A stretch of DNA of 64,000 nucleotides, from assembly GCF_010669225.1 (NCBI RefSeq), contig NZ_CP048627.1:682001-746000 (forward strand). The letters are read 5' to 3'. Below, piece by piece: positions 1 through 64,000 of the stretch. The stretch's first letter is position 1. Each line of letters begins with the position of its first letter. Source of the stretch: Megamonas funiformis. GTDB lineage: Bacteria > Bacillota > Negativicutes > Selenomonadales > Selenomonadaceae. The notes under the pieces are model-generated. The model was not told the DNA's origin and made no database searches. It saw nothing but the letters and a program-made list of their open reading frames with translations. Made by a program: the position numbers and the translations under genes.

Positions 1-1
1 G

Positions 2-1603
2 CAAAAATCTGTTGTTTATCAAATTTATCCTCGTAGTTTTTGTGATAGCAATAATGATGGTATTGGTGATATCAATGGTATTCGCTCTAAATTGGATTAT
101 TTGGAAAAATTAGGTATAGAAGTAATTTGGCTAAGCCCTGTATATTGTTCACCTAATGATGATAATGGCTATGATATCTCTGATTATTATGATATTTCCC
201 CAGAGTTTGGGACATTAGATGAAATGAAAGCTTTATTAAAAGAAGCTAAAGCACATCATATAAAAATAATCATGGATTTAGTGGTAAATCATACTTCAGA
301 TGAACATAAATGGTTTATAGAAGCAAAGATAAATAAAAATAGCAAATACCGTGATTATTATATTTGGCGAAAAGGTGAGAACAACAATCCACCAAATGAT
401 TTATTGTCCTGTTTTGGTGGCTCAGCATGGGCATATGATGAAACATCTCAAGAATATTATCTGCATTTTTTTAGTAAGAGACAGCCAGATTTAAATTGGG
501 AAAATAAAGATATGCGTAAAGATATTTGGCAGATGATGAATTTTTGGATCGATTTAGGTGTTGGTGGTTTTAGAATGGACGTTATTGATATGATTGGTAA
601 AGTTCCAGATTTAAAAATCAAAGAAAATGGGCCTAAATTGCATGAATATATTCAAGAAATGCATAAAGAAACTTTGCAAGGCAAAGATTTATTGACAGTG
701 GGTGAATGTTGGGGAGCAAATCCGCAGATAGCACAGTTATTTTCCAGTCCAGATAGACATGAATTAAGTATGGTATTTCAATTTGAACATATTATGCTTG
801 ACCAAGAAGGCTCGGATAAATGGAACTTGAAAAAGCTTGATTTAATTGAGTTGAAAAAAGTATTTACTAAGTGGCAAAAAGAATTAAATGGCAAAGGTTG
901 GAATAGTTTATTTTGGAATAATCATGATTTACCAAGAATTGTATCTCGTTGGGGTAATGACAAAGAATATCGCGCGCAGTCTGCAAAAATGTTGGCGATA
1001 TTACTTCATGGTATGCAGGGAACACCATATATTTATCAAGGCGAAGAAATCGGCATGACTAATATTGAGTTTAATGATTTAGCTGATTTTGCCGATATTG
1101 AATCTGTGAATGCATATAAAGAAAGAATGGCTAATAATATACCTAAAGAAGAAATATTAAAATCTTTGCGTGCTAAAGCTAGAGATAATGCAAGAACTCC
1201 TATGCAGTGGAATAGTGATGTATATGCTGGCTTTAGCAAGGTTAAACCATGGTATAGAGTAAATCGCAATTACGTAGATATAAATGTAGAAAAAGCTTTA
1301 GCCGATAAGAATTCAATTTTTTATTGTTATCAAAAATTGATTAAGATGCGTAAAGAAAATCCTATTATGATTTATGGTGAATATGATTTATTATTAGCCG
1401 AAGATAAAAATATTTTTGCTTATACAAGAAAATATGAAGATAAAACTTGGCTTATAATATGTAATTTTTATGATAAAGAAGTTGATTTTAACTTAGAAGG
1501 CACAGGAAAAATTTTAATCAGTAATTATGAAGATACGATAACAGATTTGACAAAAGGTCATTTAAGACCATATGAAGCTGTAATTTATCAGTGGCAGAAA
1601 TAA
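2..1603 (+). CDS. GH13 alpha-glucosidase / oligo-1,6-glucosidase (5' end outside window)
   Basis: Cytoplasmic glycoside hydrolase family 13 enzyme cutting the terminal alpha-glucosidic bond of short malto- or isomalto-oligosaccharides. The frame is open from base 2, where it encodes the typical start region VVYQIYPRSF followed by NDGIGD, so the ATG at 92 is internal and the true start lies just left of the window. Visible catalytic blocks are GFRMDV (nucleophile Asp), TVGECWG (acid/base Glu) and WNNHDLPR (third Asp). MDLVVNHTSD and ARTPMQW are also typical. The 533 residues seen are almost the full family length of about 550. Trehalose-6-phosphate hydrolase or dextran glucosidase cannot be excluded, because specificity is not readable here. 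Confidence 0.9.
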   Translation, partial: QKSVVYQIYPRSFCDSNNDGIGDINGIRSKLDYLEKLGIEVIWLSPVYCSPNDDNGYDISDYYDISPEFGTLDEMKALLKEAKAHHIKIIMDLVVNHTSDEHKWFIEAKINKNSKYRDYYIWRKGENNNPPNDLLSCFGGSAWAYDETSQEYYLHFFSKRQPDLNWENKDMRKDIWQMMNFWIDLGVGGFRMDVIDMIGKVPDLKIKENGPKLHEYIQEMHKETLQGKDLLTVGECWGANPQIAQLFSSPDRHELSMVFQFEHIMLDQEGSDKWNLKKLDLIELKKVFTKWQKELNGKGWNSLFWNNHDLPRIVSRWGNDKEYRAQSAKMLAILLHGMQGTPYIYQGEEIGMTNIEFNDLADFADIESVNAYKERMANNIPKEEILKSLRAKARDNARTPMQWNSDVYAGFSKVKPWYRVNRNYVDINVEKALADKNSIFYCYQKLIKMRKENPIMIYGEYDLLLAEDKNIFAYTRKYEDKTWLIICNFYDKEVDFNLEGTGKILISNYEDTITDLTKGHLRPYEAVIYQWQK

Positions 1604-1607
1604 TAAA

Positions 1608-1650
1608 AAAGCATAGTTTAATCGTTTTGATTAGACTATGCTTTCTTTTT
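1608..1650. terminator. Bidirectional intrinsic terminator between glucosidase and mscL
   Basis: A 16-bp stem (1608-1623 with 1629-1644, one G-U pair) has a 5-nt loop. It is flanked by A-runs on the left and T-runs on the right, so it can stop transcription of both convergent genes. Confidence 0.85.
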
Positions 1651-1656
1651 GTATAT

Positions 1657-2115
1657 TTAAGTTGTTGGTAAGTCAGAGGTACAATGAGCGCATTTAGTGG
1701 CTTCATGAGGAATTTCAGATTTACAAAATGGGCAGATTTTTGTTTTTGGCGGTTCTTTAGGAATAGGAATTAATTTGTTTAGCTGTCTAATTAAACAAAA
1801 GACTACGAAAGCCAAAATTAAAAATTGGAGAAAATCTGTTAAAAAGGCACCATAAGCAAAAACTGCACCAGCTTTTTTAGCTGTTTCAAGGTCAGCACCT
1901 TTTTCAGCAAGTATGAAAGTCGCCTTACTAAGTGGCAGATACATATTGTTGAAATCAATACCGCCAGTAAAAATACTGATTATAGGCATGATTAAATTTT
2001 TTACAATGGAATTTACAAGCCCTGTAAAAGCAGTACCAATAATCATACCAACTGCTAAATCAAGCATATTACCTTTAAAAGCAAATTTTTTAAACTCAAT
2101 AAAGAAATTTTTCAT
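1657..2115 (-). CDS. mscL: Large-conductance mechanosensitive channel MscL with C-terminal zinc ribbon
   Basis: Homopentameric inner-membrane channel that opens under osmotic downshock. The start is taken at the ATG ending at 2115, because an AGAAAGG ribosome site lies just upstream and would be inside the coding region if the start were at 2139. The 152 residues open with an amphipathic MKNFFIEFKKFAFKGN segment. TM1 follows with the pore motif LDLAVGMIIGTAF, then a periplasmic loop, then TM2 around residues 88-110. After TM2, where other MscL proteins end in a short helix, the tail carries two CxxC pairs (CPFC and CAHC), a probable zinc ribbon. It is convergent with the glucosidase and single in its transcript. 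Confidence 0.93.
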   Translation of the reverse strand: MKNFFIEFKKFAFKGNMLDLAVGMIIGTAFTGLVNSIVKNLIMPIISIFTGGIDFNNMYLPLSKATFILAEKGADLETAKKAGAVFAYGAFLTDFLQFLILAFVVFCLIRQLNKLIPIPKEPPKTKICPFCKSEIPHEATKCAHCTSDLPTT

Positions 2116-2284
2116 AATGATAAAAACCTTTCTAAGCATAATGTATATAATTATAACCTATAAAGGTGAGTATTGAAAAGAAAAAAAGCATTTTTTAACA
2201 AATATTGTGCATTATTTTATCTATAAAATATAAATACAAATAAGTATAATAAATACATATTTTTAAGAATGGTGATGACTTTTT

Positions 2285-2686
2285 GTGAAAAATAAAGTAA
2301 TGGAAAATTTTATAGATAATAATTATAATTGTTGTCAAGCTATTGTTTGTGCTTATTGTGAAGAATTAGGCTTGTCAGAATATGTAGCATTTAAATTAAC
2401 AGAAGGATTTGATTCTGGCATGGGAGGATTAAGAGATACTTGTGGAGCTGTTACAGGCATGTTTTTAGTAATAAGTCTAGCTAATAGTGCAGGTGATAAA
2501 CATTTACCATTGAAAAGTAAATTTGATACATATAATAAATTTCAGGAAGTAGCAAAATTATTTAAAGAAAAATGTGGTTCAATATATTGTAGAGATTTGA
2601 AAAATATGGAGAAGAATAAAATTTTATCTTGTGAAGATTGTGTACAAGTAGCAGATGAAATTTTAAAGAAACACTATTTTAAATAA
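2285..2686 (+). CDS. C_GCAxxG_C_C family redox-type protein
   Basis: A 133-residue soluble protein matching the family named for its conserved cysteine and glycine pattern. It shows NCCQAIVCAYC near residue 15, then the diagnostic CGAVTG near residue 57, and two later cysteine pairs (CGSIYC, then CEDC). Members are thought to bind metal or iron-sulfur centres, but their reaction is not established. Translation probably starts at GTG 2285 after GGTGAT, with an in-frame ATG 15 bases later as alternative. The gene stands alone, with its own terminator downstream shared with guaA. Confidence 0.75.
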   Translation: MKNKVMENFIDNNYNCCQAIVCAYCEELGLSEYVAFKLTEGFDSGMGGLRDTCGAVTGMFLVISLANSAGDKHLPLKSKFDTYNKFQEVAKLFKEKCGSIYCRDLKNMEKNKILSCEDCVQVADEILKKHYFK

Positions 2687-2709
2687 AATAATATTTTATT
2701 CAATAAAAA

Positions 2710-2745
2710 AGCTAAGTCCTCAAATAAGGACTTAGCTATATTTTT
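2710..2745. terminator. Bidirectional intrinsic terminator
   Basis: A perfect 11-bp stem (2710-2720 with 2727-2737) carries A-run and T-run flanks. It lies between the C_GCAxxG_C_C gene and the convergent guaA. Confidence 0.85.
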
Positions 2746-2749
2746 TATC

Positions 2750-4288
2750 TTATTCCCATTCAATTGTAGCTGGTGGTTTAGAAGTTATATCATAAACTAT
2801 TCTGTTTACACCAGGTACTTCGTTTACAATTCTACGAGAAACTGTGTCTAATACTTCATATGGAATTCTTGCCCATTCAGAAGTCATAGCATCGCTACTT
2901 GTAACAGCACGAAGTGCTACAGTGTGGCAATAAGTACGGCTATCACCCATAACACCTACAGAGCGGATGTTTGGAAGACAAGCGAAATACTGCCAAATTT
3001 TTTCGGAAAGACCAGCTTTAGCTACTTCTTCACGGAAGATAGCATCTGCTTCACGAACAACAGCAAGTTTTTCTTCAGTTACTTCGCCGAGAACGCGGAT
3101 AGCAAGACCAGGACCTGGGAATGGTTGACGCCATACGAGGTCATGAGGAATGCCGAGTTCTTCACCTACTGCACGAACTTCATCTTTGAAGAGTTCGCGA
3201 AGTGGTTCGATAAGATCGAATTGAATATCTTCAGGAAGACCGCCAACGTTGTGATGGCTCTTAATTGTTGCAGAAGTTTTTGTACCACTTTCAACAATAT
3301 CTGGATAGATTGTACCTTGAACAAGGAAATCAATTTTGCCAAGTTTATTAGCTTCAGCTTCAAATACACGAATGAATTCTTCACCGATGATTTTACGTTT
3401 TCTTTCAGGATCAGAAACGCCAGCTAATTTACCTAAGAAACGGTCTTTAGCATCAACACGGATAAGGTTCATATCGAATTGTTTACGGAAGATAGTTTCT
3501 ACTTGATCACCTTCATCTTTACGGAGTAAACCGTGGTCAACGAATACGCAAGTTAATTGTTTGCCTACAGCTTTGTGAACTAAAACAGCAGCAACAGAAG
3601 AATCAACACCGCCACTTAAAGCGCATAATACTTTTTTGTCGCCAACGATTTGTTTGATTTCTGCAATTTTGCTTTGAGCAAAAGAACTCATAGTCCAATC
3701 GCCTTTTAAGCCACAGATTTTGAATAAGAAGTTTTTCATCATCTGCTGACCAAATGGAGTATGTTCAACTTCTGGGTGGAATTGTACACCATATAATTTA
3801 CGACTGTCATCGCACATAGCAGCAACAGGAGTATGCTTAGTATGAGCAATAGCTTTGAAACCTTCTGGAACTTTTTCTACATAGTCGCGATGGCTCATCC
3901 AGCAAATTTCATCAGCATTGATACCATCGAATAAAACGCTAGTAGTATCAAGAGTGATGTCCATTTTACCATATTCGCCAGCTTCAGCATGAGCTACGCT
4001 ACCACCGAGATTATGAGCTGTGAACTGATGACCATAGCAAATACCAAGTACAGGGATACCAAGTTCAAAGATTTTTGGATCAGCCTGTGGTGTATTGTCA
4101 GCGTAAACACTGCTAGGACCACCAGTGAAAATAATAGCTTGTGGATTTTTAGCTTTAATTTTTTCTACTGTATAATCATAAGGAACAATTTCACAGTAAA
4201 CACCGCATTCTCTAACACGACGTGCAATTAATTGGTTATATTGACCGCCAAAGTCAATAACAAGAACCATTTCATGAATTGTGCTCAA
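2750..4288 (-). CDS. guaA: GMP synthase (glutamine-hydrolysing)
   Basis: Converts XMP to GMP with ATP and glutamine, the last step of guanine nucleotide synthesis. The 512 residues comprise an N-terminal class I glutamine amidotransferase domain with GICYGHQ (catalytic Cys about residue 84) and the partner His/Glu in [10 protein letters not shown]. The ATP-pyrophosphatase domain follows with SGGVDSS, and the dimerisation domain ends in the typical KPPATIEWE. The start is a TTG at 4288 with an excellent AGGAGG seven bases upstream; the next ATG is six codons in. It lies downstream of fba but is separated from it by a terminator. IMP dehydrogenase, the preceding pathway step, is encoded at 25.1 kb. 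Confidence 0.97.
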
Positions 4289-4309
4289 TTTTTTACCTCC
4301 TAATAATAA

Positions 4310-4368
4310 AAAACGCTCTCTTTACAAAAATAGTTTACTATACAGTAGTTTTTCTGTAAAGAGAGCTT
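4310..4368 (-). terminator. Intrinsic terminator of fba
   Basis: A perfect 12-bp stem (4315-4326 with 4355-4366) has a long loop. On the minus strand it is followed by GTTTTTTATT. It separates fba from guaA, so guaA probably has its own promoter or depends on read-through. Confidence 0.8.
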
Positions 4369-4409
4369 TTATATTTGTTGCTATTTATTAAGCGAAATTT
4401 AATTTAAAA

Positions 4410-5375
4410 TTAAGCTTTACCGTCGCAACCAAGAACTTCTTTAATTTTGTGAGAAACGATTGCTTTGATGTTAGTTCTACCGTCAGCAACATATTGACGT
4501 GGGTCAAAATGATCAGGATGATCGTTGAAGTGTTTACGAATACCTGCAGTCATTGCAAGACGAAGGTCGGAGTCGATGTTGATTTTGCAAACAGCCATGG
4601 AAGCAGCTTTGCGAAGTTGGTCTTCAGGAACACCAACAGCATCTGGCATATGACCGCCATTTTCGTTGATAATTTTAACGAAATCTTGAGGAACGGAAGA
4701 AGCACCATGTAAAACGATTGGGAAGTTAGGAAGACGTTTAGCAACCTCTTCAAGAATGTCGAAACGAAGTGGAGGTGGTACTAAAATGCCTTGTTCATTT
4801 CTTGTGCATTGGTCAGGAGTGAATTTGTAAGCACCATGGCTAGTTCCGATAGCGATAGCTAAGGAGTCAACACCTGTTTCTTTAACGAATTCTTCAACTT
4901 CGTTAGGATCAGTGTAATGAGCTTCATGAGCAGCTACTTTAACATCATCTTCGATACCAGCTAACTGACCAAGTTCTGCTTCTACTACTACGCCATGAGC
5001 GTGAGCATATTCAACAACTTCTTTTGTTTTTTCAATATTTTCTTTGAAGCTGTAGTGGGAACCGTCGAACATAACGGAAGTGAAACCGCCATCAATACAA
5101 GATTTGCAAGTTTCGAAATCTGCACCATGGTCGAGGTGTAAAGCGATTGGAAGACCAGTGTCTTCAATAGCAGCCTGTACAAGATGTACAAGGTATTGAT
5201 GTTTAGCATATTTTCTAGCACCAGCGGAGCACTGAAGAATTAAAGGAGCGTTTAATTCTTTAGCAGCTTCAGTGATACCCTGAACGATTTCCATATTATT
5301 TACGTTGAATGCACCAATAGCATAATGGCCTTCATACGCTTTTTTAAACATTTCTTTTGTTGTTACTAATGGCAT
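4410..5375 (-). CDS. fba: Class II fructose-1,6-bisphosphate aldolase
   Basis: Zinc-dependent glycolytic and gluconeogenic enzyme cleaving fructose-1,6-bisphosphate to the two triose phosphates. The start is set at the ATG ending at 5375, where GGAGG lies eight bases upstream; the in-frame ATGs further out overlap that site. The 321 residues show the zinc ligand motif HLDHG, then FDGSH, VEAELG and SLAIAIGTSHG. Later come VLHGASSVP and KINIDSDLRLA, which bind phosphate and substrate. Length and motifs fit the bacterial FbaA/ketose-bisphosphate aldolase family. It is transcribed alone from an extended -10 promoter just upstream. Confidence 0.96.
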   Translation of the reverse strand: MPLVTTKEMFKKAYEGHYAIGAFNVNNMEIVQGITEAAKELNAPLILQCSAGARKYAKHQYLVHLVQAAIEDTGLPIALHLDHGADFETCKSCIDGGFTSVMFDGSHYSFKENIEKTKEVVEYAHAHGVVVEAELGQLAGIEDDVKVAAHEAHYTDPNEVEEFVKETGVDSLAIAIGTSHGAYKFTPDQCTRNEQGILVPPPLRFDILEEVAKRLPNFPIVLHGASSVPQDFVKIINENGGHMPDAVGVPEDQLRKAASMAVCKINIDSDLRLAMTAGIRKHFNDHPDHFDPRQYVADGRTNIKAIVSHKIKEVLGCDGKA

Positions 5376-5414
5376 TAAAAAAACCTCCATAGACAAAATT
5401 TAAATTTCAAGACT

Positions 5415-5423
5415 ATTATAGCA
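5415..5423 (-). promoter_or_regulatory. Extended -10 promoter for fba
   Basis: On the minus strand the sequence reads TGCTATAAT, a TGn-extended -10. No good -35 is seen at the usual spacing. It lies about 40 bases upstream of the fba ATG. Confidence 0.5.
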
Positions 5424-5535
5424 TAAAATTTGTTTATTTGTATATCAAAATCTGAAAATTATTTAATTCAGACAATTCTTGCAATCTATAAATATTTTTT
5501 ATAATAAATTTCGGCATTTATAGTTAAATCCGTTA

Positions 5536-5544
5536 TGATATAAT
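5536..5544 (+). promoter_or_regulatory. Extended -10 promoter for the rnhB operon
   Basis: TGATATAAT is a TGn-extended -10 box 40 bases upstream of the rnhB ATG, with a weak -35. It is the only promoter-like match in the fba-rnhB intergenic stretch on this strand. Confidence 0.5.
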
Positions 5545-5583
5545 TTTAAAATAAATATAATTTTTATTTAAGTAGGTGAGCAT

Positions 5584-6351
5584 ATGAATATTGAAAAATT
5601 GTCTATAAAACAGATAAAAGATTTAATGGTTAAAGAGTGTAATGACGAATTATTGACAGCGATAAAAAATGATGCCCGTAAAGGTGTACAAAGTATATAT
5701 AAAAGTTATCAACGAGAAATGAAAGAACGTCAGCGAGTGGCTAATTTATATACTTTTGAAAATGGATGTAGAGCTAATGGTTATAAATTAATTGCTGGCG
5801 TAGATGAAGTGGGTAGAGGACCGCTCGCTGGGCCTGTAGTAGTAGCTAGTGTTATTTTGCCGGAGAATTTTTTTATTGAGAAAATAAATGATTCCAAGAA
5901 ATTATCCGAGGCAACACGTGAAAAAATTTATGATATCATCATGAAAAATGCGATAGCTGTAAATAGAGCGATTATCGATGAAAAAACTATAGATAGAGTA
6001 AATATTTATCAAGCTGCAATGAATGGTATGTATGAGGCTATTTATGGATTAAATCCTAAACCTGATGCAGTATTAATTGACGCTATGCCTTTAGAAAGTT
6101 TGGATATCTATCATCAATCAATAATTAAAGGTGATGCAAAATCTGCTTCGATTGCAGCAGCTTCCATTGTCGCTAAAGTGGAAAGAGATAGAATGATGAA
6201 TGAATTTGATAAGATTTATCCACAATATGGTTTTGCTAAAAATAAAGGGTATGGAACAAGTGAACATTTAGAAGCTTTAAGAAAGTATGGACCATGTGAA
6301 ATTCATCGAAAATCATTTGAGCCAATAAAATCAATGGTGATGCAGAAATAA
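5584..6351 (+). CDS. rnhB: Ribonuclease HII
   Basis: Removes ribonucleotides from RNA-DNA hybrids and misincorporated ribonucleotides from DNA. The 255-residue protein carries about 70 residues ahead of the catalytic domain, a helical extension common in Firmicute RNase HII. The core then starts with AGVDEVGRGPLAGP (first acidic pair). NDSKKLSE follows, then the third carboxylate in LIDAM, KGDAKSASIAAASIVAKV, and a closing YGF...NKGYGT and HRKSF. It is the first gene of a run with yraN and the UbiX-type gene, and has AGGTGAG before its ATG. Confidence 0.95.
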   Translation: MNIEKLSIKQIKDLMVKECNDELLTAIKNDARKGVQSIYKSYQREMKERQRVANLYTFENGCRANGYKLIAGVDEVGRGPLAGPVVVASVILPENFFIEKINDSKKLSEATREKIYDIIMKNAIAVNRAIIDEKTIDRVNIYQAAMNGMYEAIYGLNPKPDAVLIDAMPLESLDIYHQSIIKGDAKSASIAAASIVAKVERDRMMNEFDKIYPQYGFAKNKGYGTSEHLEALRKYGPCEIHRKSFEPIKSMVMQK

Positions 6352-6360
6352 GGTATTTGT

Positions 6361-6714
6361 ATGAAAAATATGGGCTTATGGGGAGAAAATAAGGCTGTAG
6401 AGTTTTTAAAGGCAAAAAATTATACAATATTGGCGAGAAATTATCATAGTAGATTTGGTGAAATAGATATTATAGCAAGAAAGCAAAATACAATTATTTT
6501 TGTTGAAGTAAAGACTAGAAAAAATACTGCATTTGGATTTCCTGCTGAATTTGTGGATTATAAAAAACAACAAAAAATCATGAAAACGGCTCAATTATAT
6601 ATAAATGATAATTTTAATGCAGAATTTGATTATAGATTTGATATAATAGAGGTATTTCACTATGATGATAATAAGGTGAATTTTAATCATTTGAAAGGAG
6701 CGTTTGAGCTTTGA
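6361..6714 (+). CDS. yraN: YraN/UPF0102 family endonuclease-like protein
   Basis: A small 117-residue protein of the UPF0102 family, which has a restriction-endonuclease-like fold and commonly follows rnhB. Visible motifs are GLWGENKAVEFLK near the N terminus, ARNYHSRFGEIDIIARK (core acidic residues) and IIFVEVKTRKN, together giving the E-x(n)-D-x(n)-ExK nuclease pattern. Its cellular job is uncertain; a role in DNA repair or replication-linked processing is usually proposed. It starts nine bases after rnhB stops and overlaps the next gene by four bases, so the three are co-translated. Confidence 0.9.
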   Translation: MKNMGLWGENKAVEFLKAKNYTILARNYHSRFGEIDIIARKQNTIIFVEVKTRKNTAFGFPAEFVDYKKQQKIMKTAQLYINDNFNAEFDYRFDIIEVFHYDDNKVNFNHLKGAFEL

Positions 6715-7304
6715 AAACAAAGGGTTTTGAGCGAAAAAGACGTATTATTGTTGGTGTATCAGGGGCAAGTGGTGCGACTTATGCTTATAGATTGATACAA
6801 GTCCTTGCTGATAGTGGAATTGAAGTACATTTTGTGGCTTCAAAAGCAGGGCTTGAAGTATTAGAGTATGAATGTGGTTTAACTATGGTTCAATTGACAC
6901 AAATGGTTCATAAGATTTATGATGTAAATCGAATTGATAGTGCAATAGCAAGTGGTTCTTTTCCTTGTGAATCAATGGTTATTGTACCGTGTTCCATGAA
7001 GACTTTAGGGTCTTTAGCAAATGGCATTGCTGGAAACTTACTCACTAGAGCAGCTGACGTAACTTTAAAAGAAGGTCGTAAGCTCGTTTTAGTAACAAGA
7101 GAAACACCAGTACATGCTATTCATTTAGAAAATATGTTGAAATTATCACATGCAGGTGCAAGGATAGTGCCAGCATGTCCAGGTTTTTATCATCGACCAC
7201 AAACTATTGAAGAATTAGTTGATATGTTGGTAGGTAAAATATGTGATACTTTAAATGTAGATAATGATTTATTTGAACGTTGGACAGGACCAAGTGAAGT
7301 TTAA
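6711..7304 (+). CDS. ubiX: UbiX-family flavin prenyltransferase
   Basis: Members prenylate FMN to make the cofactor of UbiD-type decarboxylases. The start is a TTG overlapping the yraN stop and preceded by GAAAGGAG. The 197 residues contain IVGVSGASGATYAYRL at the N terminus (phosphate-binding), SFPCESMVIVPCSMKTLGSLANG in the middle and RKLVLVTRETP with HLENML later, all family hallmarks. No ubiD gene is in the window, so its client enzyme is not known here. The prenyltransferase role is inferred from family. Confidence 0.9.
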   Translation: MKTKGFERKRRIIVGVSGASGATYAYRLIQVLADSGIEVHFVASKAGLEVLEYECGLTMVQLTQMVHKIYDVNRIDSAIASGSFPCESMVIVPCSMKTLGSLANGIAGNLLTRAADVTLKEGRKLVLVTRETPVHAIHLENMLKLSHAGARIVPACPGFYHRPQTIEELVDMLVGKICDTLNVDNDLFERWTGPSEV

Positions 7305-7387
7305 ATTTTATTTGGGATAATTTATTAATAACAAATTGCATATAAAGGATATTGATAAATCACCCCAAAATATTATGGGGTGATTTT

Positions 7388-8917
7388 ATGTTTGCAAAAA
7401 CTTATGGGGCAACAACACTAGGTATAGATGGTGTACTCATAGAAGTTGAAGCTGATGTAGCAAATGGATTGCCAAAATTTGAAATAGTAGGTTTAGCAGA
7501 TGTTGCAGTAAAAGAAGCTAAAGAAAGAGTTCGACCTGCTATTAGAAATACAAATGTCAATTTAGTGCCTAAGAAAGTAACGATAAATTTAGCTCCTGCC
7601 GATTTGCGCAAAAATGGTTCATCTTTAGATTTACCGATAGCTATAGCACTTTTGGAAGCATATGGATTTTTACCTAAGGACTGTTGTAGTGATAGTTTAT
7701 TAGCTGCTGAATTATCTTTAGATGGTCAAGTAAAAACAATAATAGGAATTTTGTCCATGGCTATTTTATGTAAAGAGCTTAAGTTTAAAAAATTTTTTGT
7801 AGCTAAAGGTAATGAACAAGAGGCTTTGTTGGTAGAAGGTATTGAAGTATATGCTATAGCGACATTGTCAGAACTAATAGATTTTTTACAAGGAAAGATA
7901 AAGTTAAAACCAGCAAAAAGACAAAAGAGATTATCTCAAGATATGCAATTCAAAGAAGATTTTGCTGATGTGCAAGGGCAATTTTTAGCGAAAAAAGCTT
8001 TGGAAATAGCGGCAGCAGGTGGTCATAATGTATTGATGGTGGGAGCACCAGGAACAGGGAAGACAATGCTTGCCAAACGCTTGGCGACAATTTTACCGCA
8101 AATGACATATCAAGAGGCTTTGGAAGTAACTAAAATTTATAGTATAGCTGGATTGTTATCAAGAGATAGTGGATTGGTAACGAAAAGACCTTTTCGCAGT
8201 CCACATCATACAATTTCTAGTGCTGGTATCATTGGTGGCGGTACTATACCAAAACCTGGAGAAGTAACTTTAAGTCATAATGGTGTTTTGTTTTTAGATG
8301 AATTACCAGAATTTAGTAAATCTAGTTTGGAAGCATTAAGACAACCATTAGAGGATGGAGAAGTCATGATAACAAGGGTAAATGCTTCTTTAAAATTTCC
8401 TTCACGAATGATTTTAGTAGCTTCTATGAATCCTTGCCCTTGTGGTTATAAATATGATAATACACGCAATTGTACTTGTAGTGATTATGAAATAAAACGC
8501 TATACAAAGAAAATATCAGGGCCACTGCTTGATAGAATTGATATACAAATTCAAGTGCCACGAGTGGAATATAAAGACTTTGTAACAGATAAAAAAGCAG
8601 AGTCTTCAGAGCAGATACGCCAACGCGTTGAACAAGCAAGGCAGATACAATTAAAAAGATTTGCTCAAGCCAAAATAGTTTGTAATGCTCAAATGTCACA
8701 TGCTATGATAAAATCATATTGTAAATTAACAGCTAAGGCACAAGATATGTTAGGTCTTGTTTTTGAACAGATGAGATTGAGTGCTAGAGCTTACGATAGG
8801 ATTATTAAAGTGGCACAGACTATAGCTGATTTAGATAATAGTGAATATATAGAAGATAAACATATAGCAGAAGCCGTTCAATATCGTAATAACTTTAATT
8901 TACAAGAAAAAATTTAA
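7388..8917 (+). CDS. comM: ComM/YifB family Mg-chelatase-like AAA+ ATPase
   Basis: Hexameric AAA+ branch-migration helicase that in naturally competent bacteria extends heteroduplex during transformation. The start at 7388 fits the family N terminus MFAKTYGATT and GGGGTGA just upstream; the in-frame ATG at 7352 is less likely. Over 509 residues it shows an N-terminal Lon-protease-like domain (ANGLPKFEIVGLAD; APADLRKNGSSLDLPIAI). Next come Walker A GAPGTGKTMLAKR, Walker B FLDELPEF and the CPCGY...CTCS cysteine cluster that binds zinc. Its position just ahead of the pilus operon supports a DNA-uptake link, although aroE lies between. Confidence 0.93.
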   Translation: MFAKTYGATTLGIDGVLIEVEADVANGLPKFEIVGLADVAVKEAKERVRPAIRNTNVNLVPKKVTINLAPADLRKNGSSLDLPIAIALLEAYGFLPKDCCSDSLLAAELSLDGQVKTIIGILSMAILCKELKFKKFFVAKGNEQEALLVEGIEVYAIATLSELIDFLQGKIKLKPAKRQKRLSQDMQFKEDFADVQGQFLAKKALEIAAAGGHNVLMVGAPGTGKTMLAKRLATILPQMTYQEALEVTKIYSIAGLLSRDSGLVTKRPFRSPHHTISSAGIIGGGTIPKPGEVTLSHNGVLFLDELPEFSKSSLEALRQPLEDGEVMITRVNASLKFPSRMILVASMNPCPCGYKYDNTRNCTCSDYEIKRYTKKISGPLLDRIDIQIQVPRVEYKDFVTDKKAESSEQIRQRVEQARQIQLKRFAQAKIVCNAQMSHAMIKSYCKLTAKAQDMLGLVFEQMRLSARAYDRIIKVAQTIADLDNSEYIEDKHIAEAVQYRNNFNLQEKI

Positions 8918-8941
8918 AATTAAAGTAAAGGAAGCGAAATT

Positions 8942-9802
8942 ATGGTATTTACAGGAAAAACAAAAAATTTAGGAGTAATCGGTTATCCTATAAAACATTC
9001 ATTATCGCCAGTTATTCAAAATACAGCTATACAAGAAGCAGGTATTGATTATGCATATATTGCTATGCCGATAGCTCCAGAGGATTTAGAAAAAGCAGTA
9101 ATAGGGTTAAAAGCATTAAATTTTACTGGATTTAATGTAACTATTCCGCATAAAGTAAATATCATGCAGTATTTAGATGAAATAGATGAGATGGCAAAAT
9201 TAATAGGAGCTGTAAATACTGTACATATAAAAGATGGTAAATTATATGGATATAATACAGATGCTATTGGTTTTATCAATCCATTACTAAAGGAAAATGT
9301 GGAAATAAAAGATAAAACAGCTGTGATTTTAGGAGCTGGTGGAGCTTGTAGAGCAGTTGTTTGTGGCTTGATTAAACAAGGGATAAAAAATATCATCTTA
9401 GCCGTTAGAAATCTAGCAAAAGCACAATTATTAGCAAATGATTTTAATGATTTAGTTGATATAAAAGTGTGCGATTGGCATAGTGAAGAATTTAAACAAT
9501 ATTTAGCTCAAGCTGATTTATTAGTAAATACTACTCCGTTAGGAATGGAAGGCAATATTGATAGTAAACCACCTGTTGATTGGGAAAGTGTAAAAAAATC
9601 TGCGTTTGTTTATGATATTGTATATATCCCTGCCGAAACAAAATTTTTACAAGAAGCCAAAGAATATGGGCATAAAATATTAAACGGTGAAAGAATGTTA
9701 GCTGAACAAGGAGTAGCAGCACTTCATTTATGGACTGATAAAGATATAAATGTGGATATCATGGTGAAAACGTTACATGATTATTTGAATAAAAATAAAT
9801 AA
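8942..9802 (+). CDS. aroE: Shikimate dehydrogenase
   Basis: NADPH-dependent reduction of 3-dehydroshikimate to shikimate in the aromatic amino acid pathway. The 286 residues contain the substrate-binding GYPIKHSLSP at the start, NVTIPHK with the catalytic Lys, and GAVNTV. NTDAIGF carries the catalytic Asp, and AVILGAGGACRAV is the dinucleotide-binding loop. NTTPLGM and EQGVAALHLW close the fold. It begins 24 bases after comM with an AAAGGAAG site, so it is probably co-transcribed with it. A hairpin follows before the pilus genes. Confidence 0.95.
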   Translation: MVFTGKTKNLGVIGYPIKHSLSPVIQNTAIQEAGIDYAYIAMPIAPEDLEKAVIGLKALNFTGFNVTIPHKVNIMQYLDEIDEMAKLIGAVNTVHIKDGKLYGYNTDAIGFINPLLKENVEIKDKTAVILGAGGACRAVVCGLIKQGIKNIILAVRNLAKAQLLANDFNDLVDIKVCDWHSEEFKQYLAQADLLVNTTPLGMEGNIDSKPPVDWESVKKSAFVYDIVYIPAETKFLQEAKEYGHKILNGERMLAEQGVAALHLWTDKDINVDIMVKTLHDYLNKNK

Positions 9803-9803
9803 A

Positions 9804-9877
9804 GGTTTGTTTAGACCGCTATGAACATAGATGTATGGGTGAGATTGAGATGAGGCCTGTACATCTATTTTTATTTT
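9804..9877 (+). promoter_or_regulatory. Structured leader / weak terminator ahead of the pilus genes
   Basis: A short hairpin (GGTTTGTTTAGACC) is followed by a 9-bp stem (9827-9835 with 9860-9868) with a 24-nt G/A-rich loop and a TTTTATTTT tract. It may simply end aroE transcription or may attenuate entry into the pilus operon. Confidence 0.45.
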
Positions 9878-9896
9878 AGAAACGAAGATGAAGTAA

Positions 9897-11198
9897 ATGG
9901 AAATAGAAAAGGATTTAGAGCAATTATCATTAAAAATAATGAGAAATTTGCAATTACAGGGCAAACATAATATATTGCAAGGTTATCGTAATAAATCACC
10001 TGTAGCTGATTTTATAGATTGTTTGTTAGAAAATGCTTATAAACTGCAAGCTAGTGATATTCATTTAGAGCCACAGGAAAAATATCTACAAATTCGCTAT
10101 AGAATAGATGGAAAATTGATATTGATTTATAAAGCTTCAAATAAGATCAGTAACTTTTTGATATCATATTTAAAATTGATAAGTAATCTAGATATAGCAG
10201 AAAAGCGTTTGCCACAAGATGGAAAATTTATTTTTTCTGCTCAAAATATAGATATCAGGATATCTACTATACCTGTACTTTTTGGCGAAAAAGTGGTTTT
10301 GCGACTATTGGGGAATAAAGAAAATCTGTTGAATTTAAATCAAATGGGATTTTCTAAAATGAATTTAAAATATTTTAAAGATATGATAAGTGCATCAAGT
10401 GGTCTTATTGTGATAACAGGCCCTGTAAATTCTGGAAAATCTACTTTACTTTATGCTAGTTTAAATTATTTAAATAGATTGGATACTAATATTATTACGA
10501 TTGAAGATCCTGTAGAGTTAAATCTAGATGGTATAAATCAGATGCAGATAAATCAAAAAGCAGGCATGGATTTTGCTGTAGCTTTGAGAGCATCACTTAG
10601 ACAAGATCCAGATATTGTAATGATAGGAGAAATAAGAGATGAAGTGGTAGCTAAGCAAGCGATAACTACGGCATTGACAGGTCATTTAGTATTAACTACT
10701 TTGCATACTAAAAATGCTTTGGGTGTGCCAGCTAGATTAATTGATTTAGGAGTCAGCCCTGTGATGCTTAGCATTGCTTTATTAGGTATGACCTCACAGC
10801 GATTAGTGAGAAAGATTTGCCCTAAATGTAAAGTTAGTTATAAACCAAGTGAAAATTCTTTAGAAGCATTGCTTTTAGGAAAAGATTTTTATTTAGGTAT
10901 GGATTTATATAAGGGAAAGGGGTGTAAATATTGTAATTATACAGGTTTTTTAGGTCAAATAGCTTTGCAAGAGATTTTAAGACCTACAGAAAAAATGAGA
11001 TATTTAATCAGTAGAGATGATGTTGATGTGAATTTAAAACGAGAGGCGAGATTAACAGATTTTAAATCTTTGTTAGATGATGGAAAGATGAAAGTTTTAC
11101 AGGGCATAACTACAGCGCAAGAAGTATGGAAAACTTTAAATGGAGTATATCAAATAAATGAAGTTCCTAGAAATTTTACAAAAAGCGATAGTGTGTAA
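9897..11198 (+). CDS. pilB: Type IV pilus assembly ATPase (PilB/GspE family, short form)
   Basis: Cytoplasmic hexameric ATPase powering pilin polymerisation. The 433 residues lack the long N-terminal domain of full PilB and resemble the short ComGA/GspE core. Visible are SDIHLEPQ (about 53-60), Walker A GPVNSGKST (175-183), an aspartate box at TIEDPVELNL and Walker B VMIGEIRD (241-248). The zinc-binding tetracysteine is CPKC (308-311) with CKYC (343-346). Two ATPases follow one another here: this one carries the zinc module typical of extension motors, and the next does not. Its 3' end overlaps pilT by 41 bases. Confidence 0.92.
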   Translation: MEIEKDLEQLSLKIMRNLQLQGKHNILQGYRNKSPVADFIDCLLENAYKLQASDIHLEPQEKYLQIRYRIDGKLILIYKASNKISNFLISYLKLISNLDIAEKRLPQDGKFIFSAQNIDIRISTIPVLFGEKVVLRLLGNKENLLNLNQMGFSKMNLKYFKDMISASSGLIVITGPVNSGKSTLLYASLNYLNRLDTNIITIEDPVELNLDGINQMQINQKAGMDFAVALRASLRQDPDIVMIGEIRDEVVAKQAITTALTGHLVLTTLHTKNALGVPARLIDLGVSPVMLSIALLGMTSQRLVRKICPKCKVSYKPSENSLEALLLGKDFYLGMDLYKGKGCKYCNYTGFLGQIALQEILRPTEKMRYLISRDDVDVNLKREARLTDFKSLLDDGKMKVLQGITTAQEVWKTLNGVYQINEVPRNFTKSDSV

Positions 11199-12174
11199 GT
11201 GGTCAGATATTCATTTAACTACTGATAAAAATATATATTATCGCCAAAATAATAGGTTAAATATTTGGGAAGATGAATTTTTTAAAAGAGAAGATTTTAG
11301 GGAAGTGATAGAAAATACATTAAATGAAACACAGAAAATCTTATTTAGGCAAAATAAAGTGATAGATTATGCTTATGAATTTAATAATAGAAGATTTAGG
11401 ATAAATATCTATATGATTTATAAAGGTTATGGTATGGCTATTAGATTGATAAATGATAATGTAAAGCCTATAGAGAATTTTTATCAGCAAAAAGTCTTGC
11501 GAGATATTTTGCATAATGATAATGGTTTTATATTGATTTGTGGTGCTACAGGAACAGGAAAATCAACGACGTTAGCTTCTATGATAGAGTATATAAATCA
11601 AAATAAATCTAAGCATATCATAACTTTAGAAGAGCCTATAGAATATGTATTTATTAATAAGAAATCATTAATTCATCAAAGAGAATACCATGTAGATTTT
11701 GAAAATTTCAGTGAAGCTATAAAGATGGCAATGCGACAAGATCCAGATGTGATAATGGTGGGAGAAATAAGAGACACAGAAACGATGAAAGCTTGTTTAA
11801 ATGCTGCTGAAACAGGTCATCTAGTTTTAGGAACATTACATGCTTCTTCGGTGATAGAAGCGATAATACGCATGGAAAGTTTTTTTAATCAAGAACAGAT
11901 AGAAGCTATTAGTATGCAGATTGCAAGTTCGTTAAATAGTATTATCATTCAAAAATTAATTCCAACAATAGATGAGAATTTAGTTTGTTGTATGGATATT
12001 TTATTGGCAACTACAGCAGTAAAAAATTTAATTAGTAAAAATCAGTTATCACAGTTGATTTCGCAAATGCAATTAAATAGACAAAATGGTATGCAGTTTA
12101 TACAAGATGATATAGAAAAATTAGTTAAAGCTAAGTTAATAGATGAAAAAATAGCAAAGAAGTATATAGGTTAA
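11158..12174 (+). CDS. pilT: Type IV pilus retraction ATPase (PilT family)
   Basis: Hexameric ATPase that depolymerises pilin and retracts the pilus, driving twitching or DNA uptake. The 338 residues start with WSDIHLTTDKNIYYRQNNRL, the PilT-type PAS-like N domain. Walker A GATGTGKST follows (129-137), then TLEEPIEYVF and MRQDPDVIMVGEIRD (Walker B). HLVLGTLHASS is the His box, and there is no zinc module. The family's C-terminal AIRNLI motif appears as AVKNLI near residue 278. The start at 11158 lies inside pilB in another frame, giving tight translational coupling. Confidence 0.9.
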   Translation: MKFLEILQKAIVCKWSDIHLTTDKNIYYRQNNRLNIWEDEFFKREDFREVIENTLNETQKILFRQNKVIDYAYEFNNRRFRINIYMIYKGYGMAIRLINDNVKPIENFYQQKVLRDILHNDNGFILICGATGTGKSTTLASMIEYINQNKSKHIITLEEPIEYVFINKKSLIHQREYHVDFENFSEAIKMAMRQDPDVIMVGEIRDTETMKACLNAAETGHLVLGTLHASSVIEAIIRMESFFNQEQIEAISMQIASSLNSIIIQKLIPTIDENLVCCMDILLATTAVKNLISKNQLSQLISQMQLNRQNGMQFIQDDIEKLVKAKLIDEKIAKKYIG

Positions 12175-12175
12175 G

Positions 12176-13399
12176 ATGATGACTAAATTTTTTTATATAG
12201 CAAGAGATTATCAACAAGGCAATTTAATAAAAGGCTCTTTAGTAGCAAATAATAAATTGGAGGTGATTGATTATTTAAGGCGAGAACAATATTTGATAAT
12301 AGCCATACACAATAATGATATCTATAGTATAAAAGAATATATAAAAAGCATAGGGAAAGATGAAAAGATTACTAATAAACAAGTGATTTTACTTTGCCAG
12401 CAATTGTCAATTATTTTAGAGTCAGGAATAGATATTATAGAGGCTTTAAAAATAGTTAAGAATAATTTACGTGATAAAAATATAAAAAATTTTATAGAAA
12501 AAACAATTATAGGTTTGAATGAAGGTGAAAATTTATCTGCTATTTGGCAAAAAAATTTTAATTTACCTGCGTATTTAATAAGTTCAATAAATATAGCAGA
12601 ACATACAGGTTTATTAGCAGAGGCATTGAAAGACACAGGTATTTTTTTAGCCAAAGAATATGAATTAAAACAAAAATTGAGACAAATATGTATTTATCCA
12701 GTTTTTTTATTGTGCGTTTTAGCAATAGTAATTATGTTGATGATTTTTTTAGTCATTCCAGCATTTGCAGATATTTTTCAACGTATGCATATTGATTTAC
12801 CTTATTTAACAGCAACTATTTTATCTATAGGTTTAAATATAAAGTCTCATTTTATAAAATTATGTGCATCATTATTAATGATTTTTATAGCTATTATTTT
12901 TGTAGGGCAAAAAGATAAATTAAGATTAATTTTTTTGCAATATATATTAAAATTGCCTGTATTTGGTGATTTCTTGCGAAAGTTTTATTTAGTAAATATA
13001 GTTAATCAGCTAATTTTTTTATTGGGAAGTGGTATCAGTATAGATGAAGCTTTAAACATTATGTTAAATAGCAATCACAATATATTAGTACAAGATAATT
13101 TAAAAACGGTGCAAAATTTAGTAAAGCAAGGTTTTTCATTAGCTGATGCTTTTGCTAAAGTTTCGTTGAGTATAAATATTTTACAAGAATTCATAGATAT
13201 TGGCGAAAAAACAGGTATGTTAAAAGATATATTATCTTATTTAGTTAGTTTTTGGGAAAAAGAATTAGATAATACAATAAAGATATGTTTGCAATTATTA
13301 GAGCCGATATTGATGATAAGCGTGGGCTTTATTGTGGGAGTATTTATTATAGCTATTATTATGCCTTTATTTGATTTGGTAAATAATATTGGTTTATAA
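12176..13399 (+). CDS. pilC: Type IV pilus inner-membrane platform protein (PilC/GspF family)
   Basis: Inner-membrane scaffold that couples the PilB and PilT motors to pilin insertion. The 407 residues hold two GspF domains: the first has QLSIILESGIDIIEAL near 80 and the second QLIFLLGSGISIDEAL near 280. Three hydrophobic segments lie around 168-195, 222-243 and 373-400. SINIAEHTGLLAEAL and EFIDIGEKTGML are the paired family motifs. It starts one base after pilT stops and is part of the same operon. Confidence 0.92.
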   Translation: MMTKFFYIARDYQQGNLIKGSLVANNKLEVIDYLRREQYLIIAIHNNDIYSIKEYIKSIGKDEKITNKQVILLCQQLSIILESGIDIIEALKIVKNNLRDKNIKNFIEKTIIGLNEGENLSAIWQKNFNLPAYLISSINIAEHTGLLAEALKDTGIFLAKEYELKQKLRQICIYPVFLLCVLAIVIMLMIFLVIPAFADIFQRMHIDLPYLTATILSIGLNIKSHFIKLCASLLMIFIAIIFVGQKDKLRLIFLQYILKLPVFGDFLRKFYLVNIVNQLIFLLGSGISIDEALNIMLNSNHNILVQDNLKTVQNLVKQGFSLADAFAKVSLSINILQEFIDIGEKTGMLKDILSYLVSFWEKELDNTIKICLQLLEPILMISVGFIVGVFIIAIIMPLFDLVNNIGL

Positions 13400-13431
13400 A
13401 TTTTTAGTTATTATGGGAAAGAATGATAAAA

Positions 13432-13836
13432 ATGATGAATAAAATTGAACAACTAAAACTAAGTGAAGATGGTTTTACTTTGATTGAAATGATGATTGTT
13501 GTAGCAATTATTGCTATTTTGACAGCAATAGCCCTACCGAAATTTAATGAATCTTTAGCAATGGCAAATACATCTAGAGTACAAGCTGATTTGCAATCTT
13601 TAGATACAGCAATAGCAATGTATAAAGTCCAAAATAATAGAGCACCACAGGATATAAGTGATTTAGATGAATATATTGATGTAGAAAATATAAAGGCACC
13701 TACTGGAGATGTATATGTAAATGGCGTTTTGAATTCTAATGAAACAGGAGAAAATTATAGTCTAAATTCAGATAAAACAAATGCTACTTTTATGGGAAAG
13801 ACTAGGATGGAATTTGGTAAAAATACTAGTGAATAA
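13432..13836 (+). CDS. pilA: Type IV major pilin / type II pseudopilin
   Basis: Likely main pilus subunit. It is a class III signal protein with a short charged leader ending in SEDG, then the cleavage site G|FTLIEMMIVVAIIAILTA with the conserved Glu5 of the mature chain. The mature protein is about 120 residues with a small, Asn/Thr-rich globular head. DLQSLDTAIAMYKVQNNRAPQDISDL matches the GspG-like helix and loop region. The start is ambiguous between 13423, 13432 and 13435; a GGGAAAG site favours 13432. It is the only member of this locus with the full canonical FTLIE motif. Confidence 0.9.
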   Translation: MMNKIEQLKLSEDGFTLIEMMIVVAIIAILTAIALPKFNESLAMANTSRVQADLQSLDTAIAMYKVQNNRAPQDISDLDEYIDVENIKAPTGDVYVNGVLNSNETGENYSLNSDKTNATFMGKTRMEFGKNTSE

Positions 13837-13878
13837 TATTCATAATTAGAGATAAATATAAAAGAGATAAGTAATAAA

Positions 13879-14352
13879 ATGGAAGCAAGTTTTATTTATG
13901 ATTTGATTGTTTGTATGTATTTAGGCAAAATTGCTTGGGTAGATTTTAAGACTTTGAAGATAAAAAATAAGAGTTTATTATATTTAGGGTTAATATTAGT
14001 TGTTCGATTAATGATTTTTAACATAGATTTAGAAAAAATAATCTATGCATTATTAATCAATTTAATTATCTTTTGTGTGATATATTTTTACCCTAAGCAA
14101 TTAATGGGTGCAGGAGATTTGAAATTAGCTTTAGTTTTAGCCTTATGGTGTAATTATCCTCAATGTATAGTGGCGATATATGTAAGTTTTATTTTTGGCG
14201 GAATAGTGGCTATTTATTTTTATTTAAGGAACATAAATAAAGTGAGTAAAAAAGAAAAGATATCTTTTGCACCGATGCTTATTTTAGGAAATATTATAGC
14301 TTTTTTTGAAGCTGATGATATTTTAAATTTGTGGCTTAGTTTTATAGGTTAA
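13879..14352 (+). CDS. pilD: Minimal type 4 prepilin peptidase (A24 family, no methylase domain)
   Basis: Membrane aspartyl protease that removes prepilin leaders. The 157 residues form only the A24 peptidase domain. The first catalytic aspartate is D22 in AWVDFKTLKI and the second is D80 in the GxGD motif GAGDLKLALVLALW. About five hydrophobic segments surround them. The N-terminal zinc/methyltransferase domain of full PilD is missing, so N-methylation of pilins would need another enzyme or may not occur. The gene lies directly after the pilin, supporting the assignment. Confidence 0.85.
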   Translation: MEASFIYDLIVCMYLGKIAWVDFKTLKIKNKSLLYLGLILVVRLMIFNIDLEKIIYALLINLIIFCVIYFYPKQLMGAGDLKLALVLALWCNYPQCIVAIYVSFIFGGIVAIYFYLRNINKVSKKEKISFAPMLILGNIIAFFEADDILNLWLSFIG

Positions 14353-14358
14353 TTGCAA

Positions 14359-14802
14359 ATGTGGTATGTAGAATTAATTATAATGACAGGGATTATAGCA
14401 TTGTTTACACAGAGTGTGATATTTGTTGATTTTGCCAGTGAAGAACAGAAGGTCAATAATGAAGCAATTAATTTAGTCAGTATATTGATGAATGTGCAGG
14501 AGTGTTCAAGAAATTATCATTATATGAAAGATAGTGATTTTAGACCACATTGCTATATTTATAGAGATAAATATATATTGAATTTAAATGAAAATACGGC
14601 ACAAAGGATTTATGATTTGCCTGATGATATAAAAATAGATTTTGATGATAATGCTAATTTTTATGTTTTTCGCCAAAATAGTTTATACAACAGTTGGCCA
14701 AATAAAACGATAAAAATTTATAGTGGAAATACAGCAAAATATATTGTGATAAATCGTGTGGGTAGGATACGTATAATAAATTCTTATGAGGACTCATCAT
14801 GA
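14359..14802 (+). CDS. Minor pilin-like protein (GspH/ComGD type, degenerate)
   Basis: About 147 residues with one N-terminal hydrophobic helix (VELIIMTGIIALFTQSVIFV) and a soluble, beta-rich remainder ending KYIVINRVGRIRI, like the last strands of GspH/FimT minor pilins. The usual glycine cleavage site is not obvious, because the helix begins only five or so residues in. Translation may start at TTG 14353 or ATG 14359; neither has a strong ribosome site, so coupling to the upstream stop is likely. Assigned from shape and position in the pilus operon. Confidence 0.55.
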   Translation: MWYVELIIMTGIIALFTQSVIFVDFASEEQKVNNEAINLVSILMNVQECSRNYHYMKDSDFRPHCYIYRDKYILNLNENTAQRIYDLPDDIKIDFDDNANFYVFRQNSLYNSWPNKTIKIYSGNTAKYIVINRVGRIRIINSYEDSS

Positions 14803-15173
14803 ATATGTGGCAAAATTTAAATAAAGATGAAAATGGATTTTTGCATATAGAATTATTGATTTTGATGGCTATATTATCTAGTGTAGCAATGATATATATT
14901 TGTATGGGAATATTGAGAAATCAACAGTTAAACAATGGTTATAGAATGACAGCGATATATTTAGCACAAGGATATTTAAATCTCATGGAAGAACAAAAAG
15001 CAAATATTATTCCTAATCAAATAGAATGCAATGGTATGAAATATATGATAAAACAAAAAGAAAATTTTCAAGGTGATATAAATGAAATCAGTATTGAAAT
15101 AAGCTGGCATTATCATGATCAAGAAGAGATGGAATATCAAGAAAGAGAAATTAAAAGAGAAGCTATTAAATGA
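14799..15173 (+). CDS. Minor pilin-like protein with prepilin motif
   Basis: 124 residues with a prepilin-type N terminus: leader MNMWQNLNKDENG, then FLHIELLILMAILSSVAMIY, which keeps the Glu5 of the mature chain. The soluble part is short and charged, ending EEMEYQEREIKREAIK. It resembles GspI/PilV-type minor pilins, which help initiate the fibre. It overlaps the previous gene by ATGA and the next by 59 bases. Confidence 0.65.
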   Translation: MNMWQNLNKDENGFLHIELLILMAILSSVAMIYICMGILRNQQLNNGYRMTAIYLAQGYLNLMEEQKANIIPNQIECNGMKYMIKQKENFQGDINEISIEISWHYHDQEEMEYQEREIKREAIK

Positions 15174-15723
15174 ACAACAAGGCTTTATTGTAGGTAATGC
15201 ATTGATAATTTTACCGTTAATTTTTAGTTTAATAATTGCTATTTTAGTCATAGTGCAAGCCATTAGCAGTAGTATCTTTAACTATATTGACAATTGGATA
15301 TTGCAAGAACAGACGAAAAATATTTTGGAGAATATGGCAACAGAAATTACTTATGCTGATGAAATCATAGACCAGATAGATTTTGCGCATAAAGAAACTT
15401 TAATTATTGCGACAAAAAGAAGGGCTACAGCTAATTCTGATGATATGGAAAAATACATCGGCTTTCGCAAAGAAGGAGCGATTATTTATCGTTGTGAAAT
15501 ATCCAAATTGAATAATGATATATATACTATTCGAGCTAAACAGCCATTAAATAGCGAAAATTATTTTGGTAATGACAATATAAGTTACAGTTGTCGTAAA
15601 ATTGATGATAATTTGTATCAATTAGATGTAACTGGTAAAACTTATAGAACTAATCAAGAATTTAAACTCACTACAGTGGTTTTACAGCGAAATGCAAAAA
15701 TAATGGATAATGTAGAGCCTTAA
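15115..15723 (+). CDS. Minor pilin-like protein (GspJ/PilW type)
   Basis: 202 residues. A basic leader of about 22 residues ends at QQG, followed by FIVGNALIILPLIFSLIIAILVIV, a hydrophobic prepilin-like helix whose usual Glu5 is replaced. The rest resembles the GspJ/PilW head in size and position (third minor pilin, largest). No other start codon is available in the frame before the helix, so translation probably begins inside the previous gene without a clear ribosome site. Function is inferred from operon position. Confidence 0.55.
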   Translation: MIKKRWNIKKEKLKEKLLNEQQGFIVGNALIILPLIFSLIIAILVIVQAISSSIFNYIDNWILQEQTKNILENMATEITYADEIIDQIDFAHKETLIIATKRRATANSDDMEKYIGFRKEGAIIYRCEISKLNNDIYTIRAKQPLNSENYFGNDNISYSCRKIDDNLYQLDVTGKTYRTNQEFKLTTVVLQRNAKIMDNVEP

Positions 15724-15759
15724 TCGAAGAAATAATTGAAGAAAAATGAGGGTTTAATC

Positions 15760-16209
15760 ATGAACAAAGAAGATGGTATGATAAGTATTTCTATGCTGAT
15801 TGTTTTGAGTTTAATGGCTGTTTTTTCTTTGTATATTTATAGATTAAGTCTTACAGAAAATGATAGTTTAGAAATATTAAAAATGAATATGCAGACTAAA
15901 AATTATACAATAAGTGAAAGTTTAAATTTAATTGATATATATAAATACGATAAAGAAAAATGGCAAGATGATTGCATGAAGGCACAAGGTAAAGATGAAT
16001 TTGATAAAGCTATTATAGTAGATGAAAAGACAGTAACAGATAAACAGATGAAAAAATCTGTAAAGATAAAAGCATATTTAATGCAGACATATAATCAAGA
16101 CATATACAAATTAATTGTAGAAAGTAGTTTAGAAGATATCACAAATCCAAATTGTATTTATTTACAAAAGAAAGATGATGATTGCATTGTACAGCGTTGG
16201 GAACGTTAA
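15760..16209 (+). CDS. Minor pilin / PilX-GspK-like protein
   Basis: 149 residues starting MNKEDGMISISMLIVLSLMAVFSLYIYRLS, a short charged leader and a single hydrophobic helix, as in PilX/GspK tip pilins, where Glu5 is often absent. GAGGG seven bases upstream of the ATG at 15760 fixes the start. The soluble part has the pairs CMKAQGK, PNCIYL and DDCIVQ, so one or two disulphides are possible after export. It overlaps the following PilM-PilN fusion by 35 bases. Confidence 0.55.
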   Translation: MNKEDGMISISMLIVLSLMAVFSLYIYRLSLTENDSLEILKMNMQTKNYTISESLNLIDIYKYDKEKWQDDCMKAQGKDEFDKAIIVDEKTVTDKQMKKSVKIKAYLMQTYNQDIYKLIVESSLEDITNPNCIYLQKKDDDCIVQRWER

Positions 16210-17395
16210 AAGAGAGTTAAAGAAAATAGGAAGAAAATTATATATAAGAGATTTTGCTAAGTTTATATTTGCTTATATAGAAGAAGATAAACTTTCTTTG
16301 CTGACAGTGCAGCAAATAACTGATGATAGATGGCAAATCATTCATTTTTATGCGGAAAAAATTCAGAAAAATAATGAAGATATTAATTTTTATCAAGAGA
16401 TTTTATATAGATTTTATAAGGAACAAGAACGAGAAAATATAAAATATTTAGTGATAAATTTTGCTGAGCAAAAACATCAGATTTTACATTATAGTTTTCC
16501 TCGTATGCCTTTGTCGGAAATAAAAAAAGCCTTGTATTGGGAGTTACAGGAAGATATAAAGTTAGAAGAGTATTATTATACATATACATTAAAAGATGAA
16601 AAAGAAAATTATAATTTAAAAGTGAATTTAATCAATAAGAATTTAGTGGATTTATGGCAACAATTGGCAAAAGAACAAAATCTTAATTTATATAGTGTGT
16701 TTTGTCAAAATGATATAAAAATAGATGTGATAGCAGAAGATGAATATATAAAAAGGTATAGAGTAGAAAAACGAAGCGATATTTTTAATTGTGAGCTACA
16801 AATAGATAGAGAATTATTGGCTGAAATAGAAGATTTTGACGTGATAAGTAAAATTTTAGTATGCTTTTTACAGCGACAATATCAAGAATTTTTGCCTAAA
16901 AGACAACAGTTGAGTTATTTAAATTGGCAAAATATATATTTATTGTTGATAACTATTTTATTATCTTGTAGTTGTTGTTTAGGTGGTTATATAATTACAA
17001 AATATTATCAAGCTGAAAGACAGGAACAAAATATAAAAGAAGAAATAACTTTAGTACAAAATGATATAGATGATATAGAGCAGTTAAAACAACAAGAAGC
17101 TTTAATTAAAGATAAACAAAAGTTAGTACAGAATTTAGAAGAAAAATCAGTGAATATATATGCTATTTTAATTAATTTAGGTGCAAATACAGTAGATGAT
17201 GTGGCTTTAACTGATTTGAAGATAAAAGATGGAGAAATTTTTCTAAAGGGACGAGCGAGAAATTATCAAAGTATAGCTGTATATAAAGAGAAATTATCAG
17301 AAATAAGATTTTTCCAAACGAGTGAAATTGGAGAGATAAAGATTAATACGGAAGATAATTTATTGGATTTTACGATGAAGATAGTGATGAGGTAA
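16175..17395 (+). CDS. PilM-PilN fusion (GspL-like) pilus assembly protein
   Basis: 406 residues combining two alignment-complex functions. Residues 1-245 are cytoplasmic and resemble the divergent actin-like PilM/GspL domain (IKYLVINFAEQ; MPLSEIKKALYWELQEDI). I see no clear nucleotide-binding motifs in it. Residues 254-277 form one membrane helix, 278-325 a coiled coil rich in Gln and Lys, and the remainder a PilN-like ferredoxin fold with VALTDLKIKDGEIFLKGRA. In most pilus systems PilM and PilN are separate; a single chain with this order is the GspL plan. PilO follows one base later. Confidence 0.75.
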   Translation: MMIALYSVGNVKRELKKIGRKLYIRDFAKFIFAYIEEDKLSLLTVQQITDDRWQIIHFYAEKIQKNNEDINFYQEILYRFYKEQERENIKYLVINFAEQKHQILHYSFPRMPLSEIKKALYWELQEDIKLEEYYYTYTLKDEKENYNLKVNLINKNLVDLWQQLAKEQNLNLYSVFCQNDIKIDVIAEDEYIKRYRVEKRSDIFNCELQIDRELLAEIEDFDVISKILVCFLQRQYQEFLPKRQQLSYLNWQNIYLLLITILLSCSCCLGGYIITKYYQAERQEQNIKEEITLVQNDIDDIEQLKQQEALIKDKQKLVQNLEEKSVNIYAILINLGANTVDDVALTDLKIKDGEIFLKGRARNYQSIAVYKEKLSEIRFFQTSEIGEIKINTEDNLLDFTMKIVMR

Positions 17396-17396
17396 A

Positions 17397-17918
17397 ATGA
17401 AATATAAAGATTATAAACATTTAATTATTTGCATAAGTATCATTAGTCTATGGATAATGATACTATTTTTTTTAGGAAATATAGTGAGTTCTAAAATAGA
17501 TATATTAAATACTGAAAAAAATCAACAACAAGAAGAATTGGTAAGTTATTATGATTTTATGGCAAAAAATAAAAATATAGATAGTTATAGAGAAAAGATA
17601 AATTTTAATTTAAATTTATTGGCAGAAAAAATACCGCAAGAGATAGATGAAGAAAAGTTTTTATTGCAGTTGAATGATATGGCAAAATATTCATCAGTGA
17701 ATATCATAAAAATGATGCCTAAAAATAAGAGTACGCAAGATAATTTAAAGCAGGAAGAAATAGAACTTGTATTGCAAGGTGATTATTTTGCTATAGTTGA
17801 TTTTTTACATCAATTGAATTTAAATAGTAGATTGGTAAGTATACAAGATAGCAATATTTTTATACAAAATAATACGATAAATGCGAAATTAACTTTACAA
17901 ATTTATGCGAATAATTAA
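17397..17918 (+). CDS. pilO: PilO-like pilus assembly protein
   Basis: 173 residues: a membrane helix at about 9-30 (IICISIISLWIMILFFLGN), a coiled coil to about residue 70, and a ferredoxin-like domain with LAEKIPQEIDEEKFLLQLNDMA and GDYFAIVDFLHQLN, the typical PilO motif. It should pair with the PilN half of the preceding protein in the inner-membrane alignment complex. It is the last recognisable pilus gene. No PilP lipoprotein or PilQ secretin follows, and an extended -10 for cdaA begins soon after its stop. Confidence 0.8.
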   Translation: MKYKDYKHLIICISIISLWIMILFFLGNIVSSKIDILNTEKNQQQEELVSYYDFMAKNKNIDSYREKINFNLNLLAEKIPQEIDEEKFLLQLNDMAKYSSVNIIKMMPKNKSTQDNLKQEEIELVLQGDYFAIVDFLHQLNLNSRLVSIQDSNIFIQNNTINAKLTLQIYANN

Positions 17919-17942
17919 TAATAGATAAAGATAAATAAAATC

Positions 17943-17951
17943 TGTTATAAT
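17943..17951 (+). promoter_or_regulatory. Extended -10 promoter for the cdaA operon
   Basis: TGTTATAAT, a TGn-extended -10, lies 61 bases ahead of the cdaA ATG with only a poor -35. It gives the c-di-AMP/glmM genes a start site separate from the pilus operon. Confidence 0.5.
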
Positions 17952-18011
17952 TAAATAGAATATTTTTATATTTAAATTTTATACTTAATATAGATGGGAG
18001 TAGTAATCTAT

Positions 18012-18833
18012 ATGTTGATACAGCTAGAAGGTCTTATAAAAACTATAGGCATATTAGATGTCTTTGATATTTTAATTGTGGCATTTATTTTATATCGAGT
18101 GTATAAAATGTTAGAAAATACACGAGCGATAACCTTGACAAGAGGTTTATTGATATTATTACTTTTAGCGATTATTACTAGTTGGCTTGAATTGCATGTT
18201 ATAAACTGGTTATTACAAAAAATTGTTACTTTATTATTTGTAGCATTGCCAATTGTATTTCAACCAGAATTGCGACGTGCTTTAGAGCATATAGGTGAAG
18301 GTGGATTTTTCAAACGTTCAATGTTGTTGAACTATGAAGAAGCTTGTTCGTTAGTATCAGAATTGGATAAGGCTGTTACAAAATTATCATCTACAAAAAC
18401 AGGAGCATTGATTGTACTTGAGCGCAATATGGGTTTAAATGATATTTGTGCAAGTGGAATAAAAATTGATGGGATTGTTAGTGCTGAATTTTTACTAAAT
18501 GTATTCATCCCAAACACTCCACTACACGATGGAGCAGCCATTATACGCGGTAATCGTTTGATTGCGGCAGGTTGTTTATTGCCACTTACTGATGATAGGT
18601 CATTGAGCACAGAGCTTGGAACTCGCCATCGTGCAGCTATAGGTTTATCAGAACAATGTGATGCTGTAGTTGTTATTGTCAGTGAAGAGACAGGAACAAT
18701 TTCTGTGGCTGAAGCAGGTAGAATATATCGTCATTTAGATTCTGAACAGTTAAAACAATATTTGATGCCAATATTTTCACCAAGAAAGACAACCTTAAAA
18801 GAAGCTGTCTTGAAATGGAGGCAAAAAAAATGA
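18012..18833 (+). CDS. cdaA: Diadenylate cyclase CdaA
   Basis: Membrane-bound DAC enzyme making c-di-AMP, the Firmicute second messenger for potassium and cell-wall homeostasis. The 273 residues have three N-terminal membrane helices (around ILIVAFILYRVY, TRGLLILLLLAII and QKIVTLLFVALPIVF). The cytoplasmic DAC domain shows both signature motifs: LHDGAAIIRG (DGA) and GTRHRAAIG (RHR). The start at 18012 fits the usual N terminus, with GGGAG upstream; an ATG at 17994 is in frame. It overlaps cdaR by four bases. Confidence 0.96.
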   Translation: MLIQLEGLIKTIGILDVFDILIVAFILYRVYKMLENTRAITLTRGLLILLLLAIITSWLELHVINWLLQKIVTLLFVALPIVFQPELRRALEHIGEGGFFKRSMLLNYEEACSLVSELDKAVTKLSSTKTGALIVLERNMGLNDICASGIKIDGIVSAEFLLNVFIPNTPLHDGAAIIRGNRLIAAGCLLPLTDDRSLSTELGTRHRAAIGLSEQCDAVVVIVSEETGTISVAEAGRIYRHLDSEQLKQYLMPIFSPRKTTLKEAVLKWRQKK

Positions 18834-19777
18834 TAAGTTTTTTTAGAAAAAATCTTCCAGAAAAATGTTTAGCACTTATAGTTGCCATAGGTTGCTGGAT
18901 TTTTGTAATGAATGACCAAAATCCGCAGATTGAAAATACTTATACAGTGCCAATTGGAATAGTTAATGCACCAGAAGGATATCAAATATCCAAAGATGTT
19001 GAAGAAGTAAAATTGAAAGTGCGTGCACCACGTTCGCTATTTTCAAATGTAGAAACATCTAGCTTTAGAGCTTATGTAGATTTAAATGGTGTGGAAAATG
19101 GAATTCATGATTTACAGATACAGACGGTTTTACCTAGTGGTTTTGAATTGATTTCAGCAGGTCCAACAAAAGTATCTATAAATGTTGATAAAATTGAGCA
19201 AAAAGAAGTACCTGTTCGCTTGAATTTATCTGGTATTCCAGGTAATGGCAAAGTGGTAGCAAGTGTAGAACAGTCTTTACAGAATATAACAATTGAAGGC
19301 CCTGTTAGCATTTTAAATAAAGTAACAGCGGCAGTAGGTTATATTGGTGTAAATGGAAATAATGAAAACTTTAGTGTAACAGTGCCACTTATTGCAGTTA
19401 ATGATAAAGATAAAGAAGTGGAAGGCGTTAAACTATTACCTAAAACAGTAGATGTTTCCATTATTTTGGCTAAAGGTTTAAACAAAAAAATTATCGATAT
19501 AAAACCGACATTGATGTCTGATTTGCCAATGGGTTATATCTTAAAATCAGTGAAGGTAGAGCCTGAAAAAATAGAAGTTAGTGGTAATCCTGATATTATT
19601 GGCAATATGACTTATTTATCCACAGAAAATATATCTTTGGCAAATGTTACAAAATCGACGAAACAAACAGTTAATTTAATTGTGCCAGAAGATATAAATG
19701 TTCCTAATCAGGAAGTAACTGTATGGATAGAAATAGAAACAAAAGAAAATAAAACTGATAATAAAACAAATAAATAA
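18830..19777 (+). CDS. cdaR: YbbR-domain regulator CdaR
   Basis: Extracytoplasmic partner that modulates CdaA. The 315 residues have one N-terminal membrane anchor (CLALIVAIGCWIFVM), then a chain of YbbR domains, each seen as VPV...G.P.G and VTIEGP-type strands. Examples are KEVPVRLNLSGIPGNGKVVASV and TIEGPVSIL, with further repeats to about residue 300. A Lys/Asn-rich tail follows. The start is at 18830, overlapping the cdaA stop as ATGA with ATGGAGG upstream. Confidence 0.93.
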   Translation: MISFFRKNLPEKCLALIVAIGCWIFVMNDQNPQIENTYTVPIGIVNAPEGYQISKDVEEVKLKVRAPRSLFSNVETSSFRAYVDLNGVENGIHDLQIQTVLPSGFELISAGPTKVSINVDKIEQKEVPVRLNLSGIPGNGKVVASVEQSLQNITIEGPVSILNKVTAAVGYIGVNGNNENFSVTVPLIAVNDKDKEVEGVKLLPKTVDVSIILAKGLNKKIIDIKPTLMSDLPMGYILKSVKVEPEKIEVSGNPDIIGNMTYLSTENISLANVTKSTKQTVNLIVPEDINVPNQEVTVWIEIETKENKTDNKTNK

Positions 19778-19807
19778 AGTTAAAATAAGATGAAGTAGGT
19801 TTGTTAA

Positions 19808-21409
19808 ATGATAAGAATTAAAAATTTTAATGTACCATTTAATGACCAATCTCCGATAAATGATTTAGTTGCAAAACGATTAAAGTTACCACCTCAACAT
19901 ATTGATGAGGTGGTAATTGTTCGTAAGGGGATTGATGCTAGAAGGTATAAGGGAGCTCCTATTTATTTTGTGTATATATTAGATGTGAAAGTTAATATTG
20001 CAGAAAATAAAGTTTTAGCTAGATTAAAAAAAGACAAGAATGTAGAAATTGTAATTACAAAAAAAGCAGATAAAATTAATTGTCAAAAAAGTAAAACATC
20101 TAGACCGATAGTAATTGGTTTTGGCCCTGCGGGAATGTTTTCGGCGTTAGTTTTAGCTAAAAATGGATATCGACCACTTATTTTTGAACGTGGAAGTGAT
20201 GTGGATACTAGACATCAAGATATTGAAAAATTTTGGCAAGGTGGACAATTAAAAGAAAATTCCAATGTACAATTTGGCGAAGGTGGAGCAGGAACTTTTT
20301 CTGATGGCAAATTAACAACTCGTATCAATGATAATAAGATTACAGATGTGTTAGAAGCTTTTGTAGAAGCTGGAGCACCACCAGAAATAAAATATTTGCA
20401 TAAACCACATATCGGTACAGATATTTTGCGCATTATTGTAAAAAATATTCGTGAAAAAATAAAAGCTTTAGGCGGAGAAATTTTCTTTAATTCACAAGTT
20501 ACAGATTTTATAATAAAAGATGATAAAATCTGTGGAGTTGAAATCAACCATAAAGAAAAATTCACAGCAAGTGATGTATTTTTAGGTATTGGTCATAGTG
20601 CAAGAGATACGTATGAATTGTTATATTCTAAGGGAATATCCATGGAAGCGAAACCTTTTGCAATTGGTGTCCGTATAGAACATCCGCAAGATTTAATTGA
20701 TAAAGCTCAATATGGTGAAGATTATAAAAGTGAATTATTGCCAGTAGCAGATTATTCATTGACTTATAATAATCGCCAAAAAGGTAGAAGTGTATATTCT
20801 TTTTGTATGTGCCCAGGTGGTCAAGTAGTAGCTGCCGCTTCAGAGTTAGGCAGAGTCGTTGTAAATGGTATGAGTAATTATAAACGTAATTCTGGTATTG
20901 CAAATAGTGCTCTGCTCGTCAATGTAACGCCAGATGATTTTGGTCATAATGTCTTAGATGGCATTGCTTTTCAACGTCATTATGAAGAAATGGCATATAT
21001 TTGTGGCGGTAGAAATTATCATGCACCAGTGCAAACGGTTGGCGATTTCTTAAAAGATAAAGTAAGTGATGATAATTTTTTAGTAGAACCAACGTATAAA
21101 CCGGGAGTAAAGATTTGCAATTTACGCGAATGTTTACCAGATTTTACAACGCAGATGTTGGCTGAAGCATTACCTAATTTTGATAAGAAAATTCCAGGTT
21201 TTGCAGGTGAACATGTGGTGATGACTGGGGTAGAAATGCGTTCTTCTGCACCATGTAGAATTATCCGCAACAGACAAACATATATGTCTGAAAATATAAA
21301 AGGGTTATATCCTATAGGCGAAGGTGCTGGATACGCTGGCGGTATAATGAGTGCTGCCGTTGATGGCGTAAATGCAGCTTATGCTTATATAGAAAATATT
21401 ATAGAATAA
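19808..21409 (+). CDS. FAD-dependent dehydrogenase-like protein (COG2509 type)
   Basis: A 533-residue NAD(P)/FAD-dependent oxidoreductase of the uncharacterised COG2509 group. After about 95 residues with a small alpha/beta domain (LKLPPQHIDEVVIVRKGIDA) comes the FAD loop VIGFGPAGMFSALVLAKNG. Then FGEGGAGTFSDGKLTTR follows, an ENS...QFGEGGAG block typical of the family, and a C-terminal FAD contact GEGAGYAGGIMSAAVDG. The true substrate is not known. It sits between cdaR and glmM, which are usually adjacent, and begins 30 bases after cdaR with GAAGTAGG upstream. Confidence 0.85.
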   Translation: MIRIKNFNVPFNDQSPINDLVAKRLKLPPQHIDEVVIVRKGIDARRYKGAPIYFVYILDVKVNIAENKVLARLKKDKNVEIVITKKADKINCQKSKTSRPIVIGFGPAGMFSALVLAKNGYRPLIFERGSDVDTRHQDIEKFWQGGQLKENSNVQFGEGGAGTFSDGKLTTRINDNKITDVLEAFVEAGAPPEIKYLHKPHIGTDILRIIVKNIREKIKALGGEIFFNSQVTDFIIKDDKICGVEINHKEKFTASDVFLGIGHSARDTYELLYSKGISMEAKPFAIGVRIEHPQDLIDKAQYGEDYKSELLPVADYSLTYNNRQKGRSVYSFCMCPGGQVVAAASELGRVVVNGMSNYKRNSGIANSALLVNVTPDDFGHNVLDGIAFQRHYEEMAYICGGRNYHAPVQTVGDFLKDKVSDDNFLVEPTYKPGVKICNLRECLPDFTTQMLAEALPNFDKKIPGFAGEHVVMTGVEMRSSAPCRIIRNRQTYMSENIKGLYPIGEGAGYAGGIMSAAVDGVNAAYAYIENIIE

Positions 21410-21427
21410 TTGAGAGGGGTTTATTTT

Positions 21428-22777
21428 ATGGCTAGAATGTTTGGAACTGACGGTGTTAGAGGTAAGGCAAATGTTGAATTAACACCAGAATTAGCTTATA
21501 ACTTAGGACGTGCTGCTGCCATTTATTTTACAAAGAAAGATGGCGAAGCTTGCACAATCTATATTGGTAGAGATACTCGCTTATCTGGTCCAATGTATGA
21601 AGCAGCTTTATCTGCAGGGATTTGTTCTGCTGGTGGTAATGTAGTGTTAACAGGTGTAATGCCAACTCCAGCTGTAGCTTATTTAGCTCGCAAACATAAA
21701 GCTGATGCAGGTATTGTAATTTCTGCTTCTCACAATCCATTCCATGATAATGGTATTAAATTCTTTGGTGGCGATGGTTATAAATTACCAGATGCTGTAG
21801 AAGATGAAATCGAAGCATTAGTACATGAAATTGAAAATAATGATAATTTATATCGTCCAACAGATGACAAAATTGGTAATGTAGTTTATCGTCATGATTT
21901 ATTGGATGAATATGTATCTTTTGTAACTAAAACTACTGATATCGAATTAGAAGGTATGAAAATTGTTTTAGACTGCGCAAATGGTGCAGCTTATGAAGCT
22001 ATGCCAAAAATTTTACGTCGTTTAGGTGCAGATGTAATCGTAATTCACGATAAACCAAACGGTATCAATATCAACGACAATTGCGGTTCAACACATTTAG
22101 AATCTTTGATGGAAGCTGTAAAAGAACATAAAGCAGATATTGGTATTGCTCATGATGGTGATGCTGATAGATGTTTATGTATTGATGAAAATGGTGAATT
22201 CATCGATGGCGACCATATGATTGCAGCTTGTGCTATTTATATGATGGGCAAAGGCAAATTAAAAGATAATACTGTAGTTACTACAGTTATGGCAAATATC
22301 GGTTTCCATAAAGCTATTAAAGAAAATGGCGGACGTACAGAAATCACAGCTGTAGGCGATAGATATGTATTAGAAAATATGCTTGCTAATGGCTATAACT
22401 TAGGCGGAGAACAATCTGGTCATATTATCTTCACAGATTTTTCTACTACTGGTGATGGCCCTGTTACAGCACTTCAAGTATTATCTTATTTAAAACGTAC
22501 AAGACATAAAGCTTCTGCAATTACAAAAATCATGACAAGTTATCCACAGCTTTTAGTAAATGTAAAAGTAGCTACTAAAGATGGTTGGGAAGATAATGAA
22601 GCTATAAAAGCTTCTATTGAAGAAGGCAAACAACAATTAGGTGAAAATGGTCGTATTTTAGTACGTCCATCTGGTACAGAACCTTTAATTCGTGTAATGG
22701 CTGAAGGCCCTGACCAAAAAGAATTGGAAGAAATCTGCTATAAAATTGCTGATGTAGTAAAAGCTCAGCAAGGATAA
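21428..22777 (+). CDS. glmM: Phosphoglucosamine mutase
   Basis: Interconverts glucosamine-6-phosphate and glucosamine-1-phosphate for peptidoglycan and UDP-GlcNAc. The 449 residues start MARMFGTDGVRG. The phosphoserine loop is GIVISASHNPFHDNG (catalytic Ser about residue 101), the metal site is AHDGDADRC, and the sugar and phosphate sites are GGEQSGH and RPSGTEPLIRVM. The start at 21428 has GAGAGGGG upstream; an in-frame TTG at 21410 overlaps that site. GlmM is a known CdaA partner, and here all three share one operon. Confidence 0.97.
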   Translation: MARMFGTDGVRGKANVELTPELAYNLGRAAAIYFTKKDGEACTIYIGRDTRLSGPMYEAALSAGICSAGGNVVLTGVMPTPAVAYLARKHKADAGIVISASHNPFHDNGIKFFGGDGYKLPDAVEDEIEALVHEIENNDNLYRPTDDKIGNVVYRHDLLDEYVSFVTKTTDIELEGMKIVLDCANGAAYEAMPKILRRLGADVIVIHDKPNGININDNCGSTHLESLMEAVKEHKADIGIAHDGDADRCLCIDENGEFIDGDHMIAACAIYMMGKGKLKDNTVVTTVMANIGFHKAIKENGGRTEITAVGDRYVLENMLANGYNLGGEQSGHIIFTDFSTTGDGPVTALQVLSYLKRTRHKASAITKIMTSYPQLLVNVKVATKDGWEDNEAIKASIEEGKQQLGENGRILVRPSGTEPLIRVMAEGPDQKELEEICYKIADVVKAQQG

Positions 22778-22805
22778 ATAGAAAAATATATTTATTTTAT
22801 TTCTA

Positions 22806-22834
22806 TTGACAAAATCATAAGTTATAATTAAAAT
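22806..22834 (+). promoter_or_regulatory. Sigma-A promoter for glmS leader
   Basis: TTGACA (22806-22811), a 17-base spacer and TAAAAT (22829-22834). Predicted initiation at about 22841 falls inside the left arm of the glmM terminator. Confidence 0.65.
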
Positions 22835-22838
22835 ATGA

Positions 22839-22877
22839 GCATGCACAAAGATGAAATAATTTTGTGCATGCTTTTTT
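22839..22877 (+). terminator. Intrinsic terminator of glmM
   Basis: A perfect 11-bp stem GCATGCACAAA (22839-22849) pairs with 22861-22871 across an 11-nt loop, then TTTTTT. It ends the cdaA-glmM transcript. Confidence 0.85.
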
Positions 22878-22924
22878 GATATAGTTCTGTATATAAAGAT
22901 AATAAAAGGGTTTATATAAACTTT

Positions 22925-23060
22925 AGCGCTGGCTCTGTTTTATATTTATGAAATAGAGTACGAGGAAGAAGTCGTCGAAAATATCAGCGGATGCTTCTCG
23001 GCTTAATCTAGTCGATAGTAGCTGGCAAAACTTTTAAGTGATTAAAAGGACAATACAGCA
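22925..23060 (+). promoter_or_regulatory. glmS ribozyme / GlcN6P riboswitch
   Basis: Self-cleaving leader RNA that destroys glmS mRNA when glucosamine-6-phosphate is abundant. The conserved start AGCGCTGGC places the cleavage between A22925 and G22926. The core has TACGAGGAAGAAGTCGTCGA and CAGCGGATGCTTCTCGGCTT, and the P3/P4 side ends with CTGGCAAAAC...GACAATACAG. It sits directly upstream of glmS, as in other Firmicutes. The 347-base glmM-glmS gap thus holds a promoter, a terminator and this ribozyme. Confidence 0.93.
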
Positions 23061-23124
23061 AAAGATTTATACAGAAAATATATCTTCAAAAATTTAATAA
23101 TTTAATTTTAGGAGGCATATTTTT

Positions 23125-24954
23125 ATGTGCGGTATTGTAGGTTATGTTGGTGAAAAACAGGCAGCTAATTTTTTAATTGATGGATTAACAAAATTAGAAT
23201 ATAGAGGATATGACTCTGCTGGTATTGCTGTTTTTGATGGTGAAAAAATTAATGTGGCAAAATCTGTTGGTCGCTTAGCTGCATTAAAAGAAAAAATCAA
23301 AAATAATACTCCTGAAGGTGTAATGGGTATTGGTCATACTAGATGGGCAACTCATGGACGTCCATCTGATGTGAATTCTCATCCACATACAGATTGTTCT
23401 GGTAAATTTGCTATTGTACACAATGGTATTATCGAAAACTTTATGTCTTTAAAAGAAGAATTAATAGCTAAAGGACATAAATTTGTTTCTGAAACAGATA
23501 CTGAAGTTGTAGCTCATTTAATCGAAGATGTTTATGAAGGCGATTTTGTAGAAGCTGTAAATAAAGTATTGAATAGAATTGAAGGTTCTTATTCTCTTGC
23601 TTTCATGTGCCAAGATTATCCAGATACACTTATTTGTACTAAAAAAGATAATCCACTAGTAATCGGTTTAGGTGAAGGTGAAAACTTTATAGCTTCTGAT
23701 ATCCCTGCTATTATTGCTTATACTCGTCGTACTTATATCATGAATGATGGCGAAATTGCAGTAGTTAAAAAAGATAGCATTTGGGTAACAGATAGAAAAG
23801 GCAATCCTATCACTAAAAAAGTATTTGAAGTAAATTGGAATGCTGAAGCTGCTGAAAAAGGCGGATATGAACATTTCATGTTAAAAGAAATTCATGAACA
23901 GCCAAAAGCAGTAAGAGATACAATTTCTCCACGTATCAATAAAGAAAATACACAAGTTGTTTTAGATGAATTAAAATGGACTAAAGAATATGTAGAAAAC
24001 TTTAATAAAATCTATATTGTAGCTTGTGGTACAGCTTATCATGCTGGTCTTGTAGGTAAATATTACATTGAAAAATTAGCTCGTATACCAGTAGAAATTG
24101 ATATTGCTTCTGAATTTAGATATCGTGATCCAATCATTGATGAACACACACTTACAATTGTTATCAGTCAGTCTGGTGAAACAAGTGATACACTTGCAGC
24201 ACTTAAAGAATCCAAACGCCTTGGTGCAAAAACTTTAGCTATTACAAACGTAGTAGGTTCTTCTATAGCTCGTGAAGCTGATCAGGTAATGTACACATGG
24301 GCTGGTCCAGAAATCGCTGTAGCTTCTACAAAAGCATATACAACTCAGCTTGTAACAATGTTCTTATTTGCTATGTATGTTTCTGGCTTAAAAGGCACTA
24401 TTACAACTGAAAGAACTCACGAACTTTTAACACAGCTTCGTTTACTTCCAGATGAAATAAATCGTACTTTAGAAGATGTAGAACCAATCAAAACTTTTGC
24501 TAAAAATTATGCATTTAACAATGATGTATTCTATATTGGTCGTTCTTTAGACTATAATGTAGCACTTGAAGGTTCTTTAAAATTAAAAGAAATTTCCTAT
24601 ATTCATGCTGAAGCATATGCAGCTGGTGAATTAAAACATGGAACACTTGCATTGATTGAATCTGGTGTGCCTGTTATTGCTCTTGCAACTCAAAAAAGTG
24701 TATATGAAAAAACTTTAAGCAATATTAAAGAAGTAAAAGCTCGTGATGCAGTTATGATTGGTATTGCAGCTGAAGATGATAATGAACTTGAAAAATATGT
24801 AGACCATGTAATTAAAGTTCCAGCTACAGATGAATTATTAATTCCACTTTTAACTGTAGTACCTTTACAATTACTTGCTTATTATGCAGCAATTACTCGT
24901 GGTTGTGATGTAGATAAACCTCGTAATCTTGCTAAATCTGTAACAGTAGAATAA
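23125..24954 (+). CDS. glmS: Glutamine-fructose-6-phosphate aminotransferase
   Basis: Makes glucosamine-6-phosphate from fructose-6-phosphate and glutamine, the entry step of amino-sugar synthesis. The 609 residues are full length. N-terminal Cys2 (MCGIVGYVG) is the glutaminase nucleophile, with LEYRGYDSAGIAV, HTRWATHG and VHNGIIEN. The isomerase half has two SIS domains (ACGTAYHAGLVGKYY; SQSGETSDTLAAL; GRSLDYNVALEGSLKLKEI) and ends KPRNLAKSVTVE. AGGAGG lies nine bases before the ATG. Expression is controlled by the upstream ribozyme. Confidence 0.98.
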   Translation: MCGIVGYVGEKQAANFLIDGLTKLEYRGYDSAGIAVFDGEKINVAKSVGRLAALKEKIKNNTPEGVMGIGHTRWATHGRPSDVNSHPHTDCSGKFAIVHNGIIENFMSLKEELIAKGHKFVSETDTEVVAHLIEDVYEGDFVEAVNKVLNRIEGSYSLAFMCQDYPDTLICTKKDNPLVIGLGEGENFIASDIPAIIAYTRRTYIMNDGEIAVVKKDSIWVTDRKGNPITKKVFEVNWNAEAAEKGGYEHFMLKEIHEQPKAVRDTISPRINKENTQVVLDELKWTKEYVENFNKIYIVACGTAYHAGLVGKYYIEKLARIPVEIDIASEFRYRDPIIDEHTLTIVISQSGETSDTLAALKESKRLGAKTLAITNVVGSSIAREADQVMYTWAGPEIAVASTKAYTTQLVTMFLFAMYVSGLKGTITTERTHELLTQLRLLPDEINRTLEDVEPIKTFAKNYAFNNDVFYIGRSLDYNVALEGSLKLKEISYIHAEAYAAGELKHGTLALIESGVPVIALATQKSVYEKTLSNIKEVKARDAVMIGIAAEDDNELEKYVDHVIKVPATDELLIPLLTVVPLQLLAYYAAITRGCDVDKPRNLAKSVTVE

Positions 24955-24962
24955 AAAAGTGT

Positions 24963-24996
24963 AAAACGGCTGTAGAAATTGCAGCCGTTTTTATTA
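24963..24996 (+). terminator. Intrinsic terminator of glmS
   Basis: A 10-bp GC-rich stem AAAACGGCTG (24963-24972) pairs with 24982-24991 and runs into TTTTT. Confidence 0.85.
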
Positions 24997-25013
24997 ATTT
25001 TGTTTAATAGTAG

Positions 25014-25042
25014 TTGACAAATAAGAAAAATAATACTATTAT
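25014..25042 (+). promoter_or_regulatory. Sigma-A promoter for guaB
   Basis: TTGACA (25014-25019), a 17-base spacer and TATTAT (25037-25042), about 70 bases before the GTG start of the IMP dehydrogenase gene. I saw no purine-riboswitch-like fold in the short leader. Confidence 0.7.
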
Positions 25043-25115
25043 CTAGAAAATACTTTTATTACATTTTATTTTGCGTTATACTAGTACTATAAAAAATAAG
25101 GAAAGAGGTATTGTC

Positions 25116-26624
25116 GTGGCATATTATTTTAAAGAAGCATCTCATACTTTTGGGGAATATTTATTAGTTCCAGGTTATTCTTCTGAAAAATGCATTCCTG
25201 CAAATGTTTCTCTTGAAACTCCACTTGTAAAATTCAGAAAAGGTGAAGAACCAAAAATAAAGCTTAATGTTCCAATGACTTCCGCTATCATGCAGGCTGT
25301 ATCTAATGATACAATGGCTATTGCACTTGCAAAAGAAGGCGGTATTTCCTTTATTTACGGTTCTCAAAGCATTGAAGACCAAGCCGCAATGGTTAGTCGT
25401 GTAAAAAATTATAAATCTGGTTTTGTAAGTAGTGATTCTAATATTATGCCTTCTACTACTTTAGGCGAAGTATTAGCATTAAAAGCTAAAACTGGACATT
25501 CTACAATGGCTGTTACTGAAGATGGTACACCAACAGGAAAATTAGTAGGTATTGTTACTAGCCGTGATTATCGTGTTAGTCGTATGAGCATGGATACAAA
25601 AGTTGAAACTTTCATGACTCCATTTAACAAATTAATCTATGCTGATGCAGATACTACTACATTGTCTATGGCAAATGACCTCATTTGGCAACATAAATTA
25701 AATATGTTACCTCTTGTTGATAAAAATCAACGTTTACGCTACATGGTATTTAGAAAAGATTATACAGATAACAAAGAACATGCATTAGAACTTACAGATA
25801 ACAATAAACGTTATTTAGTAGGTGCTGGTATCAACACTCGTGATTATGCAGAACGCGTTCCTGCACTTTTAAAAGCTGGTGCTGATGTACTTTGTATCGA
25901 CTCTTCTGAAGGTTTTTCTGAATGGCAAAGAATAACATTAAAATATATTCATGAAAACTTCGGCGAAGATGTAAAAGTTGGTGCTGGTAACGTAGTAGAT
26001 AGAGAGGGTTTCCGTTTCTTAGCTGAAGCAGGTGCTGACTTCGTAAAAGTTGGTATCGGTGGTGGTTCTATCTGTATCACTCGTGAAACAAAAGGTATTG
26101 GTCGTGGACAGGCTACAGCTTTAATTGATGTAGTTGAAGCTCGTGATGAATATTATAAAGAAACAGGTATTTATATTCCTGTATGTTCTGATGGTGGTAT
26201 TGTACATGACTATCATATGACTCTTGCATTAGCTATGGGTGCAGATTTCCTCATGCTCGGACGTTATTTCTCCCGCTTTGATGAAAGCCCAACAAATAAA
26301 GTTCGTATCAATGGTACTTACTTAAAAGAATATTGGGGCGAAGGTTCTAATCGTGCTCGTAACTGGCAACGTTATGACCTCGGTGGAGATAAAAAATTAT
26401 CCTTCGAAGAAGGTGTTGATTCCTACGTTCCATATGCAGGACCATTACATGATAACGTTATGTTAACTCTTAGCAAAATGCGTTCTACAATGTGCAACTG
26501 TGGTGCATTAAACATCAAAGAATTCCAAGACAAAGCAAAACTCACATTAGTTTCTGCAACAAGTATCGTAGAAGGCGGTTCACATGACGTTATTCTTAAA
26601 GATAAATTCAGAGGTAATGACTGA
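25116..26624 (+). CDS. guaB: IMP dehydrogenase
   Basis: NAD-dependent oxidation of IMP to XMP, the committed step to GMP. The start is a GTG at 25116 with AGAGG seven bases upstream; the frame is open further back to an unsupported ATG. The 502 residues show [10 protein letters not shown], then two CBS-type segments (about 95-215: [40 protein letters not shown]). The catalytic loop is [14 protein letters not shown] with the active Cys, followed by CSDGGI and [10 protein letters not shown]. It is the longer IMPDH variant with an altered flap. Monocistronic. Confidence 0.94.
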
Positions 26625-26666
26625 TTTTAATTAATTTTGATTGATTATTATTGTGGTAAATAAAAA

Positions 26667-26706
26667 AAGATTGCATTAGAAGATTTTCTAGTGCAATCTT
26701 TTTGTT
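26667..26706. terminator. Bidirectional intrinsic terminator
   Basis: A 15-bp stem (26667-26681 with 26686-26700, one wobble pair) has a 4-nt loop, flanked by A-run and T-run. It serves guaB and the convergent ABC operon. Confidence 0.85.
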
Positions 26707-26719
26707 TTATATATTTGTT

Positions 26720-27475
26720 TTAACTACAAATATTAATTAATTCTTTTGTGTATTCTTCTTGGGGATTTTTTAGAACTTCTGAGGTTAATCCTCGTTCAAT
26801 GATTTTTCCTTGATACATAATCAATATTTTATTACATAATTTTTGGACTAAAGCTAAATCATGAGAGATAAAAATAATGCTTAAATCTAGTTCTTGGCGA
26901 AGTTTTAATAGTAAATTCAAGATTTCCATTTGCGTTATCGTATCTAAGGCAGATGTTATTTCATCACAGATTAAAACTTGAGGTTTAATAGAAATAGCCC
27001 TAGCTATAGCACAACGCTGACATTGACCACCACTTATTTGATGAGGATATTTATTTTTTATCTCCAAGGGTAAAGCTACTTTAGTTAATAAATCATCTAA
27101 AATTTGTTTTGCTTGAGCTTTGTTTGTACCAATATTGAGGAGTGGCTCAATAATACTATCGCCTAGACGTTGACGTGGATTAAATGATTCTTGAGGTAAT
27201 TGAAAGACCATTTGTACTTGGCGATAAAATTGTTTCAATTCTTGTCTAGAATATTGATGGATATTTTTATCTTTAAATAATACTTCTCCTGTAGTTGGCG
27301 TTTCAAGTCTTATTAAAATATTGGCTAATGTAGATTTGCCACAGCCACTTTCGCCGACAATGGCAAGGCTATCACCTTTTTTCAAGGTGAAGTTTATATC
27401 ATCTAAAGCTTTAAAGTCATGGTCATTTTTTAGATAGTTTTTAGTCAAATTAATGACTTTTAAAATTTCTTGCAT
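26720..27475 (-). CDS. ABC transporter ATPase (NikE/DppF type)
   Basis: One of two nucleotide-binding subunits of a nickel/peptide importer of the Opp family. The 251 residues have Walker A GESGCGKST (about 39-47), the Q-loop VQMVFQLPQESFNPR, signature SGGQCQRCAIARAI, Walker B VLICDEITSALD and the H-loop ISHDLALV. The C terminus QEEYTKELI is the short Opp-type tail. The last gene of a seven-gene minus-strand operon, with AGAGG upstream. Confidence 0.9.
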   Translation of the reverse strand: MQEILKVINLTKNYLKNDHDFKALDDINFTLKKGDSLAIVGESGCGKSTLANILIRLETPTTGEVLFKDKNIHQYSRQELKQFYRQVQMVFQLPQESFNPRQRLGDSIIEPLLNIGTNKAQAKQILDDLLTKVALPLEIKNKYPHQISGGQCQRCAIARAISIKPQVLICDEITSALDTITQMEILNLLLKLRQELDLSIIFISHDLALVQKLCNKILIMYQGKIIERGLTSEVLKNPQEEYTKELINICS

Positions 27476-27495
27476 GAAAGCACCTCTTTAGGTGT

Positions 27496-28269
27496 TTATT
27501 TTTTTAGTGTGATAACGGCTTGTAATAATTTTTTAGTGTAACCTTCTTGAGGATTGGCTAAAAGAATTTTTGTGGGATTTTGTTCAATTATTTTGCCTTG
27601 GTGCATGATGATGATTTTATCTGCTATTTTAGCTAAAACTTTTAAATTGTGAGATACGAATAAAATGCTCGTATTTAATTTTTGTTTCATCAATAATAAT
27701 TCTTGCAAAACTTTAGCTTGGGACATGACATCTAAAGCAGAAGTAGGCTCATCAGCAATTAATAACTGAGGTTTTAACATCATTGTAAGGGCGATATTAA
27801 TGCGTTGGTTCATGCCACCAGATAACATAAAGGGATAGGCATTTAAAATATTTTTGCCGTCATTTAAACCTATTTTGGTAAAAATATCTAATGTTTGAGA
27901 GATGATTTCATCAGCTGTGATTTTTTGATGTGCAGATATGGTTTCAATGAATTGACTTTTAATAGTGCGGACAGGGCAAAAAAACGTTTGCGGATTTTGT
28001 GAAATAAAGGCGATTTCTTTACCATAGATATGAGTTAATTGTTTTGTTTTTAAGTCATATAAATTTTTATCTTGCCAATGGATTTCACCTTGAATATTAA
28101 AATCTTGGGGCAATAGATGTAAAATGCTGTTTAATAAAGTACTTTTTCCAGAGCCAGAACCGCCAGCAATTCCAATTATTTCAGCAGTATTTAATTTTAG
28201 ATTGATGTTATTTAAGATATTTTGTTTATTATGGGAAATAGTTAAATCTTGAATAGTTAATAAGGACAT
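27496..28269 (-). CDS. ABC transporter ATPase (NikD/DppD type)
   Basis: Partner ATPase of the importer. The 257 residues show Walker A GGSGSGKST, the Q-loop IAFISQNPQTFFCPV, signature LSGGMNQRINIALTMML, Walker B LIADEPTSALD and the H-loop VSHNLKVLAK. It has the DppD/NikD-type Q-loop and signature, forming a heterodimer with the product of the next gene. It begins 18 bases after the binding-protein gene ends. Confidence 0.9.
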   Translation of the reverse strand: MSLLTIQDLTISHNKQNILNNINLKLNTAEIIGIAGGSGSGKSTLLNSILHLLPQDFNIQGEIHWQDKNLYDLKTKQLTHIYGKEIAFISQNPQTFFCPVRTIKSQFIETISAHQKITADEIISQTLDIFTKIGLNDGKNILNAYPFMLSGGMNQRINIALTMMLKPQLLIADEPTSALDVMSQAKVLQELLLMKQKLNTSILFVSHNLKVLAKIADKIIIMHQGKIIEQNPTKILLANPQEGYTKKLLQAVITLKK

Positions 28270-28287
28270 GATTGACCTACCTATTTA

Positions 28288-29829
28288 TTATTTAAAGTCT
28301 AAATCGGCAGTGATTTCATAATAATCACTAGGATGAGCTACAAAATTTATGACCTTGGACTTAGAGACAAAAGACATTTTTAAATGAGAAGCGAAGATAA
28401 AGCCATAATCATTTAATAAAATCTGTTGCATCTGCACTGCTAAGTCAGCTCGTTTTTGACTATCGAATTCATTATGCAATTTTTGCGCTAAGATTTCTAA
28501 TTTATCGTTATAATATTTACCACGATTTTTGGCTGAATTTTGGAGACAATGTGTAGTGAAGAAATATTCTGGATCGCCAGTCGGTGCAGTTACAAAGGCA
28601 CTGGCATAGATATCCCAGTTTCCACTAGCTAAAAATTCTTGTTGATTGATAGTATTGTTGATTTTTAAGTCAATGCCGATAGTTTTTAGATTGGCTTGAG
28701 CGATTTCTGCAAGCAAGGGCAATTCTTGGCGACCAGGATAAGTCAGCCAGCGAAGTATGAGTTTTTGTCCATTTTTATCAACATAGCCATCACCATCATT
28801 ATCTACCCAGCCAGCTTGGGCTAATAGCTCTTTAGCTTCTATTGGATTGTAATTTACAGTTTGTAATTTGTCGCCACCAAAGGTGAAATTATCTGGGAAA
28901 GCACCAATGGCTATAGAGCCATTATCTTGGAGTAGATTATGCGTAAAACCTTGTTTATCTAAACTCATAGCTATAGCTTTGCGAATATTATAATCTTGAA
29001 GTATAGGATTATTATAGTTTATTTGGGCAAAAAAACAGCGAGAAGTAGCTATTGAACTCACATGATAATCAGGATTATTTTGGAATAAATCTAAATTAGC
29101 ATAAGGAAGCCCTTGGACAGCATCAAATTCTCCAGTTTGTAATGCCATAGTGAGCGTATCGCCATCTATTACTTCAGTTATAATTACTTTATCCATGGCT
29201 ACATTGCCGTTCCAGTAATTAGGATTTTTTACAAGTTCAATTTGTTTATCTGATACTTTAGTAGCGACAAAGGGGCCAGTGCCAGCTACATTATTATCAG
29301 CAGTAATGCCATATTGCATATCGATAATGGCACCATAAGGATCGCTGAGATAATTTAAAAGAGCAGGTACTTTTTCTTGTGATTTAATGATGATATCTTG
29401 ACCATCAGCTGTGATTGAAGCAATTTTTAAATCAAAAGGAGCTCTGTCATGATTTTTGATTAAATCTTCTAGACATTCTTTGACAGCTTGACCATCTAAG
29501 GCTCTACCACTAGAAAATTTAATATTATCTTTTAAAGTGATTTTTACAGTATAATCATCTAATTGTTCATAGCTTTTAGCCAGCCATGGTTCAAGTTGCA
29601 TTTTATCATTAAATTTAAATAAGGTCTCGCCAACACCATAGCGGACTGCTGACCAGCCGGAATAATCATGGTGTGGATTTAGACCAGTATTGCCCATTTC
29701 AATACCATAGGCAGTAGTGCCAAAATGAAATACTTTTTCTGTGGAAGAAGTAGTGTTATCGGAAGTACAACCTGTTAAATAAAAACTTATTAAAAATAAA
29801 CATAATGCTAGGACTTTAGAAAAAGACAT
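28288..29829 (-). CDS. Family 5 substrate-binding lipoprotein, probable nickel or metallophore receptor
   Basis: 513 residues with a lipoprotein signal (SFSKVLALCLFLISFYLTGC, lipidated Cys at about 21) and a full SBP_bac_5 fold. HFGTTAYGIEMGNTGLNPHHDYSGW and VRYGVGETLFKFND resemble NikA/CntA-like nickel receptors more than dipeptide ones. GTGPFVATKV, NPNYW and SLDKQGF are general family markers. The ligand cannot be read from sequence, and a nickel-chelate or nickelophore is an inference. It is bound to the outer face of the inner membrane and feeds the permeases encoded just upstream. Confidence 0.8.
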   Translation of the reverse strand: MSFSKVLALCLFLISFYLTGCTSDNTTSSTEKVFHFGTTAYGIEMGNTGLNPHHDYSGWSAVRYGVGETLFKFNDKMQLEPWLAKSYEQLDDYTVKITLKDNIKFSSGRALDGQAVKECLEDLIKNHDRAPFDLKIASITADGQDIIIKSQEKVPALLNYLSDPYGAIIDMQYGITADNNVAGTGPFVATKVSDKQIELVKNPNYWNGNVAMDKVIITEVIDGDTLTMALQTGEFDAVQGLPYANLDLFQNNPDYHVSSIATSRCFFAQINYNNPILQDYNIRKAIAMSLDKQGFTHNLLQDNGSIAIGAFPDNFTFGGDKLQTVNYNPIEAKELLAQAGWVDNDGDGYVDKNGQKLILRWLTYPGRQELPLLAEIAQANLKTIGIDLKINNTINQQEFLASGNWDIYASAFVTAPTGDPEYFFTTHCLQNSAKNRGKYYNDKLEILAQKLHNEFDSQKRADLAVQMQQILLNDYGFIFASHLKMSFVSKSKVINFVAHPSDYYEITADLDFK

Positions 29830-29848
29830 GAAAACCTCCTATTTTATT

Positions 29849-30658
29849 TTAGGATAATTGTTTAGGATCTAGTTTATCATTAAGTACATCAGCAAATAGA
29901 TTAAATAGTAATACTGTGAGAAAAATAGCAGCAGCAGGAGCTAAAATCATCCATGGAGCAATTTGTAAAAAAATACGACCACTGCTCATCATGGCACCCC
30001 ATTCTGCTGATGGAGGCATAGCACCTAAGCCTAAAAAAGATAGACCAGCAATTTCCATAATCATAGTACCGATATTCAAAGTGGCCGTAGTGAGTAAAAT
30101 GGGTAATATATTAGGTAAAATATGTTTGTAGATAATTTTGAAATCACTAGAACCATTGATAATGCTTGCTTTAATAAATAGAGAATTTTTTAAAACTAAA
30201 GTTTGACTGCGAGCAAGCAGTGCAAATTTGGGCCAGGAAATCAATGAAAGTGCCAGTATGGCATTGAAAATACTACCACCTAAAATACCAACTAAAGCGA
30301 TAGCAAAGATAATTCCCGGAAAAGCAAGAAAAATATCTGTGATTCGCATTAAAAGATTGTCTAAGTTTTTGCCAAAATAACCACAGATAACACCGATTAA
30401 AGAACCGAAAACACTTGATATAATGACGAGAAATAATGAAGAAAAAATAGTCGTTTGAGCACCAATTAAGATGCGAGAAAAGATATCGCGACCATATTTA
30501 TCCGTACCGAGTAAGTGTATGGTATTAGGTGCTTGTAGTGTATTGGCCAAGTTTTGTTCATAGGGATCAAACGGTACAATATATGGTGCTAGGATAGTGA
30601 TGAATAGTAAAATGCAAATAGCACAAGTTAATAAATAAAATTTAAAATTAGTATTCAT
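29849..30658 (-). CDS. ABC transporter permease (NikC/DppC type)
   Basis: 269 residues: an N-terminal helix, the conserved periplasmic stretch PFDPYEQNLANTLQAPN with HLLGTDKYGRDIFSRI, and five further helices. The coupling EAA-like segment is KASIINGSSDFKIIYKHILPNILP, followed by the GLSFLGLGAMPPSAEWG block typical of DppC/NikC. It begins one base after the preceding permease stop, so the two are translationally coupled. Confidence 0.9.
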   Translation of the reverse strand: MNTNFKFYLLTCAICILLFITILAPYIVPFDPYEQNLANTLQAPNTIHLLGTDKYGRDIFSRILIGAQTTIFSSLFLVIISSVFGSLIGVICGYFGKNLDNLLMRITDIFLAFPGIIFAIALVGILGGSIFNAILALSLISWPKFALLARSQTLVLKNSLFIKASIINGSSDFKIIYKHILPNILPILLTTATLNIGTMIMEIAGLSFLGLGAMPPSAEWGAMMSSGRIFLQIAPWMILAPAAAIFLTVLLFNLFADVLNDKLDPKQLS

Positions 30659-30659
30659 A

Positions 30660-31595
30660 TTAAGCTTTCCATTGTTGTTTTATTCTAGGATCTAAATAAT
30701 GATATAAGATATCTGCAATCAGATTGATAAACATATAGATAAGAGAGAGATAAAATACATATGCTAAAACGATGGGATAATCGCGAAGGTTGATAGCGTC
30801 AATAGCCAATTTGCCGACACCGTCCCAGCGGAAAATAGTTTCAATGATGGCACTACCACCTAAAAGTGAACCAATAGATAGACAAATAAGCGTTAAAAGT
30901 GGAAGTGTAATCATTTTTAAAATACTGTGAATTAAAATTGTAGATAATTTTAAACCACGAGCTTTAGCACAGCGTACATAATCTTGATGAAGTTGCTCAA
31001 TGACTACAATGCGGATTTGGCGGATATATTTTGCACTCATAGGCAGGGCAAGTGCTATGGAAGGCAAAATAAGACCGATAAAATTATTATCAATTAAAAC
31101 AGGAATTAATTTTAATTGTACGGAGAAAATATAAATTAAAATCAAAGCCACTACAAATCCAGGTAAGGAATTGCCGATAAAGCTAAATAGGCGAATAATA
31201 TAATCAATTATCTTATTTTGTTTAATCGCTGATAAAATACCAAGTGGCAAAGATATCAATAGAGTCAATAAGATAGAGCTAAATGTTAAATATAAAGTTT
31301 GTGGCAATTTATCAAAAAACAGAGAAGAAACATCTTTTCCAGAAAGATAAGAAGTTCCCATATTGCCAGATAATATGGATAATAGCCAATTTACATATTG
31401 AATAAATATCGGCTGGTCTAAGCCTAAATCTTGGCGAATTTGTGTTTTAGTGGCTTCTGAATAAACGACTCCACGATTTAGTTCCATGATATCGACAATA
31501 TCATTAGTTGAATGTAATAAAATAAAAGTGAATAAAGTAATACCTAATAAAATAGGTATTAAATAAAGTAAACGATGTAGTATATATTTTTTCAT
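30660..31595 (-). CDS. ABC transporter permease (NikB/DppB type)
   Basis: 311 residues with six predicted helices. The N terminus LHRLLYLIPILLGITLFTFILLH is typical, then QIRQDLGLDQPIFIQYVNWL and GNMGTSYLSG. The EAA-like loop is DYVRCAKARGLKLSTILIHSILK, and IIETIFRWDGVGKLAIDAI is the DppB/NikB signature. It forms the channel with the next gene product. The operon reads methyltransferases, permeases, receptor, ATPases. Confidence 0.9.
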   Translation of the reverse strand: MKKYILHRLLYLIPILLGITLFTFILLHSTNDIVDIMELNRGVVYSEATKTQIRQDLGLDQPIFIQYVNWLLSILSGNMGTSYLSGKDVSSLFFDKLPQTLYLTFSSILLTLLISLPLGILSAIKQNKIIDYIIRLFSFIGNSLPGFVVALILIYIFSVQLKLIPVLIDNNFIGLILPSIALALPMSAKYIRQIRIVVIEQLHQDYVRCAKARGLKLSTILIHSILKMITLPLLTLICLSIGSLLGGSAIIETIFRWDGVGKLAIDAINLRDYPIVLAYVFYLSLIYMFINLIADILYHYLDPRIKQQWKA

Positions 31596-31641
31596 GATTT
31601 TCCCATATAAAATATAAATAGAATAATAGTAAATAATTAAT

Positions 31642-32379
31642 TTATTTTTGTGCGTAGATTAAAAATACAGGAGCAGGATTATAGAATTTATCTTGATGTT
31701 TGTAAATACGTTGACCGATATTTGTATCAGCAAATACATCTTTGAATTGAAGTTGTTTTAAAATGCGTAAATCCCAATCAGGACGTATTTTTGAAGATAT
31801 TTCTAAACTATTTTTGATTAAATCACATTCTTGCATAAGTGTTGGTTTCACTTGGCGGTGAGCATGATTTAGAGGTAGATTTTCTATTTTAGTTTGATAA
31901 AATTGCTCATTGCCATAATCGGCATCAAAATTTAATAAAATTCCCTGTGGTTTTAATACGCGATACCATTCGCTATAAGCTTTTTGTGGATTGGGCAAAG
32001 TCCATGTGAGATTTCTAGAGATGACGACATCAAAAGTATTATCCGCAAAATAAAGATTTTCAGCGTCCATCACTTGAAAGTTTATTTTAGAATTATAATC
32101 GGATAATTGTTTTAGAGATAATTTAGCTTGTTCAATCATTGAGTGCGTTAAATCAATACCATCAACCTCATGATGATGTTTAGCCAATAATTGAGCAAAG
32201 AAACCACTGCCAGTGCCTACATCAAGAATTTTGCAAGGTCTTTGTGGTAAATATTTAGTGATTTCAGTGAGCCATAATTCAGACATATAACTATGCAATT
32301 CTTCTTGTCGCAATTGAGCAAAATTTTCACTGCGTTTTGTCCAATAATTAACAATTCTATCTTTGATTTTTGTTTCCAT
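31642..32379 (-). CDS. Class I SAM-dependent methyltransferase (second copy)
   Basis: 245 residues of the UbiE/Methyltransf_11 type. KILDVGTGSGFFAQLLA is the SAM loop, VDGIDLTHSMIEQAK motif II, VMDAENL and FDVVISRNLTWTLPNP the central block, and AYSEWYRVLKPQGILLNFDADY a strongly specific segment shared with its upstream neighbour. The two copies are clearly paralogous across their length. Such enzymes are seen beside Ni/peptide-type importers; the methyl acceptor is unknown. GGGGA lies before the ATG. Confidence 0.85.
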   Translation of the reverse strand: METKIKDRIVNYWTKRSENFAQLRQEELHSYMSELWLTEITKYLPQRPCKILDVGTGSGFFAQLLAKHHHEVDGIDLTHSMIEQAKLSLKQLSDYNSKINFQVMDAENLYFADNTFDVVISRNLTWTLPNPQKAYSEWYRVLKPQGILLNFDADYGNEQFYQTKIENLPLNHAHRQVKPTLMQECDLIKNSLEISSKIRPDWDLRILKQLQFKDVFADTNIGQRIYKHQDKFYNPAPVFLIYAQK

Positions 32380-32408
32380 AAAAATTCCCCATTTAATATT
32401 GATTTAGA

Positions 32409-33167
32409 TTACTTGATTGCTTTAATTAAAAACATTGGTGTAGAAGCATAATTTAATTTTTCTTCATCGCTCCATACTTGTTGCCAGATGTCTGGAATAA
32501 TATTTATCGTAGTAAAACCGATTTTAGTTAAAATTTCTCTATCCCAATCAGGTCGATTTATACCGCTCAAAGGAACTTGTCTGGCGATATTTTCCATGGC
32601 ATCAATATCGGTGCAAGTATAGTGGTCGTCTATGTGAGCTTTGGCAACTATTTTTCTATCTTCTTCATAAGCTTGCCTTTTTTGCTCATCAAATAAATGG
32701 TTGTACCAATTAGCATCAAAATTTAATAAAACGCCATCTTTTTTCAAGACGCGATACCATTCACTATAAGCTTGTTGCGGATTTTCTAAATTCCATGTCA
32801 GATTGCGTGTAACGATGACGTCAAATTTTTTATCAGGAAAGTTTAAATTCTGAGCGTCCATCTGTTGAAAGTCGATTTGTTCACTGAGTTTACCTGCATT
32901 TTGTTTAGCTTCTAAAAGCATTTGTTCAGTGTAATCAATGGCTGTGATATCAAAACCTAATTGAGCTAAAATAATAGCAAAAAAGCCTGGGCCAGTGCCA
33001 ATATCTAAGATTTTTATATTTTTATTGGCTTTAAAGGGAATGTATTGTAATAAAGTTTGTTGCCATTTATGTTTTTGTTCACTATGTAATTCGCCTTGAT
33101 TGACTTGAGAATATCCTTCGGCACGATTTGTCCAATAAGTTTGTATTTCTTGTAATAATTTTGTCAT
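32409..33167 (-). CDS. Class I SAM-dependent methyltransferase (first copy)
   Basis: 252 residues, the first gene of the ABC operon. The start is the ATG ending at 33167, preceded by GAGGA; an ATG further out at 33227 overlaps the promoter. It shows YWTNRAEGYSQVNQGELHSE, the SAM loop KILDIGTGPGFFAIILA, AIDYTEQMLLEAK, FDVIVTRNLTWNLENP and AYSEWYRVLKKDGVLLNFDA. The paralogue at 31642 shares these blocks. Possible jobs include methylating a small chelator or a nickel ligand before or after import; this is inference. Confidence 0.85.
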   Translation of the reverse strand: MTKLLQEIQTYWTNRAEGYSQVNQGELHSEQKHKWQQTLLQYIPFKANKNIKILDIGTGPGFFAIILAQLGFDITAIDYTEQMLLEAKQNAGKLSEQIDFQQMDAQNLNFPDKKFDVIVTRNLTWNLENPQQAYSEWYRVLKKDGVLLNFDANWYNHLFDEQKRQAYEEDRKIVAKAHIDDHYTCTDIDAMENIARQVPLSGINRPDWDREILTKIGFTTINIIPDIWQQVWSDEEKLNYASTPMFLIKAIK

Positions 33168-33200
33168 AATTATCCTCACCATTGTATGATTATGTAAATT

Positions 33201-33229
33201 AGTATAAAACGATAAATATTTAGCCACAA
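33201..33229 (-). promoter_or_regulatory. Sigma-A promoter for the methyltransferase-ABC operon
   Basis: On the minus strand TTGTGG (33224-33229), a 17-base spacer and TATACT (33201-33206), about 35 bases ahead of the first ATG. I did not find a convincing NikR palindrome around it. Confidence 0.6.
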
Positions 33230-33262
33230 GCTCTACTAGGGGATATAAATAAGCGAAAAATG

Positions 33263-33328
33263 AAAAAAGCTATAAAGAAGATTATTCCTTGAAAATACAG
33301 GGCTAGGAAAGATTTTCTTTATAGCTTA
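33263..33328 (-). terminator. Intrinsic terminator after the GNAT gene
   Basis: A 13-bp stem (33267-33279 with 33315-33327) is followed on the minus strand by TTTTT. It isolates the GNAT gene from the ABC operon downstream. Confidence 0.75.
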
Positions 33329-33331
33329 GAT

Positions 33332-33778
33332 TTATTTTTTTAGATGTAATATGGGGAAGGGGCGGTTATCACTATCTAAAGGTGAACGTTTAAAAATAGT
33401 AAAACCTTGTCGCAAATAAAATTTTAGAGCTTTAGGATTTTGTTCATTTACATCAACATATTTAATTTGATAATCTTGTATGGCTGTGGAAATCATTTTA
33501 TAGCCGATACCCTGTTGAAAAGAATCAGGACTTAAAAATAACATCTCTAATTTATCGTCAGCAATTCCAGCAAAACCGATAGGCTCATCATCATCTGTAA
33601 ATGATACGAGTAAAATCGGAATTTGTTTTAATCCTATGACTACTTGAGGTAAAATATCTTTTATATCTTGAGGAGAAAGAAATAAATGTGTAGCTTCAAC
33701 TGATTTTTGCCAAATAATTGTCAATTTATGTATGAGTGTTTCATTTCGCAAAGAATACTCTATTTCCTTTAGATACAT
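33332..33778 (-). CDS. GNAT family N-acetyltransferase
   Basis: 148 residues with the Gcn5-related fold. The core strand is LVSFTDDDEPIGFAGIADDKLEMLFLSPDSF, followed by the acetyl-CoA loop QGIGYKMI and the C-terminal YVDVNEQNPKALKFYLRQGF, all typical. The pattern resembles the PhnO/YjaB-like group, whose substrates vary; none can be named here. It is divergent from rlmI, with a terminator downstream. Confidence 0.85.
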   Translation of the reverse strand: MYLKEIEYSLRNETLIHKLTIIWQKSVEATHLFLSPQDIKDILPQVVIGLKQIPILLVSFTDDDEPIGFAGIADDKLEMLFLSPDSFQQGIGYKMISTAIQDYQIKYVDVNEQNPKALKFYLRQGFTIFKRSPLDSDNRPFPILHLKK

Positions 33779-33834
33779 AATGAAACTCCTTTCGCTAAAG
33801 TGATAAATATATTTTAATTTATTATAGATTATAT

Positions 33835-33863
33835 TTGAAGGCTTTCATAAGAATTGATATAAT
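33835..33863 (+). promoter_or_regulatory. Sigma-A promoter for rlmI
   Basis: TTGAAG (33835-33840), a 17-base spacer and TATAAT (33858-33863), about 47 bases before the rlmI ATG. Confidence 0.7.
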
Positions 33864-33909
33864 AGAGCATAATATTTTATTTGTAGTTTTAAAGAAAAGG
33901 ACGAAGAAA

Positions 33910-35130
33910 ATGAGAGAATTTACAAAAATAAAAATTACACCAAAAGGAGAACGTTCTGTAAAACATGGTCATCCATGGGTTTTTGGTGATGAAGTAATCG
34001 ACATCGATGGCACTTATGAAAATGGCGATTTAGTTGATGTACTTACAAATAAAGGCAAATACCTTGGTACAGGTTTTATTAATGATAATTCTAAAATTCG
34101 CATAAGAATTATTTCCACAAATGCTAATGATAAGTTTGATGAAGCATTTTGGGAACGTCGCGTACGTTATGCTATTGATTATCGCCGTCAAGTAATGGGT
34201 GAAGACTTCAACTGCTGTCGTTTGATTTTTGGTGAAGCAGATAGTTTCCCTGGGCTTACAATTGACCGTTTTGAAGATGTATTAGTAGCACAAGTTTTAT
34301 CTTTAGGTATCGAAGTTCGCAAAGATGTTATTTTTAGTAAAGTAATTGAAATCATGCGTGAATATGGCGAAGAAATAAATTGCTTTTATGAACGCAATGA
34401 TGTTAAAATCCGCAAACTTGAAGGTATGGAAGAATACAAAGGATTTTATAAACATCCATTATTAGATGAAAGTAAGGAACATACAACTTTAGTCATCACT
34501 GAAAATAATATTAAATATAATGTTGATGTAGAAAACGGACAAAAAACAGGCTTTTTCTTAGACCAAAAATACAATCGTAGAGCCGTAGCTCATTTGGCAA
34601 AAGGCAGAAAAGTATTAGATTGCTTTACTCATACAGGAGCATTTGCTTTAAATGCTGCTAGTGGTGGTGCATTATCTGTAACAGCTGTAGATATTTCTCA
34701 AGAAGCAGTAGATATGACTACTAAAAATATTGAAATGAATGGGCTTGATAATGCTAAAGCGATTAAAGCTGATGTATTTAATTTATTAACAAAACTTATC
34801 GAAGAAAAAAATAAAGATTATGATTTTATTATCTTAGACCCACCAGCATTTACAAAATCTCATGCGACTGTAACAAATGCTTATCGTGGATATAAAGATA
34901 TTAATTTACGTGCAATGAAATTATTGCCACGTGGCGGATATTTAGCAACTTGTTCTTGCTCTCATTTCATGAAAGAAGATTTATTCTTAAAAATGTTAAA
35001 TGAAGCAGCAAGTGATGCAAAAGTAACACTTCGTCAGATAGAAGCACGTCAACAATCTCCTGACCACCCAATTGTATTTGGTATCCCAGAAACTTATTAT
35101 CTTAAATTCTATTTATTCCAGATCGTATAG
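33910..35130 (+). CDS. rlmI: 23S rRNA (cytosine) methyltransferase, RlmI family
   Basis: PUA-domain plus SAM-methyltransferase enzyme modifying a cytosine of 23S rRNA. The start is the ATG at 33910 after AAAGGA; the open frame upstream runs through the promoter. The 406 residues begin with the PUA segment KHGHPWVFGDEV, then the EEHE-like linker LIFGEADSFPGLTIDRF. NGQKTGFFLDQKYNRR precedes the SAM loop VLDCFTHTGAFAL and motif IV LDPPAFTKSH. It shows codon use typical of well-expressed genes (more GAA and AAA, fewer rare codons). A single-gene transcript. Confidence 0.92.
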   Translation: MREFTKIKITPKGERSVKHGHPWVFGDEVIDIDGTYENGDLVDVLTNKGKYLGTGFINDNSKIRIRIISTNANDKFDEAFWERRVRYAIDYRRQVMGEDFNCCRLIFGEADSFPGLTIDRFEDVLVAQVLSLGIEVRKDVIFSKVIEIMREYGEEINCFYERNDVKIRKLEGMEEYKGFYKHPLLDESKEHTTLVITENNIKYNVDVENGQKTGFFLDQKYNRRAVAHLAKGRKVLDCFTHTGAFALNAASGGALSVTAVDISQEAVDMTTKNIEMNGLDNAKAIKADVFNLLTKLIEEKNKDYDFIILDPPAFTKSHATVTNAYRGYKDINLRAMKLLPRGGYLATCSCSHFMKEDLFLKMLNEAASDAKVTLRQIEARQQSPDHPIVFGIPETYYLKFYLFQIV

Positions 35131-35138
35131 TTAGAAGA

Positions 35139-35170
35139 GAGGCAAATATTTTTGATATTTGCCTCTTTAC
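35139..35170 (+). terminator. Intrinsic terminator of rlmI
   Basis: An 11-bp stem GAGGCAAATAT (35139-35149) pairs with 35155-35165, then TTTACT. The T-tract is short. Confidence 0.7.
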
Positions 35171-35200
35171 TATATAATAACTATTTAGAGGTGTAAATAA

Positions 35201-35638
35201 TTGTATTTACGACATTTTAATGAAAATGATTATCTTGAATTGACAAAATATTATATGCCTAATTTAAAAGAAGAACAATTTAAACAGATAATAAGAGAAT
35301 GGAATTTATTGAAATATAAAAATAAATTTTTTGAGATATTTGCTATTGTAGAAAATAGACAGATAGTGGGTATGATATCATTATATCAACATACTAGTAC
35401 TGTAGTTAGCGAAGGAGTAGAAATTTTTAAACCATTTAGGAATAAAGGATTAGCAACTAAAAGTATACTGTTAATACAAAATATAGCTAAATTTTATGGA
35501 TATAAGGTAATTACTGCTCAAGTAGCTAGAAAGAATATAGCTAGTATAAAACTTCACAAAAAGTTAGAATTTGAAATATATCATGAATTTATTTCTCTAA
35601 AAGAAAATCGGCAATTATTATTTATAAAAACCTTATAA
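35201..35638 (+). CDS. GNAT (RimJ/RimL type) N-acetyltransferase
   Basis: 145 residues starting at a TTG with AGAGGTG upstream (start MYLRHFNENDYLELTKYY). IFAIVENRQIVGMISLYQH is the core strand, VEIFKPFRNKGLATKSILLIQNIAK the acetyl-CoA loop, and NIASIKLHKKLEFE the C-terminal helix and strand of the RimL-like group. The substrate cannot be predicted. Its end overlaps the convergent deacylase gene by six bases. Confidence 0.85.
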   Translation: MYLRHFNENDYLELTKYYMPNLKEEQFKQIIREWNLLKYKNKFFEIFAIVENRQIVGMISLYQHTSTVVSEGVEIFKPFRNKGLATKSILLIQNIAKFYGYKVITAQVARKNIASIKLHKKLEFEIYHEFISLKENRQLLFIKTL

Positions 35639-36115
35639 ATCAATAATGCGAATTTCATTACCATGAGGTAGTAATAGAGTATATAAATCTTCAAATTTTA
35701 AAAATACAGTGGCTGTATTTTCCATAGGATGCATACCTATTGTTTGATTTTGTAATTCACTGTCAAATATCATTAAGATATTTTTATCCTTGTTATTTAA
35801 TATGGCAAGTGGTGTAACGCTACCAGGTTTTACTTCTAGCATTTGTTCCATAGCTTCTTGTTTAGCAAAACTAAGACGTTTGCTAGGAATTTTTTCACTT
35901 AATTCTTTGAGGTTGATATTTTTATGCACAAATAAAGAAACAAGATAGAAGTTTTTCTTTTTAGCATCACATAAAAATAGATTGCGAATGACCTTTTCAC
36001 GATTAGGAAGATTGGATTTATCGCCTTCTTCTACAGAAAATATAGGTTCATGTTCATATTTAGTAAAAGGTATTTGTTTATCAGTAAGATATTGTAAGAT
36101 TTCAGCCTTATTCAA
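35633..36115 (-). CDS. prdX: YbaK/PrdX-type aminoacyl-tRNA deacylase
   Basis: 160 residues of the YbaK/ProX family, which hydrolyses mischarged alanyl- or cysteinyl-tRNA(Pro). The protein shows QIPFTKYEHEPIFSVEEG, NLFLCDAKKKNFYLVSL (with the conserved central Lys region), GSVTPLAILNNKD and MHPMENTATVFLKFEDL, which match the PrdX group best. It is a free-standing editing enzyme acting in the cytoplasm. It has a good GGAG site before the ATG. Confidence 0.88.
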   Translation of the reverse strand: MNKAEILQYLTDKQIPFTKYEHEPIFSVEEGDKSNLPNREKVIRNLFLCDAKKKNFYLVSLFVHKNINLKELSEKIPSKRLSFAKQEAMEQMLEVKPGSVTPLAILNNKDKNILMIFDSELQNQTIGMHPMENTATVFLKFEDLYTLLLPHGNEIRIIDL

Positions 36116-36184
36116 AATAAAATCTCCTTTAATTTTTTATAAGTAAAGATATTATATCATAATGAAAAATGAGAGATTATCATT

Positions 36185-37372
36185 TTATTGGAGAAATTTC
36201 TTGATTAAGATAGCGTTGAAAAAATTTAAACGAGTGAAAGCATCATCTAAAGAAGTATTAGTAATTTCTTCAATACGCTGTAATCTATATTTTATGGTAT
36301 TGCGATGAATGAATAATGTTTCGGCTGTTTGATTTAAATTACAATTTTTATTTAGGTATACTTCTAAAGTTTGTATTAAATTAGTATTATACTTTTTATC
36401 ATAAGCCATTAAACTATATAGTATATTATGCACAAAATTCTCTAATAGAGTTTTATTGTTTATATCGTAAAATAATTGATATAAACCTAATTGTTCATAA
36501 TAATAAATCATATTTTTTTGTTTTTGTTTAATAGCTAGATTAATACATTTTGAGGCTTGTTCATAACTGAGTTTATATTTTTCTAGTGATTTTTGTCGTG
36601 TACCAATGCCGATATTTACAATATAATTGGGATGATTTTCTTTAATATAGTTTAATATTTGCGGAAAAAGTGTATTTAATGTATCAAGAGAAGTATTATT
36701 AACATTAATTAAAGCGATGATATTTTTAGTATAACTAGAGGATAAAATGGGAATATGTTCATTTTCAAATAATGTATGAATAAATTGACATATAGTATCT
36801 TTATCCACATCATTTAAAATAATGGCATTTTCACTTTGAGGTAAAAGAAAATTGATTTCAAAGAATTGTAAATATCCATCAAAAGAAAAATTTACTTCTT
36901 GACTTTGATATTTTAGATAATCAAGAGATAGATTAGTGTTAAAAATGATACTGAATAATAAATCTTTGTGTTTGTCATTAATCAAATTAATACTAGCAAT
37001 AGCATGACCTAGTTCTTCAAAAATATCAACAAGTGGAGTATCCCATGGTATAAGAAATAAAGGAAAATGTTTCTGATTACTTAAATTTATGACAGATTGA
37101 GGAATTTGTTCAATATAATTTGGCCCAATGAGTAATAGTGCACCAGATATATTTAGAGAAATAGCTTCTTTTAAGAAGTTATACAAATTAAAATCTTTTT
37201 CATGAATAACCATTTTACTGACAATCAAAAGTTCTCCACCATGTACCCATTTTGCGAGATGAATGGACTCTGCCTTATAACTCCAGCGAATGATTTTATG
37301 TAAACCTTTATTTCCTGCAATTATTTTCATTTTAGATAAAGATGGTAATTTAAATAAATCTTTACATTGAAA
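36185..37372 (-). CDS. PucR-family transcriptional regulator
   Basis: 395 residues, divergent from the symporter-creatininase operon and so its probable regulator. The N-terminal PucR domain has FKLPSLSKMKIIAGNKGLHKIIRWSY and HGGELLIVSK. The central GGDEF-like domain is degenerate. The C-terminal PucR/CdaR-type helix-turn-helix is CNLNQTAETLFIHRNTIKYRL with RIEEITN. Family members control purine, ureide and related nitrogen catabolism. The start is the ATG ending at 37372 with GGAGG eight bases upstream. Confidence 0.88.
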   Translation of the reverse strand, partial: FQCKDLFKLPSLSKMKIIAGNKGLHKIIRWSYKAESIHLAKWVHGGELLIVSKMVIHEKDFNLYNFLKEAISLNISGALLLIGPNYIEQIPQSVINLSNQKHFPLFLIPWDTPLVDIFEELGHAIASINLINDKHKDLLFSIIFNTNLSLDYLKYQSQEVNFSFDGYLQFFEINFLLPQSENAIILNDVDKDTICQFIHTLFENEHIPILSSSYTKNIIALINVNNTSLDTLNTLFPQILNYIKENHPNYIVNIGIGTRQKSLEKYKLSYEQASKCINLAIKQKQKNMIYYYEQLGLYQLFYDINNKTLLENFVHNILYSLMAYDKKYNTNLIQTLEVYLNKNCNLNQTAETLFIHRNTIKYRLQRIEEITNTSLDDAFTRLNFFNAILIKKFLQ

Positions 37373-37545
37373 CATAAGGAATACCTCCAATAAGGGATAA
37401 TATATGTGAAAAATTATAGCATATACAATATAGTATAATCATGATTTTATAATTATACGAAAATATATTTTGTAAGTTTTGCACAAAATATATGAAATAT
37501 CTTTGTAGAAACAGTATAAATTTTATGTTATTGGAATAAATAATA

Positions 37546-37574
37546 TTGACTTTTAAGTTATAAATAGATATGAT
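37546..37574 (+). promoter_or_regulatory. Sigma-A promoter of the symporter-creatininase operon
   Basis: TTGACT (37546-37551), a 17-base spacer and TATGAT (37569-37574). It lies in the 320-base gap between pucR and the first small gene, which also holds the hairpin at 37612. Confidence 0.65.
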
Positions 37575-37611
37575 ATGAACATCAAGAAAATAATATAAAA
37601 GATAAACAAGG

Positions 37612-37672
37612 AAGTTTATACATTAAATAATTGTAATAGAATTTGGCAATTATTTTTGTATAAGCTTTTTTT
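37612..37672 (+). terminator. Terminator-like hairpin ahead of the small membrane gene (possible attenuator)
   Basis: A bipartite stem: 37612-37622 with 37657-37667 (11 bp, one G-U), then 37626-37633 with 37647-37654 (8 bp). The loop is 13 nt, followed by seven T. It lies between the promoter and the first ribosome site. Confidence 0.6.
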
Positions 37673-37692
37673 ATTTTAAGGAGGAATTTATT

Positions 37693-37863
37693 ATGGAAAC
37701 ATGGGTAATTATGTTAGGTTGTCAGGCTGCTACAGCTGTATTATCTTTAGGAGTAGTTTTAAATTTTATGTATAAAAAAGAATCATTAGATGAAGTTGAT
37801 GTTAAAATAATAAATGAAACAAAACAAATAAAAGTCAAAGAAACACAGGCTATGGGAGTATAA
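37693..37863 (+). CDS. 56-residue membrane peptide, symporter-associated small protein
   Basis: A short gene not expected from length filters but well supported: AAGGAGG ends nine bases before the ATG. The peptide has one hydrophobic helix (residues 4-26, WVIMLGCQAATAVLSLGVVL) and a charged tail with KESLDEVDVKIINETKQIKVKE. It precedes the SSS symporter gene, and similar small helical proteins are found directly upstream of such symporters in Firmicutes, where they are named symporter small accessory proteins. Its stabilising or regulatory role is not established. Its own hairpin lies between it and the symporter. Confidence 0.75.
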   Translation: METWVIMLGCQAATAVLSLGVVLNFMYKKESLDEVDVKIINETKQIKVKETQAMGV

Positions 37864-37896
37864 AATTGAATAGTATAGATTTAATAATAAACAATG

Positions 37897-37957
37897 AAGT
37901 TTATAGAAGATAAAATAGGATTGGAATATCAAATTTTATTTTCTATAAACTTTTTTT
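37897..37957 (+). terminator. Terminator-like hairpin ahead of the symporter gene (possible attenuator)
   Basis: A 20-bp stem: 37897-37908 with 37941-37952 perfectly, continued by 37909-37916 with 37933-37940. The loop is 16 nt, followed by seven T. It resembles the upstream hairpin in its stem base (AAGTTTATA) and T-tract. Confidence 0.65.
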
Positions 37958-37983
37958 ATTTTTTATAAAAAGGAGAGGCTATA

Positions 37984-39456
37984 ATGACTTTACAGGAATT
38001 ATCAATAATATTCTTTTTTGGGTTTTTAGTTTTTGTAGGAATAGTAGCATATTTTTCTAGTAAACAAAAAGCATCTGGTGTATCTGCTGATGTTGAATAT
38101 TATCTAGGTGGACACAGTACTCCTACAGTAGTATTAGCCTTTTCTTATGTAACATCTTCAATTAGTGCAGCTTGTTTCATGGGAGATCCAGGGATTATGT
38201 CTACAGTAGGCTGGCCATATTATTGGGTAGTTATTGCTATTGTGCCAGGTTTAATCATTCCAGCTGTATTGCTTATGCCAAAAATGAGACAGCAAGCAGA
38301 AAAACTTGGTTCATTGACTATTCCTGAATATTTAGGACAAAGATATAATAGTACAGCATTGCGTTTAATAATTGCAGGTGTAATATCTGTTTTTTATATT
38401 TTTCCGTTAGTAGCTCAATTTAAAGGAGCAGCTGTTTTATTAGAATCTTTTACTGGTATTTCTTTTAATATGGGATTAGCTATTATAACAGTTGTAATTA
38501 TTTTTTATGTTATTGTTGGTGGTTTAAGATCGGTAGCATGGACTGATTTTGTACAAGGTTTACCAATGTTAGTTATTAGTATAGTTTTATTGGTTGTTTC
38601 GTTAAATGCTGTTGGTGGTTTTAGTGGTTTAGAAGAAAAATTATCACAGATTGATCCTAATATGTTGAAGGTCGTTCAAGATGAAGCATCTGATGCTCAA
38701 ATGTCATTATCTGGAGTTTTAGGAAATTTTGTTTTTTGGTGTGTTATTTTTATAAGTCAGCCATATTTATGTTCTCGTTTTTTAGCCATACCAAATGTAA
38801 AAAGAAAAACAATTGGAACATTCTTGATCACAGCTTTAATTTTAAGTGTTGTTTATAATAGTTTTTATATTGCAGGTTTAACAGGTAGAGTGTTATTCCC
38901 AGATGTTAAAGCCGATTATTTAACTGTAACAATGGCAATAAATCTTTTGCCTACAGCAGTTGCAGCTTTTATGATGATTGGTATTTTTGCAGCCATGATG
39001 TCTACAGCAACTTCTGTTTTATTGGTAATTGGTCAGGCAGTAGGTAGAGATTTTTATTCTAAAACTATAAACAAAAATGCTTCACCAGAAAAAGAAGTTT
39101 TAGTTACTAGAATTGCGATTGTAGTAGTAGCATTTATCTGTTTTGCATTTAATTATGTTGATCCACCAGAATTTTTATCTGTTGTATTATATTTGGGATT
39201 GAGTGGAATAGGTTCTTGTATTGGTATTCCATTATTTGCAGCAATTGTTTCTAAAAAATCTACAAAAGAAGGAGCTATTGTTTCCTCTATTGTTGGTCCA
39301 ATTGCTTATATTATTTTCAATTATGTAGTTGGTTTTAATTTTTGGTTTGCAGGTTTGATGGCTATTGTTGTAGCAGCTATCTGTATGGTAGTAATTTCTG
39401 TCTTTATTAATAAAAAGAATAGAGCTTTAATCAGTAATGTAGCAGAAGCTAAATAA
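37984..39456 (+). CDS. Sodium:solute symporter (SSS family)
   Basis: 490-residue inner-membrane importer with about 13 helices, driven by sodium. It shows the opening ELSIIFFFGFLVFVGIVAYFS, YYLGGHSTPTVVLAFSYVTSSISAACFMGDPG and the core helix VIIFYVIVGGLRSVAWTDFVQGLPML. Later come MIGIFAAMMSTATSVLLVIGQAVGRDFY and the final helices, typical of the pantothenate/proline/urea-type branch. The substrate is not readable, but the operon context points to creatinine or a similar cyclic amidine. It has AAAAAGGAG upstream. Confidence 0.9.
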   Translation: MTLQELSIIFFFGFLVFVGIVAYFSSKQKASGVSADVEYYLGGHSTPTVVLAFSYVTSSISAACFMGDPGIMSTVGWPYYWVVIAIVPGLIIPAVLLMPKMRQQAEKLGSLTIPEYLGQRYNSTALRLIIAGVISVFYIFPLVAQFKGAAVLLESFTGISFNMGLAIITVVIIFYVIVGGLRSVAWTDFVQGLPMLVISIVLLVVSLNAVGGFSGLEEKLSQIDPNMLKVVQDEASDAQMSLSGVLGNFVFWCVIFISQPYLCSRFLAIPNVKRKTIGTFLITALILSVVYNSFYIAGLTGRVLFPDVKADYLTVTMAINLLPTAVAAFMMIGIFAAMMSTATSVLLVIGQAVGRDFYSKTINKNASPEKEVLVTRIAIVVVAFICFAFNYVDPPEFLSVVLYLGLSGIGSCIGIPLFAAIVSKKSTKEGAIVSSIVGPIAYIIFNYVVGFNFWFAGLMAIVVAAICMVVISVFINKKNRALISNVAEAK

Positions 39457-39492
39457 TAATTTATTAGATTATTAAAGGAAAGAGGAATTTAT

Positions 39493-40245
39493 ATGTCGTA
39501 TTATATGCACGATTTAACTTGGCCAGAATTCAATGATAAAAAAGATAAAGTAGTTATTTTGCCAATCGGTTCAACAGAGCAACATGCCCTACATCTTCCT
39601 TTATGTACAGATGCTAAAATAGCAGAACAATTTTCTCTACATTTAGCAGAAAAAATAGATGGAGTAGTAATGCCGACAATTGTTTATGGCTATAAATCAA
39701 AACCTTTAAGTGGTGGCGGTCCATTATTTCCAGGAACAATAGATTTAAATGGAAATACTTTAATTTATTTAGTTCATGATATATTGATGGAATTAATAAG
39801 AGATGGATTTACAAAAATATTCATTATGAATGCACATTTTGAAAATGAAGCATTTGTAGTTGAAGCAATGGATTTAGTCAATAGAGAAACAAATGGAGCA
39901 GCAACAATTGTTGAATCTAATTGGTGGGACCCAATGCCTGAAGATGTGATAGATTTGATATTCGATAAAGTGCCTTTCCCAGGTTGGGCTTTAGAACATG
40001 CAGCTGTAACAGAAACATCTTTGATGTTATATTTTGCACCAGAGCTTTGCAAAATGGATAGAACAGTGGATGTAGTATCAACAAATGCATTGCCTTATTT
40101 TAGATATCCATTGAAAAAAGATGATGTACCAGAATCAGGAGCATTAGCAAGTTGTGCTTATTCTAGTGCTGAAAAAGGAAAAATAATAGTGGATAAAGTA
40201 CTTCCTGAATTAGTAAATATTTGTAAAAAGGAATTTAATTTATAA
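39493..40245 (+). CDS. Creatininase (creatinine amidohydrolase)
   Basis: 250 residues of the creatininase fold, a metal-dependent amidohydrolase opening creatinine to creatine. The ligands are E29 and H31 in GSTEQHALHLPL, D40 in CTDA, H115 and E117 in NAHFENEA. As I recall the Pseudomonas enzyme, its substrate-site W154, W174, H178 and E183 align with W145, W165, H169 and E174 here. This supports a true creatininase rather than the MftE or FAPy branches. It sits between the symporter and the CodA-like gene. Cytoplasmic. Confidence 0.85.
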   Translation: MSYYMHDLTWPEFNDKKDKVVILPIGSTEQHALHLPLCTDAKIAEQFSLHLAEKIDGVVMPTIVYGYKSKPLSGGGPLFPGTIDLNGNTLIYLVHDILMELIRDGFTKIFIMNAHFENEAFVVEAMDLVNRETNGAATIVESNWWDPMPEDVIDLIFDKVPFPGWALEHAAVTETSLMLYFAPELCKMDRTVDVVSTNALPYFRYPLKKDDVPESGALASCAYSSAEKGKIIVDKVLPELVNICKKEFNL

Positions 40246-40288
40246 TAATTTTATATTATTAGGGTATAACATATAGGAGATATATATT

Positions 40289-41542
40289 ATGAAAAATTTA
40301 TTTATAAATGTTCGTTTAAAAGGAAATAAAGAATTACAATCTATATTAGTAAATGATGGCAAATTTGAAAGAATTGGTAAAATAGAACCACAAGATGATT
40401 ATAATATTATTGATTTAAAAGGAAATCTAGTAGTATCTCCGTATGTAGATCCACATATACATTTAGATTATGTATTCACTACAAAATTAGAAGGAGCAAC
40501 TAATAAAACAGGAACATTATTTGAAGGTATACAACGTTGGAGTGAAACAAAATCTAAATTTACAAAAGAAGATATAAAATATAGAGCTAAAAAAGCAATA
40601 AAAAAAGAAGTATTAGCAGGAGTTCAATATATTAGAACACATGTAGATGTAACTAATAAAAATTTTGAGGCATTAGAAGCTATTTTAGAGTTAAAAGAAG
40701 AATTAAAAGATATAGTGACAATTCAGATAGTATCTTTTCCGCAAGAAGGAATGTATGCATATAAAAATGGCGTAGAATTAGTCGAAGAAGGTTTAAAAAT
40801 GGGAGCAGATTGTGTAGGTGCAATACCTCATTTTGAATACGCTAAGGAATTTGGTGAAAAATCTATTCATAAAGCAGTTGAATTGGCTTTAAAATATGAT
40901 CGCTTAATAGATGTTCATTGTGATGAAACAGATGATGATCAATCTCGTTATGTAGAATTATTAGCAGCTCTTACATATATGGAAGGGATAGATAAAAAGA
41001 CTACAGCTAGTCATACTTGTTCATTAGGTTCGGCTAATAATGCTTATGTTTTTAGATTAATGAATTTATTATGTAAAACAAAAATGAATTTTATATCATG
41101 TCCAACAGAAAATATTTATCTCCAAGGTCGTCAGGATACATATCCAAAACGCAGAGGATTGACAAGAGTAAAAGAATTGAATGATAATCATATAAATGTT
41201 TGCTTTGCTCAAGATTCCATGTCAGATCCATGGTATCCTTTAGGAAATGGAAATATGATGAATATTTTAGACCATGGAATTCATATTTGCCAGATGATGT
41301 CTTTTGATGAAATTGATAATGCTTTGGATTTAATAACAATAAATGGAGCTAAAACTATGAACCTAGATGATGTTTATGGAATTGAAGTTGGAAAAGATGC
41401 TAATTTTATTGTTATTAATGCTAAAAGTGAATTTGAAGCAGTTTGTGAACGTGCAGGTGTATTAGCTTCTATTAGAAATGGAAAATATTTGTTTAATAAA
41501 ATTCCAGAAAAAGTAAATACTGATATTGAATTATTATCTTAA
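40289..41542 (+). CDS. CodA-like amidohydrolase (cytosine/creatinine deaminase family)
   Basis: 417 residues of the cytosine-deaminase branch of the amidohydrolase superfamily. The ligands match E. coli CodA with an offset of four: H57 and H59 (PHIHLD), Q152 (PQEG), H210 and E213 (HCDE), H242 (SHT), D309. LQGRQDTYPKRRG and DPWYPLGNGNM are conserved. The key difference is S310 where CodA has Asp314, a substrate contact, with FAQDS for FGHDD. Together with creatininase this suggests a different substrate, such as creatinine or N-methylhydantoin; the former would give N-methylhydantoin plus ammonia. A good terminator follows. Confidence 0.8.
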   Translation: MKNLFINVRLKGNKELQSILVNDGKFERIGKIEPQDDYNIIDLKGNLVVSPYVDPHIHLDYVFTTKLEGATNKTGTLFEGIQRWSETKSKFTKEDIKYRAKKAIKKEVLAGVQYIRTHVDVTNKNFEALEAILELKEELKDIVTIQIVSFPQEGMYAYKNGVELVEEGLKMGADCVGAIPHFEYAKEFGEKSIHKAVELALKYDRLIDVHCDETDDDQSRYVELLAALTYMEGIDKKTTASHTCSLGSANNAYVFRLMNLLCKTKMNFISCPTENIYLQGRQDTYPKRRGLTRVKELNDNHINVCFAQDSMSDPWYPLGNGNMMNILDHGIHICQMMSFDEIDNALDLITINGAKTMNLDDVYGIEVGKDANFIVINAKSEFEAVCERAGVLASIRNGKYLFNKIPEKVNTDIELLS

Positions 41543-41565
41543 ATTAAAATAATGTTTAGTAAAAC

Positions 41566-41612
41566 AAAAACTGTAATAATTGAGTAGTTTCTCAAATTAT
41601 TACAGTTTTTTT
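41566..41612 (+). terminator. Intrinsic terminator of the creatininase operon
   Basis: An imperfect stem (about 41566-41584 with 41591-41610, one bulged A) has a short loop and runs into seven T. It separates this operon from the cas leader. Confidence 0.8.
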
Positions 41613-41811
41613 GTCATATCATGCCAAACTTAAAAATTTTAGTAGGATATATAGTTTAGAACATAGAAAACATCAAATGTTATAGTTAATCTAAAATGAA
41701 AACTATAATAAGTTTTCAAATACAAAATTTGTTAGTATTAAATCTTATATTATTATAAATAAATATTCTTATGAATACAATAAAAATATTTATTTTGATC
41801 GTATTTAATTT

Positions 41812-41907
41812 TCAACTTAATAAAGATTAAAATTTTATTGACAAGTTATTGTCCATTATGGTATATTATTCTCAACTTAATAAAGCTTATAGTGAAAGGA
41901 TGACAAG
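41812..41907 (+). repeat. Paired 60-bp-spaced direct repeat in the cas leader
   Basis: TCAACTTAATAAAG occurs exactly at 41812-41825 and 41872-41885. The similarity continues through a few shared bases to TGACAAG (41839-41845 and 41901-41907). The copies bracket the cas promoter. They could be operator sites, a local duplication, or CRISPR-repeat-like elements. Confidence 0.75.
41838..41867 (+). promoter_or_regulatory. Sigma-A promoter of the cas operon with dyad over the -35
   Basis: TTGACA (41838-41843), an 18-base spacer and TATATT (41862-41867). The -35 box lies in an inverted repeat GACAA-GTTA-TTGTC (41840-41853), a possible operator. Initiation is expected at about 41873, inside the second copy of the direct repeat. 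Confidence 0.7.
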
Positions 41908-41991
41908 ATGATAAATTTAATTTTAAGTATTATTAAAGCAAAAGTAGGTATAGAAATATTAATTATTTTTAATTTTACGCTAAATGGGTAG
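41908..41991 (+). CDS. 27-residue hydrophobic ORF in the cas operon leader
   Basis: ATG with GAAAGGA seven bases upstream, encoding MINLILSIIKAKVGIEILII plus seven more residues before TAG. It is strongly hydrophobic, with two lysines in the first half. It lies 35 bases after the predicted start of the cas transcript and 64 bases before cas6. A short inverted repeat (41990-42006) follows its stop. It could be a leader peptide, a small toxin-like peptide or chance. No family is recognised. Confidence 0.4.
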   Translation: MINLILSIIKAKVGIEILIIFNFTLNG

Positions 41992-42055
41992 TAGTAAATT
42001 ACTACTTATTTAGGTATATATAAATTATTTAATGGTTTTTGAAAGGAGTGTTTTG

Positions 42056-42748
42056 ATGAAAGTATATCAAATAAGAATGGAGATCTTTTTGTTAGAAGAT
42101 ATTGTTATTAATAAAATTCAAGAAAAGATAACAGCTTTTATTGATTCGGGTTTTAAAACTGATGAAGAGTGGTTAAATTTTCATGAAAAAAATAGTTTTA
42201 AAAATTACTGCTATGATCAGTTATATCCAGTAGAAAATGATCGGGTTTATAAAAAAGGAAAGATATATACTTTGACTATACGTACTGTAGATTTAGAATT
42301 AGCAAAATATTTTAAATTAGTATGTGTGGATAATCACATAAAAGAAATTAAAGGATTGGTAGCAGAAATAAGAGTGTTGCCAAAGAAAATATTAGAAACC
42401 GTATATACGCTTACACCTATGATCATAAAAACAGAAAAAGGTTATTGGAAAGAAGCTATAAGTTTTGCAGAATTTGAGCAAAGATTAAAAGTTAATTTAA
42501 TTAAAAAATGGAATGCGTATCATCAAGAAAAAATTGATGAAGACTTTGATTTATATACTGTAATAGAACTTAAAAATAAAAAGCCAATTGCTATAGAGTA
42601 TAAAAAAATAAAATTACTGGGAGATAAAGTTCAAATACAAGTGGCAGATAATAAGCGTGCTCAAGATCTATGGTATTTTGCTTTAGGTGTTGGTCTGGGT
42701 GAGATGAATGCTCGTGGCTGTGGATTTTTAAATTATCGTTGGCTATAA
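42056..42748 (+). CDS. cas6: Cas6 pre-crRNA endoribonuclease
   Basis: 230-residue repeat-specific RNase that trims CRISPR transcripts in type I-B. The start at 42056 (MKVYQIRMEI) has AAAGGAG upstream. Two ferredoxin-like halves are suggested: the N terminus has MEIFLLEDIVINKIQEKITAFI, and the C terminus ends with the glycine-rich loop ALGVGLGEMNARGCGFLNYRWL, the Cas6 hallmark. The catalytic His is not certain; H56 lies after NF. First gene of the operon, in the usual I-B order. Confidence 0.85.
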   Translation: MKVYQIRMEIFLLEDIVINKIQEKITAFIDSGFKTDEEWLNFHEKNSFKNYCYDQLYPVENDRVYKKGKIYTLTIRTVDLELAKYFKLVCVDNHIKEIKGLVAEIRVLPKKILETVYTLTPMIIKTEKGYWKEAISFAEFEQRLKVNLIKKWNAYHQEKIDEDFDLYTVIELKNKKPIAIEYKKIKLLGDKVQIQVADNKRAQDLWYFALGVGLGEMNARGCGFLNYRWL

Positions 42749-42778
42749 ATTTTTTATGTAAAAGAAGGGAGGAATTTT

Positions 42779-44578
42779 ATGTTTAAAGAATGTTTAGATG
42801 TTTTTTTAGAAATGTTAAAGCATGAAGATAATCTCATTTTAAAAGGATATATTCCTGCTGATGGCTCATATGTAATTGTAAAAAATGATGGTACTGTGAA
42901 AAATGCAGATATAAAGTTTGATAAAAAAACAAGAAATTTAAATTGTACGGACGATACATTATTAAATGATATTTGTTTTTATGATTATCACAGTAAATTA
43001 ATATCTATGAACAAACCAATAGATATAAAAAAAGTAATTCATTCTAATAATTATTTAGCTTTTGCAGTGAAAAAGGAAAGTATTACTACTAAATTAACAG
43101 AAGCAATTATTGATAACTATTATGATACTTTAAAAAATCCTTTAGAGAAAAAATATAAAAAATCTAAAGAAGCAAGTAAAATCTATCAAAAATTTGAAGA
43201 AGATCATGGTGTTGTAAATATAACGTTATTGGAAAAATGTAGAAGTTGGATAAAACAGCATATTTTTTCTATTGATAAATTGGTAAATGTTGATTTAGAA
43301 AAAAAAGAATATCTTAAAATTTTCTTTGAAGTTTTTGAAACAAATGAAGAAGATAATAAGAAGAATAAAGAGCTATTTATCCAAGAAGATAATCGTTATA
43401 TTTATCCTAATATATACAATAATAATTATTATAATGTAGAAGTTGACGGGAAAATACAAGGTATTCCAGATAATAATATGGGTATGAATGCTAAGAAACC
43501 ATTTTTGTCTATAAAAACAAGAAAAAATCCAGCTTCGTATTTATTAGATGGAGATACCGCTTTATTACAAAAACAATTTTTTGAATATCTAATGAATTTT
43601 GCTACTAATGGTAAGAATAATATATATGTTGACATAATTAATAATAAAATAGAAGCATATAGTGATAAAGAAGAAAGAGAAAAATTTTCAGGTATAGAAG
43701 CAGGATATTATTTGCGTATTCAAAAAGGTAAGGAATTGGAAATTCAAGTTCAAGATAGTATAGTAAATTATCAAGATAAATTACTTTTAAATTTTAATTA
43801 TCAAGATTTTTTCAAGATGAATATAGAAAAATATCCAGAGTATACGAAAAACATAGGTATTTATACAAAAAGAACAGATGTAGGAAGATTAATAAATAAT
43901 ATATTTTTTTCTAAGTATTTATTGACGAATTATTTTACTGATGCAAATGATATTAGTGTGAAAGATAGTGTTTTAAAAAGAATAATTATTATGTATCGTA
44001 ATGTTATTTTTGATTGGATATATAAAGGCATTGATAATAACTTTGAAGTAGTAGAAAAACAATTTGTTTTGGAATTAATAAAAAATACATTGATTAATGA
44101 TTATAATTTGCGTGCAATGACACAATTAAATTTGCATTGGTCATTTGAAGATTATTTTGCTAATTTAGAAAAACGAGGAGGAGAAAAAATGGCAGATATA
44201 GCAACTAAAATAAGAATGAGTGTAAAAGAAAAAGTTATGTCTAAGGATAAAGCAGTAATAGTTAATAATAATGAAGAGTATTATTATGCTATAGGTCAAT
44301 TAATGGCATATTTTATATCATTAAGTAAAGCTAGTAAAAAAGCACAATCTTTGATAAATCCAGTACTCAATGCTCAAAATGATACAGTTATCAAAACAAG
44401 ATTATTACAATTATATAAAAAATATAATTATAATATTTTAACTAAAAATTCACGTGTAAAAAATCTTTATGCTATGATTTTAGGTTATAAACCAGAAGGC
44501 AAAGTAAATCAAGAGATGATTTTATTTGGCTATATGGATAATAATGTGATTTATACTAAAAGTGAAGAAAAGGAATAA
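42779..44578 (+). CDS. cas8b: Type I-B large subunit Cas8b
   Basis: 599 residues, the large subunit that recognises the PAM in Cascade. It begins MFKECLDVFLEMLKHEDNLILKGYIP, contains GDTALLQKQFFEYLMNFATNGKNNIYVDI, and is Lys/Asn-rich throughout. The match is to the TM1802/Csh1-like Cas8b group by N terminus, length and position. These proteins diverge fast, so the name rests largely on context between cas6 and cas7. It carries no HD or zinc motif that I can see. GGGAGG precedes the ATG. Confidence 0.75.
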   Translation: MFKECLDVFLEMLKHEDNLILKGYIPADGSYVIVKNDGTVKNADIKFDKKTRNLNCTDDTLLNDICFYDYHSKLISMNKPIDIKKVIHSNNYLAFAVKKESITTKLTEAIIDNYYDTLKNPLEKKYKKSKEASKIYQKFEEDHGVVNITLLEKCRSWIKQHIFSIDKLVNVDLEKKEYLKIFFEVFETNEEDNKKNKELFIQEDNRYIYPNIYNNNYYNVEVDGKIQGIPDNNMGMNAKKPFLSIKTRKNPASYLLDGDTALLQKQFFEYLMNFATNGKNNIYVDIINNKIEAYSDKEEREKFSGIEAGYYLRIQKGKELEIQVQDSIVNYQDKLLLNFNYQDFFKMNIEKYPEYTKNIGIYTKRTDVGRLINNIFFSKYLLTNYFTDANDISVKDSVLKRIIIMYRNVIFDWIYKGIDNNFEVVEKQFVLELIKNTLINDYNLRAMTQLNLHWSFEDYFANLEKRGGEKMADIATKIRMSVKEKVMSKDKAVIVNNNEEYYYAIGQLMAYFISLSKASKKAQSLINPVLNAQNDTVIKTRLLQLYKKYNYNILTKNSRVKNLYAMILGYKPEGKVNQEMILFGYMDNNVIYTKSEEKE

Positions 44579-44593
44579 TAGGAGGACAATAAA

Positions 44594-45511
44594 ATGGAAG
44601 ATAAAACTATGAATAAAAGAATATATGGTATTTTAGGTATTTCTTCAGTTATGGGTAATTGGAATGCAGATTTTTCAGGATATCCAAAATCAACAACAGA
44701 TGGCAATATATTTGGTAGTGATAAAGCTTTAAAATATCCAATGAAAAAAATGTGGGATAATGAAGGTAAAAAAGTAATTTATATTAAGTCTTTAAATGAA
44801 AAATTAATTCCAAGAACATTGAAGGAACGTTATATAAAAGTTTTTGAAGATGAAGATTTAAAGGATGTTAAAAAAGTTTTGACTAATTTAATGAATGCTG
44901 TAGATATAAAGAATTTTGGTGCAACTTTTGCAGAAGCTGGTTGTAATATTGCAATTACTGGCGCAGTACAAATCGGTCAAGGTTTTAATAAATATGATAA
45001 TTCCACAGCGCAAGAACAGCCAATTTTATCTCCATTTGCAGATTCAACAGATGAAAATGCTAAAAATTCCACTATTGGTACAAAAATTACAAGTAATGAA
45101 GCACATTATTTTTATCCATTTGTAATTAATCCACTTGCTTATAAAGAATTAATAGAATTAGGCGTTACAGAAGGTTATACAGAAGAAGATTATCAAAACT
45201 TTAAACGCACAGCATTGGTATCTGTTACAGCATTTGCAACAAATTCTAAAGTTGGTTGTGAAAATGAATTCGCTGTATTTGTAGAAACGGAAAGTGATGC
45301 TTATTTACCTAATTTATCGGAATATATAACTTTTGCCAAAGATGAAGATAAAAATATCATAGATTTGAAGAATTTGACGGATATATTAAATGATATGAAC
45401 CAGCAGATTAAATCTATAGAAATTTATTACAATCCATATACTACAGAATTAACAAATGACGATATAAAAGATGTTAAGCATTTTAATATCATAACCTCTA
45501 AAGAGGTGTAA
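44594..45511 (+). CDS. cas7: Type I-B backbone subunit Cas7 (Csh2-like)
   Basis: 305 residues forming the crRNA-binding filament of Cascade. NKRIYGILGISSVMGNWNADFSGYPKS is the first strand and loop of the RAMP fold, with a Csh2/DevR-like insertion. NFGATFAEAGCNIAITGAVQIGQGFNKY and NSTIGTKITSNEAHYFYPFVINP are family blocks. The start at 44594 has GGAGG eight bases upstream; an ATG six codons later is in frame. It lies 15 bases after cas8b. Confidence 0.85.
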   Translation: MEDKTMNKRIYGILGISSVMGNWNADFSGYPKSTTDGNIFGSDKALKYPMKKMWDNEGKKVIYIKSLNEKLIPRTLKERYIKVFEDEDLKDVKKVLTNLMNAVDIKNFGATFAEAGCNIAITGAVQIGQGFNKYDNSTAQEQPILSPFADSTDENAKNSTIGTKITSNEAHYFYPFVINPLAYKELIELGVTEGYTEEDYQNFKRTALVSVTAFATNSKVGCENEFAVFVETESDAYLPNLSEYITFAKDEDKNIIDLKNLTDILNDMNQQIKSIEIYYNPYTTELTNDDIKDVKHFNIITSKEV

Positions 45512-45514
45512 TAA

Positions 45515-46345
45515 ATGGAAATTTTAAAATTTAAACTTAGTGGAAAGAGTGCTTTTTTTAAAAAGCCAGAAGTAAATACGTATTGTTATTTCACTTATGG
45601 CAATATTCATAGAGTAGCACTATTAGGTATTTTAGGGGCTATCTTAGGATATAAAGGCTATAGTCAAATGCAAGATATTTTGTCTAATAAAAAGAAAAAA
45701 GGCAAATTAGAGCCATCATATCCAGAATTCTATGAGAAACTAAAAGATTTAAAGATTGCTATTTTGCCCTTAAATCCTAAAGGTGTTATTACTAAAAAAA
45801 TACAGATTTTTAATAACTCTGTTGGATATGCTTCCAAAGAACAGGGTGGAAATCTGATTGTAAAAGAACAATGGCTTGAAAATCCCAAATGGGAAATTTG
45901 TATTTTGCTAGATTGTGAAGAAGCTATAAAAATCAAAGAAGCTATACAAAATTATAAATGCGAATTTTATCCATATTTAGGAACAAATGACCATTTTGCA
46001 GATATTGAGTATTTAGGCGTAGAAGAAGCTCAAACTGTAATACAAGATGATTATAGAATTGATAGTTTTATGGCGAAAGATAATATAGAGTTTATAGAAA
46101 AAAATTCGAGACAATTAAGAAAAATTTTGAGTGAAGATGAAATTGAATCATATAGTCGATTTAAATATGAAGAAGCATTGCCAAAAAGTATCGATGCAGA
46201 AGTGAATAATTACAAATTAGAAAGATTTGTATATACAAATGGTTTTGTTAAATTTTTAGATAGTAAACAAGTATATTCAATATCAAATCAAGATAATAAA
46301 GAAGCAATAGAAGCTAAAAAAAGAAAAAATATAGTATTTTATTGA
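45515..46345 (+). CDS. cas5: Type I-B subunit Cas5
   Basis: 276 residues binding the crRNA 5' handle. The N-terminal RAMP strand is MEILKFKLSGKSAFFKKPEVN, then TYCYFTYGNIHRVALLGILGAILGYKGY, the typical Cas5 glycine-rich helix. HFADIEYLG and a C-terminal extension rich in acidic residues follow. It starts three bases after the cas7 stop and belongs to the same operon. Confidence 0.85.
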   Translation: MEILKFKLSGKSAFFKKPEVNTYCYFTYGNIHRVALLGILGAILGYKGYSQMQDILSNKKKKGKLEPSYPEFYEKLKDLKIAILPLNPKGVITKKIQIFNNSVGYASKEQGGNLIVKEQWLENPKWEICILLDCEEAIKIKEAIQNYKCEFYPYLGTNDHFADIEYLGVEEAQTVIQDDYRIDSFMAKDNIEFIEKNSRQLRKILSEDEIESYSRFKYEEALPKSIDAEVNNYKLERFVYTNGFVKFLDSKQVYSISNQDNKEAIEAKKRKNIVFY

Positions 46346-46415
46346 TTGAAATACTATAAACGATTAATAGAAACAAGAGTTGTTTATTAAATTAAATTTA
46401 GGAAGGAGATTGTTT

Positions 46416-48989
46416 ATGGAAGCGGATATCTTAAAAAATTTAGTTAAAAATCTAAATCGATACAAGGCTCATAAAAAATCTAAAGATAATGAAATAATAT
46501 ATGAAACCTTACTAGCACATACTGAATTAACAAATAAGTATTTTTTTAAATTTTGGCAGAGTAAAAATTCAGATGAAATTTTTGACAGATTTTGTGATGT
46601 TTTTTGGCAGAAAGAAAATATTGATAATAAGTTAAAAAATAAAGCTAAAGATTTATTAAAAGAAATTATTATGACGATACCTATTTTTCATGATATAGGG
46701 AAAGTAAATCCAAATTTTCAATTGATGAAATTAAAAGTCAATGATTTTAAAGAAAATGAAGCATATGTAAATACACATCATTCTTTTTTATCATCAATGT
46801 TTTATATGGATTATTGTAGAAAACTTGTTTATGATGAAAAAAATGAAGACGAGATTGTAAATTTATTGGCGGAGTTCATTTTATATAATGGATATATTAT
46901 AGCTAGACATCATAGCGAATTAGGAAGTTTAACGGAATTTACTAAGCTTATAAATTTAGATGATGATACGTATTTTTCTAAATTAAAACGAATTATAAAT
47001 AATGAAGATATTTATTCAGTTAAGATAGATTTTATAAAATCTGATATAGAAGATATGTTTAGAAATTTAAACAAAGTAGATAAAGATGCTGAAAAAGTAG
47101 GTAAAAGAAGTATTAAACAAGGGGTATATTTATCTATTTATATACGCTGGTTATATTCTTTGTTAGTAGCTAGTGATTATTATGCTACATCAGAATTTAT
47201 GAATGAGGCGGATTTTAGTGAAAATACTGATTTAAATGATATTGATAAATGGGATAGTGTCTATGAGAATACTGATTTATTAAAGAATATTCGCCAATAT
47301 CAACAAGAAAGATATCCTATAAGTAATGAAGAATTAAATACAGTAACAGATATTAATATTTTACGTAGTGAGATTTTTTGTGAAGTAGAAGAAAAAATAA
47401 AAGCTAATACTGATGAAAATATCTTTTATTTAGAAGCTCCAACAGGTAGTGGTAAAAGTAATACAGCTATTAATGCTAGTTTTAAATTAATGCAACATGA
47501 TAAGAGATTACAAAAGATATTTTATATTTATCCTTTTAATACTTTAGTTGAACAAAACTTAGAAACTTTAGAGAAGGTTTTTGCTGATAATGAAGACATT
47601 AAACAAAATATTGCAGTAATAAATTCAATAACGCCGATAAAAGTATCAGAAAAAGATTTAAATGATAATGAAGAAAAAGATGTTTATCAAAAAGCGTTAC
47701 TTGATAGACAATTTTTAAATTATCCTATGATTTTATCAACACATGTTAGTTTATTTAATATTATCTTTGGTAATAGACAAAGTGATGTATTGGCTTTTTA
47801 TCAATTGGCAAATAGTGTAATTGTTCTAGATGAAATTCAAAGTTATAAAAATAAAATTTGGGCTGAAATAATATGTTATTTAAAAGAATTAGCGAAAATG
47901 TTTAATATTAAAATCATTATAATGTCTGCTACTTTGCCAGATTTGGATATTTTATCGAGATTTCAAGCACAAGCAGTAGATTTGCTAGAAAACTCGAGTA
48001 GATTTTTTGCAGTGGATTGTTTTAAAAATCGTGTAAAGTTAAATTATGATTTATTAAAAGTTGATAAAGATAGTATATTAGATGAGTTAAAAACGCATTT
48101 AAAACAATATCTAAAATCAGATAAGAAAATTTTGATTGAATTTATAAAGAAAAAAACAGCACATGATTTTTGGGTAGATTTACAAGAGAATGAAGATTTT
48201 AAAGATGTGCAAATAGAATATTTATCTGGTGATGATAGCATAGCAGAGAGAAAGAGGATTTTAGATAAAGTTAAAAAAGCTACAGATACTATAATTTTAG
48301 TATCTACACAAGTTATCGAAGCTGGTGTAGATATAGATATGGATATCGGTTATAAAAATATATCAAAGTTGGATAGCGAAGAGCAATTTTTGGGTAGAAT
48401 AAATCGTTCCTGCAAAAAAGAAGGTATAGCATATTTTTTTGAAGTTGATGAAGCAAGCGATATATACAAAGATGATGTACGGTTGAGTGAAAGTATTGTA
48501 TTAAAAGATGTAAATATGCAAAAGATTTTAGAATTAAAATTGTTTGATGAGTATTATAAGAAAGTATTAGAAACTACCATGGGAAAATATAGCTATCATT
48601 TTGATGAATTTATAAAAGATATTTCTGATTTAAATTATGAAAGTATATCTACTCATATGAAGTTGATTGATGATACACAGGATATGGTACAAATTTATAT
48701 AATTAGGACTTTATGTGTTGATGGTGAAATTTTAGATGGAAAACAAATTTGGGATAGTTATGTAGATTTATGGGAAAATGGCAGAAAAACTATGTCTTAT
48801 GCCGAGTGGAAAATTGAATTATCTAGAATTACAAGCAAAATGAATAATTTTATCTATCAAGTTAGTAAACATAATTTGCGTATAGGAAAATTTTATGAAC
48901 AAATGGGTAATATTACTTGCTTGGAAGATGGCGATAAATATTTTATAAAAGACAAATTTAATAGAGAGATATTATATATTGAGAATTGA
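46416..48989 (+). CDS. cas3: Cas3 nuclease-helicase
   Basis: 857-residue effector recruited by Cascade to degrade target DNA. The start at 46416 has AAGGAG six bases upstream. The N-terminal HD nuclease includes LLAHTELT and IFHDIGKVNPNFQ (HD about 92-93), then YVNTHHSF and ARHHSELG. The superfamily 2 helicase has APTGSGKSNTAI (Walker A), VLDEIQSYK (DEAD-type box), MSATLPDL, and VSTQVIEAGVDIDMD with LGRINRSCKKEG. All catalytic residues appear intact. It ends the operon: no cas4, cas1 or cas2 follows. Confidence 0.92.
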   Translation: MEADILKNLVKNLNRYKAHKKSKDNEIIYETLLAHTELTNKYFFKFWQSKNSDEIFDRFCDVFWQKENIDNKLKNKAKDLLKEIIMTIPIFHDIGKVNPNFQLMKLKVNDFKENEAYVNTHHSFLSSMFYMDYCRKLVYDEKNEDEIVNLLAEFILYNGYIIARHHSELGSLTEFTKLINLDDDTYFSKLKRIINNEDIYSVKIDFIKSDIEDMFRNLNKVDKDAEKVGKRSIKQGVYLSIYIRWLYSLLVASDYYATSEFMNEADFSENTDLNDIDKWDSVYENTDLLKNIRQYQQERYPISNEELNTVTDINILRSEIFCEVEEKIKANTDENIFYLEAPTGSGKSNTAINASFKLMQHDKRLQKIFYIYPFNTLVEQNLETLEKVFADNEDIKQNIAVINSITPIKVSEKDLNDNEEKDVYQKALLDRQFLNYPMILSTHVSLFNIIFGNRQSDVLAFYQLANSVIVLDEIQSYKNKIWAEIICYLKELAKMFNIKIIIMSATLPDLDILSRFQAQAVDLLENSSRFFAVDCFKNRVKLNYDLLKVDKDSILDELKTHLKQYLKSDKKILIEFIKKKTAHDFWVDLQENEDFKDVQIEYLSGDDSIAERKRILDKVKKATDTIILVSTQVIEAGVDIDMDIGYKNISKLDSEEQFLGRINRSCKKEGIAYFFEVDEASDIYKDDVRLSESIVLKDVNMQKILELKLFDEYYKKVLETTMGKYSYHFDEFIKDISDLNYESISTHMKLIDDTQDMVQIYIIRTLCVDGEILDGKQIWDSYVDLWENGRKTMSYAEWKIELSRITSKMNNFIYQVSKHNLRIGKFYEQMGNITCLEDGDKYFIKDKFNREILYIEN

Positions 48990-49337
48990 AGCATAAATCT
49001 ATTTTATTAATAATATAGATTTATTATGTTGGTTAAAATTTTTCTAGAATGTTGTTTAAATTAGAGTATAAAATATAAAATCTTAAAAATAAGGAATTAA
49101 TAGTAATAAATGTTGTTTTTAAATTTGCTGTTGTAGATACTAGGGTAAATATAACGATTAGATTAACAGTAACAAAAGTTGTTTTAAATGAACTTAGTAA
49201 TGGAAATATATAAATATTTTAAAACAAAAAATAATAATAAATTATTATGAATAAATATATAAGCTATTAATAATTTTTATAGACTGAAAGGATTATTTTT
49301 GTTATAATATACAAACTATGACTTTGAAGGTATATAT
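48990..49337. other. AT-rich gap after cas3 with weak repeat-like matches
   Basis: A 348-base stretch with a weak inverted repeat just after cas3 (48994-49023, no T-tract). It also holds three loosely similar segments beginning GTTGTTTAAA, GTTGTTTTTAAA and GTTGTTTTAAA at 49051, 49112 and 49178 (spacing 61 and 66). A -10-like TATAAT occurs near 49301. No gene is seen. Confidence 0.4.
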
Positions 49338-49613
49338 TTGACAAAAATAAAAATATTATTGGTTACTATTTGTATTATGGTGATGTCTACTATGACTGTC
49401 AGTGCAAATGCGTTTGATGATTTGAAAGATGACTTAAAAGATGATCAAGCATTGAAATTAGCAGCGGGATATCTAGTTGCTAATGAGGTGCAACGATTAA
49501 CGAAAATAAGTGCATTGGAATTATTCTTAGCTTCAACAGCAGTTAATTATATGGACGATAAAGATTTAACAAATGCAGTAGTAAAATCTTTAGTATATCA
49601 GATAAAATTTTAA
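49338..49613 (+). CDS. Small secreted protein of unknown function
   Basis: 91 residues with a clear signal peptide (KIKILLVTICIMVMSTMTVSANA) and a probable cut after ANA. The mature chain of about 66 residues begins with DDLKDDLKDDQALKLAAGYLVANEV and has the look of a small helical exported protein. No family was recognised. The start is a TTG seven bases after GAAGG; no ATG is available before the signal. It lies between the cas and restriction-modification genes and has its own terminator. Confidence 0.6.
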   Translation: MTKIKILLVTICIMVMSTMTVSANAFDDLKDDLKDDQALKLAAGYLVANEVQRLTKISALELFLASTAVNYMDDKDLTNAVVKSLVYQIKF

Positions 49614-49623
49614 ATGATGGTAT

Positions 49624-49675
49624 AAACATAAGGATGTTGTTTTGTATAAAATAATATTCTTATGTTTTTTTATTA
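49624..49675 (+). terminator. Intrinsic terminator of the small secreted protein gene
   Basis: An 11-bp stem (AAACATAAGGA at 49624-49634, one G-U) pairs across a 20-odd-nt loop with TTCTTATGTTT and runs into T. Confidence 0.65.
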
Positions 49676-49736
49676 GATGAAACCTTAGTAATATGTCTTT
49701 ATAGTATAATTGAGAAAAACTATAGGATATGATGAT

Positions 49737-50453
49737 ATGAAGGATAATTTTAAATTGGAGATGACAACAGTATGGTCTTTTCCTAAAAGAGGCAATTGGG
49801 CTACACATTCAGGAATGTATCGTGGAAATTGGTCACCATATGTTCCTCGTAATTTAATATTAAAATTTACAGCAGAACATGATTGGATATTAGATCAATT
49901 TATGGGAAGTGGAACAACATTAATTGAAGCTAAATTATTAAATAGAAATATTATTGGTATAGATGTTAATGAGAAGGCATATAAAATAACAGAAAAAAAC
50001 TTAAATTTTGAGTGTAAAACATCATCACATATTCATATAAGATTATGTAGTGCAGAAAATATATATTTTATAAAAAATAATAGTATAGATTGTATTTGTA
50101 CACATCCTCCATATGCTAATATCATTAAGTATAGTAAAGATAATCGATATGATATATCATTATTAAGTGTTGAAAAATATTTGTTAGCTATGAAAAATGT
50201 AGCAAAAGAATCGTATCGTGTGTTAAAATCTAATCATATTTGTGCTATTATGGTAGGCGATATTAGAAAAAAAGGAATTTTAATTCCTTTAGGTTTTTAT
50301 GTAATGAATATTTTTAAACAGCAAGGTTTTATTTTAAAAGATATAATAATAAAAGAACAACATAATTGTAAATCTACTTTAAAATGGGTAAATATAAAGC
50401 ATTCTTTTTATTTATTAGCACATGAATATATTTTTATATTTGAGAAAAAGTAA
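49737..50453 (+). CDS. DNA adenine methyltransferase of a GATC restriction-modification system
   Basis: 238-residue SAM-dependent DNA methyltransferase. Ahead of the SAM site is TVWSFPKRGNWATHSGMYRGNWSPY. Motif I is LDQFMGSGTT (53-61) and the catalytic motif is THPPY (122-126), followed by IIKYSKD. The order, SAM loop first and catalytic motif second, differs from the beta-class order I would expect of the second methylase in DpnII/MboI loci, so it is a distinct type. The start at 49737 has AGGAT upstream. It may methylate a second form of the site, such as single-stranded DNA. Confidence 0.8.
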   Translation: MKDNFKLEMTTVWSFPKRGNWATHSGMYRGNWSPYVPRNLILKFTAEHDWILDQFMGSGTTLIEAKLLNRNIIGIDVNEKAYKITEKNLNFECKTSSHIHIRLCSAENIYFIKNNSIDCICTHPPYANIIKYSKDNRYDISLLSVEKYLLAMKNVAKESYRVLKSNHICAIMVGDIRKKGILIPLGFYVMNIFKQQGFILKDIIIKEQHNCKSTLKWVNIKHSFYLLAHEYIFIFEKK

Positions 50454-50473
50454 ATTTTTATGGAGATGATGAG

Positions 50474-51301
50474 TTGATAGATAATAATATATCACCATTT
50501 ATAAAATGGGCAGGAGGAAAACGCCAATTATTACCTTATATTAAGGAAAAAATGCCTTTGAAATATAAAAATTATATAGAACCATTTATAGGTGGTGGCG
50601 CTGTATTGTTTGGTATAACACCAGATAAGGCAATAATTAATGATATAAATAAAGCACTTATAAATGTGTATAATCAAATAAAATATAATCCTATTGAGTT
50701 AATGGATTTTTTATCAAAAATAGATATTCAAAGTGATGTTGAACCTAAAGAATATTATTATAAAAAAAGAGAAATATTTAATGATAAGATAATGAAATCT
50801 GAATATGATATAGAATTAGCTAGTTTGTTTATTTATTTAAATAAACATTGCTTTAATGGATTATATCGTGTAAATAGCAAAGGTTTATTTAATGTACCAT
50901 TTAATAATAGTTTGGCAAAATCTTTTAATGAAGACAATATAAAAGCTGTATCAAGATATTTACAAAAAGTAACTATTTTAGAGGGCGATTTTGAAGTGGC
51001 TTGTCAAAATGCACAAGAAGGAGATTTTATTTTTTTAGATAGTCCATATGCCCCATTAAATGATAATTCTTTTGAAGCGTATACTAAAGAAGGTTTTGAT
51101 ATTGAAAGTCATAAAAGATTAGCTATTTTATTTGATAGGTTAACTAAAAAAGGTTGCTTTTGTATGTTGACTAATCATAATACTGTATTTATTGAGGATT
51201 TGTATAAAAATTATTCAAGAGAAGTTATAAAGGTTAGAAGATATATTAATTCTGATGCCAATAATAGAAAAGGCGAAGAAGTAATTATAACAAACTATTA
51301 A
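50474..51301 (+). CDS. Dam-type DNA adenine methyltransferase (DpnM/MboIA-like)
   Basis: 275 residues of the D12 class (alpha-type N6-adenine methylase), probably modifying GATC. SPFIKWAGGKRQLLPYI and EPFIGGGAVLF are the SAM loops, NKHCFNGLYRVNSKGLFNVPF the middle block, and FLDSPYAPL the catalytic motif (DSPY instead of the usual DPPY). The start is a TTG at 50474 with GGAG eight bases upstream. It is the chief protective methylase of the endonuclease that follows 23 bases later. Confidence 0.9.
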   Translation: MIDNNISPFIKWAGGKRQLLPYIKEKMPLKYKNYIEPFIGGGAVLFGITPDKAIINDINKALINVYNQIKYNPIELMDFLSKIDIQSDVEPKEYYYKKREIFNDKIMKSEYDIELASLFIYLNKHCFNGLYRVNSKGLFNVPFNNSLAKSFNEDNIKAVSRYLQKVTILEGDFEVACQNAQEGDFIFLDSPYAPLNDNSFEAYTKEGFDIESHKRLAILFDRLTKKGCFCMLTNHNTVFIEDLYKNYSREVIKVRRYINSDANNRKGEEVIITNY

Positions 51302-51324
51302 TAAAAGATAATATGGAGTTATTT

Positions 51325-52215
51325 ATGAAAAATAGAGATTTTGATAAATGGTTATCAACCATGAATGATTCAATTGCTACTTGGAAATATTATACTGATT
51401 TTGAAAAAGTATACAAAAATGCAGAAAAAATAAAAACAGAAATATATATATTAAACAGTTTAATAAATAGTAAAAATATAAGAGAAGATTTTAAAAAATT
51501 ATTATTAGAATATCCACAAATATTGAAAGTAATACCCTTATTAATAGCTAAAAGAACAACAGATGTAATAATCATTAATGATACAGTACAAAAATATTAT
51601 TACAATTTTAAAAAGATGAATTATAGCATAGATGAGTATGCTTTATTCATGGAAAATACGGGAATATTTGATTTATTGAGTAATCATCTTATAGCCAATT
51701 TATATGATTATATCTTGGGTGTAGAAGTAGGTTTAGATACTAATACTAGAAAAAATAGAACAGGGAAAGCAATGGAAACATTGGTGGAAAGTTATATTTT
51801 ACAAAGTGGTTTTGTTAAAGAAAAGAATTATTTTACGCAGGTAAGTAAAAATCGCTTGAAAGAAGATTTTAATATAGATTTGTCTAATTTAAAGATTGAT
51901 GAAATATTTAAAAGTAGTAAAAAAGAAAAATCAGAGAAAAAATTTGATTTTGTTGTTAAAACAGAGCAAAAATATTATTTAATTGAGACAAATTTTTATA
52001 CAACACAAGGTTCTAAATTAAATGAAACGGCAAGAAGTTATAAAGAATTAGCATTAGAATTTAAAGACTTAGATAATATAGATTTTGTTTGGATTACTGA
52101 TGGTAAAGGTTGGCAAACAACGAAAAAGAATTTACAAGAAACTTTCAATATATTGGATAATATATATAATATAAATGATATGGAAAATGGAATTTTAACA
52201 AAACTTTTTAAATAA
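51325..52215 (+). CDS. DpnII/MboI family GATC restriction endonuclease
   Basis: 296 residues matching the type II DpnII/MboI family, which cuts before unmethylated GATC. Family segments are FDKWLSTMNDSIATWKYYTDF at the start, KNRTGKAMETLVESYI in the centre and the catalytic stretch KKFDFVVKTEQ...YLIETNFY with TQGSKLNETARSY (PD-(D/E)xK-like). The start is at 51325 with GGAG six bases upstream; an earlier ATG at 51313 overlaps it. The gene follows both methylases. Confidence 0.88.
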   Translation: MKNRDFDKWLSTMNDSIATWKYYTDFEKVYKNAEKIKTEIYILNSLINSKNIREDFKKLLLEYPQILKVIPLLIAKRTTDVIIINDTVQKYYYNFKKMNYSIDEYALFMENTGIFDLLSNHLIANLYDYILGVEVGLDTNTRKNRTGKAMETLVESYILQSGFVKEKNYFTQVSKNRLKEDFNIDLSNLKIDEIFKSSKKEKSEKKFDFVVKTEQKYYLIETNFYTTQGSKLNETARSYKELALEFKDLDNIDFVWITDGKGWQTTKKNLQETFNILDNIYNINDMENGILTKLFK

Positions 52216-52250
52216 AAAATGCATTAGAATTTTTTCTAGTGCATTTTTTT
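52216..52250 (+). terminator. Intrinsic terminator of the restriction-modification operon
   Basis: A 14-bp stem (52216-52229 with 52234-52247, one wobble pair) has a 4-nt loop and a T-tract. The core GCATTAGAA/TTCTAGTGC is the same as in the guaB terminator at 26667. Confidence 0.85.
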
Positions 52251-52277
52251 ATATAATTATATTGTGAGGTGAATTTT

Positions 52278-53162
52278 ATGGAATTTAGAGTATTAAAATA
52301 TTTTTTAACTGTTGTAAGGGAAGAAAATATAACAAAAGCAGCGAATGTATTACATATTACCCAGCCAACATTGAGTCGACAATTAGCTCAATTAGAAGAA
52401 GATATTGGAGTAAAATTATTTAATCGTGGAACTAGAAAGATAAGTTTAACAAATGAAGGAATGTTATTAAGACGTAGGGCAGAAGAAATAATTTCTTTAG
52501 TGGACAAAACAGAACAAGAATTAAATGAACAAGATGAAATGTTAGATGGTGTGATTTCTTTGGGATGTGGAGAATTAAGTTCTGTATCAACACTAGCAGA
52601 TATATTAGCTGGTTTTAAAAAGAAGCACCCACTTATTGTTTATGATTTATATACAGCAAATGCAGATGAGATCAAAGAAAAAATTGATAAAGGATTAATA
52701 GATATTGGTTTATTATTAGAGCCTGTGAATATAGAAAAGTATGAATATATTCGATTGCAGACAAAAGAAGTGTGGGGTGCTGTAATGAGAGCTGATGATG
52801 AATTAGCTAAGCAAGAATTTGTTACTGCAGAACAGTTGAGCAAAAGACAAATAATATTAGCACGTAGACCAAAAGCCAAAAATGAATTAGCACATTGGTT
52901 TGGTAAGTATTATGATAAACTGAATATTTCATTTACAAGTAATATGAGTACAAATGCAAGTATTATGGTAGAAAAAGGATTGGGAAATACTTTAATTATT
53001 AAAGGCTCATTGCCATTTTTAGATGAAAATAGAATAAAATGCATACCACTATATCCAGCTTTGATAGCTAATAGTGTTTTAGTTTGGAAAAGACATCAGC
53101 CATTTAATTTGGCTACAACGAAATTTATAGAGTATATACAATGCTTTTTAAGCATGAAATGA
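52278..53162 (+). CDS. LysR-family transcriptional regulator
   Basis: 294 residues: the N-terminal winged helix MEFRVLKYFLTVVREENITKAA, HITQPTLSRQLAQLEEDIGVKLF and RKISLTNEGMLLRRRAEEI, then a type 2 periplasmic-binding-like sensor domain. The start at 52278 has GTGAGGTG upstream. No cognate target is evident nearby; the next genes are a MerR regulator and the flavodoxin-like lipoprotein. It ends in a strong terminator. Confidence 0.92.
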   Translation: MEFRVLKYFLTVVREENITKAANVLHITQPTLSRQLAQLEEDIGVKLFNRGTRKISLTNEGMLLRRRAEEIISLVDKTEQELNEQDEMLDGVISLGCGELSSVSTLADILAGFKKKHPLIVYDLYTANADEIKEKIDKGLIDIGLLLEPVNIEKYEYIRLQTKEVWGAVMRADDELAKQEFVTAEQLSKRQIILARRPKAKNELAHWFGKYYDKLNISFTSNMSTNASIMVEKGLGNTLIIKGSLPFLDENRIKCIPLYPALIANSVLVWKRHQPFNLATTKFIEYIQCFLSMK

Positions 53163-53204
53163 TATTAAAAAATAGGTATTAGACATATATTTGATTTTTA
53201 TTTT

Positions 53205-53262
53205 ATAATGTGAATGTAAGTTGATATAAAAAATATTTGATTTACATTCACATTATTTTTTT
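53205..53262 (+). terminator. Intrinsic terminator of the LysR gene
   Basis: A perfect 15-bp stem (53205-53219 with 53242-53256) has a 22-nt loop and a T-tract. It abuts the ribosome site of the next small gene. Confidence 0.85.
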
Positions 53263-53273
53263 AGGTGATATAT

Positions 53274-53513
53274 ATGGTAATAGTAAAAAATCATAAAAAT
53301 TTTTCTACAAAAAGTATGAATTCATTAAATAAATTAGATGTAGGTCAATTTAATAAATGTCTAGGAGGTATAGTTAAAAATAAAAAAAGTGAACATATAA
53401 AATTTTTGAAGAAGCAAAGATTTATTTTATTGGAAGCTATTCATGAGATGCAAAAGAAGTTGGATTGTGTAGACTATGTAATTTATTTATTAAAAAAGGA
53501 TAAATGCAAATGA
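53274..53513 (+). CDS. Small helical protein resembling a MerR C-terminal coiled coil
   Basis: 79 residues; ATG at 53274 with AGGTGA upstream. The C-terminal half (KFLKKQRFILLEAIHEMQKKLDCVDYVIYLLKK) looks like the dimerisation coiled coil of MerR proteins, but there is no DNA-binding domain. The N-terminal half is basic with no recognised motif. It precedes an intact MerR gene by 22 bases and may be a partner, a decoy or a remnant of another MerR. Confidence 0.5.
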   Translation: MVIVKNHKNFSTKSMNSLNKLDVGQFNKCLGGIVKNKKSEHIKFLKKQRFILLEAIHEMQKKLDCVDYVIYLLKKDKCK

Positions 53514-53535
53514 AAGAGATAAGGAGGAAGTAAAA

Positions 53536-53913
53536 ATGACAATTGGAGAAATATCACAAGAAATAGGTCTATCAGCAGATACTTTAAGATATTATGAAAA
53601 AATAGGATTATTACCTAATGTACCAAGAGATAATAGTGGCAAACGTAATTATGATGAGAATTTTATTAATTGGATAAAATTTATTCAAACATTAAAAAAT
53701 AGTGGAATGTCTTTAAACGATATTATAGAGTATATAAATTTGGCAAAATGTGGCAATAATACATATCAAGAACGCAAAAATTTATTAATAAAATCTAAGC
53801 AAATATTATTAGAAAAAATGTCGAATTTACAATCTATGATAGAAAAAGCAAATTATCAAATTAATAATTATGATAATATTTTAGTACCTAAGACAAATGC
53901 TTTAATATTTTAA
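53536..53913 (+). CDS. MerR-family transcriptional regulator
   Basis: 125 residues. MTIGEISQEIGLSADTLRYYEKIGLLPNVPR is the classic MerR helix-turn-helix and wing. KRNYDENFINWIKFIQTLKNSGMSLNDIIEYINL is the linker and dimer helix, and the long C-terminal coiled coil reaches MIEKANYQINNYDN. It has AAGGAGG upstream. It has no conserved metal-binding cysteines and resembles the small AdhR/NmlR-like regulators next to flavin and redox genes; the inducer is unknown. Confidence 0.9.
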   Translation: MTIGEISQEIGLSADTLRYYEKIGLLPNVPRDNSGKRNYDENFINWIKFIQTLKNSGMSLNDIIEYINLAKCGNNTYQERKNLLIKSKQILLEKMSNLQSMIEKANYQINNYDNILVPKTNALIF

Positions 53914-53969
53914 ATAAAAATATTTGAATATTCTTGATTTTTATAGGGATAGAAGAAAGGAAAATAATT

Positions 53970-54674
53970 ATGAAAAAAACAATGATATTAACTTCAATGG
54001 CATTGATATCTTTAGTAGCTGTAGGTTGTGCAAATGAAGAAGTTAAAGATACACAAGATAATCAGCCTGTTATTTCAACAAATATGGAAGAAGTACAAAC
54101 AGAGGGCAATGCAAATATGAAAAAATCATTAATAGTTTATTTTTCTTATGGTGAAAATAGTGAATTGCCACAAGATGTAGATGCTTCAGCTAGCGCTAGT
54201 ATACAAAAATGGAATGATGAAAATACTGGTAATACAGGTATAGTAGCACATATTATTCAAGAGAAAACAAAAGGGGATATGTTTTCTGTTCAGACAGTAA
54301 ATAAGTATCCATCAACATATAATGAGACTGTTAATCAAGGAAAACAGGAGCATGAAAATAATATTCGTCCTGAACTTGCAAATCATATAACAAATTTAGA
54401 TGATTATGATACTATTTTCGTGGGTTATCCAAATTGGTGGTATGATATGCCAATGGCAATGTATAGTTTTTTTGATGAATATGATTTGAGTAATAAGACA
54501 ATTATTCCGTTTAATACTTCTGGCGGTAGCGCTTTTTCTGACACTATAAATACAATTAAAAAATTAGAGCCAAATGCAAATGTAATTGAAGGTATAACAA
54601 TTAGAGCTGAAGATGTAGAGTTTAGTCAAAATGAAATTGATGAATGGTTAAATGATTTAGGTTATAATATTTGA
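53970..54674 (+). CDS. Flavodoxin-like lipoprotein
   Basis: 234 residues with a lipoprotein signal (KKTMILTSMALISLVAVGC, lipid on that Cys) and an acidic linker, then a flavodoxin fold. KSLIVYFSYGENSE is the FMN phosphate loop in altered form. DDYDTIFVGYPNWWYDMPMAMYSFFDEYDL is the 60s loop and IIPFNTSGGSAFSDTINTIKKLEP the 90s loop, as in flavodoxin_4-like proteins. The start at 53970 has AGAAAGGA upstream. It is anchored outside the membrane, so it could carry electrons there. Followed by apbE. Confidence 0.85.
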   Translation: MKKTMILTSMALISLVAVGCANEEVKDTQDNQPVISTNMEEVQTEGNANMKKSLIVYFSYGENSELPQDVDASASASIQKWNDENTGNTGIVAHIIQEKTKGDMFSVQTVNKYPSTYNETVNQGKQEHENNIRPELANHITNLDDYDTIFVGYPNWWYDMPMAMYSFFDEYDLSNKTIIPFNTSGGSAFSDTINTIKKLEPNANVIEGITIRAEDVEFSQNEIDEWLNDLGYNI

Positions 54675-54706
54675 TTTAAATATACATTTATAAGAAAGGA
54701 CAGATA

Positions 54707-55768
54707 ATGATGAAGAAAAAATTATATATTTTCATAGTGATTATATTGTCCTTTCTTATTTTTGCTACGTATAAAATATTTGTAGAAAATAAAACAATAG
54801 TGGAAAAAGATACTATTTTAGCAATGGATACGCAAATTTCATGGGTAATATATGAAAAACCTTCACTATATCCATTAGATTTAAATGCGAAAATAAAAAC
54901 GAGAATAGATGAATTAGTAAAATTATTATCGGTTACTGATGAAAATAGTGAAATTTATAAAGTAAATCATCATCAAGAACGAGATATAAAATTAAGTGAA
55001 GATACTAAAAATGTAGTTTTATTTGCCTTACAGATGGCAGAAAAAACAAACGGAGCTTTAGAGCCGACTATATATCCAGTGCTTAGAGAATGGGGCTTTA
55101 CTACAGGAAAATACCAAATACCTGATGAAACAAAAATAAGAGATTTATTAAATTATGTGGATTATAGGAAAGTTAGTTTAAAAGAAAATCAAATATATTT
55201 GCCAGATGGTATGCAGATTGATTTAGGAGCAGTAGCTAAGGGATATATAGGTGATGAAATCATAAAAATTTTGAAGGCAAATAATATATCGTCTGCCGTA
55301 ATAAATTTAGGTGGTAATGTTCAATTATTAGGAACAAAACCAAATGGTGATTTATGGAATATTGGACTTAAATCACCTAATAGTCAAGATTATATAGGTA
55401 TCTTAAGATTAGCAGATTGTGCGATTGTAACTTCAGGAAATTATGAGCGATATTTTATCGGCGAAGATAACAAACGATATTGGCATATTTTAGATGGAAA
55501 AACAGGTAAACCAGCAGATAAACATATTAATTCCGTAACGATTGTGACAAAACAAGGAAAATTAGGTGATGCTTTATCCACAGCATTATTTGTAATGGGA
55601 GTAGATGAAGCTATTAATTATTGGAAGCAAAATAAAGATGAAAATGATGCATTTGAGATGATATTGATTACAGATGATAAAAAAATATATATAACTGAGA
55701 ATTTAGTTGATAGTTTTACTTTGCAAGATAAATATAAAGATTATCATATGGTGGTGATAACTTTATGA
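54707..55768 (+). CDS. apbE: FAD:protein FMN transferase (ApbE)
   Basis: 353 residues: an N-terminal membrane anchor (LYIFIVIILSFLIFATYKIF), then the ApbE fold that attaches FMN to target proteins outside the membrane. ILAMDTQISW, MQIDLGAVAKGYIGDEI, VINLGGNVQLLGTKPNG, TSGNYERYF, HILDGKTGKPADKHINSVTIV and GDALSTALFVMG are all present, including the Mg/FAD-binding residues. It overlaps the NusG-II gene by ATGA. No FMN-binding-domain target protein is in the window. Confidence 0.93.
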   Translation: MMKKKLYIFIVIILSFLIFATYKIFVENKTIVEKDTILAMDTQISWVIYEKPSLYPLDLNAKIKTRIDELVKLLSVTDENSEIYKVNHHQERDIKLSEDTKNVVLFALQMAEKTNGALEPTIYPVLREWGFTTGKYQIPDETKIRDLLNYVDYRKVSLKENQIYLPDGMQIDLGAVAKGYIGDEIIKILKANNISSAVINLGGNVQLLGTKPNGDLWNIGLKSPNSQDYIGILRLADCAIVTSGNYERYFIGEDNKRYWHILDGKTGKPADKHINSVTIVTKQGKLGDALSTALFVMGVDEAINYWKQNKDENDAFEMILITDDKKIYITENLVDSFTLQDKYKDYHMVVITL

Positions 55769-56136
55769 ACAATATTAATAAATCAGTAATATGTATTATT
55801 TTGGGAATTATATTTATTGCCGTTTTTATTGGTTTAAGAAATAGTTTTGCCGAAAAAACAAATACAGTGGAGATAATTCAAGATGGAAATATAATTTATA
55901 CTTTGGATTTAAATAAGAGTAAAGATGAATTAATACAGGTAGAATTCCAAGGTCATAAAAATATAATTCAAATAAAAGATAAACAGATAAGTATAATTGA
56001 AGCTGATTGTCCTGATAAAACATGTGTAAATATGGGAATTTTAAAATCAGCATTTACTCCTATAGTGTGTTTGCCCAATCATTTAGTAATTCAATATGTA
56101 AATGATGATAAAGAAATTGATGCTATGATAAATTAG
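55765..56136 (+). CDS. NusG domain II-containing membrane protein
   Basis: 123 residues: one membrane helix (SVICIILGIIFIAVFIGL) and an extracytoplasmic NusG-II beta barrel with two cysteine sites (CPDKTC and VCLPN). Such proteins often sit between apbE and a Gx transporter gene and are related to EetA-type proteins of extracellular electron transfer loci. A role in flavin or quinone redox is inference. It overlaps apbE by four bases. Confidence 0.8.
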   Translation: MNNINKSVICIILGIIFIAVFIGLRNSFAEKTNTVEIIQDGNIIYTLDLNKSKDELIQVEFQGHKNIIQIKDKQISIIEADCPDKTCVNMGILKSAFTPIVCLPNHLVIQYVNDDKEIDAMIN

Positions 56137-56145
56137 GTGATAGTG

Positions 56146-56646
56146 ATGAAGACAAAAAAATTAGTGCAATTATCTTTATTAACTGCGATAGCACTAAGTA
56201 TATTTATTGTAGAATTACAAATACCAAATCCTTTTCCATTTCCAGGAATTAAATTAGGTTTAGCAAATATAGTAACTTTATATGTAATTTATAGATATAG
56301 AGCAAAGGAGGCACTATTGGTGCTGATGGCTAGAATTATTTTAGGTAGTTTATTTAGTGGTAATCTTATGGCTATAATGTATAGTTTAGCTGGCGGAATT
56401 TGTTGTTTTGTTGTGATGAGTGTACTGCATGATAAAATAGAAGAAAAATACATTTTTATAGTTAGTATATTAGGAGCTTGTGCACATAATATAGGGCAAA
56501 TAATTATAGCAATATTTATAACAAAGACTTTAGCAATTATGATGTATTTACCATGGTTATTATTATCAGCAATGATTACAGGTTTATTTATTGGTTTATG
56601 TACACAATATTTACTCAAAAGTAAAGCCATATTAATGCAAAAATAA
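56146..56646 (+). CDS. Gx transporter family membrane protein
   Basis: 166 residues, about five helices, of the Gx transporter/heptaprenyl diphosphate synthase component I-like family (LSLLTAIALSIFIVELQIPNPFPFPGIKLGLANIVTLYVIYRYRAKEAL, the family hallmark). It resembles EetB-type proteins and ECF-type S components; the substrate is not known. The start at 56146 has AGGTGA upstream, with a GTG nine bases earlier in frame. It ends the operon. Confidence 0.82.
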   Translation: MKTKKLVQLSLLTAIALSIFIVELQIPNPFPFPGIKLGLANIVTLYVIYRYRAKEALLVLMARIILGSLFSGNLMAIMYSLAGGICCFVVMSVLHDKIEEKYIFIVSILGACAHNIGQIIIAIFITKTLAIMMYLPWLLLSAMITGLFIGLCTQYLLKSKAILMQK

Positions 56647-56687
56647 AAATCCTATTGCTTAAAAATTTTAGGCAATAGGATTTTTTG
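56647..56687. terminator. Bidirectional intrinsic terminator
   Basis: A stem AAAATCCTATTGC (about 56647-56659) pairs with GCAATAGGATTTT, with A-run and T-run flanks. It serves the Gx transporter operon and the convergent pduO. Confidence 0.85.
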
Positions 56688-56688
56688 T

Positions 56689-57186
56689 TTATAATTCTTC
56701 TTCGACACGCATGAGGAGGAAGCAAAGGTCAGATAAACGATTTAAATAAATTTTTACATTTTCATTAATAGCTTCTTTTTCAGCTAAAGTTAAAACTTCA
56801 CGTTCAGCTCTACGCGTAGTAGTACGTGCTAAATCTAAAAATGCTCCAGATTGAGTATTACCAGGCATAATAAAAGCAGTCAATGCTGGTAATTTAGCTT
56901 CAAACTCAACGATTTTTTGATCTATATTAGAAATGATTTCATTATTTATATAATATTTATCTGTGATACTAGCTAAATCAGCCATTAATTTTAGATTAGT
57001 TTGCTCAAGTTCTAATAAAAGTTGTTTAACTTCTTCTTTTTGAGCAAAAGCTCTAGCAAGACCGAGAGCAGAACTGACTTCATCAACAGTACCATAAGCT
57101 TGTACACGTAAAGAATTTTTAGCAACGCGTTCTCCAGTAAATAAAGATGTAGTGCCTTTATCCCCTGTTTTTGTACAAATAGACAT
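56689..57186 (-). CDS. pduO: Cob(I)yrinic acid a,c-diamide adenosyltransferase (PduO type)
   Basis: 165 residues transferring adenosyl from ATP to cob(I)alamin. The N terminus SICTKTGDKGTTSLFTGERVAK is the PduO/CobA2 ATP site, and VDEVSSALGLARAFA, ITDKY and FIMPGNTQSGAFLDLARTTTRRAEREVL follow. The start at 57186 has AAGGAG upstream. No corrinoid biosynthesis genes are close, but a B12-binding radical-SAM protein is encoded 3 kb away. Confidence 0.92.
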   Translation of the reverse strand: MSICTKTGDKGTTSLFTGERVAKNSLRVQAYGTVDEVSSALGLARAFAQKEEVKQLLLELEQTNLKLMADLASITDKYYINNEIISNIDQKIVEFEAKLPALTAFIMPGNTQSGAFLDLARTTTRRAEREVLTLAEKEAINENVKIYLNRLSDLCFLLMRVEEEL

Positions 57187-57200
57187 ATTTTCTCCTTTTA

Positions 57201-57659
57201 TCAATCACCATTATATACGCTAAAGTCGATATCATGGTTAGGTATATAGATTTCTGTTTCACTGAAAAATACATGAACTTCACGTTCTGCATTAGCAGGG
57301 CTATCGGAAGCATGAACAGTATTTACAGTTTTGGAAAGTGCAAAATCACTGCGGATTGTGCCAGGTTGTGCTAAATTAGGGTCTGTTTTACCATGGAGTT
57401 CACGAACTCTTTCAATAGCGTTTTCACCTTCAACTACTAAAGCGACAATTCTATCAGAAGCCATAAAATCCACTAAACGTTGGTAATAAGGTTTACCCAC
57501 ATGTTCAGCATAATGTTTAGAGGCTATACAGTCGTCCATTTCTAGCATTCGCATAGCTACAATATCAAATTTTTCTTTTTCATAACGACTAATAATATCG
57601 CCAATATGATAATTTACTACAGCATCAGGTTTGATTAATACCAACGTTCTTTCTCTCAT
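57201..57659 (-). CDS. ndk: Nucleoside diphosphate kinase
   Basis: 152 residues that balance nucleoside triphosphates. MRERTLVLIKPDAVVNYHIGDII at the start, then HAEHV-like YAEHVGKPYYQRLVDFM and GKTDPNLAQPGTIRSDFAL follow. The phospho-His is in VNTVHASDSPANAEREV, and FFSE closes the domain. The start at 57659 has AGGAG upstream. A canonical member, in operon with pduO. Confidence 0.95.
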   Translation of the reverse strand: MRERTLVLIKPDAVVNYHIGDIISRYEKEKFDIVAMRMLEMDDCIASKHYAEHVGKPYYQRLVDFMASDRIVALVVEGENAIERVRELHGKTDPNLAQPGTIRSDFALSKTVNTVHASDSPANAEREVHVFFSETEIYIPNHDIDFSVYNGD

Positions 57660-57677
57660 AAAAGACAACTCCTATTT

Positions 57678-58181
57678 TTATTCTTTGTATCCATCAGCTA
57701 AAAGTTTATAATGTAAAGCTGATTCATGAAGTGCTTCGATTTCATCTTCTCTTAAAGCACGGACTACTTTTACTGGTGAGCCAAATAACATAGAATTATT
57801 TGGTAATTTTTTATGCTCAGTAACAAGAGAACCTGCACCAATTACACTATTATGACCAATTTCAGCATATCCAAGTAGTATAGCGCCCATACCAATTAGA
57901 GTATTATCGCCGACTTTACTACAATGAATAACAGCATTATGACCGATAGTAACATAACTGCCAATATGAGTAGGTGCATTGCTCATTACATGAACAGTTA
58001 CATTATCTTGAATATTTGTATAATCACCAACAACTATAGGTTGCAAATCACCACGAAGTACAGCACCTGGCCAAATATTAGTGTATTCGCCAATAGTAAC
58101 ATCACCGATGATTACTGCACTAGGATGAACATATGCAGTCTTAGCTATTTTAGGTGTATGTGATTTATAAGCTTGAATCAT
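57678..58181 (-). CDS. Gamma-class carbonic anhydrase-like protein
   Basis: 167 residues of left-handed beta-helix hexapeptide repeats (IIGDVTIGEYTNIWPGAVLRGD, VGDYTNIQDNVTVHV, VTIGHNAVIHC, IGMGAILLGYAEIGHNSVIGAGSLV). The histidines of HVMS, IGHN and VIHCS fit the zinc site of gamma-carbonic anhydrase/YrdA proteins. Some members lack activity. Next to ndk and pduO on the minus strand. Confidence 0.85.
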   Translation of the reverse strand: MIQAYKSHTPKIAKTAYVHPSAVIIGDVTIGEYTNIWPGAVLRGDLQPIVVGDYTNIQDNVTVHVMSNAPTHIGSYVTIGHNAVIHCSKVGDNTLIGMGAILLGYAEIGHNSVIGAGSLVTEHKKLPNNSMLFGSPVKVVRALREDEIEALHESALHYKLLADGYKE

Positions 58182-58214
58182 TAAAAAAATCCCCTAACTA
58201 AAAATAATTTATAA

Positions 58215-58595
58215 TTATTTTACGACCATTACAGGAACAGGAGAATCTTCAATAACTTTTTGACTTACGCTACCAATGAGAGCTCCTTTGAAGATACCAA
58301 GACCACGGCTACCCATGATGATGATATCGGAATTAGTTTCTTGAGCTACACGAATAATAGCTTTTGGACGAGAGCCTGTTTCTACATGTTTTGTTGCAGT
58401 AATATCTTTTGGAAGTTTTTCCCAGATACGATCAAAGATGATATCACTAGGAATATGTTCATTGATATGACTAGAAACGTAAACGAATTCAAGAGATGCA
58501 CCAGCTTTTTCGGCTAAAGAAATTGCCTGGTCAACTGCTTTACAAGCATTATCAGAACCATCTACAGGAACTAGGATTTTATTAATTTTACTCAT
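58215..58595 (-). CDS. Universal stress protein (UspA family)
   Basis: 126 residues, ATP-binding type: KILVPVDGSDNACKAVDQAISLAE at the start and IIMGSRGLGIFKGALIGSVSQKVIEDSPVPVMVVK at the end, giving the GxxG-9x-G(S) nucleotide loop. Cytosolic, induced under stress in other organisms. It begins with a good GGAGG site and has no clear operon partner. Confidence 0.93.
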   Translation of the reverse strand: MSKINKILVPVDGSDNACKAVDQAISLAEKAGASLEFVYVSSHINEHIPSDIIFDRIWEKLPKDITATKHVETGSRPKAIIRVAQETNSDIIIMGSRGLGIFKGALIGSVSQKVIEDSPVPVMVVK

Positions 58596-58712
58596 AAAAA
58601 AACCTCCTTATGATAGGACATAAAGTTTTATTTCATATTTCTTATATTATTAATTTTCGTGATAATTTTTGAAAATCCTTTTTTTGTTTAGAAATAAATT
58701 AAATTGAAAAAA

Positions 58713-58757
58713 GAAAATCTCTTAATATATTAACAAAATATACTAAGAGATTTTTAT
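58713..58757 (-). terminator. Intrinsic terminator of the radical-SAM pair
   Basis: A stem of 11-12 bp (AAAATCTCTTA with TAAGAGATTTT, then AT-rich pairs) has a T-tract on the minus strand. It ends the TIGR03960-TIGR03936 operon. Confidence 0.7.
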
Positions 58758-58759
58758 AA

Positions 58760-59443
58760 TTAGTCTATATCTATTAAGGCTTTTCCTTGATGATACAATC
58801 CTGTGCGACAAACTAGGGCATTTTCTACAGAAATATTTAATTTATATTCATTTTTTAATACATCTAAAATTTCATTTGGTTTAGTAGTACCAGTAGATGT
58901 GATTTTTATATTTAAAGAAATATTTAATGTATTATCTTCTAAATTGTATTGCATAGCTTTAGGAAGATATTGTTTGATTTCTATTTCTTTGCGTTTTTTT
59001 GGTGTTTCACGAACAACGACAATTTCTTTAGTTTGATTAAATTTATTGATAGCTTTTGTTACAGTGTTTAAGTCATCTTGACAAGGTAAAACGATAGAAT
59101 AGGAAGCTTCATCAACAATGGACATCAAAGCTTTAGCACGCATATCAATTTGTCTAGCTTTTAAAAGTCTCACTCCTGGTGGCAATGCTTTAGATAATTT
59201 ATCAAATAATTCAGGTTGACAAATGTCTTTTTTTAATTCTAAATCCATATATTCAGCATCGCTTGTTATACCTACAGATAAAGCAGAAGCAAAAGAAATT
59301 TTCATATGAGGATTGAAACCTTCGGAGTAAGCTGCTGGAAGATGAGCACGACAAATTGCACGTTGCATTAAAGATGCAAAATCAAGATGGGAAATATATC
59401 TTATAGGTTCGCCTTTTGTGATTTCTAAGCGATATTTTATCAT
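58760..59443 (-). CDS. TIGR03936 family radical-SAM-associated protein (DUF2344)
   Basis: 227 residues. KYRLEITKGEPIRYISHLDFASLMQRAICRAHLPAAYSEGFNPHMKISF is the family hallmark, with SVGITSDAEYMDLEL and DMRAKALMSIVDEASYSIV. It accompanies the next gene up, the radical-SAM protein; in some genomes the two are fused. Function unknown, thought to be in a tRNA or ribosome modification step. It starts 33 bases after the radical-SAM gene. Confidence 0.85.
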   Translation of the reverse strand: MIKYRLEITKGEPIRYISHLDFASLMQRAICRAHLPAAYSEGFNPHMKISFASALSVGITSDAEYMDLELKKDICQPELFDKLSKALPPGVRLLKARQIDMRAKALMSIVDEASYSIVLPCQDDLNTVTKAINKFNQTKEIVVVRETPKKRKEIEIKQYLPKAMQYNLEDNTLNISLNIKITSTGTTKPNEILDVLKNEYKLNISVENALVCRTGLYHQGKALIDID

Positions 59444-59475
59444 TTAATAAAAACCTCCATAAACATAATAGATAA

Positions 59476-61320
59476 TTATTTAATAGTATCCATATCAGTA
59501 TCAAGTGTAGGGCAAATTCCGCAAGCGTTGCAATTGCCATGACGGCAATCTCTTGTTAACTCGCCTTTTGTAGCTTTTTCGTATTCACGCAATAAGAATT
59601 TTTTGCTAACACTTGGAGTAGTATGTTCCCAAGGGAGTTTTTCATCAAATTTATATTCACGCATATTATAAAAATATGGGTCAATATTGCATTTGGCAAA
59701 AGCGTTTATCCAAACATCATATTTAAATTCTTCGCTCCAACCATCAAATTTTGCTCCATCTAACCATGCTTGATAGATTACTTTGCTAAGGCGTCTATCG
59801 CCACGAGAAATAGTACCTTCTAGGATACTAGTTGTAGCAGTATGATAGTTAAACTGGATAGAGCGGTCAGTGATATGAGATTTTAATAATTGTTGTTTAC
59901 GTTGGAATTCTTCTAAAGTATTTTGTGGGAACCATTGGAATGGTGTAAATGGTTTTGGTACAAAACAAGATACGCTAACAGTAACGCGAATATCACGGCG
60001 TTTAGTGATATAACGATATAATTTAGCAACTTTTGCACCGAGTTCAGCAATGCCGATGATATCCTCATCAGTTTCAGTTGGTAGACCCATCATGAAGTAA
60101 AGTTTTACTGTTTTCCAGCCATGACGGAAAGCAGCGCCTGTTGCTTCCATAAGATTTTCTTCAGTTACACCTTTATTGATTACATCGCGTAATCTTTGTG
60201 TACCAGCTTCAGGAGCAAAAGTCAAACCACTTTTACGGACTTGTTGCATTTTGTGAGCAAGGTCAATGGAGAAACTATCAATGCGTAGAGATGGTAAAGA
60301 GAAAGATACACGTTCGTTTTTATAATCTTCCATGAGGTCATCTACGATTTCACCAAGGCAAGTATAATCAGCAGAGCTTAAAGATGTAAGACTCATTTCA
60401 TTATAACCAGTGTTATCGAGCATTTCTTTAGCGATAGTGCGTAAGCGGTCAGCAGTGCGTTCGCGTACAGGACGATAAGATATACCAGCTTGACAGAAAC
60501 GACAACCACGAGTACAACCGCGGAATAATTCGAGCATTACACGGTCATGAACGATATCAATATAAGGTAATACAGGTTTTTTGATAGCGAAAGAGTCGCG
60601 GAAATTTTTGATTACACGTTTATTGATTACAGGTTTAGCTTCTGGGCAAAGCGGTAAAATTTCTTTGAAAGTATTATCTTCATTGTAATGAACTTCATAT
60701 AATGAAGGAACATAGATGCCGTCTAATTTAGCAAGTTCTTTTAAAAATCCTTGTCTGCCACCTACTTTACCTTGTTTTTTCCAAGTGATGAAAGTATCTA
60801 CGATTTCATTTAAAACTTCTTCGCCTTCACCGATGACAAAGAAATCAAAGAAATCAGCTACAGGTTCAACATTATATACGCAAGGGCCACCACCAACGAT
60901 AAATGGGTCATTTTCTGTGCGGTCTTTTTGCCAAAGAGGCATGTTGGCTAAGTCTAACATATTTAAAACATTAGTGTAAATCATTTCATATTGAAGTGAG
61001 AAGCCAACAAAATCAAATTCTTTGATTGGTGTAAAAGATTCTAAAGCATAAAGTGGTATATTATGTTCACGCATTTTGTCTTCCATATCAAGCCAAGGAG
61101 CATAAACACGTTCAGCTACAGTATCTTGTCTTTCATTTAATACTTCATAGAGAATTTTTAAGCCTAAATTGGACATACCTACTTCATAAACGTCAGGCAT
61201 GGATAAAGCAAAGCGACAATCAACATCTTTATGATTTTTGTGTACAGCGTTTAATTCGCCACCAGTATAGCGAGCAGGTTTGGTAACAGTTTGTAAAATA
61301 GAAGGGTCTAGTTTAATCAA
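59476..61320 (-). CDS. TIGR03960 family B12-binding radical-SAM protein
   Basis: 614 residues. The N-terminal part includes an apparent cobalamin-binding-like domain (SMPDVYEVGMSNLGLKILYEVLN; VGFSLQYEMIYTNVLNML; VGGGPCVYNVEP). The radical-SAM core follows with the FeS motif ELFRGCTRGCRFCQAG (CxxxCxxC) and FAPEAGTQRLRDVINKG. The C terminus carries CRHGNCNACGICP, a possible second cluster site. The reaction is not established. It is co-transcribed with the TIGR03936 gene. Confidence 0.9.
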   Translation of the reverse strand: MIKLDPSILQTVTKPARYTGGELNAVHKNHKDVDCRFALSMPDVYEVGMSNLGLKILYEVLNERQDTVAERVYAPWLDMEDKMREHNIPLYALESFTPIKEFDFVGFSLQYEMIYTNVLNMLDLANMPLWQKDRTENDPFIVGGGPCVYNVEPVADFFDFFVIGEGEEVLNEIVDTFITWKKQGKVGGRQGFLKELAKLDGIYVPSLYEVHYNEDNTFKEILPLCPEAKPVINKRVIKNFRDSFAIKKPVLPYIDIVHDRVMLELFRGCTRGCRFCQAGISYRPVRERTADRLRTIAKEMLDNTGYNEMSLTSLSSADYTCLGEIVDDLMEDYKNERVSFSLPSLRIDSFSIDLAHKMQQVRKSGLTFAPEAGTQRLRDVINKGVTEENLMEATGAAFRHGWKTVKLYFMMGLPTETDEDIIGIAELGAKVAKLYRYITKRRDIRVTVSVSCFVPKPFTPFQWFPQNTLEEFQRKQQLLKSHITDRSIQFNYHTATTSILEGTISRGDRRLSKVIYQAWLDGAKFDGWSEEFKYDVWINAFAKCNIDPYFYNMREYKFDEKLPWEHTTPSVSKKFLLREYEKATKGELTRDCRHGNCNACGICPTLDTDMDTIK

Positions 61321-61340
61321 TTTAATATCCTTTCTTCATG

Positions 61341-61390
61341 AAAAAAGCTGCTGTATAGGAAATTTTTATTTTTCATACAGTAGCTTTTAA
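61341..61390 (-). terminator. Intrinsic terminator of the nadE-coaD operon
   Basis: A stem of AAAGCTGCTGTAT with the facing ATACAGTAGCTTT (one mismatch or wobble), loop A/T-rich and T-run on the minus strand. Confidence 0.75.
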
Positions 61391-61413
61391 ATATAATATA
61401 TACCAAATAATAA

Positions 61414-61914
61414 TTAATCTTTTTGTTCAGTAGACTTTTGTTTTTCTTCAGTTTCATCTTTTTCAGGAAGACCAACATGTTGAAGACCATTTTTAGCTAC
61501 TTGAACTGTATTTAAAATGTTTTGGATATAAACACTCATATGGTCAAATACTTGTTCAGCATATTGAACAGAATCATTGCGCATAGCTTCAGAATGTTTA
61601 TATGTTTTTTCTAAAATTTCTTTTGCTTTAGCTTCGGCAGCTAAAGTAATTTCATTTTCAGAAGCTTTTTTTTGAGCATATACTTTTGCTTGTTCTATGA
61701 TATTTTTGGCTTCTATGCGAGCATCTTCGATTATTTTATCTCGATTTGCATTGATTTCTTCAGCTTCTTTTAAAGCAGAAGGCCATTCTTTGCGAATATT
61801 ACTTATGAGACGAATGAGTTCTTCTTCGTTTACTAAGCATTTGTTAGTTAAAAGGAAACGAGAAGAACTAGCCACAAGATCTTCTAATTCGTGAAGGGAG
61901 TCTAATAAATCCAT
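61414..61914 (-). CDS. Coiled-coil protein of unknown function
   Basis: 166 residues, mostly alpha-helical: LLDSLHELEDLVASSSRFLLTNKCLVNEEEL, then a long Ala/Lys/Glu-rich coiled coil to about residue 120 (EEINANRDKIIEDARIEAKNIIEQAKVYAQKKASENEIT), reminiscent of the stalk of ATP synthase subunit b. The tail is Lys/Glu-rich. Such genes often follow coaD in Firmicutes and are annotated only as ATPase-like; no function is known. Confidence 0.7.
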   Translation of the reverse strand: MDLLDSLHELEDLVASSSRFLLTNKCLVNEEELIRLISNIRKEWPSALKEAEEINANRDKIIEDARIEAKNIIEQAKVYAQKKASENEITLAAEAKAKEILEKTYKHSEAMRNDSVQYAEQVFDHMSVYIQNILNTVQVAKNGLQHVGLPEKDETEEKQKSTEQKD

Positions 61915-61940
61915 AGTGATATTACCTCTATAATTTATAA

Positions 61941-62435
61941 TTATTTTGATGTAGGTACTCGTTTGATTTTTTCATGTATAGCAAGTTCTACACAATGAGG
62001 AACTAAATGAGTGATATTTCCACCGAACTGAGCTAATTCTCGAATTGCAGATGAAGATACATGATAATATTTATTATCAGTAGTTAAAAAGATATTTTCA
62101 ATATCTGGAGCCATGTTTTTGATGAGCATAGCGCGTGGAAACTCATAGAGAAAATCGTTGGCATCACGTAAACCGCGAACGATTACATGAGCATTTTTTT
62201 GATGAGCATAGTCAGCAAGTAGACCAGCAAAACAATCAACTTTTACATTAGGAATATGAGCAGTAGCTTGTTTTAATAAAGCTACGCGTTCTTCAACAGT
62301 AAATAAAGGTTTTTTATTTATATTATTGAAAACACCAACAATTACTTCATCAAACATTTTAGAAGCTCGTTCAAAAATATCAATATGCCCATTAGTTACA
62401 GGGTCAAAACTTCCAGGACAGATAGCAATAGTCAT
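61941..62435 (-). CDS. coaD: Phosphopantetheine adenylyltransferase
   Basis: 164 residues catalysing the penultimate step of coenzyme A synthesis. The nucleotidyltransferase loop is CPGSFDPVTNGHIDIFERA (GH as in the TxGH motif), with VIVRGLRDANDFLYEF and YYHVSSSAIRELAQFGGNI, including the ISST-like SSS. It begins three bases before the rsmD stop and is part of the nadE-rsmD-coaD operon. Confidence 0.95.
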   Translation of the reverse strand: MTIAICPGSFDPVTNGHIDIFERASKMFDEVIVGVFNNINKKPLFTVEERVALLKQATAHIPNVKVDCFAGLLADYAHQKNAHVIVRGLRDANDFLYEFPRAMLIKNMAPDIENIFLTTDNKYYHVSSSAIRELAQFGGNITHLVPHCVELAIHEKIKRVPTSK

Positions 62436-62438
62436 ACA

Positions 62439-63011
62439 TTAATCCTCACTTTTATTTGATTTTAATTCATAAATACTTATTTGTGTAGTAGAACCATATT
62501 TTTGATTACGCAATAAAGTATATTGATGAAAATCTGAAGGTAGTTTATCTTCAATAGCATGTTCCATAATAATTATACCATCTTCAGTTAATAATGGATA
62601 TTCATGGAGCATTTGCAAAACTTTTAAGCATAAATCTTGATGATATGGCGGGTCACAAAATATTATATCAAATTTTGTTTGTTTTAGATGTAATTTTTTT
62701 ATGGTAGCAAAGACATCAGCTTTTAAGATAGTAGATTTATCAATAAGTTTTGTATGCGTAGCATTAAATTTAATAGTTGAAATACTATCTAAAGAGCAAT
62801 CTACCATGATGGCATGATTGGCTCCTCGACTGAGTGCTTCTAAGGATAAACTGCCAGTTCCTGAAAATAAATCTAAGACATTTTTATCATAGATAAAAGA
62901 ACCTAATATATTAAATAAAGATTCTTTTATTCTGTCAGCAGTAGGTCGAGTATTTTGCCCTTTAGGGGCTTTTAATTTTGCCCCGCGAGCTGAACCTGTG
63001 ATTATTCTCAT
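62439..63011 (-). CDS. rsmD: 16S rRNA (guanine) methyltransferase RsmD
   Basis: 190 residues. MRIITGSARGAKLKAPKGQNTRPTADRIKESLFNIL, the SAM loop VLDLFSGTGSLSLEALSRGA and the catalytic FCDPPYHQDLCLKVL are the RsmD hallmarks. It methylates a guanine of 16S rRNA. It overlaps the nadE 3' end by four bases (ATGA). Confidence 0.94.
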   Translation of the reverse strand: MRIITGSARGAKLKAPKGQNTRPTADRIKESLFNILGSFIYDKNVLDLFSGTGSLSLEALSRGANHAIMVDCSLDSISTIKFNATHTKLIDKSTILKADVFATIKKLHLKQTKFDIIFCDPPYHQDLCLKVLQMLHEYPLLTEDGIIIMEHAIEDKLPSDFHQYTLLRNQKYGSTTQISIYELKSNKSED

Positions 63012-64000
63012 AAATTATCACCTAATAATTTAGCTTTTAATTGTTTATAAGCTTTTGTATAGTATGGGCCATTTTGAGATTCACGATGGTCAAAACCATA
63101 AGCACGTCTACTTATAGCTAAGATAGGTGGTGCTTGAATGCGTTTAGCTACTGCCATACCTGTGAATAAATTCCACCAACGTTCTAAGTCGCAGATAAAG
63201 TCTTTAGCTGTAGCAAAGTATTTATCTACAAGACCAGCCTTGCAACCAATATGTTCTTCTAAAGTTTTTTCACTATACCAAAGAAGAATATCTTCTGGAG
63301 TAACTTTTTGCCAGCTTTCGACAAAAGCGCGGAATAAATAATCGTGATATGGATATTTAATAGGGTCGCCCTTACCAGCATCAACATCTTGTTCACTAGA
63401 AAGTTCGGCACTAGGTACAATATCAATAATACCTTGAGGAATTACTTCACGTTTATATACATGTTCATTTAGATAATGAGCTAATTCATATACTTGATAT
63501 TTCCATAAATCAGCAAGACCAGCTAAAAATCCAGATTGGTCACCGTATAATGTGGAATAACCGACTGTAGTTTCTGCTTTATTGGCATTACAAGTAAAGC
63601 CCCCACTAATGCTAGCTGCCATACCAGCTAAAATGCGAGCTGAACGGTCGCGAGCTTGGATATTTTCTTTGACAAAAGAAGATACTTGTACTTTATGAAC
63701 ATCATTAGTAGCTAAATGAGTGATATCAGTATTTTCAAATTGATTTACAGTGAAATCAACAACTTCTTGAATTGGCACAATAGCATAATTACAGCCTAAA
63801 TTATGAGCCAATTGACTAGAAAGACCTTTTGTTGTAGCAGAATTGAATTTACTAGGCATATTAATTAAGGTAATATTTTCAGCACCTAAAATATCTGCAT
63901 AAAGAGCAGAAGCAACAGCAGAGTCAATACCACCAGAAATACCGATGATTACTTTTTGCATACGAATATTTTTGAGGAATTTTTTGATACCATAATGAAG
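63008..64000 (-). CDS. nadE: Glutamine-dependent NAD+ synthetase (5' part outside window)
   Basis: The last step of NAD synthesis. The synthetase half is complete: IIGISGGIDSAVASALYADILG (ATP-PPi loop), TCNANKAETTVGYSTLYGDQSG and SSEQDVDAGKGDPIKYPYHD. The frame stays open through the window edge and reads LHYGIKKFLKNIR before the ATG at 63961. This is the linker typical of glutamine-dependent NadE, where an N-terminal nitrilase-type amidotransferase precedes. The ATG at 63961 is thus internal and the gene extends to the right, so glutamine rather than ammonia alone probably supplies nitrogen. Confidence 0.88.
   Translation of the reverse strand, partial: LHYGIKKFLKNIRMQKVIIGISGGIDSAVASALYADILGAENITLINMPSKFNSATTKGLSSQLAHNLGCNYAIVPIQEVVDFTVNQFENTDITHLATNDVHKVQVSSFVKENIQARDRSARILAGMAASISGGFTCNANKAETTVGYSTLYGDQSGFLAGLADLWKYQVYELAHYLNEHVYKREVIPQGIIDIVPSAELSSEQDVDAGKGDPIKYPYHDYLFRAFVESWQKVTPEDILLWYSEKTLEEHIGCKAGLVDKYFATAKDFICDLERWWNLFTGMAVAKRIQAPPILAISRRAYGFDHRESQNGPYYTKAYKQLKAKLLGDNL

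Follow-up and report, generated by a model that had tools for sequence, protein, structure and literature searches.

A probable creatine/creatinine nitrogen-scavenging operon in Megamonas funiformis, in which a creatininase and a CodA-family deaminase may act in series

In Megamonas funiformis, a gene for a creatininase is followed by one for a CodA-like amidohydrolase, which raises the question of whether the two enzymes share a substrate and, if so, whether they open it by parallel routes or act one after the other. We analyzed this locus within the window, the whole 64,000-nucleotide stretch G000:C1:682001-746000, and in its host genome, which is 2.57 Mb in size, has about 30% GC, and is rated 100% complete. 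Three genes lie on the forward strand: a sodium:solute symporter of the SSS family (37984..39456; PF00474, 190 bits), the creatininase (creatinine amidohydrolase, EC 3.5.2.10; 39493..40245, 250 aa), and the CodA-like protein, a proposed creatinine deaminase (EC 3.5.4.21; 40289..41542, 417 aa). Both enzyme reading frames are intact and start with ATG; the gaps are 36 bp between the symporter and the creatininase and 43 bp between the creatininase and the deaminase. Promoter and terminator scans of the operon gave chance-level results, and there was no credible terminator between the three genes, so their cotranscription is likely. A PucR-family transcriptional regulator is encoded divergently on the reverse strand (36185..37390; PF07905, 87.6 bits; PF13556, 78.3 bits). 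Directly downstream of the three genes lies a CRISPR-Cas operon (window 42032-48989), which starts with Cas6 (TIGR01877); the ORFs after Cas6 resemble a type I-B set, and the last one encodes a helicase-like protein.

The creatininase passes the curated equivalog model TIGR04448 (317.9 bits against a cutoff of 235), and it matches PDB 1j2t (E = 3e-47). We compared it with the metal and substrate residues of the Pseudomonas enzyme: the metal ligands E34, H36, D45, H120, and E122 are retained as E29, H31, D40, H115, and E117, and the substrate residues S78, W154, W174, and H178 as S73, W145, W165, and H169. The initial annotation had stated that every such residue is kept; this is true of these nine but slightly too strong, since A, F, and A stand at the sites of Pseudomonas G119, Y121, and D175, respectively. 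Phe121 and Ala175 are common to nearly all linked creatininase relatives, while position 119 varies (A, S, C, or V). By family, the protein is likely a creatininase (EC 3.5.2.10) that would interconvert creatine and creatinine. The window genome also has a second creatininase-family paralogue (L113:1168-3377, near G000:C1 1413776), which is without S78 and E122, scores 83 bits, and adjoins another SSS symporter; it is probably an amidohydrolase of another kind that is served by a separate importer.

The deaminase belongs to the CodA family NF006685 (527.6 bits against a subfamily cutoff of 483) and matches E. coli CodA with an E value of 4e-128. The alignment bears out the earlier claim that the CodA metal and catalytic ligands are kept (H56, H58, H210, E213, H242, D309, and Q152), as well as the claim of an altered FGHDD segment: CodA residues 310 to 314 are replaced by FAQDS in the deaminase (residues 306 to 310; 41204..41218, forward strand), where Asp309 is a metal ligand and Ser310 aligns with CodA Asp314. 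The protein shares with E. coli CodA (1k6w) the fold family, the metal ligands, and the catalytic Glu, His, and Gln, but it differs in having Ser for Asp314, Gln for His312, and a creatininase instead of CodB as its partner. Thus, it lacks the Asp at 314 (FGHDD) of the E. coli-type cytosine deaminase and has the Ser within FAQDS of the Klebsiella type. The Ser had been regarded as an unusual replacement, a view that we reject: the motif site reads [AG]QDS in 80/80 relatives taken from genome contigs, and Ser310 is invariant across this subfamily. Judged from these alignments, Ser at the CodA Asp314 position is what normally marks a large subgroup that was already known.

When the 81 residues around the motif were compared with solved structures, the top PDB match was 4r7w/4r85/4r88, with FAQDSIQDPWYPLGNGN, rather than E. 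coli CodA. A Klebsiella plasmid protein with the same 79-residue stretch is 49% identical to the window deaminase and sits in a codB-PucR-codA locus, where a cytosine permease is encoded but a creatininase is not. Given the matching Klebsiella sequence, 4r7w, 4r85, and 4r88 are probably the published Klebsiella 5-methylcytosine deaminase; a solved relative at about 49% identity is close enough to settle where the active-site residues lie. That enzyme, of the same family, also has Ser at the position of CodA Asp314, and CodA in which this Asp is changed to Ala gains activity on 5-methylcytosine (PMC6186785). Ser310 may likewise give room for a methyl group, which in 5-methylcytosine is the C5-methyl and in creatinine would be the N-methyl.

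The creatininase and the deaminase occur together well beyond this locus. In a sample seeded with the window deaminase, 15 of 78 relatives have a linked creatininase, a count that, like those of neighboring genes given below, ignores relatedness; the two genes are adjacent, divergent, or several kilobases apart, and their order is rearranged among the linked taxa (Clostridium, Romboutsia, Desulfovibrio, and Selenomonadaceae). Among 189 genomes of the family, a creatininase of at least 73% identity is present in 5, all of them among the 7 with a strong deaminase match (at least 64% identity; hypergeometric p = 1e-8, kinship ignored), and the window-type creatininase never appears without the deaminase. 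This pairing is not due to chance. A tree built from 87 proteins places the two Klebsiella sequences as the sister group of a large clade that holds the window deaminase and is marked by DETDD, PTEN, and QDS. The early branches of this clade (Desulfovibrio, Clostridium, Romboutsia, and Selenomonadaceae) are mostly creatininase linked, while a later branch comprises Proteobacteria, Bacteroidota, and others in which the neighbor is a transporter of the MFS type.

The strongest argument for creatinine as the substrate of the deaminase comes from Romboutsia weinsteinii, whose genome (L010) carries the same creatininase-deaminase-PucR set and encodes the steps after N-methylhydantoin, the product of creatinine deaminase. 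A cluster apart from the deaminase locus (L139:244-6850) comprises genes for a sigma-54 activator, an N-carbamoylsarcosine amidase (1nba, E = 1e-59), a D-hydantoinase (TIGR02033, 491.7 against 393), the sarcosine reductase component GrdG (855 against 780), and GrdF, whose reading frame stops at an in-frame stop, as would be expected of a selenoprotein. From its gene content, this cluster is predicted to convert N-methylhydantoin to sarcosine and to take sarcosine further.

The window genome yielded no such set. Searches by family models, which novel enzymes could escape, revealed no HyuB (hydantoinase B) match, no GrdB match (although clostridial genomes searched alongside did give hits), no N-carbamoylsarcosine amidase that exceeded the cutoff, and no recognizable creatinase. 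The lone Creatinase_N protein was rejected as a creatinase, being a PepQ-like peptidase encoded beside an EF-P-like gene. Similarly, the best cyclic amidohydrolase (483 aa; G000:C1:768314-769672) was rejected as a hydantoinase, since it fits a dihydroorotase or allantoinase better: it scores 333.6 bits with pyrC_multi, over the cutoff, and 289.6 bits with the D-hydantoinase model, under the cutoff. A further dihydroorotase-like cyclic amidohydrolase match at G000:C1:1926705-1928003 is broken by two TAA stops.

Could the deaminase have another substrate? We consider it unlikely that it is a Klebsiella-type cytosine/5-methylcytosine deaminase that lies beside the creatininase by chance, in which case the two enzymes would have substrates with nothing in common and would share only a nitrogen regulator. 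The two proteins share FAQDS and 49% identity, the PucR gene is also present in the plasmid homologue's locus, the nearest enzyme of solved structure with this motif is the 5-methylcytosine deaminase, and the window deaminase is the sole CodA-family gene in its genome. Moreover, three close relatives (64 to 73% identity; L079, L124, and L125) adjoin the cytosine permease gene codB, with no creatininase nearby, so a cytosine-type substrate is possible in part of the clade. In one Selenomonadaceae genome (G181; L125 and L129), there are two QDS deaminases, one encoded next to CodB and the other next to PucR, and no creatininase match. However, the Klebsiella enzyme falls outside the window clade, with node supports of 1.0 and 0.95, and where it has DEIDD and PTES the clade has DETDD and PTEN; the creatininase linkage recurs with rearranged gene order; and CodB is found in 0/15 creatininase-linked loci, although there are only 3 CodB loci in total. 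Creatinine deaminases that also accept cytosine appear in older reports, which would be compatible with both the creatinine and the cytosine readings. The initial annotation had alternatively proposed a related heterocycle, and another five-membered amidine or guanidine ring would suit an active-site change that enlarges the pocket in a family noted as promiscuous (PMC12828455). This seems very improbable, given a neighboring creatininase that retains most of the creatinine-binding residues and a Romboutsia genome that provides an N-methylhydantoin pathway; the creatininase linkage and this pathway support the earlier view of creatinine as the likely shared substrate.

If the substrate is creatinine, the two enzymes could still open it in parallel, to creatine and to N-methylhydantoin, with the products serving different ends, a suggestion of the initial annotation with which the two intact, adjacent genes agree. 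The anaerobe Tissierella creatinophila likewise has both a creatinine amidohydrolase gene and a cytosine deaminase-type gene, and its hydantoinase-like gene is clustered with that for N-carbamoylsarcosine amidase (PMC5364220). Of the hydantoinase-like gene, the N-carbamoylsarcosine amidase, and the sarcosine/glycine reductase that T. creatinophila has for energy, none was found in the window genome, and with no creatinase found there either, creatine would be useless to it. Creatininase can run in either direction, and the deaminase would be expected to draw its reaction off. Since creatinase, HyuB, N-carbamoylsarcosine amidase, and GrdB were not found, the only outlet for creatine would be via creatinine, and ring closure followed by deamination is the economical reading. 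We therefore regard the parallel arrangement as quite improbable and two enzymes in series as more likely.

There is precedent for a single line in Corynebacterium glutamicum, in which a transporter and a creatininase (CreT-CrnA, with CrnT-CodA) feed creatine into a CodA-type creatinine deaminase, releasing ammonia (PMC8864220). Creatine is used by strains that combine CreT/CrnA with CodA; those that have only CodA use creatinine, and in them N-methylhydantoin, described as a dead-end product, builds up; ATCC 14067, which has CreT/CrnA, grows on creatine unless creT is deleted, whereas ATCC 13032 uses creatinine only (PMC8864220). The C. glutamicum genes are scattered, encode MFS-type transporters, and are under AmtR, whereas those of the window are grouped compactly and include an SSS symporter and PucR, and the organism is expected to be an anaerobe.

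We propose that the operon probably serves to scavenge nitrogen from creatine and creatinine along one line, creatine <-> creatinine -> N-methylhydantoin + NH3. In this proposal, PucR would sense the substrate or the need for nitrogen; 12 of the 15 creatininase-linked relatives also have a PucR gene, and the protein is likely the operon's regulator. The SSS symporter would bring in creatine and possibly creatinine too. A symporter homologue is found in 7/15 creatininase-linked loci, being absent from the other 8, and in 0/63 loci without a creatininase; its presence only alongside creatininase suggests that the cargo is creatine rather than creatinine. Creatine would be closed to creatinine by the creatininase, the deaminase would convert creatinine to N-methylhydantoin and NH3, and the cell would assimilate the ammonia. 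N-methylhydantoin is probably excreted, since the later enzymes were not found in the window genome. Both activities, the direction of flux, the transported substrate, and the regulator's ligand are predictions from sequence. A role in the use of host nitrogen by a gut bacterium, as the initial annotation envisaged, is likely; the genome belongs to the Selenomonadaceae, a gut-associated family, as shown by two loci from Selenomonadaceae MAGs that are 100% identical to loci of genomes classed in the same family as the window (L084 = L005 and L085 = L006).

More tentatively, and with somewhat less confidence than for the operon itself, we suggest that a creatine-to-N-methylhydantoin nitrogen route is widespread among anaerobes of the Selenomonadaceae and clostridia, some of them gut associated, and that it would consist of a new Na+:creatine symporter of the SSS family, a ring-closing creatininase, and a dedicated clade of creatinine deaminases. 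If true, such a route would convert host creatine to ammonia and N-methylhydantoin. The enzyme families, the chemistry, and the kind of pathway are already known; what is new is the operon, probably that of a gut anaerobe. A 2023 review notes that creatine/creatinine-use genes are hardly described for infant gut symbionts (PMC10215027), and our literature search turned up no publication that mentions both Megamonas and creatininase. The operon offers concrete candidate genes in an area, the consumption of creatine and creatinine by bacteria of the gut, where genes are poorly assigned. It also points to a possible origin of N-methylhydantoin in the gut and bears on creatinine as a kidney marker.

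An MFS transporter lies beside the deaminase in 38/63 loci without a creatininase, and this later branch of the window clade recalls CrnT-CodA of C. glutamicum, a likeness drawn from the published description. On the Citrobacter werkmanii plasmid pCW-CTX-M-15A (L115:5842-8248), genes for an MFS transporter and a QDS-type deaminase lie near IS1/IS3 transposase genes; this pair is possibly a mobile creatinine-use cassette.
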